Shown: positions 1-64,000, counted from the first letter of the stretch. The stretch is DNA of 64,000 nt from Bdellovibrio bacteriovorus (GCF_001592735.1 NZ_LUKE01000006.1:124001-188000); one strand, 5' to 3'. Notes: generated from the letters alone by a model not told the origin. Made by a program: numbers and translations.

Positions 1-2
1 CG

Positions 3-698
3 GATCTTAAAAAAGTGGAACAAGTGCGCATTGATTTTGTCGGCAATGCCTCTCATGAGTTACGCACGCCACTGACTTCGATCAAGGGTTACGTTGAAAC
101 TTTGAAAGAAGATGTTAAGACCGGGCACATGGATCAAGCCGGGAAGTTCTTAGATATTGTTTCCCGCAACATTGATCGTTTGATGGATTTAGTGAATGAC
201 CTACTGTCCTTGAGCACTTTGGAGTCTCACCCTGAGTTGCGTATGGAAATGATTCATCCGTTACAAATTTCTGAACATATTGTTTCTGAAATGGCTGTGT
301 TGGCCGCAGAAAAAAATATCGCCATTCGGGTGATCGGGGAAGTGCCGCCGTTTATGGCTGATGCCGGTAAGGTGGAACAGGTTCTTCGTAATCTTGTTTC
401 GAATGCGATCAAGTTTATTCCGGCAGGAAAAACTGTGCAAATTCGTTGGGAAAGCGATGGTCCCAAAGCTGTCTTGTTGAAGGTGATCGACAACGGCCAA
501 GGGATTCCCGAAGAACACTTGGATCGTCTGTTTGAAAGATTTTACCGTATCGATAAAGGGCGCACTCGTGATGCGGGCGGTACGGGCCTGGGATTGGCTA
601 TTGTGAAGCATATTATGCAAAGCCATGGCGGTTCGGTAGCGGTTAAAAGCAAGCTAGAACAAGGCAGCGAATTCATCTGTACCTTCCCAATAAAATAG
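3..698 (+). CDS. Sensor histidine kinase, PhoR-like, C-terminal part (5' truncated by window)
   Basis: The frame is open from the first bases of the window, so the start and the sensor region lie upstream. What remains is the complete catalytic core. The H-box reads NASHELRTPL, with the phospho-acceptor His near visible residue 18. The N-box is NLVSNAIKF, the G1 box is VIDNGQGIP, and the G2 region is GGTGLGLAIVKHI. The layout resembles the PhoR/WalK type of two-component sensor kinase, in which the His phosphate passes to an OmpR-type response regulator, probably encoded upstream. It ends 4 bases before the downstream methyltransferase, so the two may be co-transcribed. The family assignment is safe. 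The stimulus cannot be read from this fragment. Confidence 0.93.
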   Translation, partial: DLKKVEQVRIDFVGNASHELRTPLTSIKGYVETLKEDVKTGHMDQAGKFLDIVSRNIDRLMDLVNDLLSLSTLESHPELRMEMIHPLQISEHIVSEMAVLAAEKNIAIRVIGEVPPFMADAGKVEQVLRNLVSNAIKFIPAGKTVQIRWESDGPKAVLLKVIDNGQGIPEEHLDRLFERFYRIDKGRTRDAGGTGLGLAIVKHIMQSHGGSVAVKSKLEQGSEFICTFPIK

Positions 699-702
699 CG
701 TA

Positions 703-1611
703 ATGATGGGGTGCATGATTTCGGAATCGCACCCTTTCTATCTTTATTTTCAAAAAATTTATGGTGAGCGTTGGCCTGCTTTGTTTACGGCTTTATCTAA
801 GCCAGAACAACAGGTGGCGCGCGAAAATATTTTAAGTCCGGTACCCGCGGGGGCTTTGCGAAAATGGCAAAGTCTACCAGTGAAACCAGAGCTTTCTGGC
901 TGTTATTGGTTGTCACCGGGTTCGGGTTTTTCCCCAGAGCGCAATGAAGACGAATTATTAGATGTCTATGTCATGGATCCGGCTTCGGTGATGGTGGCTC
1001 GCGCTTTAGATGTCCAACCTGGTGATCGGATTTTAGATATGTGTGCGGCGCCCGGTGGAAAAAGCTTGGTGATGATTGAAGCTTTGCGAGAGGACGGAGA
1101 GATCTTTTGCAATGATCTTTCGCCAGAGCGCCGCGAGCGTTTAAAAAAAGTCATTCAACAATATGTTCCGCGAAATATCCGTGATCGCGTGTGGGTGACC
1201 GGAAAAGATGGCGTGCAGTTTGGATTAAAAGAACCAGGTTCTTTTGATCGTGTTTTGCTCGATGCGCCTTGTTCGGGGGAGCGACATATTTTAGAAAACA
1301 CGACGGCTCAAGAAGAGTGGAGTCCCCGTCGCACGGAACACTTGGCATCGCGGCAGTATTCGTTGCTGGCTGGAGCGTTGCTGGCCACGAAAGTCGGCGG
1401 CAGAATTGTTTATTCGACGTGTTCCATCAGTCCGGCTGAAAATGATGATGTCATTCGCAAGCTTTTGAAAAAGAAAAAGTCTGCGGTGCGCTTGTTGGAA
1501 GCACCGTTAGGTGTAGGCGGTGAGCGCACGGAGTTTGGCGTTGCTTATATGCCAGACACTTGTGGATTTGGTCCGCTGTATTTTTCCGTGATTGAAAAAG
1601 TGGAAGAGTAG
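703..1611 (+). CDS. RsmB/NOP2 (NSUN)-family RNA cytosine-5 methyltransferase
   Basis: This is a SAM-dependent RNA m5C methyltransferase of the NOL1/NOP2/Sun family. The SAM-binding motif I is ILDMCAAPGGKS. Motif IV is LLDAPCSG and motif VI is YSTCSISPAEND, so both catalytic Cys residues of the family (the PC and TC cysteines) are present. At about 302 residues it is shorter than RsmB (about 430) because the N-terminal NusB-like domain is missing. It is therefore closer to the short RsmF/Trm4-type core. The target RNA is unknown. A second in-frame ATG at 715 is an alternative start. It follows the kinase gene by only 4 bases. Confidence 0.88.
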   Translation: MMGCMISESHPFYLYFQKIYGERWPALFTALSKPEQQVARENILSPVPAGALRKWQSLPVKPELSGCYWLSPGSGFSPERNEDELLDVYVMDPASVMVARALDVQPGDRILDMCAAPGGKSLVMIEALREDGEIFCNDLSPERRERLKKVIQQYVPRNIRDRVWVTGKDGVQFGLKEPGSFDRVLLDAPCSGERHILENTTAQEEWSPRRTEHLASRQYSLLAGALLATKVGGRIVYSTCSISPAENDDVIRKLLKKKKSAVRLLEAPLGVGGERTEFGVAYMPDTCGFGPLYFSVIEKVEE

Positions 1612-1690
1612 TGTCCGAAATTCGATAGTAGGGATAGTTCTGTAATTTCTGTATTCGTTCTAAGCTAAGAACCAACATTGCAAAAAGAAA

Positions 1691-1711
1691 AAGCGGCCTC
1701 AATGACCGCTT
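1691..1711. terminator. Weak hairpin after the methyltransferase gene
   Basis: AAGCGG (1691-1696) pairs with CCGCTT (1706-1711) around a 9-base loop. The plus-strand tail is only CTTCTT. On the minus strand the hairpin is followed by a T-rich run. It could terminate the methyltransferase transcript, but the plus-strand T-tract is poor. Confidence 0.35.
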
Positions 1712-1749
1712 CTTATGGATAAGAGTCCCTTCTGACAAAGGAGACTCCT

Positions 1750-1854
1750 ATGGATAGTAATCACAACCACAGTTGTGTTACTCTTCGGCTTTCTTGGGAA
1801 TTTCTTAAGTTGGTTTTGTTAGTAATTTTATTATTGCTAACATCCTGCGGATAG
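1750..1854 (+). CDS. Tiny lipoprotein-like ORF (34 aa)
   Basis: Seen directly: a strong ribosome site (AAAGGAG, 1737-1743) lies 6 bases before an ATG at 1750, opening a 34-codon frame. The product begins MDSNHNHSCV, has a hydrophobic stretch LKLVLLVILLLLT and ends TSCG followed by TAG. LTSC is a good lipobox, so signal peptidase II processing would leave only a lipidated Cys-Gly dipeptide. It sits alone in the gap between the methyltransferase and the next minus-strand gene. A 6-bp hairpin (CACAAC/GTTGTG, 1762-1777) lies inside its start region. It may be a real micro-peptide, a source of a processed signal peptide, or the decayed 5' end of a longer lipoprotein. No homologue is recognised. 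Confidence 0.4.
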   Translation: MDSNHNHSCVTLRLSWEFLKLVLLVILLLLTSCG

Positions 1855-1996
1855 AATCCTAAAAGACACCATGGGCTTAACAACTGAATTAATTTGATAA
1901 GTTTTGACGAGTGGGCGCGTCGGGCTGAAAACCCGGGATAAAACTCACGGAGGATAAAGCGGTTTTTGAGGCCACCTGTGGGTGGCTCATTGGTGA
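1855..1996. other. Structured intergenic segment without a recognised gene
   Basis: Together with 1612-1749 and the tiny ORF, this completes the only gap of more than 300 bases in the window. It holds a short GGG/CCC hairpin around 1922-1936, two copies of GGATAAA (1936-1958), and a hairpin of GAG-G-CCACC with GGTGGCTC near 1969-1988. None has a T-run suited to termination. I cannot match the structure to a riboswitch class that I know. Confidence 0.3.
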
Positions 1997-2263
1997 CTAG
2001 TTGTCGTCTAATTGACGGAATTTGTGACGGCGGTATTCTTCTAAAGTCAAAAAGCCGTAGGTTTTTTTGCGATAAATCTCGATCGCTTCTTCTTCGATAT
2101 CGGTTAAAACGTCGTCCAAAAATCCCAATGGAATTGTTCCGGTTTTTGTCAGTTGCAAGGCATAAAGATGCACAACCTTGCGGATAAAATCCGGTGTCTT
2201 TTCCTTAAGATTGGAAGTTTCACGTAGCTGGGTTTCGACGATTTTTATTAATATCTCTGTCAT
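1997..2263 (-). CDS. Small hypothetical protein (88 aa)
   Basis: A small, probably soluble, helical protein beginning MTEILIKIVETQ and rich in charged residues (IEEEAIEIYRKK, LEEYRRHKF). It has no signal peptide, membrane segment or recognised motif. It is divergent from the NFACT-family gene that starts at 2345, so the two share a promoter region of about 80 bases. I do not recognise a family. The intact frame and lack of a competing ORF on the other strand make it likely to be real. Confidence 0.6.
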   Translation of the reverse strand: MTEILIKIVETQLRETSNLKEKTPDFIRKVVHLYALQLTKTGTIPLGFLDDVLTDIEEEAIEIYRKKTYGFLTLEEYRRHKFRQLDDN

Positions 2264-2344
2264 ACCTAATTCATATCGGTGATTCTTCGGTCATTTTGAG
2301 GATCTTGATAGAAATTTGGACCCAAGGATGCCAGAATAGGACCC

Positions 2345-3625
2345 ATGAAAGCCCTGACCCAGCAAGAGCTGCAACATTTTATAGCCTATTTTGCGCCGAT
2401 TTTAGACGGCGCCCAGTTGCAGGATGTGCAAGCCAATGACCGAGGTCTGGCTTTAGGCTTTCAAGGGGACCGTCGCTATTGGATGATCCTGGACCTTCTG
2501 CCGAACACCCCGATGATGCTCGTTTTTGAAGAAGAATGTCCTTTTCAAAAAGGCCTTAAGGGAAAACCTGTCGGCTTATTTTTAAACTCCCACGCCAAAA
2601 ATCTTTATCTGACCGAAATGACCGTGCTGGAAGAATATGGCCGCGTGGTGCGCCTGATGTTGCGTAATTCTTCGTTGGATTGTGAACTTGAGATCCGGCT
2701 GATTCCTAAACAGGCCAACTTTATTGTGCGTGCTAATGGAAAACAAATTTCTTGGGATAAAGTTTTAGAGTTAGGGGCGGCTCCGCCAGTGGAAAACCCA
2801 CCAGCACCTCGCACGCTTGAAGAAATTCATGAAGAATGGTTGGGCGAACAAAAGGGCGGAAAAAAGCCAGCACAAGATCCCGTCGCGCAGTGGGAAAAAC
2901 AAAAGGCTAAAGACTTAGAAAAAAAACGCAAAGCGCTTGCTGAAATTCAAAAGCAAATCGACAGTGATGAAGATCAGAAGTGGGCTTCTGCGGGAAATTA
3001 TTTGAAAGAAAATGTGATGGAGGGAGCGGCTTTATTAAAGCGTCTTCCGCCCGAGCTTACAGCTTATGTAAATTTAAAAGAATCTTTAAGTTGGAATATC
3101 GAAACTGCTTTTGCGAAAGCTAAACAGTTAGCGGGAAAACGCGATGGCGCACGCGAGCGGTTGGTAGAATTGGCTGCTGAGATTTCTAAGTTGGAAAACA
3201 GCCGGTATTCCGCCAAAGCCGTGACGGCAAAGTCTTCATTGCCGGATTTGATGAAAAAAGCCGAAGCTCGGGGCCGAAAACTGCATTTAGATTCAGGGGC
3301 CCTCGCTTATTGTGGAAAATCTGCCGCTGACAACTTAGCTTTACTAAGACAGGCCAAAGCCTGGGACTATTGGCTGCATCTAAAAGATTATCCGGGGGCG
3401 CATGCGATTATTCATCGACAACGTGATCAATTGATCCCGGACCTAGAAATTCAAGAGGTCGCCGAATGGTTGGCTAAGGAATCTTTGTCGTCAAAATCCT
3501 TAAATCTTGGTCAAAAAGTTGCCGTGGTGATGGTGGAATGTCGTTTCGTGCGTCCGATCAAAGGCGATAAGCTGGGCCGGGTGAATTACCATTCGGAAAA
3601 GACTTTTAATTTTATTATGAAATAA
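2345..3625 (+). CDS. NFACT-family protein (RqcH/Rqc2/FbpA-like), short form
   Basis: The C-terminal third carries an NFACT-R (DUF814) domain, seen in LDSGALAYCGKSAADN followed by DYWLHLKDYPGAHAII. In the family this binds tRNA or ribosome, and in RqcH it supports C-terminal tailing of stalled nascent chains. The middle is strongly charged and probably coiled coil (residues about 175-300). The N-terminal part resembles NFACT-N only loosely. At 426 residues it is clearly shorter than RqcH (about 570). The DR motif essential for Ala-tailing in RqcH is not evident in the expected context. It may therefore be a quality-control factor that binds ribosomes without tailing. Family assignment is strong; function is inferred. 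Confidence 0.78.
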   Translation: MKALTQQELQHFIAYFAPILDGAQLQDVQANDRGLALGFQGDRRYWMILDLLPNTPMMLVFEEECPFQKGLKGKPVGLFLNSHAKNLYLTEMTVLEEYGRVVRLMLRNSSLDCELEIRLIPKQANFIVRANGKQISWDKVLELGAAPPVENPPAPRTLEEIHEEWLGEQKGGKKPAQDPVAQWEKQKAKDLEKKRKALAEIQKQIDSDEDQKWASAGNYLKENVMEGAALLKRLPPELTAYVNLKESLSWNIETAFAKAKQLAGKRDGARERLVELAAEISKLENSRYSAKAVTAKSSLPDLMKKAEARGRKLHLDSGALAYCGKSAADNLALLRQAKAWDYWLHLKDYPGAHAIIHRQRDQLIPDLEIQEVAEWLAKESLSSKSLNLGQKVAVVMVECRFVRPIKGDKLGRVNYHSEKTFNFIMK

Positions 3626-3681
3626 AAGTCGTCCTTCATCCCGCCTGAGGCAACGCCGAAGAAAACGCATGTCATTACCCC

Positions 3682-3709
3682 TTGACTGGGGGACTCACCG
3701 GTCTAAAAT
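3682..3709 (+). promoter_or_regulatory. Candidate sigma-70-type promoter for the ABC/Gld-like operon
   Basis: TTGACT (3682-3687) and TAAAAT (3704-3709) are separated by 16 bases. They lie about 30 bases upstream of the GTG start at 3738, with a GAGGGA ribosome site in between. Confidence 0.6.
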
Positions 3710-3737
3710 TTTCCAATCGTTATCGAGGGAGTGAAGC

Positions 3738-4679
3738 GTGATTGTAGTTAAAGACCTCACCAAAGATTATGGTCCGCGTCGGGCCATTAATAAGCTTAAT
3801 TTCACAGTCAATAAAGGCGATGTGGTTGGGTTCCTAGGACCGAACGGTGCTGGAAAATCCACAACCATGAAAATCATCACCGGATTTATGGCGCCAAGTC
3901 ATGGGACGGCCTCCGTGGCGGGCTTTGATGTTTTCGAAGCTCCCTTGGAAGTGAAAAAACGCATCGGGTATCTGCCAGAGGTTCCGCCGGTCTACAGCGA
4001 TATGTACGTTCGTGATTATTTAAAATATGTTGCGGCTCTTAAACAGGTACCGAAAGAGAAGATTGAAAAGTTTGTGGCCAACGCGATTGAAAAAACAAAC
4101 CTGGGCGACGTGCAAAAACGTTTGATCCACGGATTGTCTAAAGGTTTCAAGCAGCGCGTGGGCATTGCTCAAGCCATCGTCTCGGACCCTGAGGTTTTGA
4201 TCTTGGATGAGCCCACTGTGGGACTTGATCCCAAACAAATGGCCGAAATTCGTGAGCTGATAAAAAGTTTAAAAGGTCAGCATACCATTATTCTTTCCAC
4301 CCATATTTTACCGGAGGTGGAAGCGACGTGTGAAAAGGTCATCATCATCAACAAAGGTGAGATCGTTGTTGAAGACAGCATTCATAATTTAGAAAACATG
4401 GAAAAAGGCCAAAGCCGCCTGCGCATTCGCGTTCGTAAAGACGTGGATGACATGAAAGCCCTTTTGCAAGACGTGCGCGCCGTTGTGGGTGTGCACTTGG
4501 GGGCTTCGCGCAAAGAGTGGAACTTAGATGTGCAAGGCGGGGATGAGGCCTTTGATGCCATTTCAGCAAAGATCGTTGGCCAAGGGTATGGCTTGGTCGA
4601 GCTAAGTCCGACGAAAACAGACCTTGAAGATGTCTTCTTGAAGATGACTTACGGAAAACAGCAGGGACGTGAAGTATGA
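3738..4679 (+). CDS. ABC transporter ATP-binding protein, GldA-like
   Basis: This is a complete ABC ATPase. Walker A is GPNGAGKST (residues about 34-42). The signature is degenerate, LSKGFKQRVGIAQA. Walker B is VLILDEPTVGLD, and the H-loop lies in ILSTHILPEVE. The C-terminal extension of about 80 residues is typical of ABC-2 exporters such as GldA. It starts at GTG 3738 behind GAGGGA. The stop overlaps the next gene (ATGA), so translation is coupled to the permease. With the following GldF/GldG/DUF4340-like genes it forms an export or envelope cassette. In Bacteroidetes GldA/F/G serve gliding. Here the substrate is unknown. Confidence 0.92.
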   Translation: MIVVKDLTKDYGPRRAINKLNFTVNKGDVVGFLGPNGAGKSTTMKIITGFMAPSHGTASVAGFDVFEAPLEVKKRIGYLPEVPPVYSDMYVRDYLKYVAALKQVPKEKIEKFVANAIEKTNLGDVQKRLIHGLSKGFKQRVGIAQAIVSDPEVLILDEPTVGLDPKQMAEIRELIKSLKGQHTIILSTHILPEVEATCEKVIIINKGEIVVEDSIHNLENMEKGQSRLRIRVRKDVDDMKALLQDVRAVVGVHLGASRKEWNLDVQGGDEAFDAISAKIVGQGYGLVELSPTKTDLEDVFLKMTYGKQQGREV

Positions 4680-5449
4680 GTGGCGTGATGACGATTTTTA
4701 AAAAAGAGCTTAAGGGTTTTTATTTCAACCCCACGTTTTGGGTGATCTGTTTTTTGATCAGTGTGATCTTTAGTTGGGTGTATCCGATTCAGCTCAATCT
4801 TTTTGCGCAGTTGTTGATGAACTTCGTGATGCAACAAGGCGTTCCGCAAAATCAATTAAATATCCATTATGGCGTTTTCTTAAGACAGCTTTCATATTTA
4901 AACTTACTGCTCATTTTTGTTGTTCCGGCGCTCACCATGAAGCTATTTGCGGAAGAAAAAAAGTTACGCACCTTTGATTTGCTTTTAACTTCACCGGTAA
5001 CGTCATTTCAAATCGTGTTGGGTAAGTTCTTGGCGGCTTTGGGCGCCATAGGTGGAATTGTATTATTGGCTTTCTTATATCCGCTGGCGACTTCGGTGAT
5101 GGCGACCGTGAATTGGGCGCCGCTGTTGATCGCCTTTATGGGGATTTTTCTTGTGGGGGCGGTTTACGCAGCAATGGATCTGTTTGCGTCTTCATTGACT
5201 GAAAACAGTATTGCCGCTTACGTGACTTCGGTGATGTTTAACGTTTCGATCTGGTTTATTGGTATTGGTTCAGAAGTCGTCGACGGCGAAAAAGCCCGTA
5301 AGGTTTTTGAACATGTTTCGTTAAGCAGCCATCTTTCAAGCCTGGTTGAGGGAACGGTTCGCACGAATGGTTTGATTTTCTTTTTAAGCATCATCGTCTT
5401 GTTCTGCTTTTTGGCAGAGCGAGTGGTTGAATCTTCACGTTGGAGATAG
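4676..5449 (+). CDS. ABC-2 type permease, GldF-like
   Basis: A membrane protein of 257 residues with about six hydrophobic segments, beginning with FWVICFLISVIFSWVYPI and ending with LIFFLSIIVLFCFLAERVV. The sequence PALTMKLFAEEKKLRTFDLLLTSP is split in this family between the second and third segments, and the part MKLFAEEKKLRT is the characteristic ABC-2 permease motif. It overlaps the ATPase gene by 4 bases and is followed 2 bases later by the GldG-like gene. It is inferred to form the membrane channel with the ATPase. Confidence 0.88.
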   Translation: MSGVMTIFKKELKGFYFNPTFWVICFLISVIFSWVYPIQLNLFAQLLMNFVMQQGVPQNQLNIHYGVFLRQLSYLNLLLIFVVPALTMKLFAEEKKLRTFDLLLTSPVTSFQIVLGKFLAALGAIGGIVLLAFLYPLATSVMATVNWAPLLIAFMGIFLVGAVYAAMDLFASSLTENSIAAYVTSVMFNVSIWFIGIGSEVVDGEKARKVFEHVSLSSHLSSLVEGTVRTNGLIFFLSIIVLFCFLAERVVESSRWR

Positions 5450-5451
5450 GC

Positions 5452-6990
5452 ATGAGCAAATTAGGAAAAATTTCATTTTTATTTGCCGGAATTTCATTAG
5501 TTTGTATGTCCATCATCCGCTATATCTTGGGCGAGTGGGTTCCGTTTTGCTGGTTGGCTTTAGGGTTGACCGTGTTTTTTATCGCCGCCGGCATGGTGAA
5601 GGATCGTGCTTTCTTTAAAGAATTCTTTACGATGAAAACAACCAAGGAAGGCATGAGCATGGGCGTTTTGATCGTTTTGCTTATTGCGGTTTTGGGAATC
5701 GTGAATTATCTGGGTGTGAAGTATTATAAAACGTGGGATTTTTCTACTTCGCAAACCAACACGCTTTCACCACAATCCATTCAGATCGTGAAGTCCTTAG
5801 ACAGCGACATGAAGGTTTTGTTTTTCTATAAAAAGGGTGTGGAAGGAAACGAAGAAAATCGTCGTTTGTTCCGCGAATTGATTAAAAAATATCAAGACGC
5901 GAGTTCTAAAATTCAATTGGACTTCGTGGAAGTCAATGAGCGCCCTGATCTTTCTAAGGAGTATGGTGTAGACAAGGGCAGCGGCGTCGTTTTCCTTGAT
6001 TACAAAGGCCGTCGCAATCGCATCGAAAAAATTGACGAACAAGAGTTCACCAGTGCTTTAGTAAAAGTAACTCGAGAAAAGAATAAGACGATTTATTTTA
6101 CGGTGGGGCATGGTGAAAAAGATCTTAACGAGGCCCGGGAGGGCTTGGGTTTAGGTTCTTTAAAGGTCATGCTTGAAAATAACCGTTACACAGTCAAAGA
6201 ACTGGCATTAGCGCAAAATCCAAAAATTCCCGCGGATGCAGATGTGATTGTTGTCGCGGGCCCTTCACAAGGGTTTCAAGATTTTGAAATCGGGGCCTTA
6301 GAGCAATATCTAAAAACCGGTGGCAGTTTGTTTTTGGCGATGAAAACGCAGACCAATACGGGTTTAGAAAAACTTTTAGCCAAATTGGGATTGGTTTTAG
6401 AAAACAATAATGTCATGAATTTAGTCGACACCGTGATGGGCCGTGGTGTGAATCAAGGTCCAACGATGGGCGTGATATTTTCTGAAGAAAATAAGATCAC
6501 TAAAAGTTTTGGTCGAAACGAGATCACTTTGTTCCGCAATCCTCAAGGGATTAAAACAGCGAACGTGGGGCAAGGTATGGTTGTTGAGGACCTGGTTAAA
6601 ACCGGTCCTAATGCCGTGGCATTTAAAACTTTACAAATCACGGGCGAACCACCTGAGGGCACCTACACACTGGTCAGTGAAGTCACTGGTCATTTCCCGG
6701 GAGCGGCGGCGGATGCAAAACCGTTTTCGGTGATCGTGGCAGGTGATGTTGATTTCATGGCAAATCAAATGCTTTATCAAAACCTCAATCGTGACTTGAT
6801 TTTAAATTCTGTGGCGGCGTTAGCCAAAGAGGAAAGCTTGATCAGTATTACACCTAAAGAGGCGCAAGCCACGCAGTTATTGCTGACAGAAACGAAGTTT
6901 GCGATTTTCCTTTTTGCTTTTATCATCCCGCTGCCATTGATCTTGTTAGGCACAAGCATAGGTATCTGGGTTCGTAGGAGAAACGCCTAA
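5452..6990 (+). CDS. GldG-like ABC auxiliary protein
   Basis: It has two N-terminal membrane segments (residues about 8-50) and another near 70-90. A large extracytoplasmic region follows, with a final membrane helix at the C-terminus (FAIFLFAFIIPLPLILLG) ending in WVRRRNA. The Thr/Ser-rich passage DFSTSQTNTLSPQS and the later FTVGHGEKDL are typical of GldG/ABC_transp_aux proteins. ATG 5452 is preferred over an upstream TTG at 5440 because GGAGATAGG sits just before it. It overlaps the next gene by one base (TAATG). It is thought to be the periplasmic or membrane partner of the ABC-2 exporter. Confidence 0.85.
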   Translation: MSKLGKISFLFAGISLVCMSIIRYILGEWVPFCWLALGLTVFFIAAGMVKDRAFFKEFFTMKTTKEGMSMGVLIVLLIAVLGIVNYLGVKYYKTWDFSTSQTNTLSPQSIQIVKSLDSDMKVLFFYKKGVEGNEENRRLFRELIKKYQDASSKIQLDFVEVNERPDLSKEYGVDKGSGVVFLDYKGRRNRIEKIDEQEFTSALVKVTREKNKTIYFTVGHGEKDLNEAREGLGLGSLKVMLENNRYTVKELALAQNPKIPADADVIVVAGPSQGFQDFEIGALEQYLKTGGSLFLAMKTQTNTGLEKLLAKLGLVLENNNVMNLVDTVMGRGVNQGPTMGVIFSEENKITKSFGRNEITLFRNPQGIKTANVGQGMVVEDLVKTGPNAVAFKTLQITGEPPEGTYTLVSEVTGHFPGAAADAKPFSVIVAGDVDFMANQMLYQNLNRDLILNSVAALAKEESLISITPKEAQATQLLLTETKFAIFLFAFIIPLPLILLGTSIGIWVRRRNA

Positions 6991-7958
6991 TGAAACTAAA
7001 AGGACGCACAATACTTGTTTTATGTTTATTGGTTTTCGGTGGCTACGCGGCTTTTGATCATTTTCAAGGAAAGCTCCAAGAAGACAAAAAAATGCAAGAC
7101 TCGCGATTGATGACCTTGAACTTTGAGCAAGTGAACGAAGTCCTTATTGAAAAAGGCGACCAGAAGACGGAGCTTAAGCGGGATGTTGACGGCTGGCGTA
7201 TGGAAGTCCCTCTGAAAGACAGTGCTGACAGCGAAGCGGTGGATGATTTAGTTAAACAGGCCTTTACGGAATCCATCGTGGAAGTGGTTAAAGAGGGCGA
7301 AGGTATTGACTGGAAACTTTATGGTCTGGATGCGCCCTTAGGGACGATCACTTTTAAAACCACGGACGGAAAACAAAACCGTTACGAGGTTTCGTCGATC
7401 ACCAATTTTGAAGACAACGCTTTTCTGCGTCGTGATGGCGAAAATCGCGTTTTACTGGTGAACTCAATTTGGCAGGCCCGCACCGGAAAGGCGGCGATGG
7501 AATTTCGGGATCGTCGTCTGCTTCGTCATAAGATTGCATCGGTGGATGAAATCAAGCTGCAAAATGCGAAAGGCCTGGTTCATTTGAAACGCCAAGAGGG
7601 TGTGTGGGTGATTCCGGGAAAATCAGATTTTAAGGTAGATCAAAATCAGGTTCGCTCGGTATTAACCGCTATCGCTGATGCCAAGGCGGCCGAAATTTTA
7701 TCTGATCCTAAAAAAGGCCCTGCGGTAAAAGAGCTTTTCACATTGAACCTGGTTTTAGATGCCAAACCTTGGGCGGCCAAAGTAGGCCAAGCGGCAGATA
7801 AAAAAATATTTGCAAAGGTGACGGAGCCGGATTTCTTAATGAAGATGGAACCAGGTGCTGTCGATAATTTCATTGAAATGACAATAGAGCAGTTTAAGGA
7901 AAAACCGCCAGAAAAACCTCAGTTTGAAACTGAGAAAACGCAAAAGAAAGAAAATTAG
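6990..7958 (+). CDS. DUF4340 membrane-anchored protein
   Basis: An N-terminal membrane anchor (TILVLCLLVFGGYAAF) is followed by an extracytoplasmic beta-rich region typical of DUF4340. That region contains two repeated modules (around residues 35-160 and 175-290) and a Lys/Pro/Glu-rich tail. DUF4340 proteins commonly close GldA/F/G-like cassettes, as here. It overlaps the GldG-like gene by one base and ends one base before the GHMP kinase start. This makes at least a four-gene, and probably a six-gene, transcript. The molecular role is unknown. Confidence 0.82.
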   Translation: MKLKGRTILVLCLLVFGGYAAFDHFQGKLQEDKKMQDSRLMTLNFEQVNEVLIEKGDQKTELKRDVDGWRMEVPLKDSADSEAVDDLVKQAFTESIVEVVKEGEGIDWKLYGLDAPLGTITFKTTDGKQNRYEVSSITNFEDNAFLRRDGENRVLLVNSIWQARTGKAAMEFRDRRLLRHKIASVDEIKLQNAKGLVHLKRQEGVWVIPGKSDFKVDQNQVRSVLTAIADAKAAEILSDPKKGPAVKELFTLNLVLDAKPWAAKVGQAADKKIFAKVTEPDFLMKMEPGAVDNFIEMTIEQFKEKPPEKPQFETEKTQKKEN

Positions 7959-7959
7959 A

Positions 7960-8952
7960 ATGCAGAAGATCGTTGTAAAATCGCCGACACGTGTGGATTT
8001 AGCGGGCGGAACTTTGGATCTGTGGCCTTTGTATCTTTTTATCCAAGGAGCATCGACGGTGAATGTGGCTGTAAGTATTTATACGACAGCCGAAATCACT
8101 CCTCACGACGATACGACGATCGAACTTGAGTCGGTGGACCTTAAAATTAAAAAGAGCTATAAAAATCTTTCGGAAGCCTTGGCGGACAGCGATCCGAAAA
8201 TGGCCTTGTTGCAAACGCAATTAAGATACTGGAAACCCCAAAAAGGCTTTTCTTTAAAAACATCTTCAGAAAGTCCGGTAGGTGGCGGCTTGGGCGGAAG
8301 CTCTAGTCTGACGATCAGCTTGATGAAGGCGTTTTCGCAGTTCTGTGGTCGTCCGTTTAAAGATGTTCATCATATGGTTCATGTCGCTCATAATATTGAG
8401 GCTGAGATGTTAAACACCCCGACGGGCACGCAAGACTATTATCCGGCGGCGTCGGGTGGGATCAACTTGCTTCATTATGATTATGACGGCATCGAACAAA
8501 TGGTCCTGCCCATTCAACACACTTCATTAGCTGAAAAGTTTATGTTGGTTTACACCGGTAAAGCACATCATTCTGGATTGAATAACTTTGAAGTGATGAA
8601 GGACTCGGTCGCTAAAGACGCGGGCACCTTGCAAGCTCTTAAAGACCTCAAACTAATCGCCTTGGAAACTGAACTTGCCGTACGCAGTGGGAAATGGGAC
8701 GACCTGGGAGAACTTTTCCGTCGAGAGTTCGATGCCCGTGTTCGTTTGGCGCCGGAATTTTCAAGCCCCGAGATCCGTAAGCTTGCCGAAGTCTCTTTGC
8801 AGAATGGGGCCGAGGCTGTTAAAATCTGTGGAGCGGGAGGCGGCGGCTGCGTCTTAGTTTGGTGTCCTCCCCACAAGCGCGAAGGAGTCGCTCTAGCATG
8901 CCAAAAAGCCGGCTTTCAGGTGATGGACGCAAAACCCGTCGATCCCCTATAA
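7960..8952 (+). CDS. GHMP-family sugar kinase (heptose/fucose kinase-like)
   Basis: The start SPTRVDLAGGTLDLWP is the N-terminal motif of GHMP small-molecule kinases acting on sugars. The ATP-binding loop PVGGGLGGSSSL is intact, and the C-terminal motif KICGAGGGGCVLVW is present. These features resemble D-glycero-D-manno-heptose-7-phosphate kinase (HddA) and fucokinase-like proteins. At 330 residues it has the usual length. ATG 7960 follows the DUF4340 stop by one base. The product would act in the cytoplasm on a sugar or sugar phosphate. The exact substrate cannot be decided from sequence. Its 3' end overlaps the start of the DUF429 gene by 55 bases. Confidence 0.82.
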   Translation: MQKIVVKSPTRVDLAGGTLDLWPLYLFIQGASTVNVAVSIYTTAEITPHDDTTIELESVDLKIKKSYKNLSEALADSDPKMALLQTQLRYWKPQKGFSLKTSSESPVGGGLGGSSSLTISLMKAFSQFCGRPFKDVHHMVHVAHNIEAEMLNTPTGTQDYYPAASGGINLLHYDYDGIEQMVLPIQHTSLAEKFMLVYTGKAHHSGLNNFEVMKDSVAKDAGTLQALKDLKLIALETELAVRSGKWDDLGELFRREFDARVRLAPEFSSPEIRKLAEVSLQNGAEAVKICGAGGGGCVLVWCPPHKREGVALACQKAGFQVMDAKPVDPL

Positions 8953-9830
8953 AGAAAACAACTACCAAGAAGAAGGTCGTTAATAAAGCGGCCTCATCCC
9001 ATGCCGGTGAAGTTTATCGCTTTATCGGTATTTCTTTGGGCGGTGGTAAGACCGACAAGGCTTGCGTGGCGGTTATTGAGTATTATCCCAAGCACGGAAA
9101 AGTTTTTTTGTCGCGACTGGTGGAAAAAATCAAAAGCGACGAAGTTCACTCGGCCGATTTTAAGATTCAGGAAATCATTCGTCAGTATCCGGGTGAAATT
9201 CGAAGCATCGCTTTTGATGTGCCTTTCCATTTTCCGAATTGCCTTAACTGCGTGGAAGGTTGCGAGGGGATTGAATCGTGTCCTTCCGAACATGTGAAGT
9301 GGATGTGGGAGTACACCCGCAAATTGCACAAAAAGAAAAAGCCCCGAAAACTATTTACACCTTACACGCAACGTTGTGTAGAAATGTACGTGTCCACCGA
9401 ACTGGAAGAGCCTTTTAATATGCAACATGCGATGGGCTCTAATACAGCGCCGCTGTTGGCGCGTGCGATGTATTTAAAGCAGCGTTGGGATATTCCGTGT
9501 ATTGAGGTTTTTCCGAAGCTTTCTGTTTGGCGGGTGGGTCGATCTTTAAACGTTATGAAGAGTCATCTGCGTTTTCATAAGCACTCAATTGGCGGTGATG
9601 AAAGTCGGCGAGAAATTTTACATGCCTTGAGTTCTCACAATATCGCCTTTGTGTATGATCAGGACGTCAAACTGATGATTGATAATAGTCACGCTTTTGA
9701 ATCGTTTATTTGTGCTTTGACGGCCTTTTTAGATTACAAAGGATTGACCGAACCCAGACCGGAAGGCTTTCCAGAAAACGAAGACTGGATTGCTTTTCCG
9801 AAGTCGTCTATAAAATGGAATGGGTTTTAG
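8898..9830 (+). CDS. DUF429-family protein with basic N-terminal tail
   Basis: The body fits DUF429, an RNase H-like-fold family of unknown function. It has an early acidic beta-strand motif (SIAFDVPFHFP), IEVFPKLSVWRVG, and the late HAFESFICALTAFLDYKG. The N-terminus is a highly basic tail (KTRRSPIKKTTTKKKVV) that suggests nucleic acid contact. ATG 8898 is chosen because GAAGGAG (8881-8887) precedes it. This gives a 55-base overlap with the GHMP kinase. Four Cys in NCLNCVEGC and SCPS may bind metal. It is probably co-transcribed with the kinase. Confidence 0.72.
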   Translation: MPKSRLSGDGRKTRRSPIKKTTTKKKVVNKAASSHAGEVYRFIGISLGGGKTDKACVAVIEYYPKHGKVFLSRLVEKIKSDEVHSADFKIQEIIRQYPGEIRSIAFDVPFHFPNCLNCVEGCEGIESCPSEHVKWMWEYTRKLHKKKKPRKLFTPYTQRCVEMYVSTELEEPFNMQHAMGSNTAPLLARAMYLKQRWDIPCIEVFPKLSVWRVGRSLNVMKSHLRFHKHSIGGDESRREILHALSSHNIAFVYDQDVKLMIDNSHAFESFICALTAFLDYKGLTEPRPEGFPENEDWIAFPKSSIKWNGF

Positions 9831-9846
9831 TAAATAAGGAGTTCGT

Positions 9847-10665
9847 ATGTCGACGCCTGATTTTCCCTATCTTCATGGTTTTAGTCCCGTAGAACAAGCG
9901 CGCCTGCGTAAGCAAGCACGTTTTGGTGAATATACGGTCTATCAAAATATCAATTTCGCGAACGTCAAAGACATTTTAGAGGTGGGTTGTGGGGTCGGAG
10001 CGCAATCCGAAATTCTGTTGCGTCGTTTTCCGGATATTCATTTGACTGGAATTGACCTTAGTACCAAACAATTAAGTGCGGCTCGCGAGCGCCTGAGCAG
10101 TCTGCAGAATATGGCAGGACGGTTTAATCTTAAAGAAATGAATGCCGCCAAAATGGATTTTGAAGCCAACTCTTTTGAGGGGGCCTTTTTATGTTGGATA
10201 TTAGAACACGTTCCAGATCCTATTCGTGTGCTTTCTGAGGTTCGTCGTGTGTTGCGTCCGGGGTCACAAGTTTACATCACCGAAGTCATGAATTCGTCTT
10301 TTTTCTTAGATCCGTATTCACCCAATGTATGGAAGTACTGGATGGCCTTTAACGAATACCAATTGCAACAAAAAGGTGATCCGTTTGTGGGCGCTAAGCT
10401 TGGAAATTTTTTAATGCAGCTGGGATATAAAGACATCCAAACCGAAATAAAAACTTGGTTCTTAGACAATCGCACACCACAAGCACGCAAAGATTGCATC
10501 GAATACTGGGAGGAGTTGCTTTTGAGTGCCAGTGACCAATTGGTCGCGGCCAACTATGTGTCGGAAGACGTGGTTGAAGGCATGAAAGAAGAGATGTCCC
10601 GGGTTGCTAACGATCCTAATGCCGTCTTTTTTTATTCTTTTGTTCAAGCCAGTGCCAAGACCTAG
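9847..10665 (+). CDS. Class I SAM-dependent methyltransferase
   Basis: Motif I (ILEVGCGVGAQSEIL) and the acidic loop (LTGIDLSTKQL) identify a Rossmann-fold SAM methyltransferase. The post-motif WILEHVPDPIRVLSEVRRVL is of the UbiE/Methyltransf_11 type. The C-terminal 120 residues are helical and may determine the substrate, which is unknown. A good ribosome site (AAGGAG, 9837-9842) precedes ATG 9847. It ends tail-to-tail with corA, with the two stop codons overlapping at CTAG (10662-10665). Confidence 0.85.
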   Translation: MSTPDFPYLHGFSPVEQARLRKQARFGEYTVYQNINFANVKDILEVGCGVGAQSEILLRRFPDIHLTGIDLSTKQLSAARERLSSLQNMAGRFNLKEMNAAKMDFEANSFEGAFLCWILEHVPDPIRVLSEVRRVLRPGSQVYITEVMNSSFFLDPYSPNVWKYWMAFNEYQLQQKGDPFVGAKLGNFLMQLGYKDIQTEIKTWFLDNRTPQARKDCIEYWEELLLSASDQLVAANYVSEDVVEGMKEEMSRVANDPNAVFFYSFVQASAKT

Positions 10666-11600
10666 TCTTTTTCTTGAAGGACGTCTTTTTTCATCCATCC
10701 TTTGCGATAAATCCAATAGGTGATTGCTAGGACGACCAGGATCATAAAACCCAAGGTGATGTAGTAACCATGGGGTTGTTTTAGCTCCGGCATGTACTCA
10801 AAGTTCATGCCGTAAATCCCCGCGATAAAATTTAAAGGTAAAAAGAAAATCGAGAATACGGTCAGGACGCGCATCACTTCATTCGTCCGAAACGAAGCCT
10901 CATTGGTTTTTTGTGACATCAACGAAAGATGAAGATTCAAAAGCCCCGTGATTTGTTCGTAAATCTCTGAAGAATAGAAAATCAATTTATCTAAAGGTTC
11001 TTGAACCAGATAAATATCTCTTTGCGAGATGTCGATGACCTTGGGAATTTTTAAAAGTATATCTTGAGTGAATTTAAAGATCTTGCGATACGAAGAGGCT
11101 TTACGTTTAACGATGTATCCTTCGCGCAGAATATTTTTGCGCATCAATGAAAAAACACGGTCTTCGATGACATCTGATTTTTCATCAAGTTTATCTAATT
11201 CAGGTTCAAAGCTACGCAAGGTTTGCACGGCCAAGCCACGCACCAATTGTGTCAGTGTCATTTTATCGACTTGCGCGCGTTCTTTTTTGGCATTAATACA
11301 AGGCAGACTTAAGCGATGAATGGTCAATACAAAATCGTGCCCCACAAAAAAGACAAGCTTGGTAGAAAGTTCCTGCATGGTGACGGCATCTGGTTCTGCG
11401 CCCAGATCTTGATGTCTTAAGATAAAGAACATGCTTTTTTCAAAGAACTGACACTGCGGCAGATGTTCGGGGTCCAAGCAAGTTTGCACCGTGTTTACCG
11501 GTAAGGAAAACTCGGCCGCCAGGTTCGTTAAATCCTCGGCAGAAGGCGCTTCCACATCGATCCATTTAAAATCAGCAAACTCTTGTTCAAATCTCTTCAT
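10662..11600 (-). CDS. corA: CorA-family magnesium/divalent cation transporter
   Basis: The C-terminus has the two CorA membrane helices. The first, VFSIFFLPLNFIAGIYGMNF, carries the selectivity motif YGMNF. The second is YYITLGFMILVVLAITYW. The N-terminal 230 residues form the cytoplasmic alpha/beta and long-helix domain. The length of 312 residues is standard. It would mediate Mg2+ (or Co2+/Ni2+) influx as a pentamer. It stands alone on the minus strand, convergent with the methyltransferase and divergent from the M74 gene. Confidence 0.93.
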   Translation of the reverse strand: MKRFEQEFADFKWIDVEAPSAEDLTNLAAEFSLPVNTVQTCLDPEHLPQCQFFEKSMFFILRHQDLGAEPDAVTMQELSTKLVFFVGHDFVLTIHRLSLPCINAKKERAQVDKMTLTQLVRGLAVQTLRSFEPELDKLDEKSDVIEDRVFSLMRKNILREGYIVKRKASSYRKIFKFTQDILLKIPKVIDISQRDIYLVQEPLDKLIFYSSEIYEQITGLLNLHLSLMSQKTNEASFRTNEVMRVLTVFSIFFLPLNFIAGIYGMNFEYMPELKQPHGYYITLGFMILVVLAITYWIYRKGWMKKDVLQEKD

Positions 11601-11665
11601 CCTTTAAATTATTCAATAGCGGGCTCTTGAACGCACGCCGTTTTGCGGCACCTGTGTGCAGTTCT

Positions 11666-11694
11666 TTGACATAATTGCGACGGCAGTCTCAATT
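11666..11694 (+). promoter_or_regulatory. Candidate promoter for the murein endopeptidase gene
   Basis: TTGACA (11666-11671) is followed after 17 bases by TCAATT (11689-11694). The -35 is consensus and the -10 is poor. It lies 47-75 bases before the preferred ATG 11741. Confidence 0.42.
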
Positions 11695-11740
11695 AAGGAC
11701 GTTTGCACGAAGCATGGATCCTGCATTGAGCCTGGCCAGG

Positions 11741-13438
11741 ATGAAAGATTTTTTGGTTCGTACCCTCATTATTATCCCTCTGCTCTCTGGTGGCTGTGCC
11801 CCGGAGGCCCGTCGTAATGCGACGAAAGCATCCGAGCCTGTCGAAGTCGAGACGACTTATGAGCCACCACGCCCCACAATTGTTAAAGAAGAGGGCTATA
11901 AGATCGCTCGCGGCGCCACCAAGCTTAAAGATATCCAGGCGAAATTTGATGAAGAAACTCGATCTATGCGTTTAAGCGGGGCCATTGAATATCTTCCGGC
12001 CCAAGGCGGAGCATATCGAAATATTAAAGTGGATCTAGTGGGTCTTTTGAAAGATGGTTTTATTGTTCTTAAGCCTGAACCAGGATCTGACATCGATGAA
12101 AAGGTCACGGTGGCTGCTAAAGCGACATGCTTAAGTGAGGAAGGCACTTGTTCGTCCTCGTTTATTGATATTTATCTTTACACCGACGGCATTGTTTACC
12201 ATCACCAAGTGGAAACCAAAAAACCGAAAAAAGAAGCCCCTCCCGAAAAGGAAAAAAAACCAGAAGTAAAAAAGGAAAATTCTCCTAAAAAAGATCAAGA
12301 AGTGACTCCGGCAACACAAACCGGTGAAAGAATGCGTCGTCCAGAAAAGGACGATATCATCCTCCAAGAAGATGACTATGATCGATATGGCGACCAGTCC
12401 GCTGAAGATGACGGGGAAGAAGAACACGAAGACCATGAAGAGTCTGAAGAGGATGGTCAATACGTCGGAACGGTCAGTGAGGATATCGAAAAGATCTTAA
12501 AAGTGAAGCCCGAGCTAGAGCGTCCGCAAACCAAGGAAGAGCGGGACGAACGCGCCGAGAAAAATAAAGAAGAACCGGAAATAGAAAATGTTCCGGTGCC
12601 ATTGCCTCGTCCAAAGAATCCAGAAAAAAACGAGGACTCCAAGAAGGTGGATCCTAAAAAAGAGGATTCGAAGAAAGAAGAACCTAAGAAAGAAGAACCG
12701 AAAAAAACTGAACCCAAAAAAGAAGAGCCGAAGAAGGAAGAGCCTAAAAAGGAACCAGCGGAAACCGTAGAAAAACCGAAAATGGTCGCGACTCAATCTA
12801 TTGGTGCGGTGAATTCGGGTCGCTTAGAAAATGCGGTCAATATCCTTAATTGGCAAAAAGAACATGCGCCCGCAGGTTTCAATGTGATTCGCCCTTTTAG
12901 AAAAACTCATTTTGCCACCAATGAAATGGCTTACATTCTTCGAATTATCGGAAAAACAACTTTGAACACGGTTCCGAGCTATGTTGTTCCGGTGGGCGAT
13001 ATTTCTTTAGAAAAAGGTGGCACCATTTACAACGACCAGGGGAAGGCGCGACATAAATCTCATAAAACGGGTCGTGATGCCGATGTGGGGTATTATTACG
13101 AAAACAAAACTTTGATGACGAACTTGTTTTCGGCCGTCAAAAATAAAAAATCTTGGATGCCCGAGCAGCAATGGGCACTTTTTAAAACGATCGTCCGCAC
13201 TCAGTATATCGACCGCATCTTTGTTCATCCGGCGCTGAAGCGTGAACTGTGTGATGTGGCCATAAAAAAAGGCGAGATCGATAAAAATGCAAAATCTGGT
13301 GTGGCGTTTGAAACTTTACGTCGCTTGATCCCGGACTCAGGTCATGACACCCACTTCCATGTCCGTGTTAAGTGCTCCAAGGCTCAATACGCCTGTAAGC
13401 AGATGGTAGATCCCGAAGCAAAAACCGGATGTTTTTGA
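11741..13438 (+). CDS. Lipoprotein with charged stalk and M74 (MepA-like) murein endopeptidase domain
   Basis: The C-terminal 200 residues match the LAS-type metallopeptidase MepA (M74). The motif HKSHKTGRDADVG gives His438, His441, Asp446 and Asp448. GHDTHFHVR gives His535, His538 and His540. MepA cleaves D-Ala-mDAP cross-links in murein. The N-terminus (KDFLVRTLIIIPLLSGGC) looks like a lipoprotein signal with a somewhat atypical lipobox. Between them lie a beta-rich segment (about residues 30-140) and a long acidic then KKEEP-repeat stalk (about 155-350). ATG 11741 is favoured by the signal peptide. ATG 11714 or the upstream 11675 are alternatives. It is probably an outer-membrane-tethered wall enzyme. 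Confidence 0.85.
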   Translation: MKDFLVRTLIIIPLLSGGCAPEARRNATKASEPVEVETTYEPPRPTIVKEEGYKIARGATKLKDIQAKFDEETRSMRLSGAIEYLPAQGGAYRNIKVDLVGLLKDGFIVLKPEPGSDIDEKVTVAAKATCLSEEGTCSSSFIDIYLYTDGIVYHHQVETKKPKKEAPPEKEKKPEVKKENSPKKDQEVTPATQTGERMRRPEKDDIILQEDDYDRYGDQSAEDDGEEEHEDHEESEEDGQYVGTVSEDIEKILKVKPELERPQTKEERDERAEKNKEEPEIENVPVPLPRPKNPEKNEDSKKVDPKKEDSKKEEPKKEEPKKTEPKKEEPKKEEPKKEPAETVEKPKMVATQSIGAVNSGRLENAVNILNWQKEHAPAGFNVIRPFRKTHFATNEMAYILRIIGKTTLNTVPSYVVPVGDISLEKGGTIYNDQGKARHKSHKTGRDADVGYYYENKTLMTNLFSAVKNKKSWMPEQQWALFKTIVRTQYIDRIFVHPALKRELCDVAIKKGEIDKNAKSGVAFETLRRLIPDSGHDTHFHVRVKCSKAQYACKQMVDPEAKTGCF

Positions 13439-13469
13439 CGAATCCCCGAAGCTTTGCCACACTCATCTT

Positions 13470-14546
13470 ATGGCAGATTGGCGTGATCGCAGTGAAATGA
13501 ATGGGGATGTGGTTTTCTTTCGTTACGTGTCCGAAGGCATGGAGCGAAGCCACGACGAGGTCTTTGTTTGGGACCTCGACAAAACTTATCTTGATACCAC
13601 CATCGATTCTTTATCTGGTCTTTTAACCACCGTCTTAGAACGTGCTTTGAACAAAAAAAATGTTCCGGGCACGAACGTTCTTTTGCAGTCGTTGTCTAGT
13701 TATCGAAAAAGTCAAAAAGGTTATATGTATTTTCCGATTTATTTTATCACGGCCTCACCGCCGCAGATGGAAGAACGGATCTCAGAAAAGTTTTCTTTAG
13801 ATAACATCCGTCCCTTTGGCTGTTTTTATAAAGACAATTTAGCCAATCTTCGCCCGGGTCGCTTTTGGCGTTTGACCAAACAAGTCGGGTACAAGCTGCA
13901 AGCCTTAATGCAATTACGCACGCGGTTGGGTGATAATGTGCGCCAGATTTTCTGGGGCGATGACAGTGAAACAGATGCCATCATCTATAATCTGTATTCA
14001 GATATTTGTTCGCGTCGCTTGGGGCCTCACGAAATTCGCAACACCTTAGAACGCTTAAACGTCACGGGCGAACAAGTGGGAACGATTTTAGATCTGCAAG
14101 CGCAAATCCCCGAAAATGATCCCGTGGAAAAGATCTATATCAACTTAGCGACCGACACCGATCCCGACTATTATTTGAAATTTGGCCGTCGCACGCTAGC
14201 GACCTATAACACCTTTCAAGTCGCCTTAGATCTGTTTCAAGATCATCGCTTGGACCTTGAAGGCATTTACGGCGTCATTCAAGACATGGTGTATAACTAT
14301 GGGTATACTCCAGAAGAGTTGATGAAAAGCCTGGATGAATTCATCCGTCGCGGCGTGATCGGGGAAAGAGCTTTCCAAGAAGTGCGCCCTTTCTTTATCG
14401 AAAAAGGATTGATGCATCACTCGTATGAGCCGTCCGTGGCCCCATTAAAAGAAAAGACCGTTCAAGAAGGACGTGTTTTTGAAATGGAAGGCGTCCACGA
14501 GCCCTGGATTCCTGATCGCATCGATTACTTGCATGACTATAGATAG
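13470..14546 (+). CDS. HAD-fold phosphatase, App1/DUF2183-like
   Basis: HAD motif I is VWDLDKTYLDT, motif II is YFITASPP, and a late acidic motif WGDDSETDAIIY corresponds to motif IV. This spacing resembles the App1 (DUF2183) phosphatidate-phosphatase-like group. There is no signal peptide, so it is probably cytoplasmic. The last 130 residues are helical and unique. No ribosome site precedes ATG 13470. A TTGACG at 13434-13439 raises the possibility of a very short or absent leader. It converges with the AgmX-like gene, leaving 7 bases between stops. Confidence 0.68.
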   Translation: MADWRDRSEMNGDVVFFRYVSEGMERSHDEVFVWDLDKTYLDTTIDSLSGLLTTVLERALNKKNVPGTNVLLQSLSSYRKSQKGYMYFPIYFITASPPQMEERISEKFSLDNIRPFGCFYKDNLANLRPGRFWRLTKQVGYKLQALMQLRTRLGDNVRQIFWGDDSETDAIIYNLYSDICSRRLGPHEIRNTLERLNVTGEQVGTILDLQAQIPENDPVEKIYINLATDTDPDYYLKFGRRTLATYNTFQVALDLFQDHRLDLEGIYGVIQDMVYNYGYTPEELMKSLDEFIRRGVIGERAFQEVRPFFIEKGLMHHSYEPSVAPLKEKTVQEGRVFEMEGVHEPWIPDRIDYLHDYR

Positions 14547-14553
14547 TTTCTAA

Positions 14554-15378
14554 TTATTCAAAACGCAGTGGGAAAACTGTTGAGATCGGATCGCCCGAGA
14601 AGGACTTAAATTCCACGCGGCGTATGGCCTCAAGCAAGCATTTTTTGAAGTCGGGATCATTGATGCTTGAGGAAGCAACCTCGGCTTGATTTACGCGACC
14701 CGTTCTTTCAATCGTAAAGCTTAATGAGGCTTGGCCCACAACACCGGGGGTTTTTTGTAAAAGCTGGGTGTAGCATTTAAAAAATGAAGGACGATACGTT
14801 TTTAAAGTATCTTGAATATGTTCTGCGGTGAGCCCTTCCACTTTGGGGGCTTCGGTCGTTGCGGTGTCTTGGGGAGCCAGCTCCGGCAGAGACGTCGGAG
14901 GCGCCTGTTTTTTATAATTCATTTCGTAATCCGTCGCGTTCCAACGAACACCCTCGCGCGAAACAAAAACACTGCCTTCGCGGCCATAGTTTTCAACCTG
15001 CACATCACCTCGTTTGATAATCAAAACAATCCGATCGCTCTCGGCGTCCAGGGTGATCATCGAATTTTCTTGGATACGGATCCGATAGGCCGAATCAAAC
15101 TCCATGGTGGCATCTCCGTCGGGACCGGTTTCGACAGAGTCTAAGGCAAATAACGTCGATCTTCGGGTCAGGATTTCTTTTTGGGTGAGGTTTTTACGTA
15201 AAACAAAAACTTTTCCTAAATTCAATTCAAGACGCGCCAAAGGACGATCGCCCGGTTTTTGTTTTTCTGTTTGGGAGGCGATAAAGAGAGAAAGCAGCAG
15301 ACTTAGAACACCCGCTGCGATGAGTGCGGGAATAAGCCAATTGGTTTTTTTGGGTGGGGTGTCGTTCGTCTTCGCCAT
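14554..15378 (-). CDS. Membrane-anchored FecR-like / AgmX-PglI (TonB-C-like) protein
   Basis: A single N-terminal membrane helix (WLIPALIAAGVLSLLLSLFI) is followed by a FecR-like beta domain (about residues 45-155). After a Pro/Thr linker comes a C-terminal domain of AgmX/PglI or TonB-C type. That domain runs from FFKCYTQLLQKTPGVVGQ to LSFTIERTGRVNQAEV and ends with VEFKSF and FPLRF. In myxobacteria AgmX-type domains belong to gliding or envelope complexes. The paired Cys residues (KCYTQ, KKCLLE) are typical of the family. It sits 41 bases downstream of secG on the same strand. Confidence 0.77.
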   Translation of the reverse strand: MAKTNDTPPKKTNWLIPALIAAGVLSLLLSLFIASQTEKQKPGDRPLARLELNLGKVFVLRKNLTQKEILTRRSTLFALDSVETGPDGDATMEFDSAYRIRIQENSMITLDAESDRIVLIIKRGDVQVENYGREGSVFVSREGVRWNATDYEMNYKKQAPPTSLPELAPQDTATTEAPKVEGLTAEHIQDTLKTYRPSFFKCYTQLLQKTPGVVGQASLSFTIERTGRVNQAEVASSSINDPDFKKCLLEAIRRVEFKSFSGDPISTVFPLRFE

Positions 15379-15419
15379 AGAAAAACTATAGCGAAGAACT
15401 TAATGAAGATGTACTAAAA

Positions 15420-15809
15420 TTACTTAGTTGCAGGAGCGGCTGTTGCTGCCGGAGTTGTTTCGGTAGCAGCGGGTGCCGTTGCTGATTGACCTTGAGTCAC
15501 ACCGCTTGCTTCCGCTGCAGGATTTTCCTGAGTTACTGGAGCTGCTGGAAGCGGAAGTCCGTCGACGACTGATTTAGTATGAGATGAAGTCAATACCGCC
15601 AAAGTTAAGCATGTGCAGGCAAAAATGATTGCTGCCCATACTGTCATTTTACCGGCCAAAGTCTGCGCACCTGTAGCACCTAAAAGAGAATTTGAGCCGC
15701 TGGCACCGCCAATACCCAAAGCGCCATCGCTTTTAGAGTCTTGGATCAAGACCAAAACGATCAAAATAAGGGCCGCCAAGATATGCAGAATTCCGATGAA
15801 ATTTGTCAT
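15420..15809 (-). CDS. secG: Preprotein translocase subunit SecG
   Basis: Two membrane helices (ILHILAALILIVLVLIQ and AAIIFACTCLTLAVL) flank the SecG cytoplasmic loop, which contains GALGIGGASGSNSLLG. This is the diagnostic pattern of SecG, a SecYEG subunit that aids protein translocation. The C-terminal 45 residues are an Ala/Pro/Thr-rich tail, longer than in E. coli SecG (110 aa). A GGGAG ribosome site precedes the start. In Bdellovibrio-type genomes a Gly/Ala-rich tail is plausible and not a sign of decay. Confidence 0.93.
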   Translation of the reverse strand: MTNFIGILHILAALILIVLVLIQDSKSDGALGIGGASGSNSLLGATGAQTLAGKMTVWAAIIFACTCLTLAVLTSSHTKSVVDGLPLPAAPVTQENPAAEASGVTQGQSATAPAATETTPAATAAPATK

Positions 15810-15888
15810 TTTCTAATTACTCCCGAAGACCCCTGACTATAGGGATAAACCCCGCATTTCGTCCACCCCAAAGTGACTTACCTGGCTC

Positions 15889-15917
15889 TTGACGCAATAA
15901 GTTATTGCGCCTTAAAG
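15889..15917 (+). promoter_or_regulatory. Promoter with palindromic operator in the spacer
   Basis: TTGACG (15889-15894), a 17-base spacer and TTAAAG (15912-15917). A perfect inverted repeat CGCAATAA-G-TTATTGCG (15893-15909) fills the spacer. The expected transcription start falls at about 15924, essentially at the ATG at 15925. Regulation by a dimeric repressor and a leaderless or near-leaderless mRNA are both inferred. Confidence 0.6.
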
Positions 15918-15924
15918 TAGAAGA

Positions 15925-16383
15925 ATGAAAAAAATCAGTCTTCTTATCGTATTTTGCTTAAGTATTGTGGCCTGCTCTGAAGAAAGCACGCTGAAGAAAA
16001 AAGGTCTTGAGATGGCCGAGAGCAAGTTCACCGAAAACACAAAAGCCGAGGCTCAAGAGGCTCTTTCTAACTCGGAGGTCTTGCAACAAGCTTATTTAGA
16101 TTTCATGCGTGGTAAATCAGAAATTGAAGTGAGTGACGTCAAAATTCAATCCCCGACATCGGCCGTGGTCTCAACATCCGTAACGACTTATCCGGCAAAA
16201 TTGCGCAAAACTTTGCTGACCGTAGCCGCAACGGTGGGACGAGATAAAACGCGTCGTTTTAATTTCGGGGATGCCGTGCCTATGGTGGCGGCCCAAATTG
16301 GCGTGAAAGCAGAAACAGAAAAACAGCCGTTTGAAGTTTACAAGTTTCAAAAGCAATCCGATAAGTGGATTCCACAAGACTAA
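15925..16383 (+). CDS. Small lipoprotein of unknown function
   Basis: The N-terminus KKISLLIVFCLSIVACSEES is a clear lipoprotein signal (lipobox IVAC). The mature part of about 135 residues is charged and probably alpha/beta. It includes SPTSAVVSTSVTTYPAKLRK and ends QKQSDKWIPQD, which recalls small DUF-type lipoproteins with a cystatin/NTF2-like fold. No family is recognised. The promoter directly upstream contains a palindromic operator. The gene converges on the SASA esterase gene, with stops 3 bases apart. Confidence 0.72.
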   Translation: MKKISLLIVFCLSIVACSEESTLKKKGLEMAESKFTENTKAEAQEALSNSEVLQQAYLDFMRGKSEIEVSDVKIQSPTSAVVSTSVTTYPAKLRKTLLTVAATVGRDKTRRFNFGDAVPMVAAQIGVKAETEKQPFEVYKFQKQSDKWIPQD

Positions 16384-16386
16384 GTT

Positions 16387-17244
16387 TTAAAAAACATTTT
16401 TGCAGGATGGAACGATTTGGGTGAGGTCGTTAAATTTTTTAAAGTACCTTAGCCCCAGCAAAGCTTGCGAAGGCCCATCAAAGTGAATTTTGTCTTTAGG
16501 ATTTCCGGCAAGTCCTGCAGAATCGACAAACCCGGTTTTTTCAAGATTTTTTAAAGACCGATGCATCCCATTTACATAATGGTCTTTGATCAGGGAGTGA
16601 TCCATCCATTCACGGGACATTTCCCCGGCGATAAACACCGGTGTTTCGGCGTTGCGGTTGGTTAAATCTTTTTGAAAAGCGTGAACAACTTCTTGTAATT
16701 GACTTTGGTAAAGGACGCTGCGCGCTTTCCACTGAGGATCTGTGGCGGCAAGTTTAATGTCGGCCTCGCCCTGATGCCAAAGGATGCCAACGACTTTGTT
16801 TTCTAAACCAGGTTGCTGCAAAACTTTTTGCGCGGCTGAAATTAGCTGCTGGTAATAAGCTTTTTCTGAGTGCCATTCGGTGATGTTACTGCCACCCACC
16901 GCGCCGTTAATAATTAACAAGGCCCGACCTGGAGCCAGTGCTTTTTCAGAATAAATTTTTGCAAAAGGGAGAACGAATCCGCGAATTTTTCGAGGGTTGG
17001 TTTGCGCCGGGCTCTTAATGGGTTCTTGGGCGGGTTGATCAGCGATTTTTGAATTTTGCCAGTCCCATTGAAAAATCTTGTGATCTAAAGAGGGGGAGTC
17101 TGCGGCTTGTTCGCCAATGCCCCAGCCCGCCGCATTGGATTGGCCGCCAAGAACGAGGATATCATAGCCTTTAAATCCTTCTTCTGCCGACAGGGCAGGA
17201 AGGGTCAAGCAAAAATGAATGAGGATAACCAAGAGCCATCGCAT
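16387..17244 (-). CDS. Secreted SASA-domain (sialate O-acetylesterase-like) carbohydrate esterase
   Basis: A signal peptide (WLLVILIHFCLTLPALSA) is followed by the SGNH-type block I, ILVLGGQSNAAGWG, with the nucleophile Ser in GQSN. Next come GAVGGSNITEW and block V-like VGILWHQGEADI. These are hallmarks of the SASA/DUF303 or CE6 family, which removes acetyl groups from sugars. The C-terminal IHFDGPSQALLG carries the candidate catalytic His. It is likely exported to the periplasm or beyond, and could de-acetylate prey or own cell-wall glycans. The substrate is inferred only. Confidence 0.82.
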   Translation of the reverse strand: MRWLLVILIHFCLTLPALSAEEGFKGYDILVLGGQSNAAGWGIGEQAADSPSLDHKIFQWDWQNSKIADQPAQEPIKSPAQTNPRKIRGFVLPFAKIYSEKALAPGRALLIINGAVGGSNITEWHSEKAYYQQLISAAQKVLQQPGLENKVVGILWHQGEADIKLAATDPQWKARSVLYQSQLQEVVHAFQKDLTNRNAETPVFIAGEMSREWMDHSLIKDHYVNGMHRSLKNLEKTGFVDSAGLAGNPKDKIHFDGPSQALLGLRYFKKFNDLTQIVPSCKNVF

Positions 17245-17438
17245 TCGGAATTACCAAGCAGTTTTCGTGCTAGCGTGAGCCTAAAACAGGTTGCAGTAAG
17301 GGGTTTTTAGGGTGCACCAAAACTGACCAGAGTGCCTTTTTTTGGAGCGATGAGTAGGGCGTAGACAGATCTTCCTCGTGATTTCCAGCACTTAGGGCTG
17401 TTAAGTAGGGGCCTTTTCTTTGCAGACTTAGGTGGCAT

Positions 17439-18620
17439 ATGAAAAGCACGTTACGCAATACTATTTTATCCCTTATGTTTGTCTTGGCTTGGGTTCCGGC
17501 ATGGGCTCAGACCCTTGATGAATCTCTCACGGTCACGGAGGTTGAAGAAAAAGTCTTGGAGGTCCCGAAGCTTTCCGAGGAAGCAAAGGCCGATAAGATT
17601 TTGATTCGCGTTTCAGACGATCGCGTGTTTGAAGTCGACACTGTTCCCAATGTCGAAGAGATGAAAGCCGCTTTAGGTTTAATTCTTCCCGATAAAGTAA
17701 AAGCTGAAATCCTGGCTCGCGGGGGCGTGATTGAAGACGTCAACCCGATGGAAGCCTACGATCAAATGTCTGCTGAAGATAAAGCAAAATTCAAAGAAGC
17801 GCGTATGCATTTCTTAAGCAATGCCGCTCGGATTTTAACAAGTTCTCGCATGGTTTTAGGTGCGGGAAGCTTGGTGGGCGATGCGTTTAGTTTTGTAACC
17901 GTAAAAGTAAAAAAAGCTTTCGGTAAAGAAGTCGATCAAGGCGAAAAAGTACGTCGCACATTTTCGGAGCGCAGCTATCAGGCGGTTCAATCCGCTCTTA
18001 AGGGTATTGACTATAAATTATGGAATCAAGCGCCGATGGTTATTGATTCTAACGAATTCGGATTAAGCCTTTCATTGGGAATCGTTGCGGAAACCGGCGT
18101 GCTCAAAAAAGGTGGCGGCGGTGCTGAAGAAATTGGTATCAGCTTAGCCGTGAATAAGTCTAAGCGTGCTTTTGTATTTGAAATTTTCCATAACTCAGAG
18201 AGTTTTGATAACACTAAAGCCGCCATTTCTGTTTTGGGAGTGGTTGGTAAAGCGGGCATGACGATGGGTCACCGTGAGGACGCCAGAACTTTAAAGGGCA
18301 GCTCTTTTTATCCGCCAGCGGTCCCTGGATTTAGCACCACCTCGTCAGAGTTTTTCGCCGCCGGATTTAGCTCAAGCTTAGGTCTGCCGCCCCCTCCATT
18401 AGCGGATCTTATGACGTTTACGAACAAATTTGAGCGTCATGTCTGGATCCGCGTCACCGTGTCACCAATGGTCAAAGGCTTTGTCCGAGTCCAATTTGGT
18501 GATGTTCGCGGTTCAATGAAGCTTGTTGCAATGCGATTTGTTGACGTCTTCCACGCAATATCTGACAAAGTCGTTAAGTTGGCGGGAAAGAATCGTCGCT
18601 GCTCTGCAGTGTTCCAATAA
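17439..18620 (+). CDS. Secreted hypothetical protein (393 aa)
   Basis: A signal peptide (TILSLMFVLAWVPAWAQ) starts a secreted protein of about 370 mature residues. An acidic N-terminal region (residues 25-130) is followed by a hydrophobic, Gly-rich part, including ILTSSRMVLGAGSLVGDAF and VLKKGGGGAEEIGISLAV. The C-terminal region has repeated beta-strand-like segments (HVWIRVTVSPMVKGFVRVQ) and a final CSAVFQ. I do not recognise a family. The beta-rich C-terminus could sit in or against the outer membrane, but this is a guess. It precedes the tmk-holB-tatD operon by 50 bases. Confidence 0.68.
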   Translation: MKSTLRNTILSLMFVLAWVPAWAQTLDESLTVTEVEEKVLEVPKLSEEAKADKILIRVSDDRVFEVDTVPNVEEMKAALGLILPDKVKAEILARGGVIEDVNPMEAYDQMSAEDKAKFKEARMHFLSNAARILTSSRMVLGAGSLVGDAFSFVTVKVKKAFGKEVDQGEKVRRTFSERSYQAVQSALKGIDYKLWNQAPMVIDSNEFGLSLSLGIVAETGVLKKGGGGAEEIGISLAVNKSKRAFVFEIFHNSESFDNTKAAISVLGVVGKAGMTMGHREDARTLKGSSFYPPAVPGFSTTSSEFFAAGFSSSLGLPPPPLADLMTFTNKFERHVWIRVTVSPMVKGFVRVQFGDVRGSMKLVAMRFVDVFHAISDKVVKLAGKNRRCSAVFQ

Positions 18621-18670
18621 TCCGCTGACCTTCAGTCAGGTCCTAAACAGGGCCTAAATAAGGTGGCGGA

Positions 18671-19303
18671 ATGCGATTTATTGTATTTGAGGGCTTAGAC
18701 GGCTCTGGCAAAAGTTCACTGATGAAAGCTTTAGAGCAAGAGCTTGAAAAGCGTTCGGTGAAATTTATCCGCACTCGCGAGCCTGGTGGAACCCCGCTGG
18801 GTGATGAAATCAGAAATATGATCCTAAGAAAAGAAGGTCCGGCTCCGGTGTCTCGTGCGGAATTGCTTTTGTACGAAGCCAGTCGCGCCCAACTTGTAGA
18901 ACAAGTGATTCGTCCGGCATTGCAAAACAAAACCTGGGTTCTTTGTGATCGTTTTGCTGCCAGCTCTGTCGCCTTTCAAGGGGGCGGTCGCGGTATTTCT
19001 GAAAATGATGTTCATACTTTAAATAGTTTTGCGACCGGCGATTTGAAAGCAGATCTGACGGTTCTTTTAGATCTTTCCGTGGAAGAATCACGCCGTCGTC
19101 GTCAAGGGCGAGGTGAGGCTAACGGCGAATCTGAAGATCGCATTGAATCGGAAGCCGATAGCTTTCATGAAAAAGTTCGACAGAGCTTTTTAAAACAAGC
19201 GGCGGCCGAACCGAAAACCTGGTTGGTGCTGAATGCGCAGGAAACTCCAGCGCAGCTTTTTGAAAAGTTATTAGCCGCTGTTCAGCAAAGAGGACTTCTG
19301 TAA
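18671..19303 (+). CDS. tmk: Thymidylate kinase
   Basis: The P-loop FEGLDGSGKSS is followed by the TMP-binding TREPGGTPLGDEIR, the DRFAASSVAFQGGGRGI motif and a lid region (SRRRRQGRGEANGES). These are all characteristic of Tmk, which converts dTMP to dTDP for DNA synthesis. Its 210 residues are standard. It is directly followed by holB (stop TAA then GTG with no gap) and tatD, a gene order common in bacteria. ATG 18671 is preceded by AAGGTGG. Confidence 0.95.
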   Translation: MRFIVFEGLDGSGKSSLMKALEQELEKRSVKFIRTREPGGTPLGDEIRNMILRKEGPAPVSRAELLLYEASRAQLVEQVIRPALQNKTWVLCDRFAASSVAFQGGGRGISENDVHTLNSFATGDLKADLTVLLDLSVEESRRRRQGRGEANGESEDRIESEADSFHEKVRQSFLKQAAAEPKTWLVLNAQETPAQLFEKLLAAVQQRGLL

Positions 19304-20251
19304 GTGGCACGGCTGCTAGATTTTATTTTAGGTCATCAAGAGATCATCACGAAGCTTGTCAGTTCGTTTGAACAAGGCAAGCCCGGGCAGACCTATTTAT
19401 TCGTCGGTCCTTCAGGGATCGGTAAAAAGATGACCGCGATGGGTTTAGCGCAAGCTTTGATGTGTCCGCAAAGTCGTCGCGGCTGTGGCAAGTGTCCATC
19501 GTGTTTTCGCGTGGCTCAAGGCACTCATGAAGGCTTAAAAATAGTTTCGCCTAGTGGGACGAACATCAAAATGGAGCAAGCTAAAGAAGTTTTAGACTTC
19601 TTAAGTTTGCGAAGTCTGAGTGGCAACCGTGTGATCATCATTGATCAAGCTCAATCTTTAAATCCCCAGGCGGCCAATGCCCTTTTAAAAACTTTGGAAG
19701 AACCACCGGAAGGTACTTTCTTCTTTTTGATTTCCCCGAGTGTGGCGGGGTTGTTACCGACCATCCGGTCGCGCTCTCGCGTCGTGCAGTTTAAGCCTTT
19801 AAAGGCCGAGGATCTTTCTAAAAAGTCCAAAGCTCCGGCGTGGGCCCTGAATGCGGCGGGAGGCAGTTTTGAAAAACTAGCGCAATTGCAAGAGGGTCCG
19901 GAGCAAGAGGTGCGTCAAAAAGCGATTGAGCTTTTGACGGTGTTTTTAAATGACCAAGATTTCTTGTTAAGTGAACTGTGGCGTTCCGAATTCAAAGACC
20001 GTGCACAAGGAGCTCGCATTGTTAGTTATTGGGCAGGATTCATGAAAGATGCCGTTTATCTGCAAGAAGGTCAAAAGACACAAATCGTGAACTTGGATCA
20101 GCCCAGCCTTATTAAGACTTTGGCCGAAAACAGTCGTGAGTTTTTATTAAATCTGATTCAAAAGACCCTGCAAGTCGAGCAATCCTTGTTAGCCCATCGT
20201 GATGCCCAGCTGGTGATGGAGGAATTTTACATCACCTCTCGACCTCAATAA
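19304..20251 (+). CDS. holB: DNA polymerase III subunit delta'
   Basis: The AAA+ clamp-loader fold is shown by a P-loop-like SGIGKKMTAM, the zinc-binding Cys cluster CGKCPSC with an upstream Cys, VIIIDQAQSLN (Walker B-like) and ANALLKTLEEPPEG. The sensor-1/SRC-like region is PTIRSRSRVVQF. These identify delta' (HolB/DnaX-like) of the clamp loader. The start is GTG 19304, immediately after the tmk stop. At 315 residues the length is usual. It acts with DnaX and delta in the cytoplasm to load the beta clamp. Confidence 0.9.
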   Translation: MARLLDFILGHQEIITKLVSSFEQGKPGQTYLFVGPSGIGKKMTAMGLAQALMCPQSRRGCGKCPSCFRVAQGTHEGLKIVSPSGTNIKMEQAKEVLDFLSLRSLSGNRVIIIDQAQSLNPQAANALLKTLEEPPEGTFFFLISPSVAGLLPTIRSRSRVVQFKPLKAEDLSKKSKAPAWALNAAGGSFEKLAQLQEGPEQEVRQKAIELLTVFLNDQDFLLSELWRSEFKDRAQGARIVSYWAGFMKDAVYLQEGQKTQIVNLDQPSLIKTLAENSREFLLNLIQKTLQVEQSLLAHRDAQLVMEEFYITSRPQ

Positions 20252-20274
20252 AAGTTCCGTGTAAGCTGTCTTAC

Positions 20275-21048
20275 ATGGAATGGATCGATATACACGCACA
20301 TTTAAATATGCTCGAAGAGGGCGTTGAAGCCGCAATTCATAACGCTCAATCGGTGGGGGTTAAAAAAATCATCACCATTGGGACGGATCCTGGCGATCAT
20401 CCTTTGGTTTTAGATATTGCCCGCAAATATTATCCCGACGTGTATTGCACGTTGGGTGTCCATCCCCATGACGGAAAAGTTTATACCGAAGACGTCGGAA
20501 AATTTATCGAGATGCACGCCACAGATCGCGAGGTCGTCGCCGTCGGTGAAATCGGTTTAGATTATTACTACAATCAGTCTCCGGTCGAGGATCAAAAACA
20601 TGCCTTCCGTGCCCAGCTCGAAATTGCCAAGCTCACCGGTTTGCCAGTCGAAATTCACACTCGTGATGCCGAAGCGGATACGATTGAAATTCTTAAGGAA
20701 TTCAAAGGCGATGTGCGCGGGGTGATTCACTGTTTCACCGGTACGGAATGGTTAGCCAAAGAAGCTTTAGACGTTGGGTTTAATATTTCCATCAGCGGTG
20801 TTGTGACCTTTAAGAATGCCGACAGTCTGCGAGATACAGTGAAAATGTTGCCGGTGGATCGCATTCATGTCGAAACGGACGCGCCATTCTTAGCCCCCAT
20901 ACCCATGCGCGGTAAAAAAAATACGCCCGCTTATGTGTTGCATACGGCAGAGTTTGTGGCGAATTTAAAAGGACTTTCCATTGAGACTCTGTGTGAGCAA
21001 ACCAAGAAAAATGCTTTAGATATGTTTCCGAAAGTTCAGTGGAACTAA
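20275..21048 (+). CDS. tatD: TatD-family deoxyribonuclease
   Basis: The TIM-barrel metal-dependent hydrolase signatures are all present. They are WIDIHAHLN at the start, GEIGLDYYYNQSP, PVEIHTRDA, GVIHCFTG, and HVETDAPFLAPIPMRGKKN, with the terminal Asp ligand in ETDAP. TatD enzymes are 3'-5' exonucleases or DNA-repair hydrolases. The length of 257 residues is normal. It completes the tmk-holB-tatD cluster, 23 bases after holB. No ribosome site is evident before ATG 20275. Confidence 0.92.
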   Translation: MEWIDIHAHLNMLEEGVEAAIHNAQSVGVKKIITIGTDPGDHPLVLDIARKYYPDVYCTLGVHPHDGKVYTEDVGKFIEMHATDREVVAVGEIGLDYYYNQSPVEDQKHAFRAQLEIAKLTGLPVEIHTRDAEADTIEILKEFKGDVRGVIHCFTGTEWLAKEALDVGFNISISGVVTFKNADSLRDTVKMLPVDRIHVETDAPFLAPIPMRGKKNTPAYVLHTAEFVANLKGLSIETLCEQTKKNALDMFPKVQWN

Positions 21049-21131
21049 GCAAGTGATTAAACTTCTGTAATAGTGGTCAACTTTACTTACGGGTTGTGTA
21101 CATGAGGCCCCTTAAGTAGTATCCCTGCGGC

Positions 21132-23753
21132 ATGTCAGTTTTGAGTTTAGGGAAATCAGTTAAACATTATTTTAACTACCGGCGGCGCTTTGAGAGCATC
21201 CCGGGATTTACCGAGTTTTACAATACGGAAAATCAAAAATTTTCGATCAATGCTGTCCGCACCCTTTGCAGTTTAGGGGTGGTTCTTTACTCTGCGGTCG
21301 GTATCTTAGACTACACGGTCTTTACTGAACACTTCCCACTTTTTATATCCTTGCGAATCGTTTTTGCGCTGGTGACCGGAACCTCACTTCTTTTGACTTT
21401 TACAAAATGGGGGAAAGCTCACGCCCTGCATTTGGTTTTCGTTAGCGCGTTGTTTGGCGAACTGTTAATTTCTTTTATGATATCGCAGTTAAGTGGTTGG
21501 AGCAGTTTGTATTTCGTGGGGAATATTTTAATCACCAACGCCGTGACAATGTTTATTCCGTGGCGGCCCCGGGTCAACGCGCTTTACTGTGCACTTTCTT
21601 TATTGGGATACATTTGCATTGTAGGTTTTTATCATCCATTCGCCATCGAAATGGCGATCCCGGTGACTTTTATGTTCGCCAATAATATCAATTCTTTTTT
21701 TTCAAGTCTTGCCAGTGAAAGTGGCCGAATGTCGCAATGGGCTTCTGTTTTAAAAATTGAGCGCCAGCATGAAGAGCTCATCCGCCTTAATGAAACTAAA
21801 GAAAGATTTTTTGCTAATATCAGCCACGAACTGCGCACGCCGTTGACGTTAGTCATCAGCCCGCTGGGGGCTTTGGCAAAAAGGGGTGGGGGCTGGGTGT
21901 CCCAAGAACTAGTGGCTTCGATGGTGTCAAATGCGCAAAGACTTTTGCGTCAAGTGAACTCACTTTTAGATTTAGGTAAAATTGACTCTCAGGAAATGAA
22001 AATCCATCTTGAGGTGGGAAACCTTAAAGATCTTTTGGTGGATCTTCATCGCGCGAGCGTCCCCGGGGCGTATGAACGTGGGATTAATATTGAAATTCAA
22101 ACGCCCCCAGCGATTGCGAACTCAAAATTCGATTTTGAAAAAGTTGAAACCATTTTGGCCAACTTGATTTCCAATGCGATTAAATTTACGCCCCCGCGAG
22201 GGCACATTGTTTTATCTTGTGAACTAAAAAACAATGGTTACGCCCGACTTTCGGTGCGCGACACTGGGCCAGGTATTCCGTTAGAAGAACAGGAAAAAGT
22301 GTTTGAGCGCTTCCACCAAGTGGAAGGCGCAAATAAAGAGGCTAGCAAGGGAACGGGGCTGGGTCTTTCTGTCGCGAAAGAACTTATCGAACTTCATAAC
22401 GGGAAAATTTGGTTTGAAAGCGTGCCTAAGCAAGGAACGACATTTTTCGTGGAAATTCCTTTCTTAGAAACGAAAGAGCCGGTGGCTGATGCCTTTAGTC
22501 GCGAGGAATTGCGTGTCACCTTGTTAAGCGATATTGCCCGCGGTGAAGCCGCCTCTGAAATAATTCTGACAGAAGAAAACAAGCGTCGCATGCAACAACG
22601 TCGTAAAGATAAGCCGGTGGTTTTATATGTCGATGACAGTGGTGATTTACGTCGTTATGTCGATAGTATCTTAAGCGGATATTACACGGTCCTATTGGCC
22701 GAAGATGGAGAGCGTGGGCTGGCAGAGGCGGTGACTTATCATCCGGATCTAATTCTTTGTGATGTGATGATGCCGAAAATGGACGGCTTTGAAATGTGCA
22801 AAAGAGTTCGTGAAGACGCGACTCTGAAGTCGACACCGTTGGTGTTATTAACAGCGAACTCTTCACTGGATGCAAAAATCGAGGGCCTAGAAGGTGGCGC
22901 GGATGATTATTTAAACAAACCATTTTCTGAGCGAGAGCTTTTGGTGCGTCTTAAGAACTTGATTTCTTTACAAGAAAAAAGTCGCGAACTAAAACAGCAA
23001 ATGGAAGCCGCAAAACGCTTGCAGATGATGCTCTTACCGCCGTTAACGCAAACTCTTCAGGGTGTTAAAATCGAAGCGATTTATCGGGCGAGCAATAACT
23101 TATCGGCCAACTTTTTTGATACCGTAGCGATAGGAAAGTGGATCTATGTTTACTTAGCGGAAGTCGCCGGACGCGGCCTGGCCGCCGCGCAAGTGACTTA
23201 TTTGGTTCGCGAGATATTTAAAAATACTTTGATCGAAGAAATGGACCTCGATGTTTTGTTTGATCGTGTTCGCCGTGCCTATGTCGCTCGTTTCCCCGAG
23301 TTTGATTTGAATTTGCAGATGATGCGAATGAACTCTCTCAATGGCGAGGTAGAATATTTAAGAACAAATGCGGCGAAACCGGCATTATTAAATGAAAAAT
23401 GTGAAATTCAAGAGGTCGAAGTGCCCCAGACGCCGGCGATTTCTCCGTTGTCCAGTCCAAGCAAATATAAGACCGGTGAGGTGATTCGCTTTAAACTGGC
23501 TCGCAACACGAAGCTTTATTCTTACTCAGAGGGGGCGTATCACTTTAAACTTTCGTCGCAACGGGAATTTGGCCATGGTCGGCTTTTAAGAACTTTTGCG
23601 GGCACGCATATTTTAGAATGGCCAGAAGGTCTGACCGAAACTTTGCAATCTGAAAATGATGGCCAAGACAGCTTCAGTGAGGACATCACGATCTTGCGTA
23701 TTAGTTTTCAGGACAGCACCTGGAGTGCTGCCGCCAGCGTTCCCTTTCGTTAG
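21132..23753 (+). CDS. Hybrid histidine kinase fused to receiver and SpoIIE/PP2C-like domain
   Basis: Domains in order: about five or six membrane segments (residues 35-195), a HisKA domain with NISHELRTPL (His232), and an HATPase (N-box NLISNAIKF, G boxes DTGPGIP and GTGLGLSVAKEL). Next comes a receiver (phospho-acceptor Asp544 in LCDVMMPKMDG, conserved Lys in LNKPF), a coiled linker, and a C-terminal domain shaped like SpoIIE/PP2C phosphatases. In the last domain the usual metal-binding pattern is altered: NFFD replaces GDYYD (only Asp663 remains) and EVAGRGLAA replaces DVSGHG (Glu677). The ending EDITILRI replaces DDITL. The phosphatase may be weak or inactive. A receiver driving a PP2C-like output is typical of RsbU-like switches, so the fusion may join sensing and output in one chain. 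Confidence 0.88.
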   Translation: MSVLSLGKSVKHYFNYRRRFESIPGFTEFYNTENQKFSINAVRTLCSLGVVLYSAVGILDYTVFTEHFPLFISLRIVFALVTGTSLLLTFTKWGKAHALHLVFVSALFGELLISFMISQLSGWSSLYFVGNILITNAVTMFIPWRPRVNALYCALSLLGYICIVGFYHPFAIEMAIPVTFMFANNINSFFSSLASESGRMSQWASVLKIERQHEELIRLNETKERFFANISHELRTPLTLVISPLGALAKRGGGWVSQELVASMVSNAQRLLRQVNSLLDLGKIDSQEMKIHLEVGNLKDLLVDLHRASVPGAYERGINIEIQTPPAIANSKFDFEKVETILANLISNAIKFTPPRGHIVLSCELKNNGYARLSVRDTGPGIPLEEQEKVFERFHQVEGANKEASKGTGLGLSVAKELIELHNGKIWFESVPKQGTTFFVEIPFLETKEPVADAFSREELRVTLLSDIARGEAASEIILTEENKRRMQQRRKDKPVVLYVDDSGDLRRYVDSILSGYYTVLLAEDGERGLAEAVTYHPDLILCDVMMPKMDGFEMCKRVREDATLKSTPLVLLTANSSLDAKIEGLEGGADDYLNKPFSERELLVRLKNLISLQEKSRELKQQMEAAKRLQMMLLPPLTQTLQGVKIEAIYRASNNLSANFFDTVAIGKWIYVYLAEVAGRGLAAAQVTYLVREIFKNTLIEEMDLDVLFDRVRRAYVARFPEFDLNLQMMRMNSLNGEVEYLRTNAAKPALLNEKCEIQEVEVPQTPAISPLSSPSKYKTGEVIRFKLARNTKLYSYSEGAYHFKLSSQREFGHGRLLRTFAGTHILEWPEGLTETLQSENDGQDSFSEDITILRISFQDSTWSAAASVPFR

Positions 23754-23886
23754 GCTCAAAAATGGGGGACTGTCTAAGTTTGAGACAGCTCTGATGATCT
23801 GTAATCCCGTATAGACGTTATGGGCCTTTAGATTTCGGGCACGAAGTTTGGAAGTATTCTGGCGGATTAAAACCCCAGGAGATTTT

Positions 23887-25053
23887 ATGAAGCGTTCCTT
23901 ACTCGCGGGTAGTTTATTTGTCATCACTTTGGCGCAAAGCCTGGCACTCGCCCAATTGGTGGATCTTCCGGATCCAGGTGGCGATACCGGCGGTCAGACC
24001 CAAGTGACTCCTCACAATCAGGCAACACCGCAAACGCAAACTCAGTATGCGGGTATTTTGCGGGTGGGGTCGATTTCGCGTAAAACCGGCGGGACCTTAT
24101 ATAAGGTTGATTTTGCGACGGCCGTTCGCTTGCAGCGCTTGGATGTTCGCGTTTCTTCAAATCGGGTTAAGATTTACTCTGCAACCCTTGTGACCACTTC
24201 AGGTAATAAAATTTCTGTTCGTCAGTTAAGCACGTCGGCGGTGTTAGAAACCAATGCCGTGGTGAATTCAGAAAATATCACGCTGAATGAAAACGTGGCT
24301 TCGATTGAGATTCTGATGGAAGCCTATGGTGGCGAAGCTGACGTGATTTTGACGGCGCTGGCCTCTTCAGATGTGCCCAAGATGTCTTTGCGCCAGGAAG
24401 TGAAGCCCCAAACTCCCGTCGTGGTTACGCCGACGATGCCAGAAGATTCCTATAATCCCGACACCTATGAGCCTGAAGATCCGACCGTGAATGATTCCTA
24501 CAGTCCTGGTAACGGCAGCGTTATCTATTACGGAAGTGCGAAATTCAGACCGGGCATGAGAGTTTTACTGGCTTGTGACCGCAAATGTTCTTACATCCAG
24601 TGGGTGACGACGGTGGTGCAAAATTTAGGGCGCGGTTATATTTTGATCGAGGGCGGACGTACCGTGTCTGCGAATGATTTGTCGGCCGCGACTCAATGTT
24701 ACGGATCTTTCTGTGTGAATGATCGTGTTTCCTCTGACGGTTATGAGGGCGTGATCTCGATGATATTTGAAAATGGAACGGCGGCGGTTCGCCGAGTTGT
24801 GGACGGCTATGAGTTCTTGGAAGAGGTGGGATATTTAACAAAGCTTAGTAGATATGAGCCCGCGCCGATCCCACAAGTGCAATTTCAACAATGCACCAGC
24901 AATAATGAATTTTGTACTGGGGATACGGTCCGCTATCGTGGTATCACGGTGAAAATTACGGATATCTATCGCAATGGCCAAGCACGCGTGCGCAATCCGT
25001 TGAACGGGCAGACCGCACTTGTTTTCATCCGCGAACTTATTTTCGTAAGATAA
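23887..25053 (+). CDS. Secreted protein: beta-rich domain plus SH3-like Cys repeats (paralogue 1)
   Basis: ATG 23887 follows AGGAG (23877-23881) and opens a signal peptide (LAGSLFVITLAQSLALAQ). Residues about 45-160 form a beta-rich domain. It begins GILRVGSISRKTGGTLY and includes LDVRVSSNRVKIYSATLV and ends GGEADVILTALASSDVPK. The same domain occurs in the next two genes. After a Pro/Asp/Thr linker, residues 205-388 carry about three SH3-like beta repeats. These are marked by paired Cys (CYGSFCVNDRV, CTSNNEFCTGDTV) and NG-A-V motifs (NGTAAVRRV, NGQARVR). No named function is recognised. It is probably exported, and either cell-wall associated or released. Confidence 0.8.
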   Translation: MKRSLLAGSLFVITLAQSLALAQLVDLPDPGGDTGGQTQVTPHNQATPQTQTQYAGILRVGSISRKTGGTLYKVDFATAVRLQRLDVRVSSNRVKIYSATLVTTSGNKISVRQLSTSAVLETNAVVNSENITLNENVASIEILMEAYGGEADVILTALASSDVPKMSLRQEVKPQTPVVVTPTMPEDSYNPDTYEPEDPTVNDSYSPGNGSVIYYGSAKFRPGMRVLLACDRKCSYIQWVTTVVQNLGRGYILIEGGRTVSANDLSAATQCYGSFCVNDRVSSDGYEGVISMIFENGTAAVRRVVDGYEFLEEVGYLTKLSRYEPAPIPQVQFQQCTSNNEFCTGDTVRYRGITVKITDIYRNGQARVRNPLNGQTALVFIRELIFVR

Positions 25054-25070
25054 TTTGGAGATAGCGGTTC

Positions 25071-26504
25071 ATGAAGCGCAGTTTGATTTTAATTTTAACG
25101 GTGTCATTGTTATTGCAGTCCACAGGCCATGCGGACTTTGCAGATCTTCCTGATCCAGGGGGCGACAGCTCATCGCAATCCGGATCCCCAGGCTCCGGTC
25201 AGCAGCCCGCCGCCGGAGAATATGCCGGATCGTTGACGATTGGCGGTCTTTCTCGCCGTACGGGTGGAACTGTTTATACAGCTCGTTTGCATAAACCACT
25301 GCCTTTGTCGCGCCTTGATGTGCGGGTCACCTTAAGCAAAGTGAAATTCTATTCGGTGACTTTGATCACGGAACAAGGCGAACGCTTTTTAGTTTCTGAG
25401 TTTAACAACACATCCGTTTTTGAGACAGGCACTTTGGTTTCTTCTAAAAATCTGGGAACTCAAAATGCCATTGCGTCTATTGAACTAGTGACCGAATCTT
25501 ATTCTGGTGAAGCCGATATTATTTTGACCGCACTTTCTAAATCAGAAGTTCCAAAGCTTTTATTGAAGGTGGAGGCGCCTAAGCCGGCGCCATCACCGGT
25601 TCCGGCACCTACGGCCACACCAGAGCCATCGCCAAGTCCCACCGCAACGCCGGCTCCAAATCCGACGCCAGCGCCGACGGTAACGCCGTCGCCATCGCCG
25701 GCTCCGGAACCTGACGACTCTTATAACATCCGGGTGGGCGATACCGTCCTTTACAACAGCAACATCGTGGGCAAGGTGCTAAAAGTTTTAGCCGATGACT
25801 ATGCGACCGTGGTTTTTGCCGATGGCAAACGCGAAGACGTGGATAGGGCCTTCTTAGAAAAATCCACGCGCTGTGTGGGAACTTTGTGTGAAGGTAAAAA
25901 AGTTTATTATAATGGCACTAAGGCACAGATTATTAATATTTTCTCTTCGGGCTGGGTGTACTTATCTTTGCGCAACGGGCAGAAGATTGTGGTGGATATG
26001 TACTTCGTTTCTGAGCAGAACCAGGGATGCAGCAAAGATGGCATCTGTGTTGGCGACGGTATTTTATATAAAAATCGTTATGACGGCACCGTGGTTGAGG
26101 TTTTATCTGAAGAACGAATTTTGATTCGCTTGGAAGGGTCAACGGCGACTCTCACTGTGGGTTCAAATCAATTAGCCAAGTCGCTGCAATGTACGGAAGG
26201 TTCCGCGCGCAGCTGTGTGGGTGAAAAAGTTTTGATCCAAGGAAATGGCGCGACCATTTTAGGTATTTATTCTAACGGCACGGCTAAGGTGCGTATGGAT
26301 AATCAAAATCGCGTCTTGTGGGTGAATCATAACAGTCTGACCAAGAATATCCGCTGCATGAAAAACATCTGCGTCGGGCAACGTGTGAGGTACGGAGTGT
26401 CCTCGGCGTTGGTGTTAGAAATTTACTCTAACGGAACGGCTCGTGTTGAAATCGGAATTTTGGGTAAGCAATATCTAGTGCGAGTGGATTCACTTCGTCC
26501 CTAA
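25071..26504 (+). CDS. Secreted protein: beta-rich domain plus five SH3-like Cys repeats (paralogue 2)
   Basis: A signal peptide (LILILTVSLLLQSTGHA) precedes a mature start ADFADLPDPGGDSS that is nearly identical to paralogue 1 (VDLPDPGGDT). Residues about 50-165 repeat the shared domain (GSLTIGGLSRRTGGTVY ... GEADIILTALSKSEVPK). A Pro/Ala/Thr/Ser linker (about 168-220) separates it from about five SH3-like repeats. Each has the pattern C-x(3-5)-C-x-G-x(2)-V-x-Y, with examples CVGTLCEGKKVYY, CSKDGICVGDGILY, CMKNICVGQRVRY, followed by IYSNGTAKVR-type hairpins. It lies 17 bases after paralogue 1, so the two form an operon. A strong terminator follows at 26532. Confidence 0.82.
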   Translation: MKRSLILILTVSLLLQSTGHADFADLPDPGGDSSSQSGSPGSGQQPAAGEYAGSLTIGGLSRRTGGTVYTARLHKPLPLSRLDVRVTLSKVKFYSVTLITEQGERFLVSEFNNTSVFETGTLVSSKNLGTQNAIASIELVTESYSGEADIILTALSKSEVPKLLLKVEAPKPAPSPVPAPTATPEPSPSPTATPAPNPTPAPTVTPSPSPAPEPDDSYNIRVGDTVLYNSNIVGKVLKVLADDYATVVFADGKREDVDRAFLEKSTRCVGTLCEGKKVYYNGTKAQIINIFSSGWVYLSLRNGQKIVVDMYFVSEQNQGCSKDGICVGDGILYKNRYDGTVVEVLSEERILIRLEGSTATLTVGSNQLAKSLQCTEGSARSCVGEKVLIQGNGATILGIYSNGTAKVRMDNQNRVLWVNHNSLTKNIRCMKNICVGQRVRYGVSSALVLEIYSNGTARVEIGILGKQYLVRVDSLRP

Positions 26505-26531
26505 AAAATTTCACGACTTTTCAATAAACGA

Positions 26532-26568
26532 CAAAGCCGACGGATGATTCTGTCGGCTTTGCGCTTTT
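26532..26568 (+). terminator. Rho-independent terminator after the paralogue 1-2 operon
   Basis: CAAAGCCGAC (26532-26541) pairs perfectly with GTCGGCTTTG (26552-26561) around a 10-base loop, followed by CGCTTTT. Confidence 0.82.
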
Positions 26569-26679
26569 ATAAAGCATTTTAATTCTCTTTGGACCCCTTT
26601 TGACACCAAAACGATGGCATAAGAATTGGAATAGGGATTTTTCGTCGTAAAAGATTGTTGAAGAACTAAGGAGTTTCCA

Positions 26680-27360
26680 ATGAAAAAACAAATCGTCTTG
26701 TCGGTCCTTTTGATGGCCTCAGTAAGTTACTTAACGGCACCTGCATATGGTCAGCTTCGCCCGCGCCCTCCAGGAGAGGGACGTCCCGGAGATGGACGCC
26801 CAGGCGATGGCCGTCCTGGAGACGGTAGACCTGGCGACGGCAGACCTGGTGAAAGACCCGGTCGTCCCGGTGATGGCAGACCCGGTGGCCCTGGTCATGG
26901 TCGTCCCGGCGATGGTGGTCGCCCAGGACATGGTAGACCAAGTCCTGGGTACCCTTTCCCAGGCCGCCCAGGTGAAGGTCGTCCTTGGCCTGCGCCAGCT
27001 CCAGATTACAGAGACTCCGTTTTCGTTTCTTCTGTGACGCGTGCAACCGGTGGAGAGTGGTTCCGTGTATCTTTCAGAAACCCAGTTGTTCTTCGTTATT
27101 TCGATGTCACGGTGGTGGCTGCGGGTGTGCGTCTTCATGAAGTGAAAGTTCATACTTGGTCAGGTCGCACATTCTATGTGCCACAGATGAGCCCCTCTCC
27201 AGTATTTTACTCTCCAAGCTCGGTCGGAGCTTCGTACTTTAACGGTGAGGCGATTCGAGCGATCGACATCCGTGCTGAAGCCATGGGAGGCTATGCAGAT
27301 CTAGTGATTCAAGCCACCGGAGATTACGACACTCCTCGAATGGATGTCAGCCGCTTCTAG
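26680..27360 (+). CDS. Secreted G-D-G-R-P repeat protein with the shared beta-rich domain (paralogue 3)
   Basis: A signal peptide (QIVLSVLLMASVSYLTAPAYGQ) is followed by about 75 residues of GDGRPG-type low-complexity repeat (residues 27-105). The C-terminal 120 residues match the domain of the two preceding genes: DSVFVSSVTRATGGEWFRVSF, FDVTVVAAGVRLHEVKV, and MGGYADLVIQATGDYDTPRM. Here the repeat comes first and the domain last, the reverse of paralogues 1 and 2. The repeat units use varied synonymous codons, so the protein sequence seems selected and not simply a recent DNA expansion. AAGGAG precedes ATG 26680. Confidence 0.82.
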   Translation: MKKQIVLSVLLMASVSYLTAPAYGQLRPRPPGEGRPGDGRPGDGRPGDGRPGDGRPGERPGRPGDGRPGGPGHGRPGDGGRPGHGRPSPGYPFPGRPGEGRPWPAPAPDYRDSVFVSSVTRATGGEWFRVSFRNPVVLRYFDVTVVAAGVRLHEVKVHTWSGRTFYVPQMSPSPVFYSPSSVGASYFNGEAIRAIDIRAEAMGGYADLVIQATGDYDTPRMDVSRF

Positions 27361-27403
27361 ACACGAAAAGCGTATCTTAAAAGCGACAGAATTTAGCCCT
27401 CTT

Positions 27404-27445
27404 AAAGCCAGTCTGACCACGAGCGTCTAGGCTGGCTTTTTTTTT
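27404..27445 (+). terminator. Rho-independent terminator after the repeat-protein gene
   Basis: AAAGCCAGTCT (27404-27414) pairs with AGGCTGGCTTT (27429-27439) with one G-T pair, followed by a run of nine T (27437-27445). Confidence 0.85.
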
Positions 27446-27490
27446 CCCAAAGGCCGATAGTGAGGCGGTTTAAAACAGAGGAGCTAAGTC

Positions 27491-28498
27491 ATGGCAAAAT
27501 TGCGTGTTGGTATCAATGGTTTTGGTCGTATTGGTCGCGTTCTTTATCGCGCGGGTTTTGAAAATATGGAGATCGTGGCGATCAATTCTTTGGACAGTTT
27601 AGAGGGCAATGCCCACTTGTTGAAATATGACTCGGCTCACGGCGTTTTCAACGCCGATGTTTCAACTGAAGGCGAAGCGCTTGTTGTTAACGGAAAAAAA
27701 ATTGCCGTAACTAAATACCGCAATCCCGCAGAAATCCCTTGGAAACAATGGGGCGTGGACATGGTCCTTGAATGTACGGGTGCATTTAAAGAGAAAAAAG
27801 ATTTCATGACCCACATCGAAGCGGGCGCGAAGCGTGTTTTGGTTTCAGGTCCTGCTGAAAAAGGCGCGGATCTTACACTTGTGTATGGTATCAATCACGA
27901 GGCTTACAATCCTGCTCAGCATCATGTTGTTTCAAACGCCTCTTGCACTACGAACTGCTTAGCTCCTTTGGCAAAAGTATTGAACGATACTTTTGGTATC
28001 GAACACGGCACCATGATGACGATCCACTCTTACACGAATGATCAAAAAATCTTGGATGCTCCTCACAGCGACATGAGACGTGCGCGTGCTGCGGCGGTAA
28101 GTATGATCCCGACAACGACGGGGGCCGCAAAAAACGTGGGCTTGGTATTGCCAGAACTGAAAGGTCGTATCGACGGTATTTCGGTTCGTGTTCCAACGCC
28201 GAACGTATCTTTGGTGGATTTCACTTTTCAAGCTAAAAAAGATGTCACTGTTCAAGCGGTGAATGAAGCTTTGATTGCGGCTTCTCAAGGGGCATTGAAA
28301 GGCATCTTGGCGGTAGAGAAAAAGGAACTTGTCAGCGTTGATTACAACGGCAATAAGCACTCAAGCATCGTGGATCTGGCTTCAACGATGGTTGTGGGTC
28401 CGCGCATGGTGAAAGTTCTTTCTTGGTACGACAACGAAACAGGTTTTTCTAACCGCATGGTTGATGTTGCTAATTACATGGCAAGCAAAGGTCTCTAA
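27491..28498 (+). CDS. gap: Glyceraldehyde-3-phosphate dehydrogenase, type I
   Basis: The NAD-binding start KLRVGINGFGRIGR and the catalytic SNASCTTNCLAPLAKV (Cys152) are textbook GapA. The product oxidises glyceraldehyde 3-phosphate to 1,3-bisphosphoglycerate. The length of 335 residues is standard. GAGGAGC precedes ATG 27491. The stop overlaps the pgk start by one base (TAATG), so the pair is translationally coupled. It is the first gene of a glycolytic operon. Confidence 0.96.
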   Translation: MAKLRVGINGFGRIGRVLYRAGFENMEIVAINSLDSLEGNAHLLKYDSAHGVFNADVSTEGEALVVNGKKIAVTKYRNPAEIPWKQWGVDMVLECTGAFKEKKDFMTHIEAGAKRVLVSGPAEKGADLTLVYGINHEAYNPAQHHVVSNASCTTNCLAPLAKVLNDTFGIEHGTMMTIHSYTNDQKILDAPHSDMRRARAAAVSMIPTTTGAAKNVGLVLPELKGRIDGISVRVPTPNVSLVDFTFQAKKDVTVQAVNEALIAASQGALKGILAVEKKELVSVDYNGNKHSSIVDLASTMVVGPRMVKVLSWYDNETGFSNRMVDVANYMASKGL

Positions 28499-29703
28499 TG
28501 GCTAACGGTCTTAAAGGAATTAAAACGGTTCGTGATTTTGAACTCGAAGGCAAAGTGGTGTTCTTACGTTTGGACTTAAATGTGCCCATGGAAGACGGTA
28601 AGATCACCGATGAAAACCGTATCACGGCCTCTTTGCCGACGATCAAGTATTGCATGGAAAAAGGTGCGAAGATTGTCATGGCTTCGCACTTGGGGCGCCC
28701 AAAAAACAAAGACGATAAAGAGTTTTCTTTAGAACCTGTGGCGAAGCGTCTGCAAGAACACCTCAATGCCGAGGTGATTTTGGTGGAAGAACCAGATTCA
28801 GATGCGCCTAAAGCCTTGCTTCAGTCTTTGAAAAAAAATCAGCTGATTCTTTTAGAAAATGTGCGCTTTGAACCAGGTGAAACTAAAGACTCCGTCGAGT
28901 TTGCGCAAAAAATTGCGAACTATGCCGACATCTATATCAACGATGCTTTTGGGGCCTCACACCGTGCGCATGCGACCATTCATGCGTTGCCTTCGGTGAT
29001 GACTCAAAAAGGTATTGGCTTCTTGATTGAAAAAGAAATCAATATGCTAGATTCACTTTTGCAAAATCCAAAACGTCCGTACATTGCGGTGATGGGTGGC
29101 GCGAAAGTGTCTGATAAGATTGCTGTCATTGAACGTTTGATGGATATCGTGGACGGTTTCATCATTGGTGGCGCGATGGCTTACACATTCTTAAAAGCTC
29201 AAGGTCTTCCGGTTGGAAAATCCTTAGTAGAGTCAGATAAATTAAAATATGCCAAAGAAATGATTGAGCGTATCGAAGCTCGTGACAAGACGATCTTGTT
29301 GCCGGTGGATCATGTGGTTTCTAAAGGCTTCAACGACACAAACACTCTGCGTACAACGAAAGACGTCGCTATTGGTGAAGATGAAATGGGTTTAGACATC
29401 GGACCTCAATCTTTAAAGAACTTCTCAAGTGCTTTACGTGAAGCAGGAACTATTTTCTGGAACGGGCCGATGGGTGTTTTTGAAACAGAAGCCTTTTCTA
29501 AAGGAACTTTTGGCGTAGCTAAAGCGATTGCTGAAAGTGATGCGACAAAAATCGTAGGTGGTGGTGACTCTGCGGCAGCGGCAGAAATGTCGGGCTTTGC
29601 GGATAAGATGACCCATATTTCTACGGGGGGTGGTGCTTCTTTGGAATATCTCCAAGGGGACAAACTGCCTGGATTAGAAATTCTTAGAAATAAGAGAGCC
29701 TAA
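28498..29703 (+). CDS. pgk: Phosphoglycerate kinase
   Basis: The N-terminal substrate-binding motif VVFLRLDLNVPM, ASHLGRPK, LLENVRFEPGE and the C-terminal nucleotide motif VGGGDSAAAAEMSG with STGGGASLEYLQG identify Pgk. It transfers phosphate from 1,3-bisphosphoglycerate to ADP. Its 401 residues are standard. One-base overlaps join it to gap upstream and to the MAPEG gene downstream. Confidence 0.96.
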   Translation: MANGLKGIKTVRDFELEGKVVFLRLDLNVPMEDGKITDENRITASLPTIKYCMEKGAKIVMASHLGRPKNKDDKEFSLEPVAKRLQEHLNAEVILVEEPDSDAPKALLQSLKKNQLILLENVRFEPGETKDSVEFAQKIANYADIYINDAFGASHRAHATIHALPSVMTQKGIGFLIEKEINMLDSLLQNPKRPYIAVMGGAKVSDKIAVIERLMDIVDGFIIGGAMAYTFLKAQGLPVGKSLVESDKLKYAKEMIERIEARDKTILLPVDHVVSKGFNDTNTLRTTKDVAIGEDEMGLDIGPQSLKNFSSALREAGTIFWNGPMGVFETEAFSKGTFGVAKAIAESDATKIVGGGDSAAAAEMSGFADKMTHISTGGGASLEYLQGDKLPGLEILRNKRA

Positions 29704-30110
29704 TGCCCGCATCCCAATTAACGATTTCAATTGCGCTTCCTTATTTATTTGTTTTGGGATTGATGTACGCGTTATTAACGGTCAACGTGATTTTGAAACG
29801 AAATAAACTGCGCATTGGAATCGGCAGTGGCAAAGACACCTCAATGGCACTGGCGGTGCGGGTGCACGGCAATTTTGCCGAGTATGTGCCGTTGATCGCC
29901 TTGATGTTGATCGTCTTAGAGTTGAACTTAACTCCGTGGTGGCTTCTGCACACTTTTTGGGGATGTTTAGTTTTAGGGCGAGCGATTCATGCCCAAGGAC
30001 TTTCAAAAAGTGCGGGCAAAAGCAACGGACGGGTGCTCGGCACGACTTTGACCGGCCTTACCTTGTTAGGGGCCAGCTTTACATTGTTATTTAAATTCTT
30101 TGTTATTTAA
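29703..30110 (+). CDS. MAPEG-family membrane protein
   Basis: Four hydrophobic segments and the motif RVHGNFAEYVPLIALMLIVLE are typical of the MAPEG (microsomal glutathione transferase/YecN-like) family. The substrate in this prokaryotic subgroup is unknown. It is embedded in the glycolytic operon with a one-base overlap to pgk and 20 bases before tpiA. Its expression therefore follows that of glycolysis. The 135-residue length is usual. Confidence 0.85.
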   Translation: MPASQLTISIALPYLFVLGLMYALLTVNVILKRNKLRIGIGSGKDTSMALAVRVHGNFAEYVPLIALMLIVLELNLTPWWLLHTFWGCLVLGRAIHAQGLSKSAGKSNGRVLGTTLTGLTLLGASFTLLFKFFVI

Positions 30111-30130
30111 AATCTTTTAGGAGACTTGGG

Positions 30131-30856
30131 ATGAAAAAGATTTTCGCGGCGAATTGGAAGTTGTTTAAAACCCCTCAAGAAACGCGTCAGTTTTTTAAAG
30201 CGTTTAAAGAGGTGTCTTCTCAAAGCACGGGCGAACTGGTTTTCTTTCCTTCGGCGATTTCTTTAGAGGCTGCGAGCCAAGAACTTGTGGGTTCCAAAAT
30301 CAAATGGGGCGCGCAAAACTGTTATCATCAAGCTTCTGGGGCTTTCACCGGAGAAAACTCAGCCCAAGTGGTGAAAGACCTAGGTGGCAGTTATATTTTA
30401 ATCGGCCACAGTGAACGTCGCAGTATTTTTGGAGAAACCGACACGCAAGTCGCTGATAAGGTGGCTTTTGTGCAAGGCCTTGGGTTAACGCCGATGTTGT
30501 GCATTGGTGAAACTTTGCAAGAACGTGAAAGCAAAAAAACCTTCCGCGTTCTGGAAACTCAACTGCAATTGGGTTTGCAAAAAGCGGATAAATCAAAACC
30601 GCTTGTTATTGCTTATGAGCCGGTCTGGGCCATTGGCACGGGTAAAGTGGCAACGCCGGAACAAGTTGCTGAAACTCACACGGACGTCTTTAATATTCTT
30701 AAAACTTTGGGCTTTGAAACCACGCCGATTTTATATGGCGGCAGTGTGAAACCCGACAATGCGGGAGAGTTGATTAAACAACCTCACGTCAGTGGTTTTT
30801 TGGTGGGTGGGGCCTCCTTAGAACCCGCGTCTTTTGCTAAAATCGCATCGGTTTAG
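30131..30856 (+). CDS. tpiA: Triosephosphate isomerase
   Basis: The TIM motifs AANWKLFK (catalytic Lys), LIGHSERR (catalytic His), AYEPVWAIGTGK (catalytic Glu) and YGGSVKPDN are all intact. It interconverts dihydroxyacetone phosphate and glyceraldehyde 3-phosphate. The 241 residues are slightly short but normal. TAGGAGA precedes ATG 30131. It is the last gene of the gap-pgk-MAPEG-tpiA operon. Confidence 0.95.
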   Translation: MKKIFAANWKLFKTPQETRQFFKAFKEVSSQSTGELVFFPSAISLEAASQELVGSKIKWGAQNCYHQASGAFTGENSAQVVKDLGGSYILIGHSERRSIFGETDTQVADKVAFVQGLGLTPMLCIGETLQERESKKTFRVLETQLQLGLQKADKSKPLVIAYEPVWAIGTGKVATPEQVAETHTDVFNILKTLGFETTPILYGGSVKPDNAGELIKQPHVSGFLVGGASLEPASFAKIASV

Positions 30857-30908
30857 AAACTTTAAAAATTTATTAAGTCCAAAATTTGTCTAGCTCTCTA
30901 GCGCATTT

Positions 30909-30935
30909 CGATTTAAGTTCGGCGCACTTAAATCG
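30909..30935. promoter_or_regulatory. Perfect inverted repeat abutting the ribosome site
   Basis: CGATTTAAGT (30909-30918) and ACTTAAATCG (30926-30935) form a perfect 10-bp inverted repeat with a 7-base spacer. It ends at the GAGGTG ribosome site (30935-30940) of the next gene. It could be an operator or a translation-controlling hairpin. Confidence 0.55.
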
Positions 30936-30943
30936 AGGTGACC

Positions 30944-31306
30944 ATGTTACGTGTTCTTTTATTTGCTGCTTCTTTAGTTCTTTCTTCTTATTCATTGGCG
31001 GCAACGGTTGTTTGCTCAAATCCGGATTTTGGAATTTTGGCTATCGAAGGAAGTCTGAATAAATGCCAAGTAACTTTGATGCCTAACGAAGGAACCCCTT
31101 GGATTTCGGCGACGAATTCTTGCGCTGAAATTTATGATGGTGCGACTTACAAACTGTCGGCAGAAATGTATGCGGGTGCTTCACTAGATACTGCCACCGT
31201 GGTTATCGTTCGTGGAACAACATCTGATATTCAAAGTGTTAAATGGATTCAAGGCGAGACGGTATTTCAAATGGGTCGTCACCAGCTTGAATGTAAATTA
31301 CAATAA
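30944..31306 (+). CDS. Small secreted hypothetical protein (120 aa)
   Basis: ATG 30944 is preferred over GTG 30938 because GAGGTG then serves as its ribosome site. The signal peptide (VLLFAASLVLSSYSLAA) is followed by about 100 residues with four Cys (CSNPDFG, KCQVT, SCAEIY, LECKLQ), probably two disulphides, and mostly beta character. No family is recognised. It has its own upstream inverted repeat and converges with the L,D-transpeptidase-like gene. Confidence 0.66.
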   Translation: MLRVLLFAASLVLSSYSLAATVVCSNPDFGILAIEGSLNKCQVTLMPNEGTPWISATNSCAEIYDGATYKLSAEMYAGASLDTATVVIVRGTTSDIQSVKWIQGETVFQMGRHQLECKLQ

Positions 31307-31323
31307 GATTTAAGAACTTGCCC

Positions 31324-32019
31324 TTAACATTGAGGCGCGTGCACGTACACCAGCGTTTGATTGTCTAAACCATAGCGCACAAGTTTTTTAAGGCGTCCGG
31401 TTGGAAATGCCGGGCAGCCTTGCCCCATCACCTTGATGGAATCATTTTGCTTCATTTCTTTGAGTTCATGCAAGACGACGCCGGCGTTAAAGGCATCGGC
31501 ATTTGATTTTTCTAAGCCCCACAGTTTGATACCTTCACAGTCCCCATAAACCTTAGACCAATTTTTACCGCTTTGGTGGCAGCCGCGAGTCACATAAAGT
31601 CCGGGGCGGGTCATGTACTTACTTGATCCTTTGCGGTTTTTACAGCTATCAAGTTTGCCGTCGCCATTGCGATCCCCATCGATAAAGGTTTTGCCTTTAA
31701 GTATGTAAGCTCCGCCATGGGCGACATAGTCTTCACTTAAAACGTCGCACGCTTTAAAGTCGACGATGAAAGCACGCTTTTCTTTCGAGCTGCGGCTGTA
31801 ATCCACCAGTAACGCCACCGGGTCTTCTTGCAAGGACATGTTTTTATCGGCAAAGGCTTTCGCCAATCTTTTTAAGGCCACGGCAGGTAATGAAACCTTC
31901 ATACGATTTTCACCCTGAACCAATCTCTTAAGGCAGTCAGATGAAACGGTGAAGCCACCTGCAGATGCAGACACTGATAAGAAAATCCCAAAGATAAGGG
32001 GGACCAAAGCTTTAAGCAT
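31324..32019 (-). CDS. Secreted murein L,D-transpeptidase-catalytic-domain-family protein
   Basis: A signal peptide (LVPLIFGIFLSVSASA) leads into a domain of the PF13645-like murein L,D-transpeptidase family. The motifs are RPGLYVTRGCHQSGKNW, GIKLWGLEKSNADAFNAGVVLHE with the candidate catalytic His, and the terminal MGQGCPAFP with the candidate catalytic Cys. L,D-transpeptidases form 3-3 mDAP links or swap D-amino acids. Predatory bdellovibrios use many such enzymes on prey wall. Whether this one acts on prey is inferred only. Confidence 0.8.
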   Translation of the reverse strand: MLKALVPLIFGIFLSVSASAGGFTVSSDCLKRLVQGENRMKVSLPAVALKRLAKAFADKNMSLQEDPVALLVDYSRSSKEKRAFIVDFKACDVLSEDYVAHGGAYILKGKTFIDGDRNGDGKLDSCKNRKGSSKYMTRPGLYVTRGCHQSGKNWSKVYGDCEGIKLWGLEKSNADAFNAGVVLHELKEMKQNDSIKVMGQGCPAFPTGRLKKLVRYGLDNQTLVYVHAPQC

Positions 32020-32180
32020 GAAATCTCCAAAAAATTGAATAACTTCAACAAAGCAAAGGCTGTGCCCTTAAAAGTGGGCTAGCAGGGGTTTATAATGCAT
32101 TTAAAGGCGAAAAATAAGGACTCATTTTGCCGGTCCTTTTGACAGGGCTGAACTTTTTACGGGCACCTTCAGCTCTTAAT

Positions 32181-32206
32181 AAAACGCCGGGTTTCACCGG
32201 CGTTTT
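32181..32206. terminator. Bidirectional terminator hairpin after asnS
   Basis: AAAACGCCGG (32181-32190) pairs perfectly with CCGGCGTTTT (32197-32206) around a 6-base loop. It lies 8 bases past the asnS stop. Confidence 0.78.
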
Positions 32207-32213
32207 AAATGAA

Positions 32214-33605
32214 CTAAAACAAGGCATTTTTTGGAGTTCGTGGGAACGGAATCACGTCACGAATATTCGTCATACCGGTGATGTACATCAGCATACGTTC
32301 AAAGCCCAAGCCAAAGCCCGCGTGCGGAAAACTGCCGTAACGGCGAAGATCCGTATAGAAAGAATATTCTTCGGGATGAAGTCCGATTTCACGCATGCGT
32401 GATTCAAGGATTTCCAAATTATCTTCACGCTGAGATCCACCGATGATTTCCCCGATTCCTGGCGCGAGTAAATCCATCGCACGCACGGTTTTTCCGTCCT
32501 CATTCATTTTCATATAAAAGGCCTTAATGCCTTTTGGATAATCAGTAACAAAGACCGGCTTTTTGAAATGTTCTTCGGCCAAATATCTTTCGTGCTCGGA
32601 TTGCAGGTCCATGCCCCATTCCACGGCGTATTCGAATTTTTTCGACGTCTTTTTCAAGATGTCGATGGCTTCGGTGTAAGTCACTCGGCCAAATTCGCTG
32701 TTTAAAACGTTGTTCAATTTATCAAACAAACCTTTTTCCACGAACTGATTAAAGAATTCCATTTCTTCGGGGCATTCAGCCATTACATATTTGATGATAG
32801 ATTTAATCATGGCTTCACCCAATTCCATATCGGCTGAAAGATCGGCAAACGCGATCTCGGGCTCAATCATCCAGAATTCCGCCGCGTGACGAGAGGTGTT
32901 TGAGTTTTCTGCACGGAATGTGGGGCCGAAAGTATAGATGTTACGGAAAGCCGCACAGAAAGTTTCACCATTAAGCTGACCACTCACAGTGAGGTTTGTT
33001 TCCTTACCAAAGAAATCTTGAGAGTTGTCGATCTTGCCATCGGCACTGCGAGGCGGTTTATCTAATTTCAGAGTGGTTACACGGAACATTTCACCTGCGC
33101 CTTCGGCATCGGACCCCGTGATGATGGGCGTGGTGACGTAAACGAAGCCTTGATCTTGGAAGAACTTATGAATGGCATAAGCCAAAACCGAACGCACGCG
33201 GAAGACGGCTGAAAAGGTGTTCGTGCGGGGACGCAGATGGGCGATTTCACGCAAGAACTCAAAACTGTGACGTTTGTTTTGCAAAGGATATTCAAGGTCT
33301 GCTTTTTGTACGATGTCGACTTTAGAGGCCATCACTTCAAAACTTTGACCTGCACCTTGTGATTTCACGACTTTACCCACGACTTGGATAGAGCTTGAAA
33401 TGGACAGGGCGGCAACGTCGGCAAAGTTCGGCAAATTCTGATCAAAAACAACCTGAACGCCTTTAAAGAAAGTACCGTCATTTAATTCGATGAAACCAAA
33501 ATTCTTTTGATCGCGGATCTTGCGGACCCAGCCGTTTAAAACGACTTCTTTATCGATGAATTTATCAGTTTCGCGGAAGAGTGACTTTACCAGGGTTGTT
33601 TTCAT
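32214..33605 (-). CDS. asnS: Asparaginyl-tRNA synthetase
   Basis: A class II aminoacyl-tRNA synthetase with an N-terminal OB-fold ([21 protein letters not shown]). Motif 2 region is [21 protein letters not shown] split around SNTSRH, and motif 3 is [16 protein letters not shown], with the final DVIPFPRTP typical of AsnS. The Met at 33605, behind AGGAAAGG on the minus strand, is chosen over an upstream start at 33668. That gives 463 residues, as expected. It charges tRNA-Asn. It is divergent from ilvA. Confidence 0.95.
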
Positions 33606-33753
33606 GAACTTGCCTTTCCTGTGACCCCCTAAACTAGCGGATTTTGGCAGACTTGGCAAAGGAAGCATTGCATCAACTCTCTTGCTCCGGGTGCGTTTTT
33701 GGAAGAGAGTAGGGCCTTAGAAAAATAGAACTTTTACTTAAAAGGTTGTCCCT

Positions 33754-34989
33754 ATGAAAGTGACTTTTGCCGATATTCAAAAAGCGCGCGAGCATCTGAA
33801 AGGCGTTATTTCGCCAACCGAGATGACCCATTCTATCAGCGCCAGCAAACTGATCAATCAGGACGCCGCCAACGCGGAAACGGAAATTTATTTTAAGTAT
33901 GAAAACACCCAGCGCACGGGCAGTTTCAAGTTCCGCGGTGCTTATAATAAGATTTCAAATCTGACACCTGAAGAAAAAGCGCGCGGAGTGGTAGCAAGCT
34001 CGGCCGGAAACCATGCCCAAGGTGTAGCCTTGTCAGCGACAATTGCTGGGGTTCAAGCCACGATCGTCATGCCAGAAAATGCTTCGATCAATAAGGCGGC
34101 CGCAACCCGTTCCTACGGAGCAAATGTTGTTTTACATGGCGAAATCTATGACGAAGCTTTCGAGCACGCACAAAAATTAGAAAAAGAAAAAGGTTTTACG
34201 TTTGTTCATCCATACCAAGATCCTTACGTGATTGCGGGTCAGGGAACGATCGGTATTGAGATCTTAGAAAAGGTTCCGGATTTAGACACGGTGATTGTAC
34301 CCATCGGTGGTGGGGGATTGATCAGTGGTATTGCCTTAGCAGTAAAAACCATTCGTCCTAACATTCGCGTGATTGGTGTACAAAGTGATCGTTCCCCCGG
34401 TATGGCTTATATGTTCCGCAAGGAAACTTTGGCGCATATTAAACGCACGCCGACGATTGCTGACGGTATTGCGATTAAAAATCCGTCACCAACGATGTAT
34501 GAAAACTTTATTTCAAAATATGTCGATGAAGTCGTGACCGTCAGTGATGACGAAATTGCGGAAGCGATTGTGTTTTTGATGGAAAGAACCAAAGCTGTTT
34601 CTGAAGGTTCGGGGGCGGCGGCGATGGCGGCGATCATGAATCGTCCGTTAAAGCTGGGAAAAAAATGTTGTGTCATTATTAGTGGTGGCAATATTGATCT
34701 GAACATCGTTTCAAAGATCATTGATCGCGGTCAGATTTTGCGTGGACGCTTGTGTGAGTTGTCGGTGATCGTGGATGACTTGCCAGGGAATTTAAATCGT
34801 TTGACGGAAGCAATAGCGAGCCAAAAGGCAAACATATTGGAGGTCCGTCATGATCGTGTTTCCCAAGGTCTTTCCTTGCGGGAAACGCGGATTGATTTTG
34901 TCCTTGAAACCACAAGCATTGAGCATGTGGAAAGAATCAAGAAGGCCCTTGAATCCACCGGGGCAAAAATCTGCCTTAAGGAAACTTAA
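33754..34989 (+). CDS. ilvA: Threonine dehydratase with ACT-like domain
   Basis: The PLP-binding Lys lies in NTQRTGSFKFRGAYNKI. SSAGNHAQGVA, the glycine loop PIGGGGLISG and SEGSGAAAMAA complete the fold-type II dehydratase core. Residues about 330-411 form an ACT-like regulatory domain (LSVIVDDLPGNLNRLTEAI). It deaminates Thr to 2-oxobutanoate for isoleucine synthesis. At 411 residues with a single ACT-like domain it is the shorter, often catabolic or less-inhibited type. The last codons form part of a hairpin that terminates the opposing transcript. Confidence 0.92.
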   Translation: MKVTFADIQKAREHLKGVISPTEMTHSISASKLINQDAANAETEIYFKYENTQRTGSFKFRGAYNKISNLTPEEKARGVVASSAGNHAQGVALSATIAGVQATIVMPENASINKAAATRSYGANVVLHGEIYDEAFEHAQKLEKEKGFTFVHPYQDPYVIAGQGTIGIEILEKVPDLDTVIVPIGGGGLISGIALAVKTIRPNIRVIGVQSDRSPGMAYMFRKETLAHIKRTPTIADGIAIKNPSPTMYENFISKYVDEVVTVSDDEIAEAIVFLMERTKAVSEGSGAAAMAAIMNRPLKLGKKCCVIISGGNIDLNIVSKIIDRGQILRGRLCELSVIVDDLPGNLNRLTEAIASQKANILEVRHDRVSQGLSLRETRIDFVLETTSIEHVERIKKALESTGAKICLKET

Positions 34990-34994
34990 GGCAG
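34965..34994 (-). terminator. Minus-strand terminator embedded in the 3' end of ilvA
   Basis: TCTGCCTTAAG (34970-34980) pairs perfectly over 11 bp with CTTAAGGCAGA (34985-34995) around a GAAA loop. On the minus strand it is followed by TTTTT (34969-34965). It serves the gene at 35007 and overlaps the ilvA stop codon. Confidence 0.72.
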
Positions 34995-35006
34995 ACTGTA
35001 AATTTA

Positions 35007-35378
35007 TTATTTAGCTTGAGAGCGAACAACAACCCATTTGTTATTTTGGCATTTGCGTACGACGCGAACCTCTTTGCCAATAGCATAATCGTATTCATCC
35101 GCCGTAAAGTAACTACCCTCGGTGCAAGAAGGCGTGGGGTTGTAGATATATGATTCACGTTCTTCCGGCGTCATGAAAGATCCGTCACGACAGATACGCG
35201 GAACGCTGCGAACTTCGCCACGGACATAAAGACTCATCCAGCCGGTGCTTCCTTCGATACAACCCATTTTGAAAGTGCGAATTTTTACGCCGCCTCCAGT
35301 ATTGCCGCCACCCCCCACGCCCTGGGTCCAAGCAAGCATCGGAAAAAGCAAAGTCATAAGTGCTAAGCCGAGTTTCAT
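35007..35378 (-). CDS. Small secreted Cys-module protein (one full and one partial module)
   Basis: A signal peptide (LGLALMTLLFPMLAWTQ) and a Gly-rich start are followed by a module. It reads CIEGSTGW, then RICRDGSFMTPEERESYIYNP, then SCTEGSYF, and ends KCQNNKWVVVR. The same module occurs twice in the protein at 36422. The consensus is C-x-E-G, about 20-25 residues, C-x-[ND]-G-[ST]-F-M-T-x-x-E, then Y-x-x-N-P and the next C-x-E-G. It overlaps the upstream DUF4423-like gene by 4 bases (ATGA), so it is co-translated with a regulator. The function is not recognised. Confidence 0.74.
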   Translation of the reverse strand: MKLGLALMTLLFPMLAWTQGVGGGGNTGGGVKIRTFKMGCIEGSTGWMSLYVRGEVRSVPRICRDGSFMTPEERESYIYNPTPSCTEGSYFTADEYDYAIGKEVRVVRKCQNNKWVVVRSQAK

Positions 35379-36004
35379 ATATAGTCTTCCTCTTTTTTTT
35401 CGTTTTTAACTTCAAGATTAATCACACCGGTATGGGTCCATGAGAATAAGACGTTTCTCGCGGCTTCTTTTTCAGATTTTTCCGTCAATTCCCGCAAGGC
35501 TTGATTCACCTTACCGATAAAGGTTCGAGCCAAAGGGCGGGTCGTCGCCAAGGACACAGTTTCATAAGTACCGGGTTTATCGTCGGACAACTGGGCGATA
35601 ATACTGACAGTCATTGAAAGATATTCTTTTACGGAAATGTCACCTAAATCTAAAAATTGAAACTTTGTAACGACGCGACCATCTTCAACGGTCCACAGTC
35701 CGCTTCTTAAAAGGCGTGAAGAAAAATAACGGGCCAAGTCCTCGGATATGCCAAGTTTGGCTGACGTTCTTTTAAGCGCCATCAGTTCGGTGGTAATAAA
35801 CGGGATGACGCAGAATAAGGTGAACTTGTGATTCTTGCGAATTTCAGACTTTACTAAGTCCAATAGATCTTCATCGCTCAGGTTTTCATCAGAAAACTGG
35901 GAGCTATCTTCTTTGGCATATTTCCAAAGTGATAAGAGCTTTAGCTCATTTTGATCCCAAGATCTTAACGATCTTGAAGATGGATTCCCGGTTATCTGCA
36001 TCAA
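35375..36004 (-). CDS. DUF4423/TIGR02147-like regulator C-terminal-type protein (no HTH)
   Basis: The sequence from ITTELMALKRTSAKLGIS through FSSRLLRSGLWTVEDGR to LATTRPLARTFIGKVNQALREL resembles the C-terminal (DUF4423) part of TIGR02147 regulators. The usual N-terminal HTH is missing. The HTH function may be supplied by the XRE gene immediately upstream, which it overlaps by 59 bases. That arrangement looks like a split two-gene version of a normally fused protein. The start at 36004 is the only evident ATG, so the overlap length depends on it. It has no signal peptide and is probably cytoplasmic. Confidence 0.65.
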   Translation of the reverse strand: MMQITGNPSSRSLRSWDQNELKLLSLWKYAKEDSSQFSDENLSDEDLLDLVKSEIRKNHKFTLFCVIPFITTELMALKRTSAKLGISEDLARYFSSRLLRSGLWTVEDGRVVTKFQFLDLGDISVKEYLSMTVSIIAQLSDDKPGTYETVSLATTRPLARTFIGKVNQALRELTEKSEKEAARNVLFSWTHTGVINLEVKNEKKEEDYI

Positions 36005-36311
36005 GTCTTCCGATTTTTGCTAGGACATTTTCTTTATTACTAGATTCAAAGGAAGCCTTAGAGGCTTCGATAATTTTTTGTTCTAAGAGTTTTTCAACAT
36101 CAATGCCCATGAGTTCTAAAACACAAAGTAAGCGGTCGGTTTTCATTTCGACTTTTCCTTGCATGTAAACATTCATTTGACTGGGCTTAAGATTTAAAGA
36201 GGCCGCAAGATCTTTCTGTCGAACACCCAAGGTTTGGGAAAGGGTTCGAATCTGGGACATGACCTTATCTCGTTTAGATTCGGTAAGTTCTTGAGGTTCA
36301 CCCATCATCAT
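35946..36311 (-). CDS. XRE-family helix-turn-helix protein
   Basis: Residues about 20-75 form a Cro/C1-type HTH: LSQTLGVRQKDLAASLNLK, PSQMNVYMQGKVEMKTDRL, and LLCVLELMGIDVEKLL. The C-terminal 45 residues are charged and helical. Three ATG codons in a row (36311, 36308, 36305) are possible starts. The third has the best spacing from AGGA. It is the first gene of an apparent three-gene minus-strand operon: XRE, DUF4423-like, and secreted Cys-module protein. Its candidate promoter lies at 36341-36369. Confidence 0.8.
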   Translation of the reverse strand: MMMGEPQELTESKRDKVMSQIRTLSQTLGVRQKDLAASLNLKPSQMNVYMQGKVEMKTDRLLCVLELMGIDVEKLLEQKIIEASKASFESSNKENVLAKIGRLDADNRESIFKIVKILGSK

Positions 36312-36340
36312 CGTCCTAGAGAATTAGTTTGCTGATCTGT

Positions 36341-36369
36341 GGTTTACTTGCTTTAACGGGGCTTTTCAA
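36341..36369 (-). promoter_or_regulatory. Candidate promoter for the XRE-led operon
   Basis: Read on the minus strand: TTGAAA (36369-36364), 17 bases, TAAACC (36346-36341). It lies 30 bases before the first ATG. Confidence 0.5.
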
Positions 36370-36379
36370 TGGGTAAAGA

Positions 36380-36413
36380 TTACAGAGGAAAGGCAGGGGC
36401 CTCTCCTCTGTAA
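36380..36413. terminator. Hairpin between the Cys-module gene and the XRE promoter
   Basis: TTACAGAGGA (36380-36389) pairs perfectly with TCCTCTGTAA (36404-36413), with an inner AGGC/GCCT stem. On the minus strand it is followed only by TCTTTA. It may be a terminator for the gene at 36422 or a regulatory hairpin. Confidence 0.5.
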
Positions 36414-36421
36414 TAGGTCTA

Positions 36422-36889
36422 TTATAGACCGCGTACTGGAACCCATTTATTGCTTTTGCAAACAACAGTGATGGATTTGTCAGCTTGCTCTTCAGACAGG
36501 TTACGGAAATAGCTGTCAGCGCGAGCCACCGAGTAAGCCCCTTCTACGCAAGTAGATTTAGGGTTACGAACGTAAGCTGCTTTTTCAGCGGCCGTCATGA
36601 AAGTACCATTTTTGCAAACGCGAACTTCAGAAGTTTCTCTGTCTTGACCTGGAAGCTGTTTTACGAAGATGGCTTTTGAGCCTTCAGTACAAGTAGTGCG
36701 TGGGTTGTAGATGTAGGCTGCTTTTTCAGCAGGAGTCATAAACGTACCGTTTTTGCAAACGCGCACTTCGGTGATGTCTTTGTCCGTAGTTACATTGTGC
36801 TTAACGATAAGGGCGATGTTCCCTTCAGTACAAGCAGCAGATGCAGAACCAGCGATCAATAAACCAGCGATAAATACAAGAGCTTTCAT
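36422..36889 (-). CDS. Small secreted protein with two Cys-modules
   Basis: The signal peptide (KALVFIAGLLIAGSASAA) is followed at once by CTEG. Two near-identical modules then occur, each with VRVCKNGTFMT-[PA]-AEKAAY, the first ending YIYNPRTTCTEGS and the second YVRNPKSTCVEGA. The C-terminal cap is VVCKSNKWVPVRG. The same module and cap occur in the 35007 protein. The even Cys number (six or more) fits an oxidised secreted protein. It has a strong-looking minus-strand promoter at 36936-36965 and an AGGAGG-type ribosome site. Function unknown. Confidence 0.78.
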   Translation of the reverse strand: MKALVFIAGLLIAGSASAACTEGNIALIVKHNVTTDKDITEVRVCKNGTFMTPAEKAAYIYNPRTTCTEGSKAIFVKQLPGQDRETSEVRVCKNGTFMTAAEKAAYVRNPKSTCVEGAYSVARADSYFRNLSEEQADKSITVVCKSNKWVPVRGL

Positions 36890-36935
36890 TTTTAATCCCT
36901 CCTAATGGGTTTGTTTGTCTCTTCTTGTGGGACAG

Positions 36936-36965
36936 GGTATATCCCCGCCCAATACTTTTCCTCAA
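36936..36965 (-). promoter_or_regulatory. Candidate promoter for the two-module gene
   Basis: Read on the minus strand: TTGAGG (36965-36960), 18 bases, TATACC (36941-36936), about 45 bases before the ATG at 36889. Confidence 0.52.
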
Positions 36966-37059
36966 AGCCAGACGCAGCGCTGTAAAGTAAAGAGTTCTGT
37001 TAACTGAATGGAATAATCCGTTATCGTTCCGTCGTCCTTAGAACTTTTCGGTTATCGCG

Positions 37060-37094
37060 AAAAAAAAAGGGATCTTTCAAGATCCCTTTTTTTT
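37060..37094. terminator. Strong bidirectional terminator overlapping a coding end
   Basis: A run of nine A (37060-37068), GGGATC (37069-37074), loop TTTCAA, GATCCC (37081-37086) and a run of eight T (37087-37094). The TGA stop of the minus-strand DUF4423 gene (37079-37077) lies in the loop, and the last codons (KKKGS) lie in the hairpin arm. Confidence 0.88.
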
Positions 37095-37868
37095 GGTCGA
37101 AACAGAGATGGGAGTAGAGTGAATCGAAACTTGGAGCAATTGGTCAGCGTCCGTGGTCGGACGGGCCGCTAGCTCATTTAAGCGCCGTTCAAAGAGTTCT
37201 ATTTCTTGGCTTAAAGCGGTCCATTCCTCTTGGTTCACCGAAAGTAAAACCGTCAAATTTTTTCGTTGAGAAGAAGGGTGCGTATCAATCCCACGTTTTG
37301 CGATATCAAGCGCGCGCTGGTGAAAGCGCTCCACGATGAATGAAGAAGTTGCTTGATCATGAGATCGCAAAGAGGGGTCCAAGGTCACTTGACCATTCAA
37401 AGATTTTTTCCAAAACCCTTCCGTAAATAGAAAATCGATGGATTTTTCAATGCTGTTTTTATTTAAAAGTCCCCCCAACATGCGTTCGATCGTGGGGCTG
37501 TCGGCAGAAAAACCGCGCACTTCAGCTAAAGCCATGACGTAAGGATTGAACCAGTTTTTTAAAAGGTGAAGCGACTTACCCCCCCCCCTGGGGCGGGAGG
37601 AAATATGTTCGGCGATGCGCTCTTTTTCTTGAGGAGTAAGAAAAAATAATTCGGCAAAAAAGGGCAGGTTTTTTGGAGTGATGTTGCGCTGACGATTTAA
37701 AACTTGAGAAACAAAAGCTTGAGAAAAGGAATCGACTTCGCGACAACGCTTTCTTAGGCTGAAACCGCCATTTTTTTTCAGATGCATGTACATCTCGAAT
37801 AAAAAATCACTGGCAGAATCAAAGTCTGCGATATCCGGTCGCCGCGTTTTTGTGTTGTTTGAGTCCAT
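37077..37868 (-). CDS. TIGR02147/DUF4423 family regulator
   Basis: This is the full-length version of the family. The N-terminal helical HTH-like part reads FLFEMYMHLKKNGGFSLRK, then FVSQVLNRQRNITPKNLPF, then LFFLTPQEKERIAEH. The C-terminal DUF4423 domain has LKNWFNPYVMALAEVRGFSAD, SIDFLFTEGFWKK and a final segment LTVLLSVNQEEW. At 263 residues it is near the family norm (about 270). Such proteins are abundant in Bdellovibrio, and their role as regulators is predicted. A poly-Gly/Pro stretch is encoded by a run of C at 37581-37590, which could be prone to slippage. It may regulate the neighbouring Cys-module genes. Confidence 0.82.
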   Translation of the reverse strand: MDSNNTKTRRPDIADFDSASDFLFEMYMHLKKNGGFSLRKRCREVDSFSQAFVSQVLNRQRNITPKNLPFFAELFFLTPQEKERIAEHISSRPRGGGKSLHLLKNWFNPYVMALAEVRGFSADSPTIERMLGGLLNKNSIEKSIDFLFTEGFWKKSLNGQVTLDPSLRSHDQATSSFIVERFHQRALDIAKRGIDTHPSSQRKNLTVLLSVNQEEWTALSQEIELFERRLNELAARPTTDADQLLQVSIHSTPISVSTKKKGS

Positions 37869-37957
37869 TTTGTCCCCTCGTCGGCAAACTAAGAGAAAAA
37901 ATGGATTTCAAACAAGCCCTATTGCAGATTAGAAAAGTTAAGGCTTGTCGCAATTTT

Positions 37958-38542
37958 TTAAAAATTAATATTACGTTCGTAATGGCAAGTATAGCCGTTG
38001 GGATTTTTGACCAAATAATCCTGATGGTAGTCTTCAGCTTTCCAAAACTCAGTCGCCTTCACGACTTGAGTGACCACGGGTTTTTTCCAAGCTCCGGATT
38101 TATCCACTCGGACAATCATTCTTTCTGCGGCATCTTTTTGTTCGTTGGAGGTGTAAAAAATAGCGCTGCGATATTGGGTTCCAATATCATTGCCTTGGCG
38201 ATTCGTGGTTGTCGGATCGTGAATCTTAAAAAAGTGAACAAGCAGCTCTTCAAATGGAAGCTTTGTCGGGTCAAAGGTGATCTTCACGGTTTCGGCATGA
38301 CCTGTGGTCCCTGTCTTTACGATATTATAATTGGCATTTTTAGTTTCGCCCCCCATGTAACCGACTTCAACATCCGTGACACCAGGAATTTTGCGCAATA
38401 AATCTTCCATGCCCCAAAAGCATCCACCCGCGAGATAACTTACTTCCGTCTTAGTCATAGGGGTTCCTTTCTTCACAGCTTTAGCTTGTGCAAAACCACT
38501 AATACAAAATATGAGTATGAAAAAGTATTTGGCAATATTCAT
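37958..38542 (-). CDS. msrA: Secreted peptide methionine sulfoxide reductase A
   Basis: The catalytic motif YLAGGCFWGMEDLL (Cys near residue 41) and the signatures VGYMGG and QYRSAIFY identify MsrA. It reduces Met-S-sulfoxide. Choosing Met 38542 gives a signal peptide (YFFILIFCISGFAQA), so the enzyme is probably periplasmic and not cytoplasmic. The longer frame to 38590 would bury that signal. Resolving Cys candidates are limited to the near-terminal YTCHYE. The gene follows the HyuAB-like operon on the same strand but is separated from it by a terminator-like hairpin. Confidence 0.92.
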   Translation of the reverse strand: MNIAKYFFILIFCISGFAQAKAVKKGTPMTKTEVSYLAGGCFWGMEDLLRKIPGVTDVEVGYMGGETKNANYNIVKTGTTGHAETVKITFDPTKLPFEELLVHFFKIHDPTTTNRQGNDIGTQYRSAIFYTSNEQKDAAERMIVRVDKSGAWKKPVVTQVVKATEFWKAEDYHQDYLVKNPNGYTCHYERNINF

Positions 38543-38563
38543 GTTAGAACTATACCACAAAAC

Positions 38564-38600
38564 AAAGGCCTGGCGATACCGGCCTAGCACTAGGCCAGGC
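38564..38600 (-). terminator. Terminator-like nested hairpin after the hyuAB-like operon
   Basis: GGCCTAG (38581-38587) pairs with CTAGGCC (38590-38596), and an outer GCCTGGC (38568-38574) can pair with GCCAGGC (38594-38600). On the minus strand the structure is followed by CTTTGTTTTG. The two pairings partly exclude each other. Confidence 0.55.
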
Positions 38601-39997
38601 TATTCTTTGCCGTAACCGCCGCCAGACCCTGAACACAAGGTTACGATATCACCGGGTGCAAACTGTTGAGTTCCCAAAACGGGAAGATTCTTAGTTTCAC
38701 CCTGACGTTCGATCAGGATTTCGCCAGCGTCACCGTGTGTACAGTTTTTAGAAATACGCGGACGATGCAAGGTAAGGTCTGTCATCCAGACACCTTCCAC
38801 GGCTTCTTTGATTTCAAATTTCATGATCAAACCGCGGCCGCCAGGGTTTTTGCCTTTGCCGCCGGTGGATTGACGATGATCAATGCGTTGAACTTTAACG
38901 GGGAAATCCCGTTCGAGCTGTTCAATCGAAAAAGCTTTGGTGTGGGCGGAAGCGCCGGCTTCAGAAGGTGTTGCACCGCTGCCCCCGTGAAGAGTCAGAA
39001 CTTTGTTTTTAGAATCATTTTTTAAATCAAAGCGCAAAGAACAGCGACTGTCCAAAGCTCTTTCACCTTTTTGATGAATCTGCGAAAGCGCCATATCCAA
39101 AGCTGTTTCGATAGCCGCGACTCCGCAAGTCATGCCTTTGTAAGTAGGGGCTGGATATTTTCCGACAAGCCAGCAGCCGGAGGGTTTGGTCAGTTGCAGC
39201 ACCGAAAAAGAACCTGAATTTGCGATCTGCTCAAAACCATAAAAGCGCGCTAAAGTATAAAAGCAGGCGCCTAAAGTTGCCGACTCGGTCAAAGACACTG
39301 TTTTTGCGCTGCTTGTGCCCCCGAAATCCAAGGTGATTTTACCATCGTGGATATCCATCGAAACGCGCAAAAGCTCGCCGCTGTCTAAAACGACATCCAC
39401 GCGAGTCTCCCCCGAAGAGCGTTCATTGATTTTTTGCCAAGCGGCGTTTTTAGAAAGTTCTAAATAGTCTTCAATCAACTCACCCGTAATGGTGAACCCC
39501 GAAAGCTCAATCGCCTCAATCAGTTTTTGGGCTTTTTCGGTAAGATCTTGGCATTGTGTTTTTAACCATTCTTTAAAATAAGGCGGGCAGGCAGGATGTG
39601 CTTGAATCGCATCAAGTATGAGTTCATTCAGCTGATTTTTTTGTCGCAACGGTGTTGGCGGAATACGAATTCCTTCTTCTTCCACAGACTTTGAGATCTT
39701 GACCTTGGTTTCCATCGGGCGACGGGTGACCCAAATAAGGTCTTCAGAAACGGCCATCACGAAAGTCATTTCACCTAAAAGACTGCCGCCGCTGTAAGGG
39801 TCATTTAAAATGGCGATATCGCCTTCTTGAAGCTGTAAATATTTGGTCGCCGTCGATGCCGCCGTTGGCAACGTGCCGTAGGTCACCGGATTAGTCCCAC
39901 GAATAGCAAGGATATCGCCTTCTAATGTTAAAAGAGCAGACTCCCCTTGAAGAAAGTCATTCAGCAAAGATTGAAACAATTCAACGTGATAATTCAT
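38600..39997 (-). CDS. HyuB-like (hydantoinase B/5-oxoprolinase family) protein, reduced
   Basis: The features are GDIAILNDPYSGGSLLGEMT, TKYLQLQEG, YKGMTCGVAAIETALDMAL and the Gly-rich end GGRGLIMKFEI through GDIVTLCSGSGGGYGK. These match hydantoinase B/oxoprolinase beta subunits, which work with HyuA in ATP-dependent opening of cyclic amides. At 466 residues it is shorter than the usual 520 or more. ATG 39997 overlaps the HyuA-like stop (ATGA), so the pair is coupled. The substrate is unknown. One can infer 5-oxoproline or a hydantoin, but the trimmed size argues for caution. Confidence 0.75.
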   Translation of the reverse strand: MNYHVELFQSLLNDFLQGESALLTLEGDILAIRGTNPVTYGTLPTAASTATKYLQLQEGDIAILNDPYSGGSLLGEMTFVMAVSEDLIWVTRRPMETKVKISKSVEEEGIRIPPTPLRQKNQLNELILDAIQAHPACPPYFKEWLKTQCQDLTEKAQKLIEAIELSGFTITGELIEDYLELSKNAAWQKINERSSGETRVDVVLDSGELLRVSMDIHDGKITLDFGGTSSAKTVSLTESATLGACFYTLARFYGFEQIANSGSFSVLQLTKPSGCWLVGKYPAPTYKGMTCGVAAIETALDMALSQIHQKGERALDSRCSLRFDLKNDSKNKVLTLHGGSGATPSEAGASAHTKAFSIEQLERDFPVKVQRIDHRQSTGGKGKNPGGRGLIMKFEIKEAVEGVWMTDLTLHRPRISKNCTHGDAGEILIERQGETKNLPVLGTQQFAPGDIVTLCSGSGGGYGKE

Positions 39998-41355
39998 AAC
40001 TGTCCTTGCAAAGAGCGAACGCCGCAAAGTGCGGTGGCCGTAGACTCGGTGAAATCAAGGGGCTCAATGGTTGTTGCCGCATCTTTTTTAAAGGCGTTGG
40101 CGAAAACACTTGCCAGAGGGCCCGTCACGCGCATTTTTTTAGAACGGCGATGCAAGATGGACTCTAAAGCCAAACGTTGCAAAGTAAGGCTTTGCAGTTC
40201 TTTTGTTAGTTGACCCAAGTCCGTGTTGCGCACACGACTGTTTTTAGCCAAAGCGAATAAAGAATTTTTAGCGCGTTGAATACCTTGGGCTGAAAAACGA
40301 TCTGACAGGCCCGGCAGGGCGGTCAGCTTGGCATTTTCTGCCCACATATCTAATAAACCCAGTTTTTGTCCACGTCCTAAGAACATCGGACCTGGCTCCC
40401 AGCCGTCTTGGGAGGTGGCAAAGTCAAAGTGTCCAAAAATATTGAGGCTTAAACCCAACGTCGGCTGAATGCCCAAAGTGTGGGTGCGTAAGTGGGACAT
40501 CGCTACCGGGCCCCAGTCACTGTCCCAACGTGTACTTTCGCCATCTGGAGAAATCAAGGTGAAGGCTTCAAATCCCAAATGCAAAACATCGGCTTTGTGA
40601 GGTTCGCCATAGACTTTACCTAAAGCCGTCAATGAAGAAAAATAACCGTCTAAAGCTTGCGCCTCTTTCGCCGCGCCGGCGTGGCCTTGAGAGTTTAAGA
40701 AATAAACATTCTCTTCAGTAAGTGTTTCACTGAGTGCGCCTAGGATTTCATTTTTACGATCTGCAAAAACGGAACTGATAGTGGCGTTAAGAGCATTTTT
40801 ATTCCAACGTTCCACTTCCGTGTTTGCCGCATCAGCCTTCGGAAGAAAAACCTCGAGGCCTTGGGAGCTTAAAATCTCGACGGCCGCGTTTAAATTTGTG
40901 GGATTGGCTTGGGCGTGCAAGAAGTGCAGACACACGCGTTTGCAATCCATCAATAAAATTTTGGCGGCGATGGCTTCAACGTCCGCGGGTGTTAAAGGAA
41001 TCTCTAAGGTGCCATTAGCCAAAACGCGCTCACGGACTGAAAAGATCAAATCTTTTTGAGTCAATTCGCGATGAGACCCGGTCAGCTCCAGCCAGTGCTC
41101 AAATCCTTCGGTGGTGATGTGCGCGACCGCGCCGCTTAAGTTGTGGTCTAAAAGTTTTTTGGGAATCTTAAGGCTGACAAATGCCTTTTCAGGTTTGCTT
41201 GCCGCATTTTCACTTAAAAATGATAGAAGAGTTTGTTTAATACTCTCGCGGGCTAAATACACCCTTTTTTGCGCTAGGGGATTAGCGCCGGTCAGGAGGG
41301 AGTATTCTGCGAAAGACTCACCCACATTGATTCCCAATACACAGCTATTCTGCAT
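39994..41355 (-). CDS. HyuA-like (hydantoinase A/oxoprolinase family) protein, reduced
   Basis: The N-terminus VLGINVGESFAEYSLL is a degenerate form of the ASKHA start GIDVGGTFTD seen in HyuA. The later LHFLHAQANPTNLNAAVEIL and the Gly-poor central part keep the family order. At 453 residues it is much shorter than typical HyuA (about 690). It is coupled by a 4-base overlap to the HyuB-like gene. Presence of the partner supports a hydantoinase/oxoprolinase-type role. The divergent motifs mean activity is uncertain. Confidence 0.65.
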   Translation of the reverse strand: MQNSCVLGINVGESFAEYSLLTGANPLAQKRVYLARESIKQTLLSFLSENAASKPEKAFVSLKIPKKLLDHNLSGAVAHITTEGFEHWLELTGSHRELTQKDLIFSVRERVLANGTLEIPLTPADVEAIAAKILLMDCKRVCLHFLHAQANPTNLNAAVEILSSQGLEVFLPKADAANTEVERWNKNALNATISSVFADRKNEILGALSETLTEENVYFLNSQGHAGAAKEAQALDGYFSSLTALGKVYGEPHKADVLHLGFEAFTLISPDGESTRWDSDWGPVAMSHLRTHTLGIQPTLGLSLNIFGHFDFATSQDGWEPGPMFLGRGQKLGLLDMWAENAKLTALPGLSDRFSAQGIQRAKNSLFALAKNSRVRNTDLGQLTKELQSLTLQRLALESILHRRSKKMRVTGPLASVFANAFKKDAATTIEPLDFTESTATALCGVRSLQGQL

Positions 41356-41478
41356 TTTTAAACGCTCTCTATCATTGTCTTTAGGAAGGAATATTGTTAA
41401 ATCAAAGGCATCGATATAGCAAAAAAAATATTGTAAGAAAAGGATTCTGACGAAGGGTCTGTCGAAAGGAATTTTAAA

Positions 41479-42603
41479 GTGAAGATTTCTCCTGAAATTT
41501 TAAACCTTGTGCCCTATAAACCCGGCAAACCCATCTCTGAAACTCAACGTGAATATGGTTTAACGACCGTTTATAAGCTGGCAAGTAACGAAAATCCTTT
41601 AGGTCCTAGCCCGAAAGCCATGGCCGCAGTTCGACACGCGCTTGATCATCAGCATCTTTATCCGGATCCTTCGCATTATGAACTACTCCATACTCTTTCT
41701 AAAGAATGGGGAGTTCCGACTCAGCAATTGGGAATTGGCAATGGCAGTGATGAACTGATTGATCTTCTAACTCGCATTTACTGTGAACCGCATGACGGGG
41801 TTTTGACGTCGGTTGCAGCTTTTAATGCTTATGAGGTCAGCGCACCAGCCAACCGAGCTATTATTCATAAAATCCCGATGAAAGAAGGCTATCGTTTCGA
41901 TTTGCCGGCTATTGCGGATTACTTCATGGCTCATCATGAAAGTAAAAAAATCCGTTTGATCTTCGTGTCTAATCCCAACAATCCAACGGGGACGTACGCT
42001 CCGAAGATGGAATTAGAGGCGTTTTTGGAAAAAGTCGGAAATCGCGATGATGTCATGGTTATTTTCGACGAAGCTTATAATGAATTTGTGCGCGCGACCG
42101 ATTATGCCTCGGCACAAAACTATATTAAGAAATACAAAAACCTGATTGTTTTAAGGACTTTCTCTAAAATCTATGGTTTGGCGGGCTTCCGCATCGGCGC
42201 CATGGTTGCGCCTCCTGAGGTTATCGAGGTCTTTAACCGTGTGCGCAAACCGTTTAATGTCAACGATTTAGCGCAAGTGGCCGCGAATGCAGCTGTGCAG
42301 GATAAAGAATTTATTGAGCGTTCGCAGCAGACTTGTTGGAAAGGGCTTGATTACTTCTATAAGAAGTTAGAAGAATTAGGCCTGCCATACATCCCCTCTC
42401 AGGGTAATTTTGTCATGTTTGACACTCTTCGCGATGCTGCCAAGGTCAATGAGGCCCTTTTGCGTCGCGGGATTATTATGAGACCGCTTTTTAACTACGG
42501 TTTTAAAACGCATTTACGTCTCAGTGTTGGTAAAGAACACGAAAACCAAGCGGCAATTCAAGCTTTGGCCGAAGTGTTAAAAGAAATCCCGACGTTGTCA
42601 TAG
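41479..42603 (+). CDS. hisC: Histidinol-phosphate aminotransferase
   Basis: A fold-type I aminotransferase. The substrate-binding start is LVPYKPGKPISE. The cofactor region includes LASNENPLGPSPKA, SNPNNPTGTY, IFDEAYNEF and the PLP Lys in LRTFSKIYGLAGFRIG. These match HisC, although close relatives act on phenylalanine or other amino acids. It starts with GTG 41479 behind AAAGGA. The 374 residues are standard. It is followed 53 bases later by cmk on the same strand and not by other his genes, so a role outside histidine synthesis is possible. Confidence 0.87.
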   Translation: MKISPEILNLVPYKPGKPISETQREYGLTTVYKLASNENPLGPSPKAMAAVRHALDHQHLYPDPSHYELLHTLSKEWGVPTQQLGIGNGSDELIDLLTRIYCEPHDGVLTSVAAFNAYEVSAPANRAIIHKIPMKEGYRFDLPAIADYFMAHHESKKIRLIFVSNPNNPTGTYAPKMELEAFLEKVGNRDDVMVIFDEAYNEFVRATDYASAQNYIKKYKNLIVLRTFSKIYGLAGFRIGAMVAPPEVIEVFNRVRKPFNVNDLAQVAANAAVQDKEFIERSQQTCWKGLDYFYKKLEELGLPYIPSQGNFVMFDTLRDAAKVNEALLRRGIIMRPLFNYGFKTHLRLSVGKEHENQAAIQALAEVLKEIPTLS

Positions 42604-42656
42604 CGTTAGGAAAGAAAAAGGCTGATCAAAAATAACCAGCCGTCGTACGGAGAAAT

Positions 42657-43310
42657 ATGGGAATGGTAATCACGATCGATGGCCCCGCGGCCTCTGGAAA
42701 ATCATCAGTAAGTAGAGAACTTGCTCGTCGCTTGGGCTGGCAATGGGTTTCTACGGGTGCTTTCTATCGTGGTTTGGCCTATGCGGCCCTGCAAATGGAT
42801 ATCGATCTTGATGACGTGAAGGGTTTAGCAGACCTGACTCACAATCCGGTATGGAGTGTGAAAATGGAGCAAGATCGCACGCGCGTTTACTTCAAAGAAC
42901 AAGACGTCACCGATCAAATTGCTCACGAAGATGTGGGAAATTTCGCTAGCAAAGTCAGTCACTATCCCGATGTTCGTAAAGCCTTGTTAGACGCACAAAG
43001 AAACTGCAGCAACGGTCCGCAAGGACTTGTGGCGGAAGGCCGTGATTGTGGCACCGTGGTCTTCCCGAAAGCAGAAGCCAAAGTTTACCTCACAGCTAAC
43101 AGCGAACACCGTGCCGCACGTCGGGCTGCGGAACTGGGTTTAGATCAAGGGGACATGGTAAAGGCGCAACAGCAACGTGATCTTCAAGACTCTACTCGCA
43201 AAGTAGCACCCATGGCGGTTCCTGAAGACGCTTTAGTGGTCGACACAACAGCTTTGAACTTAGACCAAGTGGTCGATGAAGTTGTTAAATACGTTAAAAA
43301 CAAAATCTAA
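42657..43310 (+). CDS. cmk: Cytidylate kinase
   Basis: The P-loop ITIDGPAASGKSSVSRELA, STGAFYRG, the CMP-binding region and VAEGRDCGTVVFPKAEAKVYLTA identify Cmk, split here into shorter motifs AEGRDCGTVVF and KVYLTAN. It phosphorylates CMP and dCMP. The length of 217 residues is normal. CGGAG precedes ATG 42657, and ATG 42663 is an alternative. In many proteobacteria cmk is directly followed by rpsA. Here about 5 kb of other genes lies in between. Confidence 0.94.
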   Translation: MGMVITIDGPAASGKSSVSRELARRLGWQWVSTGAFYRGLAYAALQMDIDLDDVKGLADLTHNPVWSVKMEQDRTRVYFKEQDVTDQIAHEDVGNFASKVSHYPDVRKALLDAQRNCSNGPQGLVAEGRDCGTVVFPKAEAKVYLTANSEHRAARRAAELGLDQGDMVKAQQQRDLQDSTRKVAPMAVPEDALVVDTTALNLDQVVDEVVKYVKNKI

Positions 43311-43331
43311 AAAATGATGCGACCAAAAAAT

Positions 43332-44012
43332 CTATGAGCCTCGAAGCTCTAAAGAGGGTTGGTCTATGTCTTTTAAGATCTGATCGATCACCCGGCGCTT
43401 TAGAGGGGACGTCGCGGGCGTTTCCCGGTGCAGCTGACGAATTTGCTCTGCCACCTTCTTTTTTGCGTCCCCATGAAAAGTCACAAACGCACTTTTTAAA
43501 AGTAACATCGAAGTCGCGCCTAAGAGTTCATTCTGTGATTTGATGCGATCATTGGTCGGCAAAAAATCACTGCATAAGGAGTCTTTGATCCCTTTGCAAA
43601 AAACAACGTAGTCACTCCATTTACCGGAAGCCAAATCCGCGATCTCGGATTTTTGTAAAAGATTTGATGAAAGAAGCTGTTGGTTGATAATAGCTTCTTT
43701 GACGATTTTATAGCCGCGGTTCACTTTAAAACCCTTGATTTCGGGCGCACCCATCAGGCGTTGTAAACAAGCTCCGGCCACATATTTAGTCAGCAGGTCT
43801 TCAGAATTTGCATAAGCTTCGGTCAGACAATGCAGCGGCGCACGCATTTTTTCGATCAACTCGTCAGCTGAAGAAACCTTTTTGGGCAGGGCTAGTATTT
43901 CATCTTGGAATTTATAGAGCTCGACAGGTTCTTCGACGTGGCAGGATATTTTAGCTTGCGCCACTGAACCGAAAGCCAGAAGAAGACCTAAAAAAGCGAT
44001 CTGTATTTTCAT
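43332..44012 (-). CDS. Secreted hypothetical protein (226 aa)
   Basis: A signal peptide (IQIAFLGLLLAFGSVAQA) precedes a mature, mostly helical protein with about five Cys (SCHVEE, LHCLTEA, ACLQRL, FCKGI, LCSDFL). No recognised family. It follows the DTW gene by 8 bases on the minus strand, behind AGGAGG, so it is co-transcribed with it. This is odd because a periplasmic protein and a tRNA-modifying enzyme share no obvious task. Confidence 0.68.
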   Translation of the reverse strand: MKIQIAFLGLLLAFGSVAQAKISCHVEEPVELYKFQDEILALPKKVSSADELIEKMRAPLHCLTEAYANSEDLLTKYVAGACLQRLMGAPEIKGFKVNRGYKIVKEAIINQQLLSSNLLQKSEIADLASGKWSDYVVFCKGIKDSLCSDFLPTNDRIKSQNELLGATSMLLLKSAFVTFHGDAKKKVAEQIRQLHRETPATSPLKRRVIDQILKDIDQPSLELRGS

Positions 44013-44020
44013 AAAACCTC

Positions 44021-44746
44021 CTAGGCCCTAAAAGTCGGGCGACGATAGCGTTGGGGGTTGTTGGCCTCATCGGCTTTGCGGATAAAACTTAATTGTAATT
44101 CTACCATCGAATCAAAAACAGTTAATAGGCGATCATGGGCGCGTGATTCTACCGCAAACCCTTGGCTTTCACCCACAAGCTCGATGGTGTGGTGGATCGC
44201 TTCCAAAGTGGAATAGCAGGCCGCATGGGGCTGCTTTCGCACGCGAAAGTTAGAGGGCTTTTCAGGGTTAAAACAAATGCGCGGCAGCTCGGTTAGGTTT
44301 TTACTTTGTCGCATCATCTTTTTAGCCGTCAGCCATGTGCCATCAATCACAAAGATGGTTAACTTTTTAGTTGGATCAAAAAGCTGCGCGCGGGATTCTG
44401 GCGTCATTTCGGTCAGGTTTTTCGAGTTTCGTCCGGGATATAAAATCACGCACTGGCGATTTTTATCATTCAGGATCTGATTCACTTGTTCGTCTTCGCT
44501 ATAGTCTTGGCCACGAATTAAAAATGAATTTTCCATACATAAAAAGGACATGCGGCCGGTGGCAATACGGCGGCGCACTTCAATCGGGTGAATCAGGATG
44601 ACAAAATCAATCTGGGGGTCAAAGCGCTGGATGCGGTGGCAGTAACAAGAAAATCGAGGCTGAATGCAAGCGGTGCAAAGTTCGCGATAGACGGGCGCGG
44701 ATTCGGAGTGTTTCTTTCTTTGCTCTAAATATTCTTGCACGTTCAA
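44021..44746 (-). CDS. DTW-domain tRNA-uridine aminocarboxypropyltransferase (TapT-like)
   Basis: The zinc-binding start LCTACIQPRFSCYCHRIQ is followed by the DTW-type motif FVIDGTWLTAKKMM and the downstream FRVRKQPHAACYSTLEAI. This family (TapT/YfiP) installs acp3U in the variable loop or D-arm of tRNAs using SAM. The length of 241 residues is normal. It is divergent from the S4-like gene, leaving a 173-base intergenic region. Confidence 0.88.
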   Translation of the reverse strand: MNVQEYLEQRKKHSESAPVYRELCTACIQPRFSCYCHRIQRFDPQIDFVILIHPIEVRRRIATGRMSFLCMENSFLIRGQDYSEDEQVNQILNDKNRQCVILYPGRNSKNLTEMTPESRAQLFDPTKKLTIFVIDGTWLTAKKMMRQSKNLTELPRICFNPEKPSNFRVRKQPHAACYSTLEAIHHTIELVGESQGFAVESRAHDRLLTVFDSMVELQLSFIRKADEANNPQRYRRPTFRA

Positions 44747-44919
44747 AGGCGACCTCGTTGGCTGTAGAGCCTTTAGGGTCTCACAAGTGCGATTAGAGGG
44801 GAATTCCTGCCTTTAAAAAGGTCTAGGTGTCTTTTTTATCGGGCGCTTTTTGTCGGTTGCCTTTGGGGTGTAGAGTCTATAAAAAGGGCGTTCCCGTTTT
44901 TAAAGAAAGAAGAGCTTAA

Positions 44920-45186
44920 ATGGAAGACTTTATCCCCCCAAAACCACCCAAATCATTCCGCATCGTTTTGGACTTACTTCGTTCTGAAAAACGCTTGGAC
45001 ACGGTTCTTTTAGAAGCTATCAAGGCACAAAATGAAGATTTGAATTTGCGTGAGATCTCTCGCACGAAATACAAAGAACTTTTTAAAGAAGGCAAAATTC
45101 AAATCAAAGGTCAAAACGCAACACCCTCGTCTTCTGTGGCTAAAGGTATCACTTACGTAGATATCTTCGGTTATAAAAACAAATAG
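44920..45186 (+). CDS. Small S4-like RNA-binding protein
   Basis: The 88 residues fit the S4 domain pattern: RLDTVLLEAI, then ISRTKYKELFKEGKIQIKG with the SR and EGKI-I motifs, then SSSVAKGITYVDI. The S4 domain binds structured RNA and occurs in ribosomal protein S4, RluD-type synthases and ribosome-rescue factors such as RqcP. A basic C-terminus ends GYKNK. It is followed 8 bases later by the DUF938 methyltransferase. A stand-alone S4 protein could act on rRNA or stalled ribosomes, which is an inference. Confidence 0.66.
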   Translation: MEDFIPPKPPKSFRIVLDLLRSEKRLDTVLLEAIKAQNEDLNLREISRTKYKELFKEGKIQIKGQNATPSSSVAKGITYVDIFGYKNK

Positions 45187-45194
45187 TCATCGAC

Positions 45195-45809
45195 ATGGAT
45201 TTACCTGTTTCTGAAGCTGCCGAAAGAAATAAAGAGCCGATTTTAAAAGTTTTAAAACAAGTGATTCGTGCTAGCGATCGCCGTCTTTTGGAGATCGGCG
45301 CGGGAACGGGGCAACATGCGGTATTCTTTGCTCCGCAATTTCCTCAATTAGAATGGACGGCCACTGAAACCGCGGCTCCGTTGCCTTTATTAAATCGTCG
45401 TATTCAGGAAAGTCAGGTTCCGAATCTGACACCACCTCGCAAGCTGACGGTGGGCGAAGACAGTATTCCCAATCGCACGTATGACGTCGTTTTTACCGCG
45501 AACACCTTTCATATTATGTCGTGGAAAGAGTGTAAGACCCTGATCAAAGAGCTGAGTGGGGCGTTGCAAGAGGGCGGCCGGGTTGTGATCTATGGGCCTT
45601 TTAACTATGGTGGCACTTACACATCGGACAGCAATGCGGAATTTGATGAATATATCAAAGAAAAGTTCCCAGGCGGTGGCCTTCGCGCTTTTGAAGATGT
45701 CAGCAATGCCATGGCCAAGCATGGTTTTGAGTTGGTGCGAGATTTTGAAATGCCTGCGAACAATCGCACTCTTGTTTTCCGTCGCTTAAAATATATCGGG
45801 AAGAAATAG
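45195..45809 (+). CDS. DUF938-family SAM methyltransferase
   Basis: The N-terminal SEAAERNKEPILKVL and motif I LLEIGAGTGQHAVFFAPQF are typical of DUF938 proteins. Motif II (WTATETAAPLPLL) and the post-motif VVFTANTFHIMSW support a Rossmann SAM methyltransferase. The family's substrate is unknown. At 204 residues the length is normal. It is likely co-transcribed with the S4-like gene. Confidence 0.85.
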   Translation: MDLPVSEAAERNKEPILKVLKQVIRASDRRLLEIGAGTGQHAVFFAPQFPQLEWTATETAAPLPLLNRRIQESQVPNLTPPRKLTVGEDSIPNRTYDVVFTANTFHIMSWKECKTLIKELSGALQEGGRVVIYGPFNYGGTYTSDSNAEFDEYIKEKFPGGGLRAFEDVSNAMAKHGFELVRDFEMPANNRTLVFRRLKYIGKK

Positions 45810-45820
45810 CCAAAAAGGTT

Positions 45821-45850
45821 TTGACGCTGAACTCGTTGCCTTTCTACACT
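45821..45850 (+). promoter_or_regulatory. Candidate promoter for the secreted protein at 45877
   Basis: TTGACG (45821-45826), an 18-base spacer and TACACT (45845-45850), 26 bases before GTG 45877. Confidence 0.6.
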
Positions 45851-45876
45851 TTAATGGCAGGGCAGAGGGGGCTTTT

Positions 45877-46350
45877 GTGAAGTGGATCGTTTTGGCAGTT
45901 TCCGTTCTTTTTTCTATTCCATCTTGGGCGTCAATTTATTTGGTGGCACCAAGAACCGTCGTCGTACAAAATCAAGCAGGTGTGAGCTGTTTCGCTGAAA
46001 AAAACGCGGCCGCCGCAGATCTTGCGGCCCCGCACTTTCGTATTCCGGTGACTTTGGCAAATCCGCAGCGCGCCAGCTTTACGCCGACATCCTTTCGCAT
46101 TTTTGTTTTTAACAAAGGCCAAATTCATACCTGTGAATTCAGCGGTGAAGTGATGCATGCTTCGGGAATGGGGTTGCCCATTCCGTATGGCTATCAAATG
46201 ACCAGCTCTTGTGATTTGGGATGTGGGGGGATCGACGTTCCTGCGGGTAAAAAACTAACCGCGACTTTAGAGGTTATTGGTGAATGGGTTTTTGCCGACG
46301 GGACAAAAAAAGCCGGTTTTCAAGAAACCAGCTTTGAAGTGACCAACTAA
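45877..46350 (+). CDS. Secreted hypothetical protein (157 aa)
   Basis: It begins at GTG 45877 behind GAGGGGG. A signal peptide (WIVLAVSVLFSIPSWAS) leads a mature protein of about 140 residues with a beta-sandwich look: IYLVAPRTVVVQNQAG, FRIFVFNKGQIHTCEF, KKLTATLEVIGEWVF. Four Cys (SCFAE, TCEF, SSCDLGC) probably form disulphides. No family is recognised. It converges with the TIGR02285-like pair, with stops overlapping by 3 bases. Confidence 0.65.
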   Translation: MKWIVLAVSVLFSIPSWASIYLVAPRTVVVQNQAGVSCFAEKNAAAADLAAPHFRIPVTLANPQRASFTPTSFRIFVFNKGQIHTCEFSGEVMHASGMGLPIPYGYQMTSSCDLGCGGIDVPAGKKLTATLEVIGEWVFADGTKKAGFQETSFEVTN

Positions 46351-47255
46351 AAATCTTCGGTGATTGTGGGCGGACGAGTTTCGTAAATCTTTTGATACTC
46401 TTTGCGGCGTTCTGGCGGCAAATGAGCCATCAAATATTCGTGAGAGAGTTCTTTGAAATTCTTCTCGCGAATCAGTTTAGAGATCTCCTTCACCGCGCGT
46501 TTCCCCCAGGGAGTTCTTTCGCAGGAGGCGCGCAAAGCGGTGAATTCGGGTGCTTCTTTGATACGAAAAAACTGCATTTTTTCACCCGGATGATTTTTTT
46601 CAAACTCCGCCATTTCCAGGTACACGCCTAAGACACCGTCGATGCGTTTTGCTTGTAACATCGAAAAAAGTTTGTCGATGGATCCATCACCATGAAAGCC
46701 ATAAGATTTCGTACTTTTTTCCAAAAGCGGCGTCAGCGCTTGCGGATAATAACGACCGTTCACAAAGCCCAAGCGAAACTGTTTTTTCTCGAGTGTTTGT
46801 TCCATGATGATTTCGTTGGGGACGGCGTTCACGGATACATATTTGCTTGGCGCTAAAGATTGCAGCGTGATCAAACCAAAGGGCAGACCTGCAGTGATCT
46901 CTTCTCCGAAATAAAGAAAATTGCGGCGTTCTTTATTTTCCGCCAATACGAGGGAGCAGATCTGCTTATTTTCTCTGATTACTTTCATCGCTCGCAAAAG
47001 GGGAATGCGCACGAAGCGATGATCGTAGCCCGGCATGGATGAAGCCAAGACTTTATAAAGTCCGCCCAGGGGGCCATGCAGGTTTTCAGAATTTAGAATT
47101 GCGTCATTGCTTGAAGTGTAAATAAATGGCGGCAGCTCATGAATCATCCACTGAATTGTTTTCTTGTTGGCAGGATTTAGGCTCAAAGTTCCATCGGGGG
47201 CGGCGATAGACGTGACTCCGAGGAAGCATAAAAACACGAAGGCTAAGAATTTCAT
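46347..47255 (-). CDS. Periplasmic SBP_bac_3/TIGR02285-like protein (paralogue 2)
   Basis: A signal peptide (FLAFVFLCFLGVTSIAA) precedes a domain like extracellular solute-binding protein family 3, of the TIGR02285 subgroup common in Bdellovibrio. The features are IQWMIHELPPFIYT, GPLGGLYKVLASSM and IDGVLGVYLEMAEF. It is closely related to the protein just upstream, which it overlaps by 4 bases. It has no adjoining ABC permease, so it may sense or trap a ligand and not serve transport. Confidence 0.8.
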   Translation of the reverse strand: MKFLAFVFLCFLGVTSIAAPDGTLSLNPANKKTIQWMIHELPPFIYTSSNDAILNSENLHGPLGGLYKVLASSMPGYDHRFVRIPLLRAMKVIRENKQICSLVLAENKERRNFLYFGEEITAGLPFGLITLQSLAPSKYVSVNAVPNEIIMEQTLEKKQFRLGFVNGRYYPQALTPLLEKSTKSYGFHGDGSIDKLFSMLQAKRIDGVLGVYLEMAEFEKNHPGEKMQFFRIKEAPEFTALRASCERTPWGKRAVKEISKLIREKNFKELSHEYLMAHLPPERRKEYQKIYETRPPTITEDF

Positions 47256-48223
47256 TTTTTCTCCGTATTAAACTCGGGGCGGCTGTCGTATATTTTTTGA
47301 TATTCTTTGCGCCGATCGCTAGGCAAGGTTGATAAAAGATATTGATGAGCAATGTCTTTAAAGTTTTTATCTTTAACGACTTTTGAAACAGCTTTCAAAG
47401 TTTTCTCGCCCCACGCGGTTTTTTCACAGGAGGCGCGGATAGTCGTAAATTCAGGCGCCTCTTTGACGCGGAAGAATTGCATTTCCGGCGTATGGGGGTG
47501 TTTTTGTTCATAATCGGTCATCTCAAAATAAAAACCCAACACTCCGTCCAAACGGCCTTTACCCAGCATGGATAATAGGTTGGCGACCGAGCCATCGCTG
47601 ACAAAATTAAAAGATTTTTTATTCCCTTTTAAGACCGTTTCAAGTTCGGGACTGTAAAAGCGTCCCTTGACGACACCCAGTTGAAAGGGACCCGCATCCA
47701 GGGTTTTTTTTGCTGAAACCTGGGCATGGTCTAAAACGAACTTGGTATCGGGAGTAGATTTCAATGCTATGAGGCCGGGGGGGAGGGTGATGGCCACCTC
47801 TTCGCCGAAAGTCAGAAAATGGCGACGGGCTTCATTTTCTTGAAGAAGCAGGGTGCAAAATTGCTTTTTTTCCCGAAGTAGTTTTTCGGCGCGGACAAAA
47901 GGAATGCGCAAAAAGCGATGGTGGTACTGGGGGAGGGCCTGGCTCAGGCTTTTATACATGCCAGCAATGGGGCCTGCGGCTTTTTCTAAGTTCACCAACA
48001 AATCATCGGAATTTAGCACGATGGCTGGCGGCATATCGTGGATCAGCCATTGGATTGTCTTTTCATCAGGGGGATTAAGAGTTTGCGGCGCCGCGAAACT
48101 CGGGCCAGAAACGAATATAAGCGCTATTAATAAAGAAACTGCCGTCATAGAAGTCCAAAATAAGAGGGTTCTTATGACTTGATCTAAATGACGGCGGGTA
48201 AATGTGTAAAGGATTAGACGCAA
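47252..48223 (-). CDS. Periplasmic SBP_bac_3/TIGR02285-like protein (paralogue 1)
   Basis: It shares the framework of the next gene: IQWLIHDMPPAIV, GPIAGMYKSLSQAL, RLDGVLGFYFEM, EAPEFTTIRASCE, and the same C-terminal PSDRRKEYQKIYDSRPE. A long N-terminus with a hydrophobic stretch (MTAVSLLIALIFVSGPSFA) acts as a signal. The true start may be internal to 48223. It forms a two-gene operon with its paralogue (ATGA overlap), which points to a recent tandem duplication with moderate divergence. Confidence 0.78.
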   Translation of the reverse strand: MRLILYTFTRRHLDQVIRTLLFWTSMTAVSLLIALIFVSGPSFAAPQTLNPPDEKTIQWLIHDMPPAIVLNSDDLLVNLEKAAGPIAGMYKSLSQALPQYHHRFLRIPFVRAEKLLREKKQFCTLLLQENEARRHFLTFGEEVAITLPPGLIALKSTPDTKFVLDHAQVSAKKTLDAGPFQLGVVKGRFYSPELETVLKGNKKSFNFVSDGSVANLLSMLGKGRLDGVLGFYFEMTDYEQKHPHTPEMQFFRVKEAPEFTTIRASCEKTAWGEKTLKAVSKVVKDKNFKDIAHQYLLSTLPSDRRKEYQKIYDSRPEFNTEKK

Positions 48224-48295
48224 CCTAACAAACTTGTCATGCCGACGGGGCTTAAAGGTCCAGCTGGGGGCGTTGGTCTATACGCGTAAAAACCT

Positions 48296-48324
48296 TTGAC
48301 TCCCTCTCAGGAGGTGGCTAAACC
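48296..48324 (+). promoter_or_regulatory. Candidate promoter for rpsA
   Basis: TTGACT (48296-48301), a 17-base spacer and TAAACC (48319-48324). This predicts a 5' leader of about 70 bases that contains the inverted repeat TTCACTT-A-AAGTGAA (48330-48344) and an AGGAGG ribosome site (48382-48387). Confidence 0.52.
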
Positions 48325-48402
48325 AGTCTTTCACTTAAAGTGAAGAAAGGTACGGGGAGAGCACAAAGAGGTTCTCTTACGTAGGAGGTTATTAATAACA
48401 AT

Positions 48403-50202
48403 ATGACTAAACAATTAAACAAGGCCGAGCTTGAGAAACAGAAAGTTCTAGCTTTCTTGGATGCAGAAGATTCTAAAATCCCTGCTAATCCTGGCATCTT
48501 GAATGCTAAATCTGGAAAAGGTGAATTCGAAGACCTTTTCAATGCTTCCATGAAAGAGCAAGACTTCAAAGTCGGCGACGTTGTTACTGGTACAGTAGTA
48601 GAAGTTCAATCTGACTATGTCCTAGTAGACATCAACTACAAATCTGAAGGCCTTATCGCTATCAATGAATTCCGTATCGTAGACGGCGTTCGTGAAGTGA
48701 AAGCTGGAGACAAAGTAGAAGTTTTGATCGATCGTATTGAAAATGAGAACGGCATGATCGTTCTTTCTAAAGATAAAGCAGACATGCTACGTGCATGGAC
48801 TGACATCTCTAAAGCAGCAGAAAACGAAGAAGTTATCGAAGGTACTGTTGTTGCTAAAGTTAAAGGTGGCTTGAGCGTTGATATCGGCGTTAAAGCATTC
48901 TTACCTGGATCTCAAATCGATCTACGTCCGGTTCGCAACATGGACGTTTACTTGGGCAAGAAATTCAAATTCAAAGTTATCAAGTTCAACAAAAAGCGTG
49001 GCAACATCGTTCTTTCTCGCCGTGCGCTTCTTGAAGAAGAGCGTGATTCTTTACGTTCACAAACTTTGGACACTATGGCTGAAGGTTCCATCGTTACGGG
49101 TGTTGTTAAAAACATCACGGACTACGGAGCATTCATTGACCTTGGTGGTATGGACGGATTGTTACACATCACAGATATGTCTTGGGGCCGCGTAAAACAT
49201 CCTTCAGAAATGTTGAATGTGGGCGACGAAATCCAAGTTAAAGTTCTTAAATACGACAAAGAAAAAGAACGCGTTTCTTTGGGTATGAAACAATTGACTA
49301 CGGATCCTTGGGAAGCTGTTAAAGCGACTTACCCTCCAGGAACTAAACTTAAAGGAAAAGTCGTCTCTCTTGCTGAGTACGGCGCATTCGTTGAGCTTGG
49401 TGAAGGTATTGAAGGTTTGATCCACGTTTCTGAAATGTCTTGGACTAAACGTGTAAAACACCCTTCTCAAATCGTCACTGTAGATCAAGAAGTAGAAGTT
49501 GTAGTTCTAGAAGTAGACACTGAAAACCGCCGCATCAGCTTGGGTATGAAACAGCTTCAAGCAAATCCATGGGTTGAGTTGAAAGAGTCTTACGCTCCAG
49601 GAACTATCATTGAAGGCGAAGTGAAATCTGTTACAGATTTCGGTATCTTCATCGGTATCGAAGAAGGCATCGACGGCCTTGTTCACATCTCTGACTTCTC
49701 TTGGACTAAACGTGTAAATCACCCAAGCGAAATGTTCACTAAAGGAACAAAAGTTCGCGCGGTTGTTTTGGGCGTAGACATTGAAAATGAACGCTTCTCT
49801 TTGGGTATCAAACAACTTGAGTCTGACCCTTGGTCAAACATCGAGAACAAATACGCTATCGGTACACAACACGATGTTAAAGTAACTAAAACAGCTGATT
49901 TTGGTGCTTTCGTTGAGCTTGAGTCTGATATCGAAGGTTTGATCCATATCTCTGAACTGACTACTGACAAAATCGGCGCCGTAGAGGAATTCATTAAGCC
50001 AGGTCAATCGATCAAAGCTGAAGTGATCTCTATCGACAAAGACGCTCGTAAAATCGGCTTGTCTGCTAAACTTGTGAAACTTCGCGAGTCAAAAGCGGAC
50101 GTTGATGATTACGTTAAAAAAGCGACAGCAACTTCTAAGTCTACTTTCGGTGACTTGTTTGCTGACCAGCTTAAAAACGTAAAAACGGACGGTAAGCAGT
50201 AA
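48403..50202 (+). CDS. rpsA: 30S ribosomal protein S1
   Basis: Six S1/OB repeats can be counted. They begin near DVVTGTVVEV, EEVIEGTVVAK, GSIVTGVVKNITDYGAF, TKLKGKVVSLAEYGAF, TIIEGEVKSVTDFGIF and TQHDVKVTKTADFGAF. The last four carry the FxxFGxF-type and GLIHxS motifs strongly, as in S1, which unfolds and positions mRNA on the 30S subunit. At 599 residues it is close to the usual 550-580. The start is fixed by an AGGAGG ribosome site. Its leader carries a palindrome that may allow self-control. A good terminator follows at 50287. Confidence 0.96.
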   Translation: MTKQLNKAELEKQKVLAFLDAEDSKIPANPGILNAKSGKGEFEDLFNASMKEQDFKVGDVVTGTVVEVQSDYVLVDINYKSEGLIAINEFRIVDGVREVKAGDKVEVLIDRIENENGMIVLSKDKADMLRAWTDISKAAENEEVIEGTVVAKVKGGLSVDIGVKAFLPGSQIDLRPVRNMDVYLGKKFKFKVIKFNKKRGNIVLSRRALLEEERDSLRSQTLDTMAEGSIVTGVVKNITDYGAFIDLGGMDGLLHITDMSWGRVKHPSEMLNVGDEIQVKVLKYDKEKERVSLGMKQLTTDPWEAVKATYPPGTKLKGKVVSLAEYGAFVELGEGIEGLIHVSEMSWTKRVKHPSQIVTVDQEVEVVVLEVDTENRRISLGMKQLQANPWVELKESYAPGTIIEGEVKSVTDFGIFIGIEEGIDGLVHISDFSWTKRVNHPSEMFTKGTKVRAVVLGVDIENERFSLGIKQLESDPWSNIENKYAIGTQHDVKVTKTADFGAFVELESDIEGLIHISELTTDKIGAVEEFIKPGQSIKAEVISIDKDARKIGLSAKLVKLRESKADVDDYVKKATATSKSTFGDLFADQLKNVKTDGKQ

Positions 50203-50207
50203 TCTGC

Positions 50208-50270
50208 TTGTCCGCCGAAGCCTCTCCGCGATGTTGTGCGCAGCGCAACTAGCGGAAGCGAAGGTGGAAA
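50208..50270. repeat. Palindromic repeat element, long form
   Basis: Ends TGTCCGCCGAAGCCT (50209-50223) and GCGAAGGTGGAAA (50258-50270) match the short copy at 51411. Between them, TCCGC/GCGGA and GTTGTGC/GCGCAAC make an inner stem-loop. The two copies share the outer ends and differ by this insert. Confidence 0.75.
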
Positions 50271-50286
50271 TTGACTGCAAAGTCAT

Positions 50287-50320
50287 AAAAGGGGACCCTA
50301 GATGGGTCCCTTTTTTTATT
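50287..50320 (+). terminator. Rho-independent terminator after rpsA
   Basis: GGGACCC (50292-50298) pairs with GGGTCCC (50304-50310), flanked by A and T runs (T7 at 50311-50317). Confidence 0.85.
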
Positions 50321-50357
50321 TGTAGCACCTAGAACGGTGCTCTCTTTGGAGTCTTGC

Positions 50358-51335
50358 ATGCAGCAAAAAAACAGCTTCTACAAAAAACTAGCTATCATCA
50401 TCCTTGTTTTCTTCATCTTAGGCGTCTTGGTTAAGGTCAGCGGCGGCTTCTTTGGTGAATCAGAAAAACAGATCACCGCGAAAAACACCATTCTTCAATT
50501 AGAACTGAATGGCGTTATTTTAAACGGCAAACGCTTCATCAAAAATTTGGAAAAATACGCTGAAAAAGACAAGGTCAAAGCGATCTTAGTAAACATCAAT
50601 TCACCAGGCGGCTCGGTCGGTCCTTCGCAAGAAATTTACACGGAAATTAAGCGCGTGCGTGATGAGCTTAAAAAACCGGTGATCTGTGTTTGTACCGGGA
50701 TCATTGCCAGCGGCGCTTATTACTCTGCCATGGGTTGCGATAAATTGGTGGTGGCGCCAGGGGCTTTGGTGGGTTCGATCGGTGTGATCATGGAATTTGC
50801 AAACATCGAAAAACTTTATGATTGGGCTAAGATTTCTCGCTATTCCATCACTTCTGGAAAATTCAAAGACTCAGGAGCTGAATACCGTTCGATGCGCGAA
50901 GATGAGCGCGAGCTATTCCAAACAATGATCAACGAAGTTTACGGTCAGTTTAAAACGACCGTGATGACTGAAAGAAAATTAAAAGAAGAGGTCGTGACAG
51001 AATATGCAGATGGTCGCGTGTTCACCGGGGCTACGGCCGTGAAGCTGGGCTTTGCCGATCAAGAGGGGTTCTTTAAAGATGCGGTGAAGCTTGCCGCGGA
51101 AACTGCAAAATTGGGTGATGATTACGAAGTTTTCGAAGTGCCCAAAAAACGCATGAGCATCTTTGATCTTGGTGGCGGCGACAAAGAAGACGACGTTAAC
51201 ACCTTGGCCGATTATGCGGATGTATTAAAAGGCAAGGCTTTCGGCAATGATATCCAAGGGGCTGTGAAGTTTGTTTTGCGCAGCCAGTACTTGAATCAAC
51301 CTTTGTTGTTGATGCCTGGATTCTGGGAGCAATAG
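50358..51335 (+). CDS. sppA: Signal peptide peptidase SppA (protease IV), short form
   Basis: ATG 50358, with GGAG at 50348-50351, is preferred over a GTG at 50337. An N-terminal membrane helix (LAIIILVFFILGVLVKVSGG) anchors the S49 Ser/Lys protease. The features are NINSPGGSVGPSQEI, CTGIIASGAYYSAMG with the nucleophile Ser, GALVGSIGV, and SITSGKFKDSG with the candidate general-base Lys. This is the short, B. subtilis-like form with one domain. It degrades cleaved signal peptides in the membrane. The HIT and rhomboid genes follow at once. Confidence 0.93.
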   Translation: MQQKNSFYKKLAIIILVFFILGVLVKVSGGFFGESEKQITAKNTILQLELNGVILNGKRFIKNLEKYAEKDKVKAILVNINSPGGSVGPSQEIYTEIKRVRDELKKPVICVCTGIIASGAYYSAMGCDKLVVAPGALVGSIGVIMEFANIEKLYDWAKISRYSITSGKFKDSGAEYRSMREDERELFQTMINEVYGQFKTTVMTERKLKEEVVTEYADGRVFTGATAVKLGFADQEGFFKDAVKLAAETAKLGDDYEVFEVPKKRMSIFDLGGGDKEDDVNTLADYADVLKGKAFGNDIQGAVKFVLRSQYLNQPLLLMPGFWEQ

Positions 51336-51340
51336 TTAAG

Positions 51341-51958
51341 ATGGCCTCCACTGCTGCGAAAGCTTCGGCAAAAAATAAAAAGAAGACAAAGAAGGCGATT
51401 AAGAAGTCGCCTGTCCGCCGAAGCCTTGGCGAAGGTGGAAAATTCCAAATCGGAAAAAACATCTGGCCCTTAGAGCGTGATGTTTTAGTTCGCCCTGATC
51501 GCATGAAGTACGTGCGAAAATTAATTAAGCCTGAGGGGTGTGTCTTTTGTCGAGCGGCTAAAGAAGTACCTTCGGTGGACACTCTTTGTGTTTATAAAAC
51601 TGAACATTCCATGGTGGTTCTAAATAAATTTCCTTATAACAGCGGGCACGTTTTAGTTTTGCCACTAAAACACTGTGGGGATTTGTTGAAGCTGACTGAG
51701 GCCGAGTTCAATGATTTACAGCACACGATTCGCAAAGTGATGAAAGCTTTGATGGATGTGTATGAGCCTGGTGGAATCAACTTAGGGCTGAATCATGGGG
51801 CCGTGGCCGGAGCGGGAATTCCGGAACATTTGCATTATCATGTGATTCCAAGGTGGGCGGGAGATGTGAACTTCTTTCCACTCATTGCTGAGACAAAGGT
51901 CTTGGTCGAAAGCCTTGAGCAGACTTACGAGAAGCTTTGGAGTATTTTAAAAAAATGA
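51341..51958 (+). CDS. HIT-family hydrolase with an inserted repeat peptide
   Basis: The HIT triad is PEHLHYHVIPRW, with His163, His165 and His167. NSGHVLVLPLKHCGDL is the family's N-terminal strand. Such proteins hydrolyse Ap4A or nucleoside phosphoramidates. The N-terminus is a Lys/Ala-rich tail. Residues 23-33 (SPVRRSLGEGG) are encoded by a copy of the palindromic repeat at 51411-51441, so the repeat has been absorbed in frame. A Cys pair (CVFCRAA) may bind zinc. The gene overlaps the rhomboid gene by 4 bases. Confidence 0.88.
   Translation: MASTAAKASAKNKKKTKKAIKKSPVRRSLGEGGKFQIGKNIWPLERDVLVRPDRMKYVRKLIKPEGCVFCRAAKEVPSVDTLCVYKTEHSMVVLNKFPYNSGHVLVLPLKHCGDLLKLTEAEFNDLQHTIRKVMKALMDVYEPGGINLGLNHGAVAGAGIPEHLHYHVIPRWAGDVNFFPLIAETKVLVESLEQTYEKLWSILKK
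51411..51441. repeat. Palindromic repeat element, short form, inside a coding region
   Basis: TGTCCGCCGAAGCCT-TG-GCGAAGGTGGAAA (51412-51441) matches both ends of the copy at 50208. It is in frame in the HIT gene and encodes VRRSLGEGG. Confidence 0.8.
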
Positions 51959-52707
51959 ACAGAGGCGTGACTTTTCAAACAGCGCCATTCACTCCGGCAG
52001 TGAAGTGGTTGCTTATCGTGAACGTGGCCGTGTGGTTTGTTTTTCAAGTCATCTTGGAAAGATTTCTGCATTTTCCATTCACTTCCATATTTAGTCTTTA
52101 TCCAGGCAAAGTTCTTTTTGAATTTCAGATCTGGCAATTAGGCTCGTACATGTTCCTGCATTCAATGCAGGTGACTCACATCCTGTTTAACATGCTAATG
52201 CTTTGGTTCTTTGGCGCCGAGCTTGAACAGCGCTGGGGTACAAAATTCTTCGTCTTCTATTATCTGTTCTGTGGTATTGGGGCGGCGATTTTATACTGCG
52301 TGGGTGTGTGGGGTTATGCCCTGGCAACGGGCTCGCAAACAGGCTTGATCGTGCCGGTGATTGGCGCTTCGGGGGCCGTCTTTGGATTGCTTTTGGCGCA
52401 AGGTCTGATCTTTGGTGACCGGGTGGTTTATTTCTTCATGCTCTTTCCAATGAAAACACGTTGGTTTGTGGCCTTGATGGGGGTGATCCAGTTTGCCTCG
52501 ATGATGACCTCCAGCGTGAGTGGCGGGGAAGTGGCTTACTTAGCCCATCTGGGTGGCTTGGCCGCCGGCTTTATCTGCTTAAAGGGTAAAGACTTCATGG
52601 ATCGCAATGAGTGGAAGCGTCGCCAGAAGGCCAAAGGCAAAGGGCGGAATTTACGCCTGGTCGTTGATAATGAAAAAGACGATAAGCCGCCCAAATATTG
52701 GAACTAA
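51955..52707 (+). CDS. Rhomboid-family intramembrane serine protease
   Basis: About six membrane helices are seen. The catalytic motif IGASGAVFGLLLA (nucleophile Ser in GASG) and the partner His in VAYLAHLGGLAAGF are intact. The HMLFNMLMLWFFG-like segment is present as ILFNMLMLWFFGAELEQRWG. Rhomboids cleave transmembrane substrates. The start at ATG 51955 overlaps the HIT gene by 4 bases. A TTG at 51937 is less likely. The C-terminal tail is basic and cytoplasmic. Confidence 0.9.
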   Translation: MNRGVTFQTAPFTPAVKWLLIVNVAVWFVFQVILERFLHFPFTSIFSLYPGKVLFEFQIWQLGSYMFLHSMQVTHILFNMLMLWFFGAELEQRWGTKFFVFYYLFCGIGAAILYCVGVWGYALATGSQTGLIVPVIGASGAVFGLLLAQGLIFGDRVVYFFMLFPMKTRWFVALMGVIQFASMMTSSVSGGEVAYLAHLGGLAAGFICLKGKDFMDRNEWKRRQKAKGKGRNLRLVVDNEKDDKPPKYWN

Positions 52708-52764
52708 GCCCCATGACGCTATGCAGAACCGCTGCGGTGGTAACAGAGTAACATCTCCGGGGTT

Positions 52765-52793
52765 TTGACACCTTGGGGTAATTTAGTTATATC
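52765..52793 (+). promoter_or_regulatory. Strong candidate promoter for the 62-aa gene
   Basis: Consensus TTGACA (52765-52770), a 17-base spacer and TATATC (52788-52793), 28 bases before ATG 52821. Confidence 0.7.
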
Positions 52794-52820
52794 TTTGGGT
52801 TCTTTGGAAAAGGGGATTTT

Positions 52821-53009
52821 ATGTCTTTGGCTCAAGCTAATAAGAATTTGAAATTTGATAGCAGAATGATCGAACGCAACGTATCTGTTGGCGAGATGTC
52901 TAAAGAAGAGCTAAAAAAGCATTTGGATTCTCTTCCAGATCTTGCTCACAATGTTGAGACTTTTACCATCGATGGTAAAAACTCTTCCAATGAAGAAGAA
53001 GCTCACTAG
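52821..53009 (+). CDS. Small hypothetical acidic protein (62 aa)
   Basis: A 62-residue, highly charged soluble protein (NKNLKFDSRMIERNVSVG, MSKEELKKHLDSLPDLA, ending NEEEAH). It has no signal or membrane segment. The strong promoter before it and strong terminator after it show a separate, probably highly expressed transcript. The family is not recognised. A small regulator or adaptor role is a guess. Confidence 0.75.
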   Translation: MSLAQANKNLKFDSRMIERNVSVGEMSKEELKKHLDSLPDLAHNVETFTIDGKNSSNEEEAH

Positions 53010-53039
53010 TTTTAAAATTTGAATGATTGAATTTTCAGA

Positions 53040-53068
53040 CCCTCTTCTCTCAAGGAAGAGGGTTTTTT
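53040..53068 (+). terminator. Rho-independent terminator after the 62-aa gene
   Basis: CCCTCTTC (53040-53047) pairs perfectly with GAAGAGGG (53055-53062), followed by six T. Confidence 0.87.
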
Positions 53069-53080
53069 AGTTTTAGAGTC

Positions 53081-54640
53081 TTAGTGAACGTGGCTCAGTT
53101 TTTTAACCAAAACCTGTGACGTCTGGCCTAGAGCTTCCACTTGCATGCCCACGGGTAAAAGCAGGGAAGCAAAAACAAAGGCTCTTTTTTCACGATTTAA
53201 AAGATTCAGGTCGGCGATATTAGCGCTGCTATCAAAGGTGCTTAAGAGCATTCCCAGTCTTCGTTCATACATCATTGTATTGTGAATAAATACGTAAGCA
53301 TTCACTGGTAAGCCGGTCACGGCCATGCAGCCACGTTTTAATATGACGGCAGTGGCCAGGCCGACCATGCGGGCTGCCGGGATAAAGCAGATTCCCGCAG
53401 CCCCTGTCGCCACCACCATCTTGATATTACGATGAAGGGCATACTCCGCATCCCATTCGGATTGCAGGCGTAATGCGGATTCTTTGTGCGCTTCTGTAAG
53501 AGTGGGAAATTTTCTTTGTAAAACATTGAATGCTTGGTCTTGTCCGTAAGGATTTTGCAAAAGATCTTTTAGTGCTTCGCCTAATTTTGATTTTACATCC
53601 GGAGCTAAAGCGGACAGGGACTTTAAATCTTGGCTTAATAATTCAACTAATTGCATGTCGTCTTCTGACAAGTTTACCAGGGCTCGGATGTCGCCATTGG
53701 CTTTTACTTTTTCTAAGGCCTCAAGCCATTCTTGATCAGAGGGATGGGCGGAGGTCATAAACATGAGCAGTGGAGAAGCCGTGATAAGATTTAAGTACTC
53801 TTGATGCGCTTGCTGGCGGATCTCCTGGCGGCGTTGACTTGAGTATTTGAAGTATTCTTGGCGCAATAAGTTCAGCGCTTTTTTCTCGCGTATAGAAAGG
53901 TCTTGGCGATCGTAAATGGAAACTCGTTGTAACATAAAACTTTCGCACACGTTTTTATCTGACAGCAAGGGATGACTTGCGGGGATCAGGTTTTCTAAAA
54001 TAGCGGGTGTGCTTTTTTTATTTGCGATATAACCCGCCAGATTCGCCATGTATTCCTGACAGAACTGGCGGGAATACCGGTTCTGTAAATCACGATAGAA
54101 TTCTTTTTCATGCTCGGTGATCACAGGTAAGTCGGCCAATTGAAATAACGAAGCGTCGTAAATATGTCTTAAAAAGTTAGTTGGGACACTGAGGCCGTAA
54201 GGATGAAATGGGATGAAGTTCACTTGTAAATCAAGTTCGGCATCAAGAGATTCCGCGACGATTCCCCCATCGGGAACCATAAAAAGTCTTTTCGACGGCT
54301 GGCTTAAGATCAAGGCCTGGCGCATCTTAGGAAAGTTTTTTTCAGCCAGAGCGATCGCACCGTGCGAGCGGATCCGCGCGCAATCTAAAGTGACCAAAAC
54401 GCCGTCGGCACTTCCCCAAGAAATAAGTTGGGGGATTTTTTTTTGCGAGGGGTTTTTAAGACAGTCGATCGTGAAATCCAGTTGTTTTTCGTTCACGAGA
54501 TTTGAGGTGCGCAAAATTTCGTAACGGGCCATCAGATACTGCAGATCCGTATCGCTATAATCTGTGTCGGCCATAGCCGAAGGCATGCCCGCAAAGGCGA
54601 ACAGCATTCCCAAAATGAGACACTTTAAAACCAACGACAC
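53081..54640 (-). CDS. Secreted/membrane-associated hypothetical protein (519 aa)
   Basis: A signal peptide (LILGMLFAFAGMPSAMA) leads a large, helical mature part. The C-terminal region holds hydrophobic stretches (MVVATGAAGICFIPAARMVG, AVTGLPVNAYVFIH, AFVFASLLLPVGMQV) that may be membrane-inserting. Several Cys are present (DFTIDCLK, VTLDCARI, FCQEYM, VCESFM). No family is recognised. It is divergent from the caspase-like gene at 54828 across a 187-base gap, so the two may share regulation. Confidence 0.66.
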   Translation of the reverse strand: MSLVLKCLILGMLFAFAGMPSAMADTDYSDTDLQYLMARYEILRTSNLVNEKQLDFTIDCLKNPSQKKIPQLISWGSADGVLVTLDCARIRSHGAIALAEKNFPKMRQALILSQPSKRLFMVPDGGIVAESLDAELDLQVNFIPFHPYGLSVPTNFLRHIYDASLFQLADLPVITEHEKEFYRDLQNRYSRQFCQEYMANLAGYIANKKSTPAILENLIPASHPLLSDKNVCESFMLQRVSIYDRQDLSIREKKALNLLRQEYFKYSSQRRQEIRQQAHQEYLNLITASPLLMFMTSAHPSDQEWLEALEKVKANGDIRALVNLSEDDMQLVELLSQDLKSLSALAPDVKSKLGEALKDLLQNPYGQDQAFNVLQRKFPTLTEAHKESALRLQSEWDAEYALHRNIKMVVATGAAGICFIPAARMVGLATAVILKRGCMAVTGLPVNAYVFIHNTMMYERRLGMLLSTFDSSANIADLNLLNREKRAFVFASLLLPVGMQVEALGQTSQVLVKKLSHVH

Positions 54641-54827
54641 TCAAGACCTCCATAACGGTGGTGTTGCCATTCTTATGCCTGCGATAAAGCGCATAAAATG
54701 TTTATGAGTGCGCTAAGAAACCCGAAGCGCCATTATTGGCCACGATCTGTTTAACCGGTGATCAAAGGGGACTAAAGGTGGCGTTAATCGCTTTTAAGCT
54801 GGGTATTGACCTTGCAGCGACAAGGAC

Positions 54828-55778
54828 GTGTTTAAAATCTTTTTTACTCTTTTTATGGGGTTTTTATTTTTCTCTTCCGCAAGCCCTGCGCAAGAGCATT
54901 CCTCCGTGGTGCTTTATATTTTCGTGGAAGACGGCCAAGCCTTCACGCGTGAAGGACGGGAACTGATGTTGGACTTTCTAAAGACTTCTTTACCCGGCAA
55001 GCGGATTGCGCTGGTGAAGGCGCAAAGCCGCCGTTTTTTTGCCAATGAAAAAGCCGTTCGTCATGCCGTTGTCACCCAATTAGAAAAGGCCTTAAACCCC
55101 GGTGAAACCGTCAGCCATCTTATTATTGCCACCCATGGCAGCACGCTGAAATCGGCGGACCAGTCACAAACCTTGCTGCAAAGTTTAGGGAGATTTGATG
55201 CGAGCGGTGCCGATCAAGATTTAAAGCAAGTGCTAAGGCCGTTGCGAGGTCGGATGGAAGTCGACGCCCATGTGATTTTAGATTCATGTTCCACGATGTG
55301 TGGTACTAGCGAAGAGGCGGCAGCTCGCGCCACCGCGTTTATGAAAGAAATTGGGGCCGGCGATGGGACTTTATACGGTGCCACCAATAATGAAGTGGAC
55401 GTGCGAAAACTGGGCAGCCAAGCTCGAACATGGGAAAAGTTAAAGCCGCGTTGGAATCTGCTTCGCAATGCTGTTCTGACTTCTTTTGCTTTGGGTGTTC
55501 CCTTGGCTTGGTTTGGATTAGATGGGGGAGCACTTTCCGTGAACCCTTACATCGCGCATGGGCAAGTCACGCTTTATGGATCAGCCTTAATGATGTCGAT
55601 GTTTCAATATATGGAACCCGTGATGATCTTTCTTTATGAAAAAATGAAGGCCATCAATCAAGGTCGTATATTTGTGTTTCGTAAAAATCGTTTGCAAGGG
55701 ATGACGGAGATTTCTAAACGCATTGAAAGTTTAGAAAGAATCTACCACGCGCGTTCTTGCACGCGCGTATTTCAATAA
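54828..55778 (+). CDS. Secreted caspase-fold (clan CD-like) protein, predicted
   Basis: An N-terminal signal (IFFTLFMGFLFFSSASPAQ) precedes a domain with the clan CD pattern. A hydrophobic strand ends in His-Gly (SHLIIATHGST, His103). About 50 residues later comes another hydrophobic strand ending in Asp-x-Cys (AHVILDSCST, Cys154). That His-to-Cys order and spacing is that of caspases, gingipain-like and C80-like proteases. The C-terminal part has two hydrophobic stretches (AVLTSFALGVPLAWFGLDGG and YGSALMMSMFQYMEPVMIFL) and a basic tail. The start is GTG 54828 behind AAGGA. The call is by motif only and needs structural support. Confidence 0.55.
   Translation: MFKIFFTLFMGFLFFSSASPAQEHSSVVLYIFVEDGQAFTREGRELMLDFLKTSLPGKRIALVKAQSRRFFANEKAVRHAVVTQLEKALNPGETVSHLIIATHGSTLKSADQSQTLLQSLGRFDASGADQDLKQVLRPLRGRMEVDAHVILDSCSTMCGTSEEAAARATAFMKEIGAGDGTLYGATNNEVDVRKLGSQARTWEKLKPRWNLLRNAVLTSFALGVPLAWFGLDGGALSVNPYIAHGQVTLYGSALMMSMFQYMEPVMIFLYEKMKAINQGRIFVFRKNRLQGMTEISKRIESLERIYHARSCTRVFQ
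55747..55768. terminator. GC-rich hairpin at the convergent gene junction
   Basis: ACGCGCGT occurs twice (55747-55754 and 55761-55768). The sequence is self-complementary, so the two copies pair around TCTTGC. It overlaps the last codons of the caspase-like gene. The following ATTTC is only weakly T-rich, so terminator function is uncertain. Confidence 0.45.
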
Positions 55779-56789
55779 TTAATTGCTGCTGTTCGCTTGA
55801 GAGTTTTGATTCGTCAGGGAGCTTTCGCGAGCAATCGCTGCCGTCACGCTTTTTTGGCTGAACGGTTGCCATTCTTCACGAATAATTTGGAAGGTATCGC
55901 CCGATTTGATCGCGTAAATAGTTTTTACGCCATAGTCGACGTGTTTATCAGATTCGTAGCGCTGCAAAGTTTTAACTAATAACTGTTCGTTGTGTTGAAC
56001 GATGTAGGGCTGAGAAAGACCGACTTTGATAAACTCATACTGAGTTTTCAATTTCGATTTGTGAGCCTTCCAACTGCTGCGATCAAATCCGGGAGCTTTA
56101 AAATCAGCCGCGTAAAAGCTCATGTATTTTTCGATATCTTGATTTTCCCAGGCTTGGCGCCAGCTTTCAACGAAAGTGCTTAAGGCTTTTCGGCGTTTGT
56201 CATGTTCGTCACGTGTTACATAGTTGACGTGATCAAAGATTAAAATCGGTGTTTCACGTAGTTTGATGTAATCTTCTAACTTTTTGATGACTTCGTTACG
56301 TACCACGACGCAACCGCGTGAGCCGCGAGTTAAAGCCACGGTGTCCGGAATCGCATGAAGCCAGATGCCGGAGCCGGTTTTGTTTTCGCGCTTATCAAAA
56401 AGATTAGGGTAGTTCGTGGTGAAAGCCATTACGCCATAAAGGCTATGCGGGATCTCTGGTTGAGCTAATTTTTTTTCTAAGAAATAAATACCTTCAGGAG
56501 TTTTGTGGTCATCGCGCTTGGTTTTGTTGCCACCCATTTTGCCGATGTCTGTCGGGTATTCATCCACTTTTTTGATATTTTCGCCATTGCGCTCAAAAAC
56601 GGAGAGTTTGCGTTTTTCTTTGTCTACCAAGAAAACGTATTTGGAAAATGCGTCCGTCTCAGAGATTTGCAGAAGCGAATCTGGCAAAACTTCAATCGCC
56701 TCAGTTTGAGACGTAGGAATACGTGTGTCATCTGCCATCGCCGCAAACGGAATCAAAGATAAAGCAAAACCCGTGAGGAATAATCTCAT
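55779..56789 (-). CDS. L,D-transpeptidase (YkuD) with C-terminal SnoaL/NTF2-like domain
   Basis: The catalytic segment GSGIWLHAIPDTVALTRGSRGCVVV contains the YkuD HxxxxxxxxxxxxxSRGC pattern with the Cys in SRGCVVV (kept here as short motifs LHAIPD and SRGCVV). The later part (STFVESWRQAWENQDIEKYM, FDRSSWKAHKSKL) is an SnoaL/DUF4440-like domain of 110 residues. A signal peptide (LFLTGFALSLIPFAAMA) is obtained with Met 56789. Mets at 56813 and 56849 are alternatives. It cross-links or edits murein in the periplasm. The NTF2-like tail may bind a ligand. Confidence 0.87.
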   Translation of the reverse strand: MRLFLTGFALSLIPFAAMADDTRIPTSQTEAIEVLPDSLLQISETDAFSKYVFLVDKEKRKLSVFERNGENIKKVDEYPTDIGKMGGNKTKRDDHKTPEGIYFLEKKLAQPEIPHSLYGVMAFTTNYPNLFDKRENKTGSGIWLHAIPDTVALTRGSRGCVVVRNEVIKKLEDYIKLRETPILIFDHVNYVTRDEHDKRRKALSTFVESWRQAWENQDIEKYMSFYAADFKAPGFDRSSWKAHKSKLKTQYEFIKVGLSQPYIVQHNEQLLVKTLQRYESDKHVDYGVKTIYAIKSGDTFQIIREEWQPFSQKSVTAAIARESSLTNQNSQANSSN

Positions 56790-56899
56790 ATGTATTATTA
56801 TGCGCTGAGACATGTGAGACTTGTCAAGTCTCTGGACCTGGATGTCCAAAGCTTAGACGCTTTGGTCAACATAAAGTGCAAATAAGAGCAGCCTTACAT

Positions 56900-56928
56900 C
56901 TTAAGACCTTGGCCTATCCCTCCGATAT
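56900..56928 (+). promoter_or_regulatory. Sigma-28 (FliA)-like promoter candidate upstream of the FliL-like gene
   Basis: CTTAAG (56900-56905) and TCCGATAT (56921-56928) are 15 bases apart. This resembles the flagellar sigma-28 consensus TAAA-N15-GCCGATAA. It lies 21 bases before ATG 56950. Confidence 0.45.
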
Positions 56929-56949
56929 CTTTTCTATACGAGGTCATGA

Positions 56950-57456
56950 ATGTCTGAAGCACAAGCTCCCGCTCCGAAACCCAAGAACACCGCGATGATT
57001 ATGCAAATCGTATTTGCCGTCATCAATCTTTCCGTCATGGGTGGTGGGGCCTATATGGTTTATGCCTCGACAATCGGTTGGGAGAGTCCTTCCATCTCTG
57101 AAGAAGATGCTTCGCGTGAATTGGCCTCTGTCGCCGATGAATCTGAAGCTGGCCCTTTGATTTACACTATGGATTCGTTCACGGTGAATCTGGGAGGCGA
57201 GCCAAAGCGCACCATCCGTGTTGGTGTGAATCTGCAAATGCTGGGTAAGGAAGGCTATGAAGAAGTGATGGAGCCTGAAAACCGCGCCAAAGCCCGGGAC
57301 CGTATCGTGCGTTTGTTAAATGAGAAAAATTTTTCCGAACTCGATAGCATCCAAGGGAAGCTTTTTTTGAAAGATAAGATAGCTGGTGAGGTCAATGGCA
57401 TCCTTCACCGGGGCGTCGTGAAAGACGTTTTCTTCTCTGATTTTGTGGTTCAATAG
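56950..57456 (+). CDS. FliL-like flagellar basal-body-associated protein
   Basis: A single N-terminal membrane helix (IVFAVINLSVMGGGAYMVY) precedes a periplasmic domain with LIYTMDSFTVNLGG and RTIRVGVNLQM, typical of FliL. The C-terminal segment VVKDVFFSDFVVQ has the family's ending. FliL sits at the stator ring and tunes motor torque. Its 168 residues are standard. No other flagellar gene is next to it. The upstream sequence holds a sigma-28-like promoter, which fits a flagellar role. Confidence 0.82.
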   Translation: MSEAQAPAPKPKNTAMIMQIVFAVINLSVMGGGAYMVYASTIGWESPSISEEDASRELASVADESEAGPLIYTMDSFTVNLGGEPKRTIRVGVNLQMLGKEGYEEVMEPENRAKARDRIVRLLNEKNFSELDSIQGKLFLKDKIAGEVNGILHRGVVKDVFFSDFVVQ

Positions 57457-57477
57457 CGGCTGGGCCGGCAGAGCGCA

Positions 57478-57492
57478 GCGGCCTCGGGCCGC
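57478..57492. other. Stable GC hairpin after the FliL-like gene
   Basis: GCGGCC (57478-57483), loop TCG, GGCCGC (57487-57492). No T-run follows. It could be a REP-like hairpin that protects the mRNA end. Confidence 0.4.
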
Positions 57493-57588
57493 GGAGCTGA
57501 AGCAGTTCCTCTACATAAGTCTTATCTATTCAAACATTCTTGAGTTCAAAGTTGCTTGCGCCCAAACTATTACGCAATAGGAGCAACT

Positions 57589-59016
57589 ATGAATCGCGTC
57601 TTTGTATTAATATTGGGCCTGCTATTGTCCGTATCGGCTCACGCCGTTGATCCCGTTCCGGCGCCCGCAAATCCGTCGTCTCCTGCCGCCGCGCAGCCCG
57701 GAGCTACCGACATCATTGGCACTATTAAAAATTGGACGAATACGGCTGAATTAAAAATCGATCTGCCGGTCACCAAATTCACACTGGCCAACGGTTTAAC
57801 GGTGTTGCTTTTAGAAGATCACACCGTTCCCATGGTCAGCTATCACACTTGGTATCGCGTAGGCTCGCGCGATGAAAAACTGGGAACCACGGGGGCCGCC
57901 CACATGCTTGAACACATGATGTTTAAGGGGGCTAAAAAATATGACGGTAAAGCTTTTGACCGTATTTTCCATGAAAATGGAATCACCAATAATGCCTTCA
58001 CCACGAACGACTACACGGGCTTTTATGAAAATCTGCCAAGTTCAAAATTAGAACTGGTGATGGATATGGAAGTGGATCGTATGAGTTCTCTCGCTCTTAG
58101 TCCAGAAGATCTTAAGAGCGAAAAAGAAGTCGTTAAAGAAGAACGTCGGTGGCGCGTGGATAACAACCCGATGGGCTTAGTGCGCGAAGTGATGATGGGG
58201 ACCATCTTTAAAACTCACCCCTATAAGTGGCCGGTCATCGGTTATATGAAAGACATCGAAGCTTATGATGTCGAAAAACTTCGTTACTTCTATAACACTT
58301 TCTATGTGCCCAACAACGCAGTTCTGGTTGTGGTTGGTGACTTTAAAACGGCGAAAGTAAAAAGCCTGATTGAAAAATATTACGGCAGCCTTCCGGCAAA
58401 ACCATTGCCGGAAAGAAAATACGACGCAGAGCCGGAACAAAAAATCCAACGCAATACGATTGTGCGTAAAGATGTGCAAAATAAATCCTTCGTTGTGTCT
58501 TTCCAAAGCCCTAAGCAAGGGCATGCAGATATGTACGCTTTGGATTTAGCGGCTAGTATCTTAGGTGCGGGAACATCCAGTCGTTTGCACAAGCGCTTAG
58601 TTTATCAAAAACAAATCGCGACCTCGGCGTACGCTTATAACTATGCCATGATTGATTCTGGCATCTTGGGTGTGGGGGTGAATGTAAAACCCGGTCTTGA
58701 TACGCAAGAATCTTTAGAAATCGTCTATAACGAAATCTGGAAACTGCGCAATCAACTTGTGACTCCGCAAGAGCTTGAAAAAGCAAAAACCTTGGTCATG
58801 AAAGACATGGTGGATTCTTTAAAAACCATGGACGGAAAGGCGCGTTCGTTGGCCGTCAACGAAATCGTGACCGGTTCTTATCAAAGTCTGTTCACGGATT
58901 TAGAAAAATACCAAGCCGTCACTGCGGAAGATATTAAGCGTGTTATGAACGCCTACACTCAGCAAACGCAAAGATCGATTGTGACTCTGCAGCCGAAAGA
59001 GAAAAAGGAACAATAA
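57589..59016 (+). CDS. M16-family zinc metalloprotease, catalytically complete
   Basis: ATG 57589 behind TAGGAG gives a signal peptide (VLILGLLLSVSAHA). The zinc motif is HMLEH (His105, Glu108, His109), with the downstream metal ligand Glu likely in KSEKEVVKEE. The two halves of the pitrilysin/insulinase fold span the 475 residues. It is likely periplasmic. The next gene encodes a partner without the zinc motif, the usual arrangement of heterodimeric bacterial M16B proteases. Substrates are probably short peptides. Confidence 0.92.
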   Translation: MNRVFVLILGLLLSVSAHAVDPVPAPANPSSPAAAQPGATDIIGTIKNWTNTAELKIDLPVTKFTLANGLTVLLLEDHTVPMVSYHTWYRVGSRDEKLGTTGAAHMLEHMMFKGAKKYDGKAFDRIFHENGITNNAFTTNDYTGFYENLPSSKLELVMDMEVDRMSSLALSPEDLKSEKEVVKEERRWRVDNNPMGLVREVMMGTIFKTHPYKWPVIGYMKDIEAYDVEKLRYFYNTFYVPNNAVLVVVGDFKTAKVKSLIEKYYGSLPAKPLPERKYDAEPEQKIQRNTIVRKDVQNKSFVVSFQSPKQGHADMYALDLAASILGAGTSSRLHKRLVYQKQIATSAYAYNYAMIDSGILGVGVNVKPGLDTQESLEIVYNEIWKLRNQLVTPQELEKAKTLVMKDMVDSLKTMDGKARSLAVNEIVTGSYQSLFTDLEKYQAVTAEDIKRVMNAYTQQTQRSIVTLQPKEKKEQ

Positions 59017-59019
59017 GCC

Positions 59020-60438
59020 ATGAAAAGACTGTTTATATTTTCTCTGACGCCACTTTTCGTTTTACCTTTGGTTTCTTGCTCAAGCTCTTCATCTAAAAAA
59101 ACGGATGCGCCGCCGGCGGGATATGTATCGAAGGGAACCAGCACTTTCCAATTACAACCGTTTAAAGAAGTGACTTTAGAAAATGGTTTAAAAATTTATT
59201 ATATCCGCGATACTTCCTTGCCTCGCGTAAGTATGACGATGATGTTTAAGACGGGCACGATGCAAGAGGCCGCCAACCTTGCGGGTTTAAACTCTTTGAC
59301 GGCGTACTTGTTAGAGCAGGGCACAATCAAGCGCAATGCGATGCAAATTGCCGATGATTTTGGTCAGATGGGTTCGTCTTTAGATATCAACCCAGGCTCT
59401 GATGTGACTACGGTGTATGCCGATTCTTTAAGTACGCAAAGTGATACGTTGTTAGATCTTTTTTCTGATGTGACAATGAATCCGGCCTTTAAGGACGCCG
59501 AGATCAATCGCATTCGTGCACAGATGAGCGCGGCTTTGCAAAAAAAGATCGACAACCCGTCAGAATACGCCAACCGCCAAATGGATCAGTTCCTTTTCGG
59601 AAATCATCCTTATGGTCGTGATGAAAACGGCACTCAAGAAGGATTAAGAGCTTCGCGCAAACAAGAAATCATTCGTCATTATTTAACTTTTTATCGTCCC
59701 AACAATGCGACCTTAGCGGTGGTGGGAAAGTTCGGTGACGACTTTGAAGGCAAAGTGCAAGCGGCCTTCTCTAAATGGTCTCGTCGTACTATTCCGGTGG
59801 TGCAGGTGGAAGCGCCGCCTGCGATTGAAGGAATTCGGGTGAGACTCGTTCTTAAAAAGGGTTTGCAACAGACCCAGATCCGCATTTCTGAACTGGGTAT
59901 TGCGCGCAACAATGATGACTTCTTAAGGCTGCGCTTAGCTAACGAGTCTTTAGGGGGTGGTTTTGCAAGCCGCTTAAATCAGAAGGTGCGTGATGATCTG
60001 GGTTTGACCTATTCCATCAGTTCAAGCTTTGAGGCTAGGAAAGATCGCGGCAGTTTTGATATCGCGACTTTTACGAAAAATGAATCTGCCGGAAAAACCT
60101 TGGATGAAACCCTGGCCGTGCTTTCGAGCTATCTAGAAACCGGGGCCGATGAAAAAGAAATCGCGGCTTCACGCAATCAATTGATTGGCCAGTTCCCAAG
60201 AGCGATCGAAACGGCAGACCGTTTGGCTTACAATTTGTTGGCGTTGGATTTTTACGGGATCTCGATTGATTATCTGACCAACTATAACAAAACGGTTTCG
60301 TCAATTTCCGCCAAAGAGGCGCATGCGGCGATCAAAAAAGCGTTAAACTCTCAAAACGTGAAAGTTTTGGTGTATGGCGATGAAAAGATCGCGGCGCAAT
60401 TTGAAAAATACAAACCAGAAATTGTCAGAATTAAATAA
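59020..60438 (+). CDS. M16-family protease partner lacking the zinc motif (lipoprotein)
   Basis: A lipoprotein signal (IFSLTPLFVLPLVSCSSSSS, lipobox LVSC) tethers the protein to a membrane. It has the M16 fold, but where HxxEH should be there is LNSLTAYLLEQ, so it lacks the zinc ligands. The C-terminal half carries LRLANESLGGGFASRL and VRDDLGLTYSISSSF (the Arg/Tyr-containing region of M16 partners). It therefore probably supports the active subunit upstream, 3 bases away. Its 472 residues are normal. Confidence 0.9.
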   Translation: MKRLFIFSLTPLFVLPLVSCSSSSSKKTDAPPAGYVSKGTSTFQLQPFKEVTLENGLKIYYIRDTSLPRVSMTMMFKTGTMQEAANLAGLNSLTAYLLEQGTIKRNAMQIADDFGQMGSSLDINPGSDVTTVYADSLSTQSDTLLDLFSDVTMNPAFKDAEINRIRAQMSAALQKKIDNPSEYANRQMDQFLFGNHPYGRDENGTQEGLRASRKQEIIRHYLTFYRPNNATLAVVGKFGDDFEGKVQAAFSKWSRRTIPVVQVEAPPAIEGIRVRLVLKKGLQQTQIRISELGIARNNDDFLRLRLANESLGGGFASRLNQKVRDDLGLTYSISSSFEARKDRGSFDIATFTKNESAGKTLDETLAVLSSYLETGADEKEIAASRNQLIGQFPRAIETADRLAYNLLALDFYGISIDYLTNYNKTVSSISAKEAHAAIKKALNSQNVKVLVYGDEKIAAQFEKYKPEIVRIK

Positions 60439-60460
60439 GTATTGAATATTTATAAAATTA

Positions 60461-60493
60461 AAAAGCCCCGCACGACAATGCGGGGCTTTTTTT
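60461..60493. terminator. Strong bidirectional terminator between the M16 pair and the His-rich lipoprotein
   Basis: AAAAGCCCCGCA (60461-60472) pairs perfectly over 12 bp with TGCGGGGCTTTT (60479-60490), followed by more T. Confidence 0.9.
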
Positions 60494-60824
60494 ATTTTTT
60501 CTTAGGTGGTTGGGGATGACATTCTAGCTTGGCCTCCGGTCCGTGCGGCAGACAAGTTCCACGAATAACATCTTTGCGAGGGGTTTGAAACATACACTTT
60601 TCATCCTGCTTTTTGTTTTCGCAAGCTTTAAGAGCCTCTGGGGGCGCTGGCGGATGTTCGTGGTCATGATGATGATGATCATGTGGTGGCGGTGGTGCCG
60701 GGGGAGTCACGCTGCCCTCTACCGGAGCTTGCGGGTGAATGGCGGTGGGCTCGGTCGGCTTGGAACTACAGCCCATGAGCAGGGCCATCAAAGTTGCAGA
60801 TAAAATGACAGATTGTTTTTTCAT
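60492..60824 (-). CDS. His/Pro-rich lipoprotein (110 aa)
   Basis: A lipoprotein signal (VILSATLMALLMGCSS, lipobox LMGC) is followed by a Pro-rich linker and a His/Asp/Pro block (PPPPHDHHHHDHEHPPAPPE) around residues 45-65. A Cys-containing tail (KACENKKQDEKCMF, GTCLPHG, LECHPQPP) follows. The His/Cys pattern suggests metal binding (Ni, Zn or Cu). Function is not recognised. The stop codon lies just inside the terminator T-run. Confidence 0.74.
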   Translation of the reverse strand: MKKQSVILSATLMALLMGCSSKPTEPTAIHPQAPVEGSVTPPAPPPPHDHHHHDHEHPPAPPEALKACENKKQDEKCMFQTPRKDVIRGTCLPHGPEAKLECHPQPPKKK

Positions 60825-60946
60825 AAAGCTTCCTTCCTTTTAAGAATCTTTTCCAACTTAAGGGCGAGCCTAAAGTGATGCAATGGGATTGGTTTTTTTA
60901 GGGGGGAAGTTTGCTAAGGGGCAAAGAATTGAGAGAGGGCTCAAAT

Positions 60947-60978
60947 AAAAAAGCCCCGCTTTAGTGACGAGGCTTTTT
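60947..60978. terminator. Terminator for the gene at 61003
   Basis: AAAAAGCC/GGCTTTTT with an inner CG/CG pair (60947-60978), both flanks T/A-rich. It lies about 25 bases past the minus-strand stop. Confidence 0.75.
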
Positions 60979-61002
60979 GAATTCAGTAAAGAATGAGGCG
61001 GC

Positions 61003-61725
61003 TTATTTTTTCTTTTTCTTTTTAGCGCGAAGGAAGATGATCGCTCCTAAGGCGGCAAGGATTAAAGCGCCTAGCAGAAGCAGGGTCTTGTTGCCACCTT
61101 TGGCTTCTTCCATGCCATCACCTTGAAGCATATCCGCTGGCATGGCGGATCCAATCGGGCCCCCCAATGTTTCAGAACCGGGACGAATAGGTCCTAATTC
61201 GGGCTTCATCAACAGATTTTTCGACGCGATTACTCGCAGACTCATGACCGCTTTAAAGAAGTCTTGGCTGTATTTCGTGTAATATTGCTTGTGTGCACTG
61301 AAGGTGACAAGGATCGCGATTTTATCTTTGATCGTCGCCAAGTAACGGGTGAAATAGTTCCCGACTTCCGACCCCAAGTGAAGGGAGTCGATCCAGGTTT
61401 GGTCATTGATTTGAACACTTTTGGCCTTATAAACGATTTTAGACTCTCCTGAGCCGCCACGACCGGTCAAAGCAATCGGAGAGTTTAAGTGAGACTCATA
61501 AAGAGCAAAGGTGTCCGTGGGACCGACTTCTTTAGCCGTTAAGATGATGATGGCTTCTTTAGATTCTTTGGTTTGCTCGCTTCGGCAGACCCATTCGGTT
61601 TGTTCCAGGTTGCATTTCCAAGTCTCGGGCATTTCAAAAGCGATGTAGGCATTACGAAAGACTTTTGCTTGAGCGCTAAAACTGAGTAGAATGATGGCGA
61701 GCGATGCGAACAAACGTAACTTCAT
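61003..61725 (-). CDS. Secreted protein with C-terminal membrane anchor (240 aa)
   Basis: Met 61725 (GAGG before it) gives a signal peptide (FASLAIILLSFSAQA), whereas the frame upstream to 61794 would mask it. The mature part (NAYIAFEMPETWKCN, VCRSEQTKESKEAIIILTAKE) is beta-rich with two Cys. A Gly/Pro linker leads to a C-terminal membrane helix (LLLLGALILAALGAIIFL) and KKKKKK. This resembles small envelope proteins with a MYXO-CTERM-like or GlyGly-CTERM-like end, though no sorting motif is clear. It is divergent from the LysR gene. Confidence 0.7.
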   Translation of the reverse strand: MKLRLFASLAIILLSFSAQAKVFRNAYIAFEMPETWKCNLEQTEWVCRSEQTKESKEAIIILTAKEVGPTDTFALYESHLNSPIALTGRGGSGESKIVYKAKSVQINDQTWIDSLHLGSEVGNYFTRYLATIKDKIAILVTFSAHKQYYTKYSQDFFKAVMSLRVIASKNLLMKPELGPIRPGSETLGGPIGSAMPADMLQGDGMEEAKGGNKTLLLLGALILAALGAIIFLRAKKKKKK

Positions 61726-61749
61726 GCAGACCTCGGCTGGTTTATTTAC

Positions 61750-61768
61750 ACTCCGACGCTGTCGGAGT
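61750..61768. promoter_or_regulatory. Palindromic operator at the divergent LysR promoter
   Basis: ACTCCGAC (61750-61757), GCT, GTCGGAGT (61761-61768) form a perfect 8-bp inverted repeat. A consensus -10 TATAAT (61784-61789) for the LysR gene lies 15 bases after it, so the palindrome covers its -35 position. Confidence 0.62.
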
Positions 61769-61831
61769 AGAATTTTTATTAAGTATAATAACAAAATCGC
61801 CTGTGTTCAAAGCTCAAAGGAGAAAAATCCG

Positions 61832-62737
61832 GTGAAGAACTTATATCAGCTGACAACATTTGTGACAGTCATTAGTGAGGGCAGTATGACAGCGGCGGCT
61901 GACAAGCTTTACTTGACCCAACCGGCGGTTTCTCAGCAAATTCGCAACCTAGAGGAAGATCTAGGTGTAGAGTTGCTGGTAAGAGGCGTAAGATCGATTA
62001 AAGCCACTCCTCAAGGGGAGGTCTTATACGAATACGCTAAGAAAATTATCAATCTGACACAACAAGCGGAAATCGCCATTAAATCCATCGGCAATCACAT
62101 GAAGGGTCAATTGCGCATTGGAACTTTGAACTCCTTAGGCCTGCACTTGATGAGTCCCATCGTGGGACGACTGATGCGCCACAACCCAGAGCTGATGTTA
62201 AAGGTCGATTATGGCCGGGGCGAAGACCTTATTAAAAGTTTCAAAAAAGGCAGTTACGATATTTTGATTCTTCCGGATGTGAAAGAAGAGTTCGGGACGG
62301 AGCTTGATGGCTGCGAACAAAAATTTGTAGCCAAAGAAGAAATGTGGCTTGTTGGATCTAACAAAGATGAAAAAATGCCTCAGCAAATCAGCTTGAAAGA
62401 ACTGGGCGAGTTTCCTTTGGTGAATTTCACCGATGAATTCCCGGGCTTTAATAATCTGGTGAACGAAAAAATGAAGTCTGCAAACATCGAAGTGCCAGCG
62501 GTCTTTGAATCGGCCAACGTGGGGACTTTGAAGCGCGTGATTGAGCTTGGTTTGGGGTGGGGATTTCTGCCCGCACATTCCATTAAAAAACAAGTTCGTT
62601 CGGGTCGCTTAAATCGCGTGTACGTCAAAGACATGCATTATGAAATAGATTTGATGTTCTATTTCCGTAAGGGTTCGGAAAATAAAGCGTTGGTAGAAGT
62701 CTTCTACCAAACTATGGCCCAACAGGAAAAAGGCTGA
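61832..62737 (+). CDS. LysR-family transcriptional regulator
   Basis: The N-terminal winged HTH reads FVTVISEGSMTAAADKLYLT, QPAVSQQIRNLEEDLG, with the following RSIKATPQGE. The C-terminal 200 residues are the LysR effector-binding domain. GTG 61832, 8 bases after AAAGGAG (61817-61823), is the likely start. The frame continues far upstream without a ribosome site and is rejected. It probably controls itself and the divergent gene at 61725 through the palindrome at 61750. Confidence 0.93.
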   Translation: MKNLYQLTTFVTVISEGSMTAAADKLYLTQPAVSQQIRNLEEDLGVELLVRGVRSIKATPQGEVLYEYAKKIINLTQQAEIAIKSIGNHMKGQLRIGTLNSLGLHLMSPIVGRLMRHNPELMLKVDYGRGEDLIKSFKKGSYDILILPDVKEEFGTELDGCEQKFVAKEEMWLVGSNKDEKMPQQISLKELGEFPLVNFTDEFPGFNNLVNEKMKSANIEVPAVFESANVGTLKRVIELGLGWGFLPAHSIKKQVRSGRLNRVYVKDMHYEIDLMFYFRKGSENKALVEVFYQTMAQQEKG

Positions 62738-62743
62738 CGGGCC

Positions 62744-62858
62744 GTTGAAAAACGGCCATCTGACTGCGTTGTGCGGTTCGCACTTGCTCTCCGGCGTACT
62801 GCGAGTACGTCTGCGTGGCAGCGCGAATCCTCCGCCTTGCATCTGGACATTTTTGAAC
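62744..62858. repeat. Long imperfect inverted repeat element
   Basis: The left arm GTTGAAAAACGGCCATCTG (62744-62762) pairs imperfectly with the right arm CATCTGGACATTTTTGAAC (62840-62858). Inner arms TTGTGCGG/CGCAC and CGTACTGCGAGTACG form nested loops. It has the form of dispersed intergenic palindromes of proteobacteria. It lies between the LysR gene and the dehydrogenase. Confidence 0.66.
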
Positions 62859-62913
62859 GACCCTCGGTTTCGCGTATTTTTTAATCTCTCCGTTTTCAAT
62901 TTATGGCTATGGC

Positions 62914-64000
<1,087 letters not shown>

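What the first reader, a model, noticed from the sequence alone, without database searches (positions are those of the whole stretch)
35007..37868. Cys-module secreted proteins clustered with XRE and DUF4423 regulators
Two small secreted proteins share a repeated module (C-x-E-G ... C-x-[ND]-G-[ST]-F-M-T ... Y-x-x-N-P ... C-x-E-G, with an NKWV cap). One (35007) is coupled by a 4-base overlap to a DUF4423-type protein. That protein is coupled to an XRE protein. Next to them sit the two-module protein (36422) and a full TIGR02147 regulator (37077). Regulators and secreted Cys-rich proteins in one tight cluster suggest an undescribed regulated secreted factor, perhaps used in predation or as a toxin/decoy. 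The module pattern is seen directly; the function is inferred.
Basis: partly seen in the sequence, partly recalled or inferred. Interest (0 to 1): 0.72.

Follow-up and report, generated by a model that had tools for sequence, protein, structure and literature searches.

The report
Regulator-paired cassette encoding exported cysteine proteins
In a Bdellovibrio-type bacterium this stretch carries a small self-contained gene cassette, a two-part gene regulator made together with exported cysteine-module proteins, and the same regulator pair recurs across the phylum with very different exported proteins attached, which points to an undescribed family of regulated exported factors whose job is still unknown.

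Summary
B (35007-35378) and A (36422-36889) share a two-Cys module and flank an XRE gene and a short DUF4423-like gene. The order A-XRE-DUF4423-B recurs in five loci of four genomes. The short DUF4423 protein lacks the HTH that TIGR02147 regulators carry fused to DUF4423. A separate XRE gene precedes it in 31 of 32 intact loci, against 0 of 62 full-length genes. The pair is best read as a split TIGR02147 regulator. The next gene, usually overlapping by 1-4 bases, always encodes a signal-peptide protein with a glycine-rich mature N-terminus; beyond that its sequence falls into at least 13 unrelated groups. A held-out locus found by regulator sequence alone fits. The full TIGR02147 gene at 37077 is not part of the conserved unit. 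At this site six of six congeners carry a different gene. Use in predation, as toxin or as decoy, is untested. No paper describing the association was found.

The parts
36422..36889 (-). Gene A: exported protein, 155 aa, signal peptide (MKALVFIAGLLIAGSASA) then two full Cys modules and a closing half module; no glycine block
   Evidence: 44-47% identical to A of the other four cassettes
35946..36311 (-). XRE/Cro-type HTH protein, 121 aa; DNA-binding half of the proposed split regulator
   Evidence: (HTH_37, E=2e-5, below gathering score)
35375..36004 (-). Short DUF4423-like protein without its own N-terminal HTH (likely ATG at 36001); partner half of the proposed split regulator; overlaps XRE by 56-59 bases and B by 4
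35007..35378 (-). Gene B: exported protein, 123 aa, signal peptide, glycine block QGVGGGGNTGGG, then Cys modules ending in NKWV
36381..36412 (-). Hairpin (TACAGAGGA...TCCTCTGTA) between A and XRE; the other four cassettes also have a hairpin here, most with a T-rich tail, so A probably ends its own transcript
   Evidence: sequence; not called by the scan because the T run is weak in the window copy
36960..36986 (-). Block about 70-100 bases upstream of A, partly conserved among the five cassettes; possible promoter or 5' leader element
   Evidence: weak, function not tested
37077..37868 (-). Full-length TIGR02147 regulator (HTH + DUF4423); neighbour, not part of the conserved cassette
   Evidence: absent at the four other cassettes
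37061..37094 (.). Terminator-like hairpin GGGATCTTTCAAGATCCC with A/T tracts on both sides, at the end of the TIGR02147 gene, separating it from A

Best explanation
A compact regulator-plus-exported-protein cassette. Shown: a signal-peptide protein with a glycine-rich start (B), and in this subtype a second exported Cys-module protein (A), are encoded with an XRE HTH protein and a short DUF4423 protein; that pair stands in the same place as a fused HTH-DUF4423 (TIGR02147) regulator does elsewhere. Inferred: XRE binds DNA at the cassette, DUF4423 (winged-helix-like N-terminal half plus conserved C-terminal half) is its co-regulator and sensor, and together they switch expression of B and probably A. 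Translational coupling keeps regulator and cargo in proportion. Most likely the DUF4423 half senses the state of its own cargo, for example un-exported precursor or a returned fragment carrying the conserved glycine-rich start, giving feedback on production (this last step is the least certain). A and B then work as disulphide-stabilised exported proteins in the envelope or outside.
For: Order A-XRE-DUF4423-B in five loci. Separate XRE upstream of 31 of 32 intact short DUF4423 genes and 0 of 62 full-length ones: split versus fused form. All 32 are followed by a signal-peptide protein with glycine-rich mature start; by the lenient criterion (GG within 20 residues of the cleavage site) 28 of 30 after hand check, versus 19 of 478 background genes followed by such a protein (Fisher p=3e-31). 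Own-genome DUF4423 genes picked only by Pfam score: 6 of 30 versus 4% (p=0.002). Payloads form at least 13 groups. Cys modules next to DUF4423 in 9 of 9 loci, with fused regulators in the other families. Held-out locus L265 has XRE, DUF4423 and a Gly-start Cys-containing exported protein. MarR-type winged-helix proteins are the best PDB sequence matches of the DUF4423 N-terminal half, weak at E about 0.002.
Against: No DNA binding, transcript or export data. No clear operator shared by all five cassettes. Hairpins between A and XRE argue against one four-gene transcript. Most DUF4423 genes of this genome have no exported protein recognised behind them (18 of 30), so DUF4423 does not need one. 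The AlphaFold model of the DUF4423-like protein was too poor to use (pLDDT 43). The sensing step is inference only.
Confidence: 0.6

Rival explanations
1. Envelope maintenance: A and B are structural or binding proteins of the periplasm or outer membrane, and the cassette is an ordinary condition-responsive switch that senses an outside cue, not its own cargo.
For: Signal peptides, paired cysteines and repeat architecture; two Cys cassettes in one genome.
Against: Absent from most close relatives; no known envelope family matches.
Confidence: 0.3
2. Antagonism or predation effector cassette: A/B act on prey or rival cells, and the regulator keeps them silent until needed.
For: Patchy distribution (4 of 66 family genomes), a different gene at the same site in congeners, exchangeable payloads, predatory lineage.
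Against: No toxin, enzyme or immunity domain found; fold search found nothing; no immunity-like gene; not tested in any assay.
Confidence: 0.15
3. Peptide signalling: the exported protein is a pro-signal. Its glycine-rich N-terminal part is released outside or in the periplasm and re-imported, where the DUF4423 half reads it, as in Gram-positive regulator/pro-peptide pairs.
For: One cassette encodes a peptide of only about 54 aa, almost all signal peptide plus glycine block (L036); the glycine-rich start is the only shared part of otherwise unrelated cargo; regulator and cargo are always adjacent.
Against: Many cargoes are long (up to 395 aa with short DUF4423, 543 aa with fused regulators); glycine blocks carry little sequence specificity; no importer or protease gene in the cassettes; no TPR-type peptide-binding domain found.
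Confidence: 0.12
4. XRE/DUF4423 is a toxin-antitoxin pair that happens to sit beside secreted genes.
For: Small adjacent genes with overlapping frames and an XRE member; weak MqsA-type match of XRE (E=0.009).
Against: The DUF4423 half is related to a regulator domain that is fused to HTH in TIGR02147; the third, exported gene is invariant.
Confidence: 0.05

Closest known systems
TIGR02147 (Fsuc_second) / PF14394 DUF4423 regulators
   Same: Short DUF4423 proteins are homologous to the C-terminal part (14 of 23 match PF14394, 8 of 23 TIGR02147 at E<=0.01); part of the full-length genes are also followed by an exported protein, often with a GNGG start
   Different: HTH is on a separate XRE gene; the short form always has an exported partner; the window protein itself scores no hit
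XRE-DUF397 pairs of Streptomyces (PMC10364602, PMC6262351)
   Same: XRE gene followed by a small partner gene, many paralogous pairs, acting as regulators
   Different: Partner is DUF4423, not DUF397; a third, exported gene is always present
RRNPP regulators with adjacent pro-peptide genes (PlcR-PapR, Rgg-SHP, ComR-ComS; general knowledge, PMC7564271)
   Same: HTH regulator next to a gene for an exported small protein
   Different: No TPR domain found; two-gene regulator; cargo often large; Gram-negative

Membership tests
TIGR02147 / DUF4423 | DUF4423 domain homology of the 35375-36004 protein | tested here: inconclusive
   no hit for the protein itself; its profile relatives hit PF14394 to 1.9e-20 and their profile finds full-length proteins at E down to about 1e-16
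TIGR02147 / DUF4423 | N-terminal HTH and DUF4423 in one ~270 aa protein (the 35375-36004 protein) | tested here: not met
   209 aa, no HTH domain match; XRE is a separate gene. Filed as a split relative, not a member
TIGR02147 / DUF4423 | NCBIfam cut-off reached by the 37077-37868 protein | tested here: met
   70.5 bits against 50
XRE-DUF397 pair | DUF397 domain in the partner | tested here: not met
   no DUF397 match
RRNPP peptide regulators | TPR peptide-binding domain | tested here: not met
   no TPR family match in XRE, DUF4423-like or TIGR02147 proteins
RRNPP peptide regulators | exported pro-peptide is cut, re-imported and bound | not testable with these tools
   needs peptide assays
Toxin-antitoxin or secreted toxin cassette | toxic protein and neutralising partner | not testable with these tools
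   no toxin domain found; toxicity not assayed

The most novel reading that the evidence does not exclude
A phylum-wide modular system in Bdellovibrionota in which a DUF4423 regulator (fused to HTH or split into XRE + DUF4423) is hard-wired to an exported protein whose glycine-rich mature start is the recognition tag, so that the cell senses export or return of its own cargo and adjusts production; cargo is exchanged freely while tag and regulator stay.
Probability: 0.25. Interest if true: 0.82.

Novelty: new variant of a known kind. Interest (0 to 1): 0.6.

Why it matters
DUF4423/TIGR02147 is a very large paralogous regulator family in these genomes (39 over cut-off here; profile matches in 126 of 144 class genomes) and has no described function that I could find; one proteome paper merely lists a DUF4423 protein as up-regulated during growth in prey (PMC12546842). 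A fixed link between this family and exported proteins gives a first testable function, supplies a way to find a hidden set of exported proteins in predatory bacteria, and offers very small natural cassettes to test it in.

Tried and rejected
Two scans of genome contigs (A alone, then the DUF4423 alignment) found nothing, so no organism names and no alignment of relatives eligible for folding. AlphaFold on A with B (pLDDT 59: repeated beta-hairpin plus helix) and on the DUF4423-like protein alone (pLDDT 43) was too weak; Foldseek on the former gave only chance matches. Shared operator search across five cassettes gave no convincing palindrome. A DNA pattern for GNGG genome-wide was no better than its reversed control; of the 30 loci checked, three had signal peptide + GNGG: two are lipoproteins, the third sits beside a DUF4423 gene. 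Rejected: TIGR02147 gene 37077 as part of the unit (absent at the other four cassettes); weak Pfam hits of A such as PF04879 and PF05006 (chance level); the 'male_kill_WMK' NCBIfam hit of XRE (33 bits against a cut-off of 300, HTH region only).

Full report
What was claimed and what is there. Every ORF is present as described, on the minus strand. In the direction of transcription the order is TIGR02147 regulator (37868-37077), A (36889-36422), XRE (36311-35946), short DUF4423-like (36004-35375), B (35378-35007). B overlaps the end of the DUF4423-like gene by 4 bases and the DUF4423-like gene starts inside XRE (56-59 bases). Neither A nor B has a credible match in Pfam or NCBIfam, and A's profile has none in PDB sequences.

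The conserved unit. A search of the own genome finds a second copy of the pair of Cys proteins at C1:123788-125666. Among 100 relatives only three further genomes have it, and a family-wide profile search keeps the number at 4 of 66 genomes. The ORFs around these places show the same four genes in the same order each time: A, XRE, short DUF4423, B. Identity to the window copy is 44-47% for A, 30-34% for B, 43-51% for DUF4423, 42-54% for XRE. The TIGR02147 gene is not beside the other four copies. In six of six congeners the corresponding place between the threonine dehydratase-type gene and msrA holds a single different gene and no cassette, so the window genome has a replacement or insertion here; the cassette GC (43.8%) differs little from the window (45.7%).

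A profile of A was run over 369 phylum genomes. Beside the five known loci, four loci in two other families match (best E 5e-15 to 2e-4); a tenth match (G025, E=0.007) is a long unrelated repeat protein. All four have a DUF4423 gene adjacent: in two the order is TIGR02147, GNGG-type exported protein, Cys protein; in two the regulator is divergent from the Cys protein. So 9 of 9 loci. In these families the Cys module is joined to a second Cys-containing domain, which resembles the cargo of the third cassette of the own genome (L040).

A more general cassette. Searching with the short DUF4423 protein found further short homologues in many genomes of the order and beyond. Each was read for neighbours. 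A separate XRE gene lies directly upstream in 29 of 30 intact loci, plus L036 and the held-out L265: 31 of 32. None of 62 full-length DUF4423/TIGR02147 proteins has such a gene. Since TIGR02147 proteins carry an HTH on the same chain, this looks like the split and fused form of one regulator. Directly downstream, usually with a 1-4 base overlap, is always a protein with a signal peptide and a glycine-rich start of the mature chain (for example QSVGGGGSGGGG, GDLGGGGSMG, DVVGGGTLAE, DRQGGGTLR, GNGGGTMKA). Automatic scoring (GG within 20 residues of a crude cleavage site) gave 26 of 32 including two gene fragments; after hand check of two missed signal peptides (L040, L133) and removal of the fragments (L144, L170) 28 of 30. 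Of 478 non-DUF4423 genes in 464 kb of the own genome 19 (4%) are followed by such a protein, many of them membrane segments or false calls. The remaining two of 30 (L041, L132) start GSGSG and GNGSG.

Full-length regulators. In a set chosen by similarity to the short form 29 of 62 are followed by a GG-start exported protein, often GNGG[DFG]. That set is biased. Thirty own-genome genes chosen only by Pfam score give 12 followed by a signal-peptide protein and 6 with GG, still above background (p=0.002). Many of these cargoes contain an HE-type motif, so they are a different class of exported protein.

Cargo exchange. After removal of signal peptide and glycine block, the cargoes of the short cassettes fall into 13 groups with no detectable similarity between groups (phmmer E<0.01); the largest are a ~55 aa type (6), a ~70 aa type (7) and the Cys-module type (5). 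Regulator pair and glycine start are constant, cargo is not.

Held-out check. The last profile search returned one short DUF4423 protein outside the class (L265). Its neighbours were read only afterwards: XRE overlapping it upstream, and downstream, with a 4-base overlap, a signal-peptide protein starting GDSIRGSGGGG and carrying several cysteines.

How it most likely works. Shown: gene content, order, coupling, split/fused relation, constant glycine start, exchangeable cargo. Inferred: XRE binds DNA, DUF4423 modulates it, together they set production of the exported protein; the constant N-terminal part of the cargo is the best candidate for what the regulator recognises. The five Cys-type cassettes have a hairpin between A and XRE, so A is probably a separate transcript under the same control, with a partly conserved block upstream. 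The role of A and B outside the cytoplasm is unknown; paired cysteines in a repeated unit suggest a disulphide-stabilised binding or structural protein.

Limits. Signal peptides were called with a simple home-made rule. Loci are related by descent, so p-values overstate independence, although many families and 13 cargo groups are involved. No structure of usable quality was obtained. Literature: no held paper mentions TIGR02147, one mentions DUF4423 in a proteome table; many subscription papers are not held, so absence of a description is not proof.

Noticed in passing
L041 5648-6808 (G035:C19): A DUF4423-like domain fused to a histidine kinase (386 aa), near a short DUF4423 gene without XRE that is followed by a small exported protein; a second kinase-like gene lies on the other side.
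   Followed up: no
L095, L149, L163, L164, L165, L169, L173, L176 (downstream of TIGR02147): Exported proteins coupled to full-length TIGR02147 often share GNGG near the mature start and an [LIV]HExx[YH]-like motif, possibly a large undescribed metallopeptidase-like family.
   Followed up: partly
window 34990-37950 against L221-L225, L228: Between the threonine dehydratase-type gene and msrA six congeners have one different gene (SFRSDYWCPYVC..., solute-binding-like); the window genome has the cassette and a TIGR02147 gene there instead.
   Followed up: yes
L181-L186, L229-L232, L040 5559-5909: An unnamed exported Cys-containing domain (MxC...IVLSxG...YxxF...C...TxDxxxCxVGFVC), joined to Cys modules or used alone as cassette cargo; no Pfam match.
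   Followed up: partly
window 23848-27360: Three consecutive exported proteins rich in proline and glycine (DLPDPGGDTGG; RPGDG repeats).
   Followed up: no
window 31324-32019: Exported YkuD_2-type L,D-transpeptidase-like protein (Pfam E=4.5e-16).
   Followed up: no
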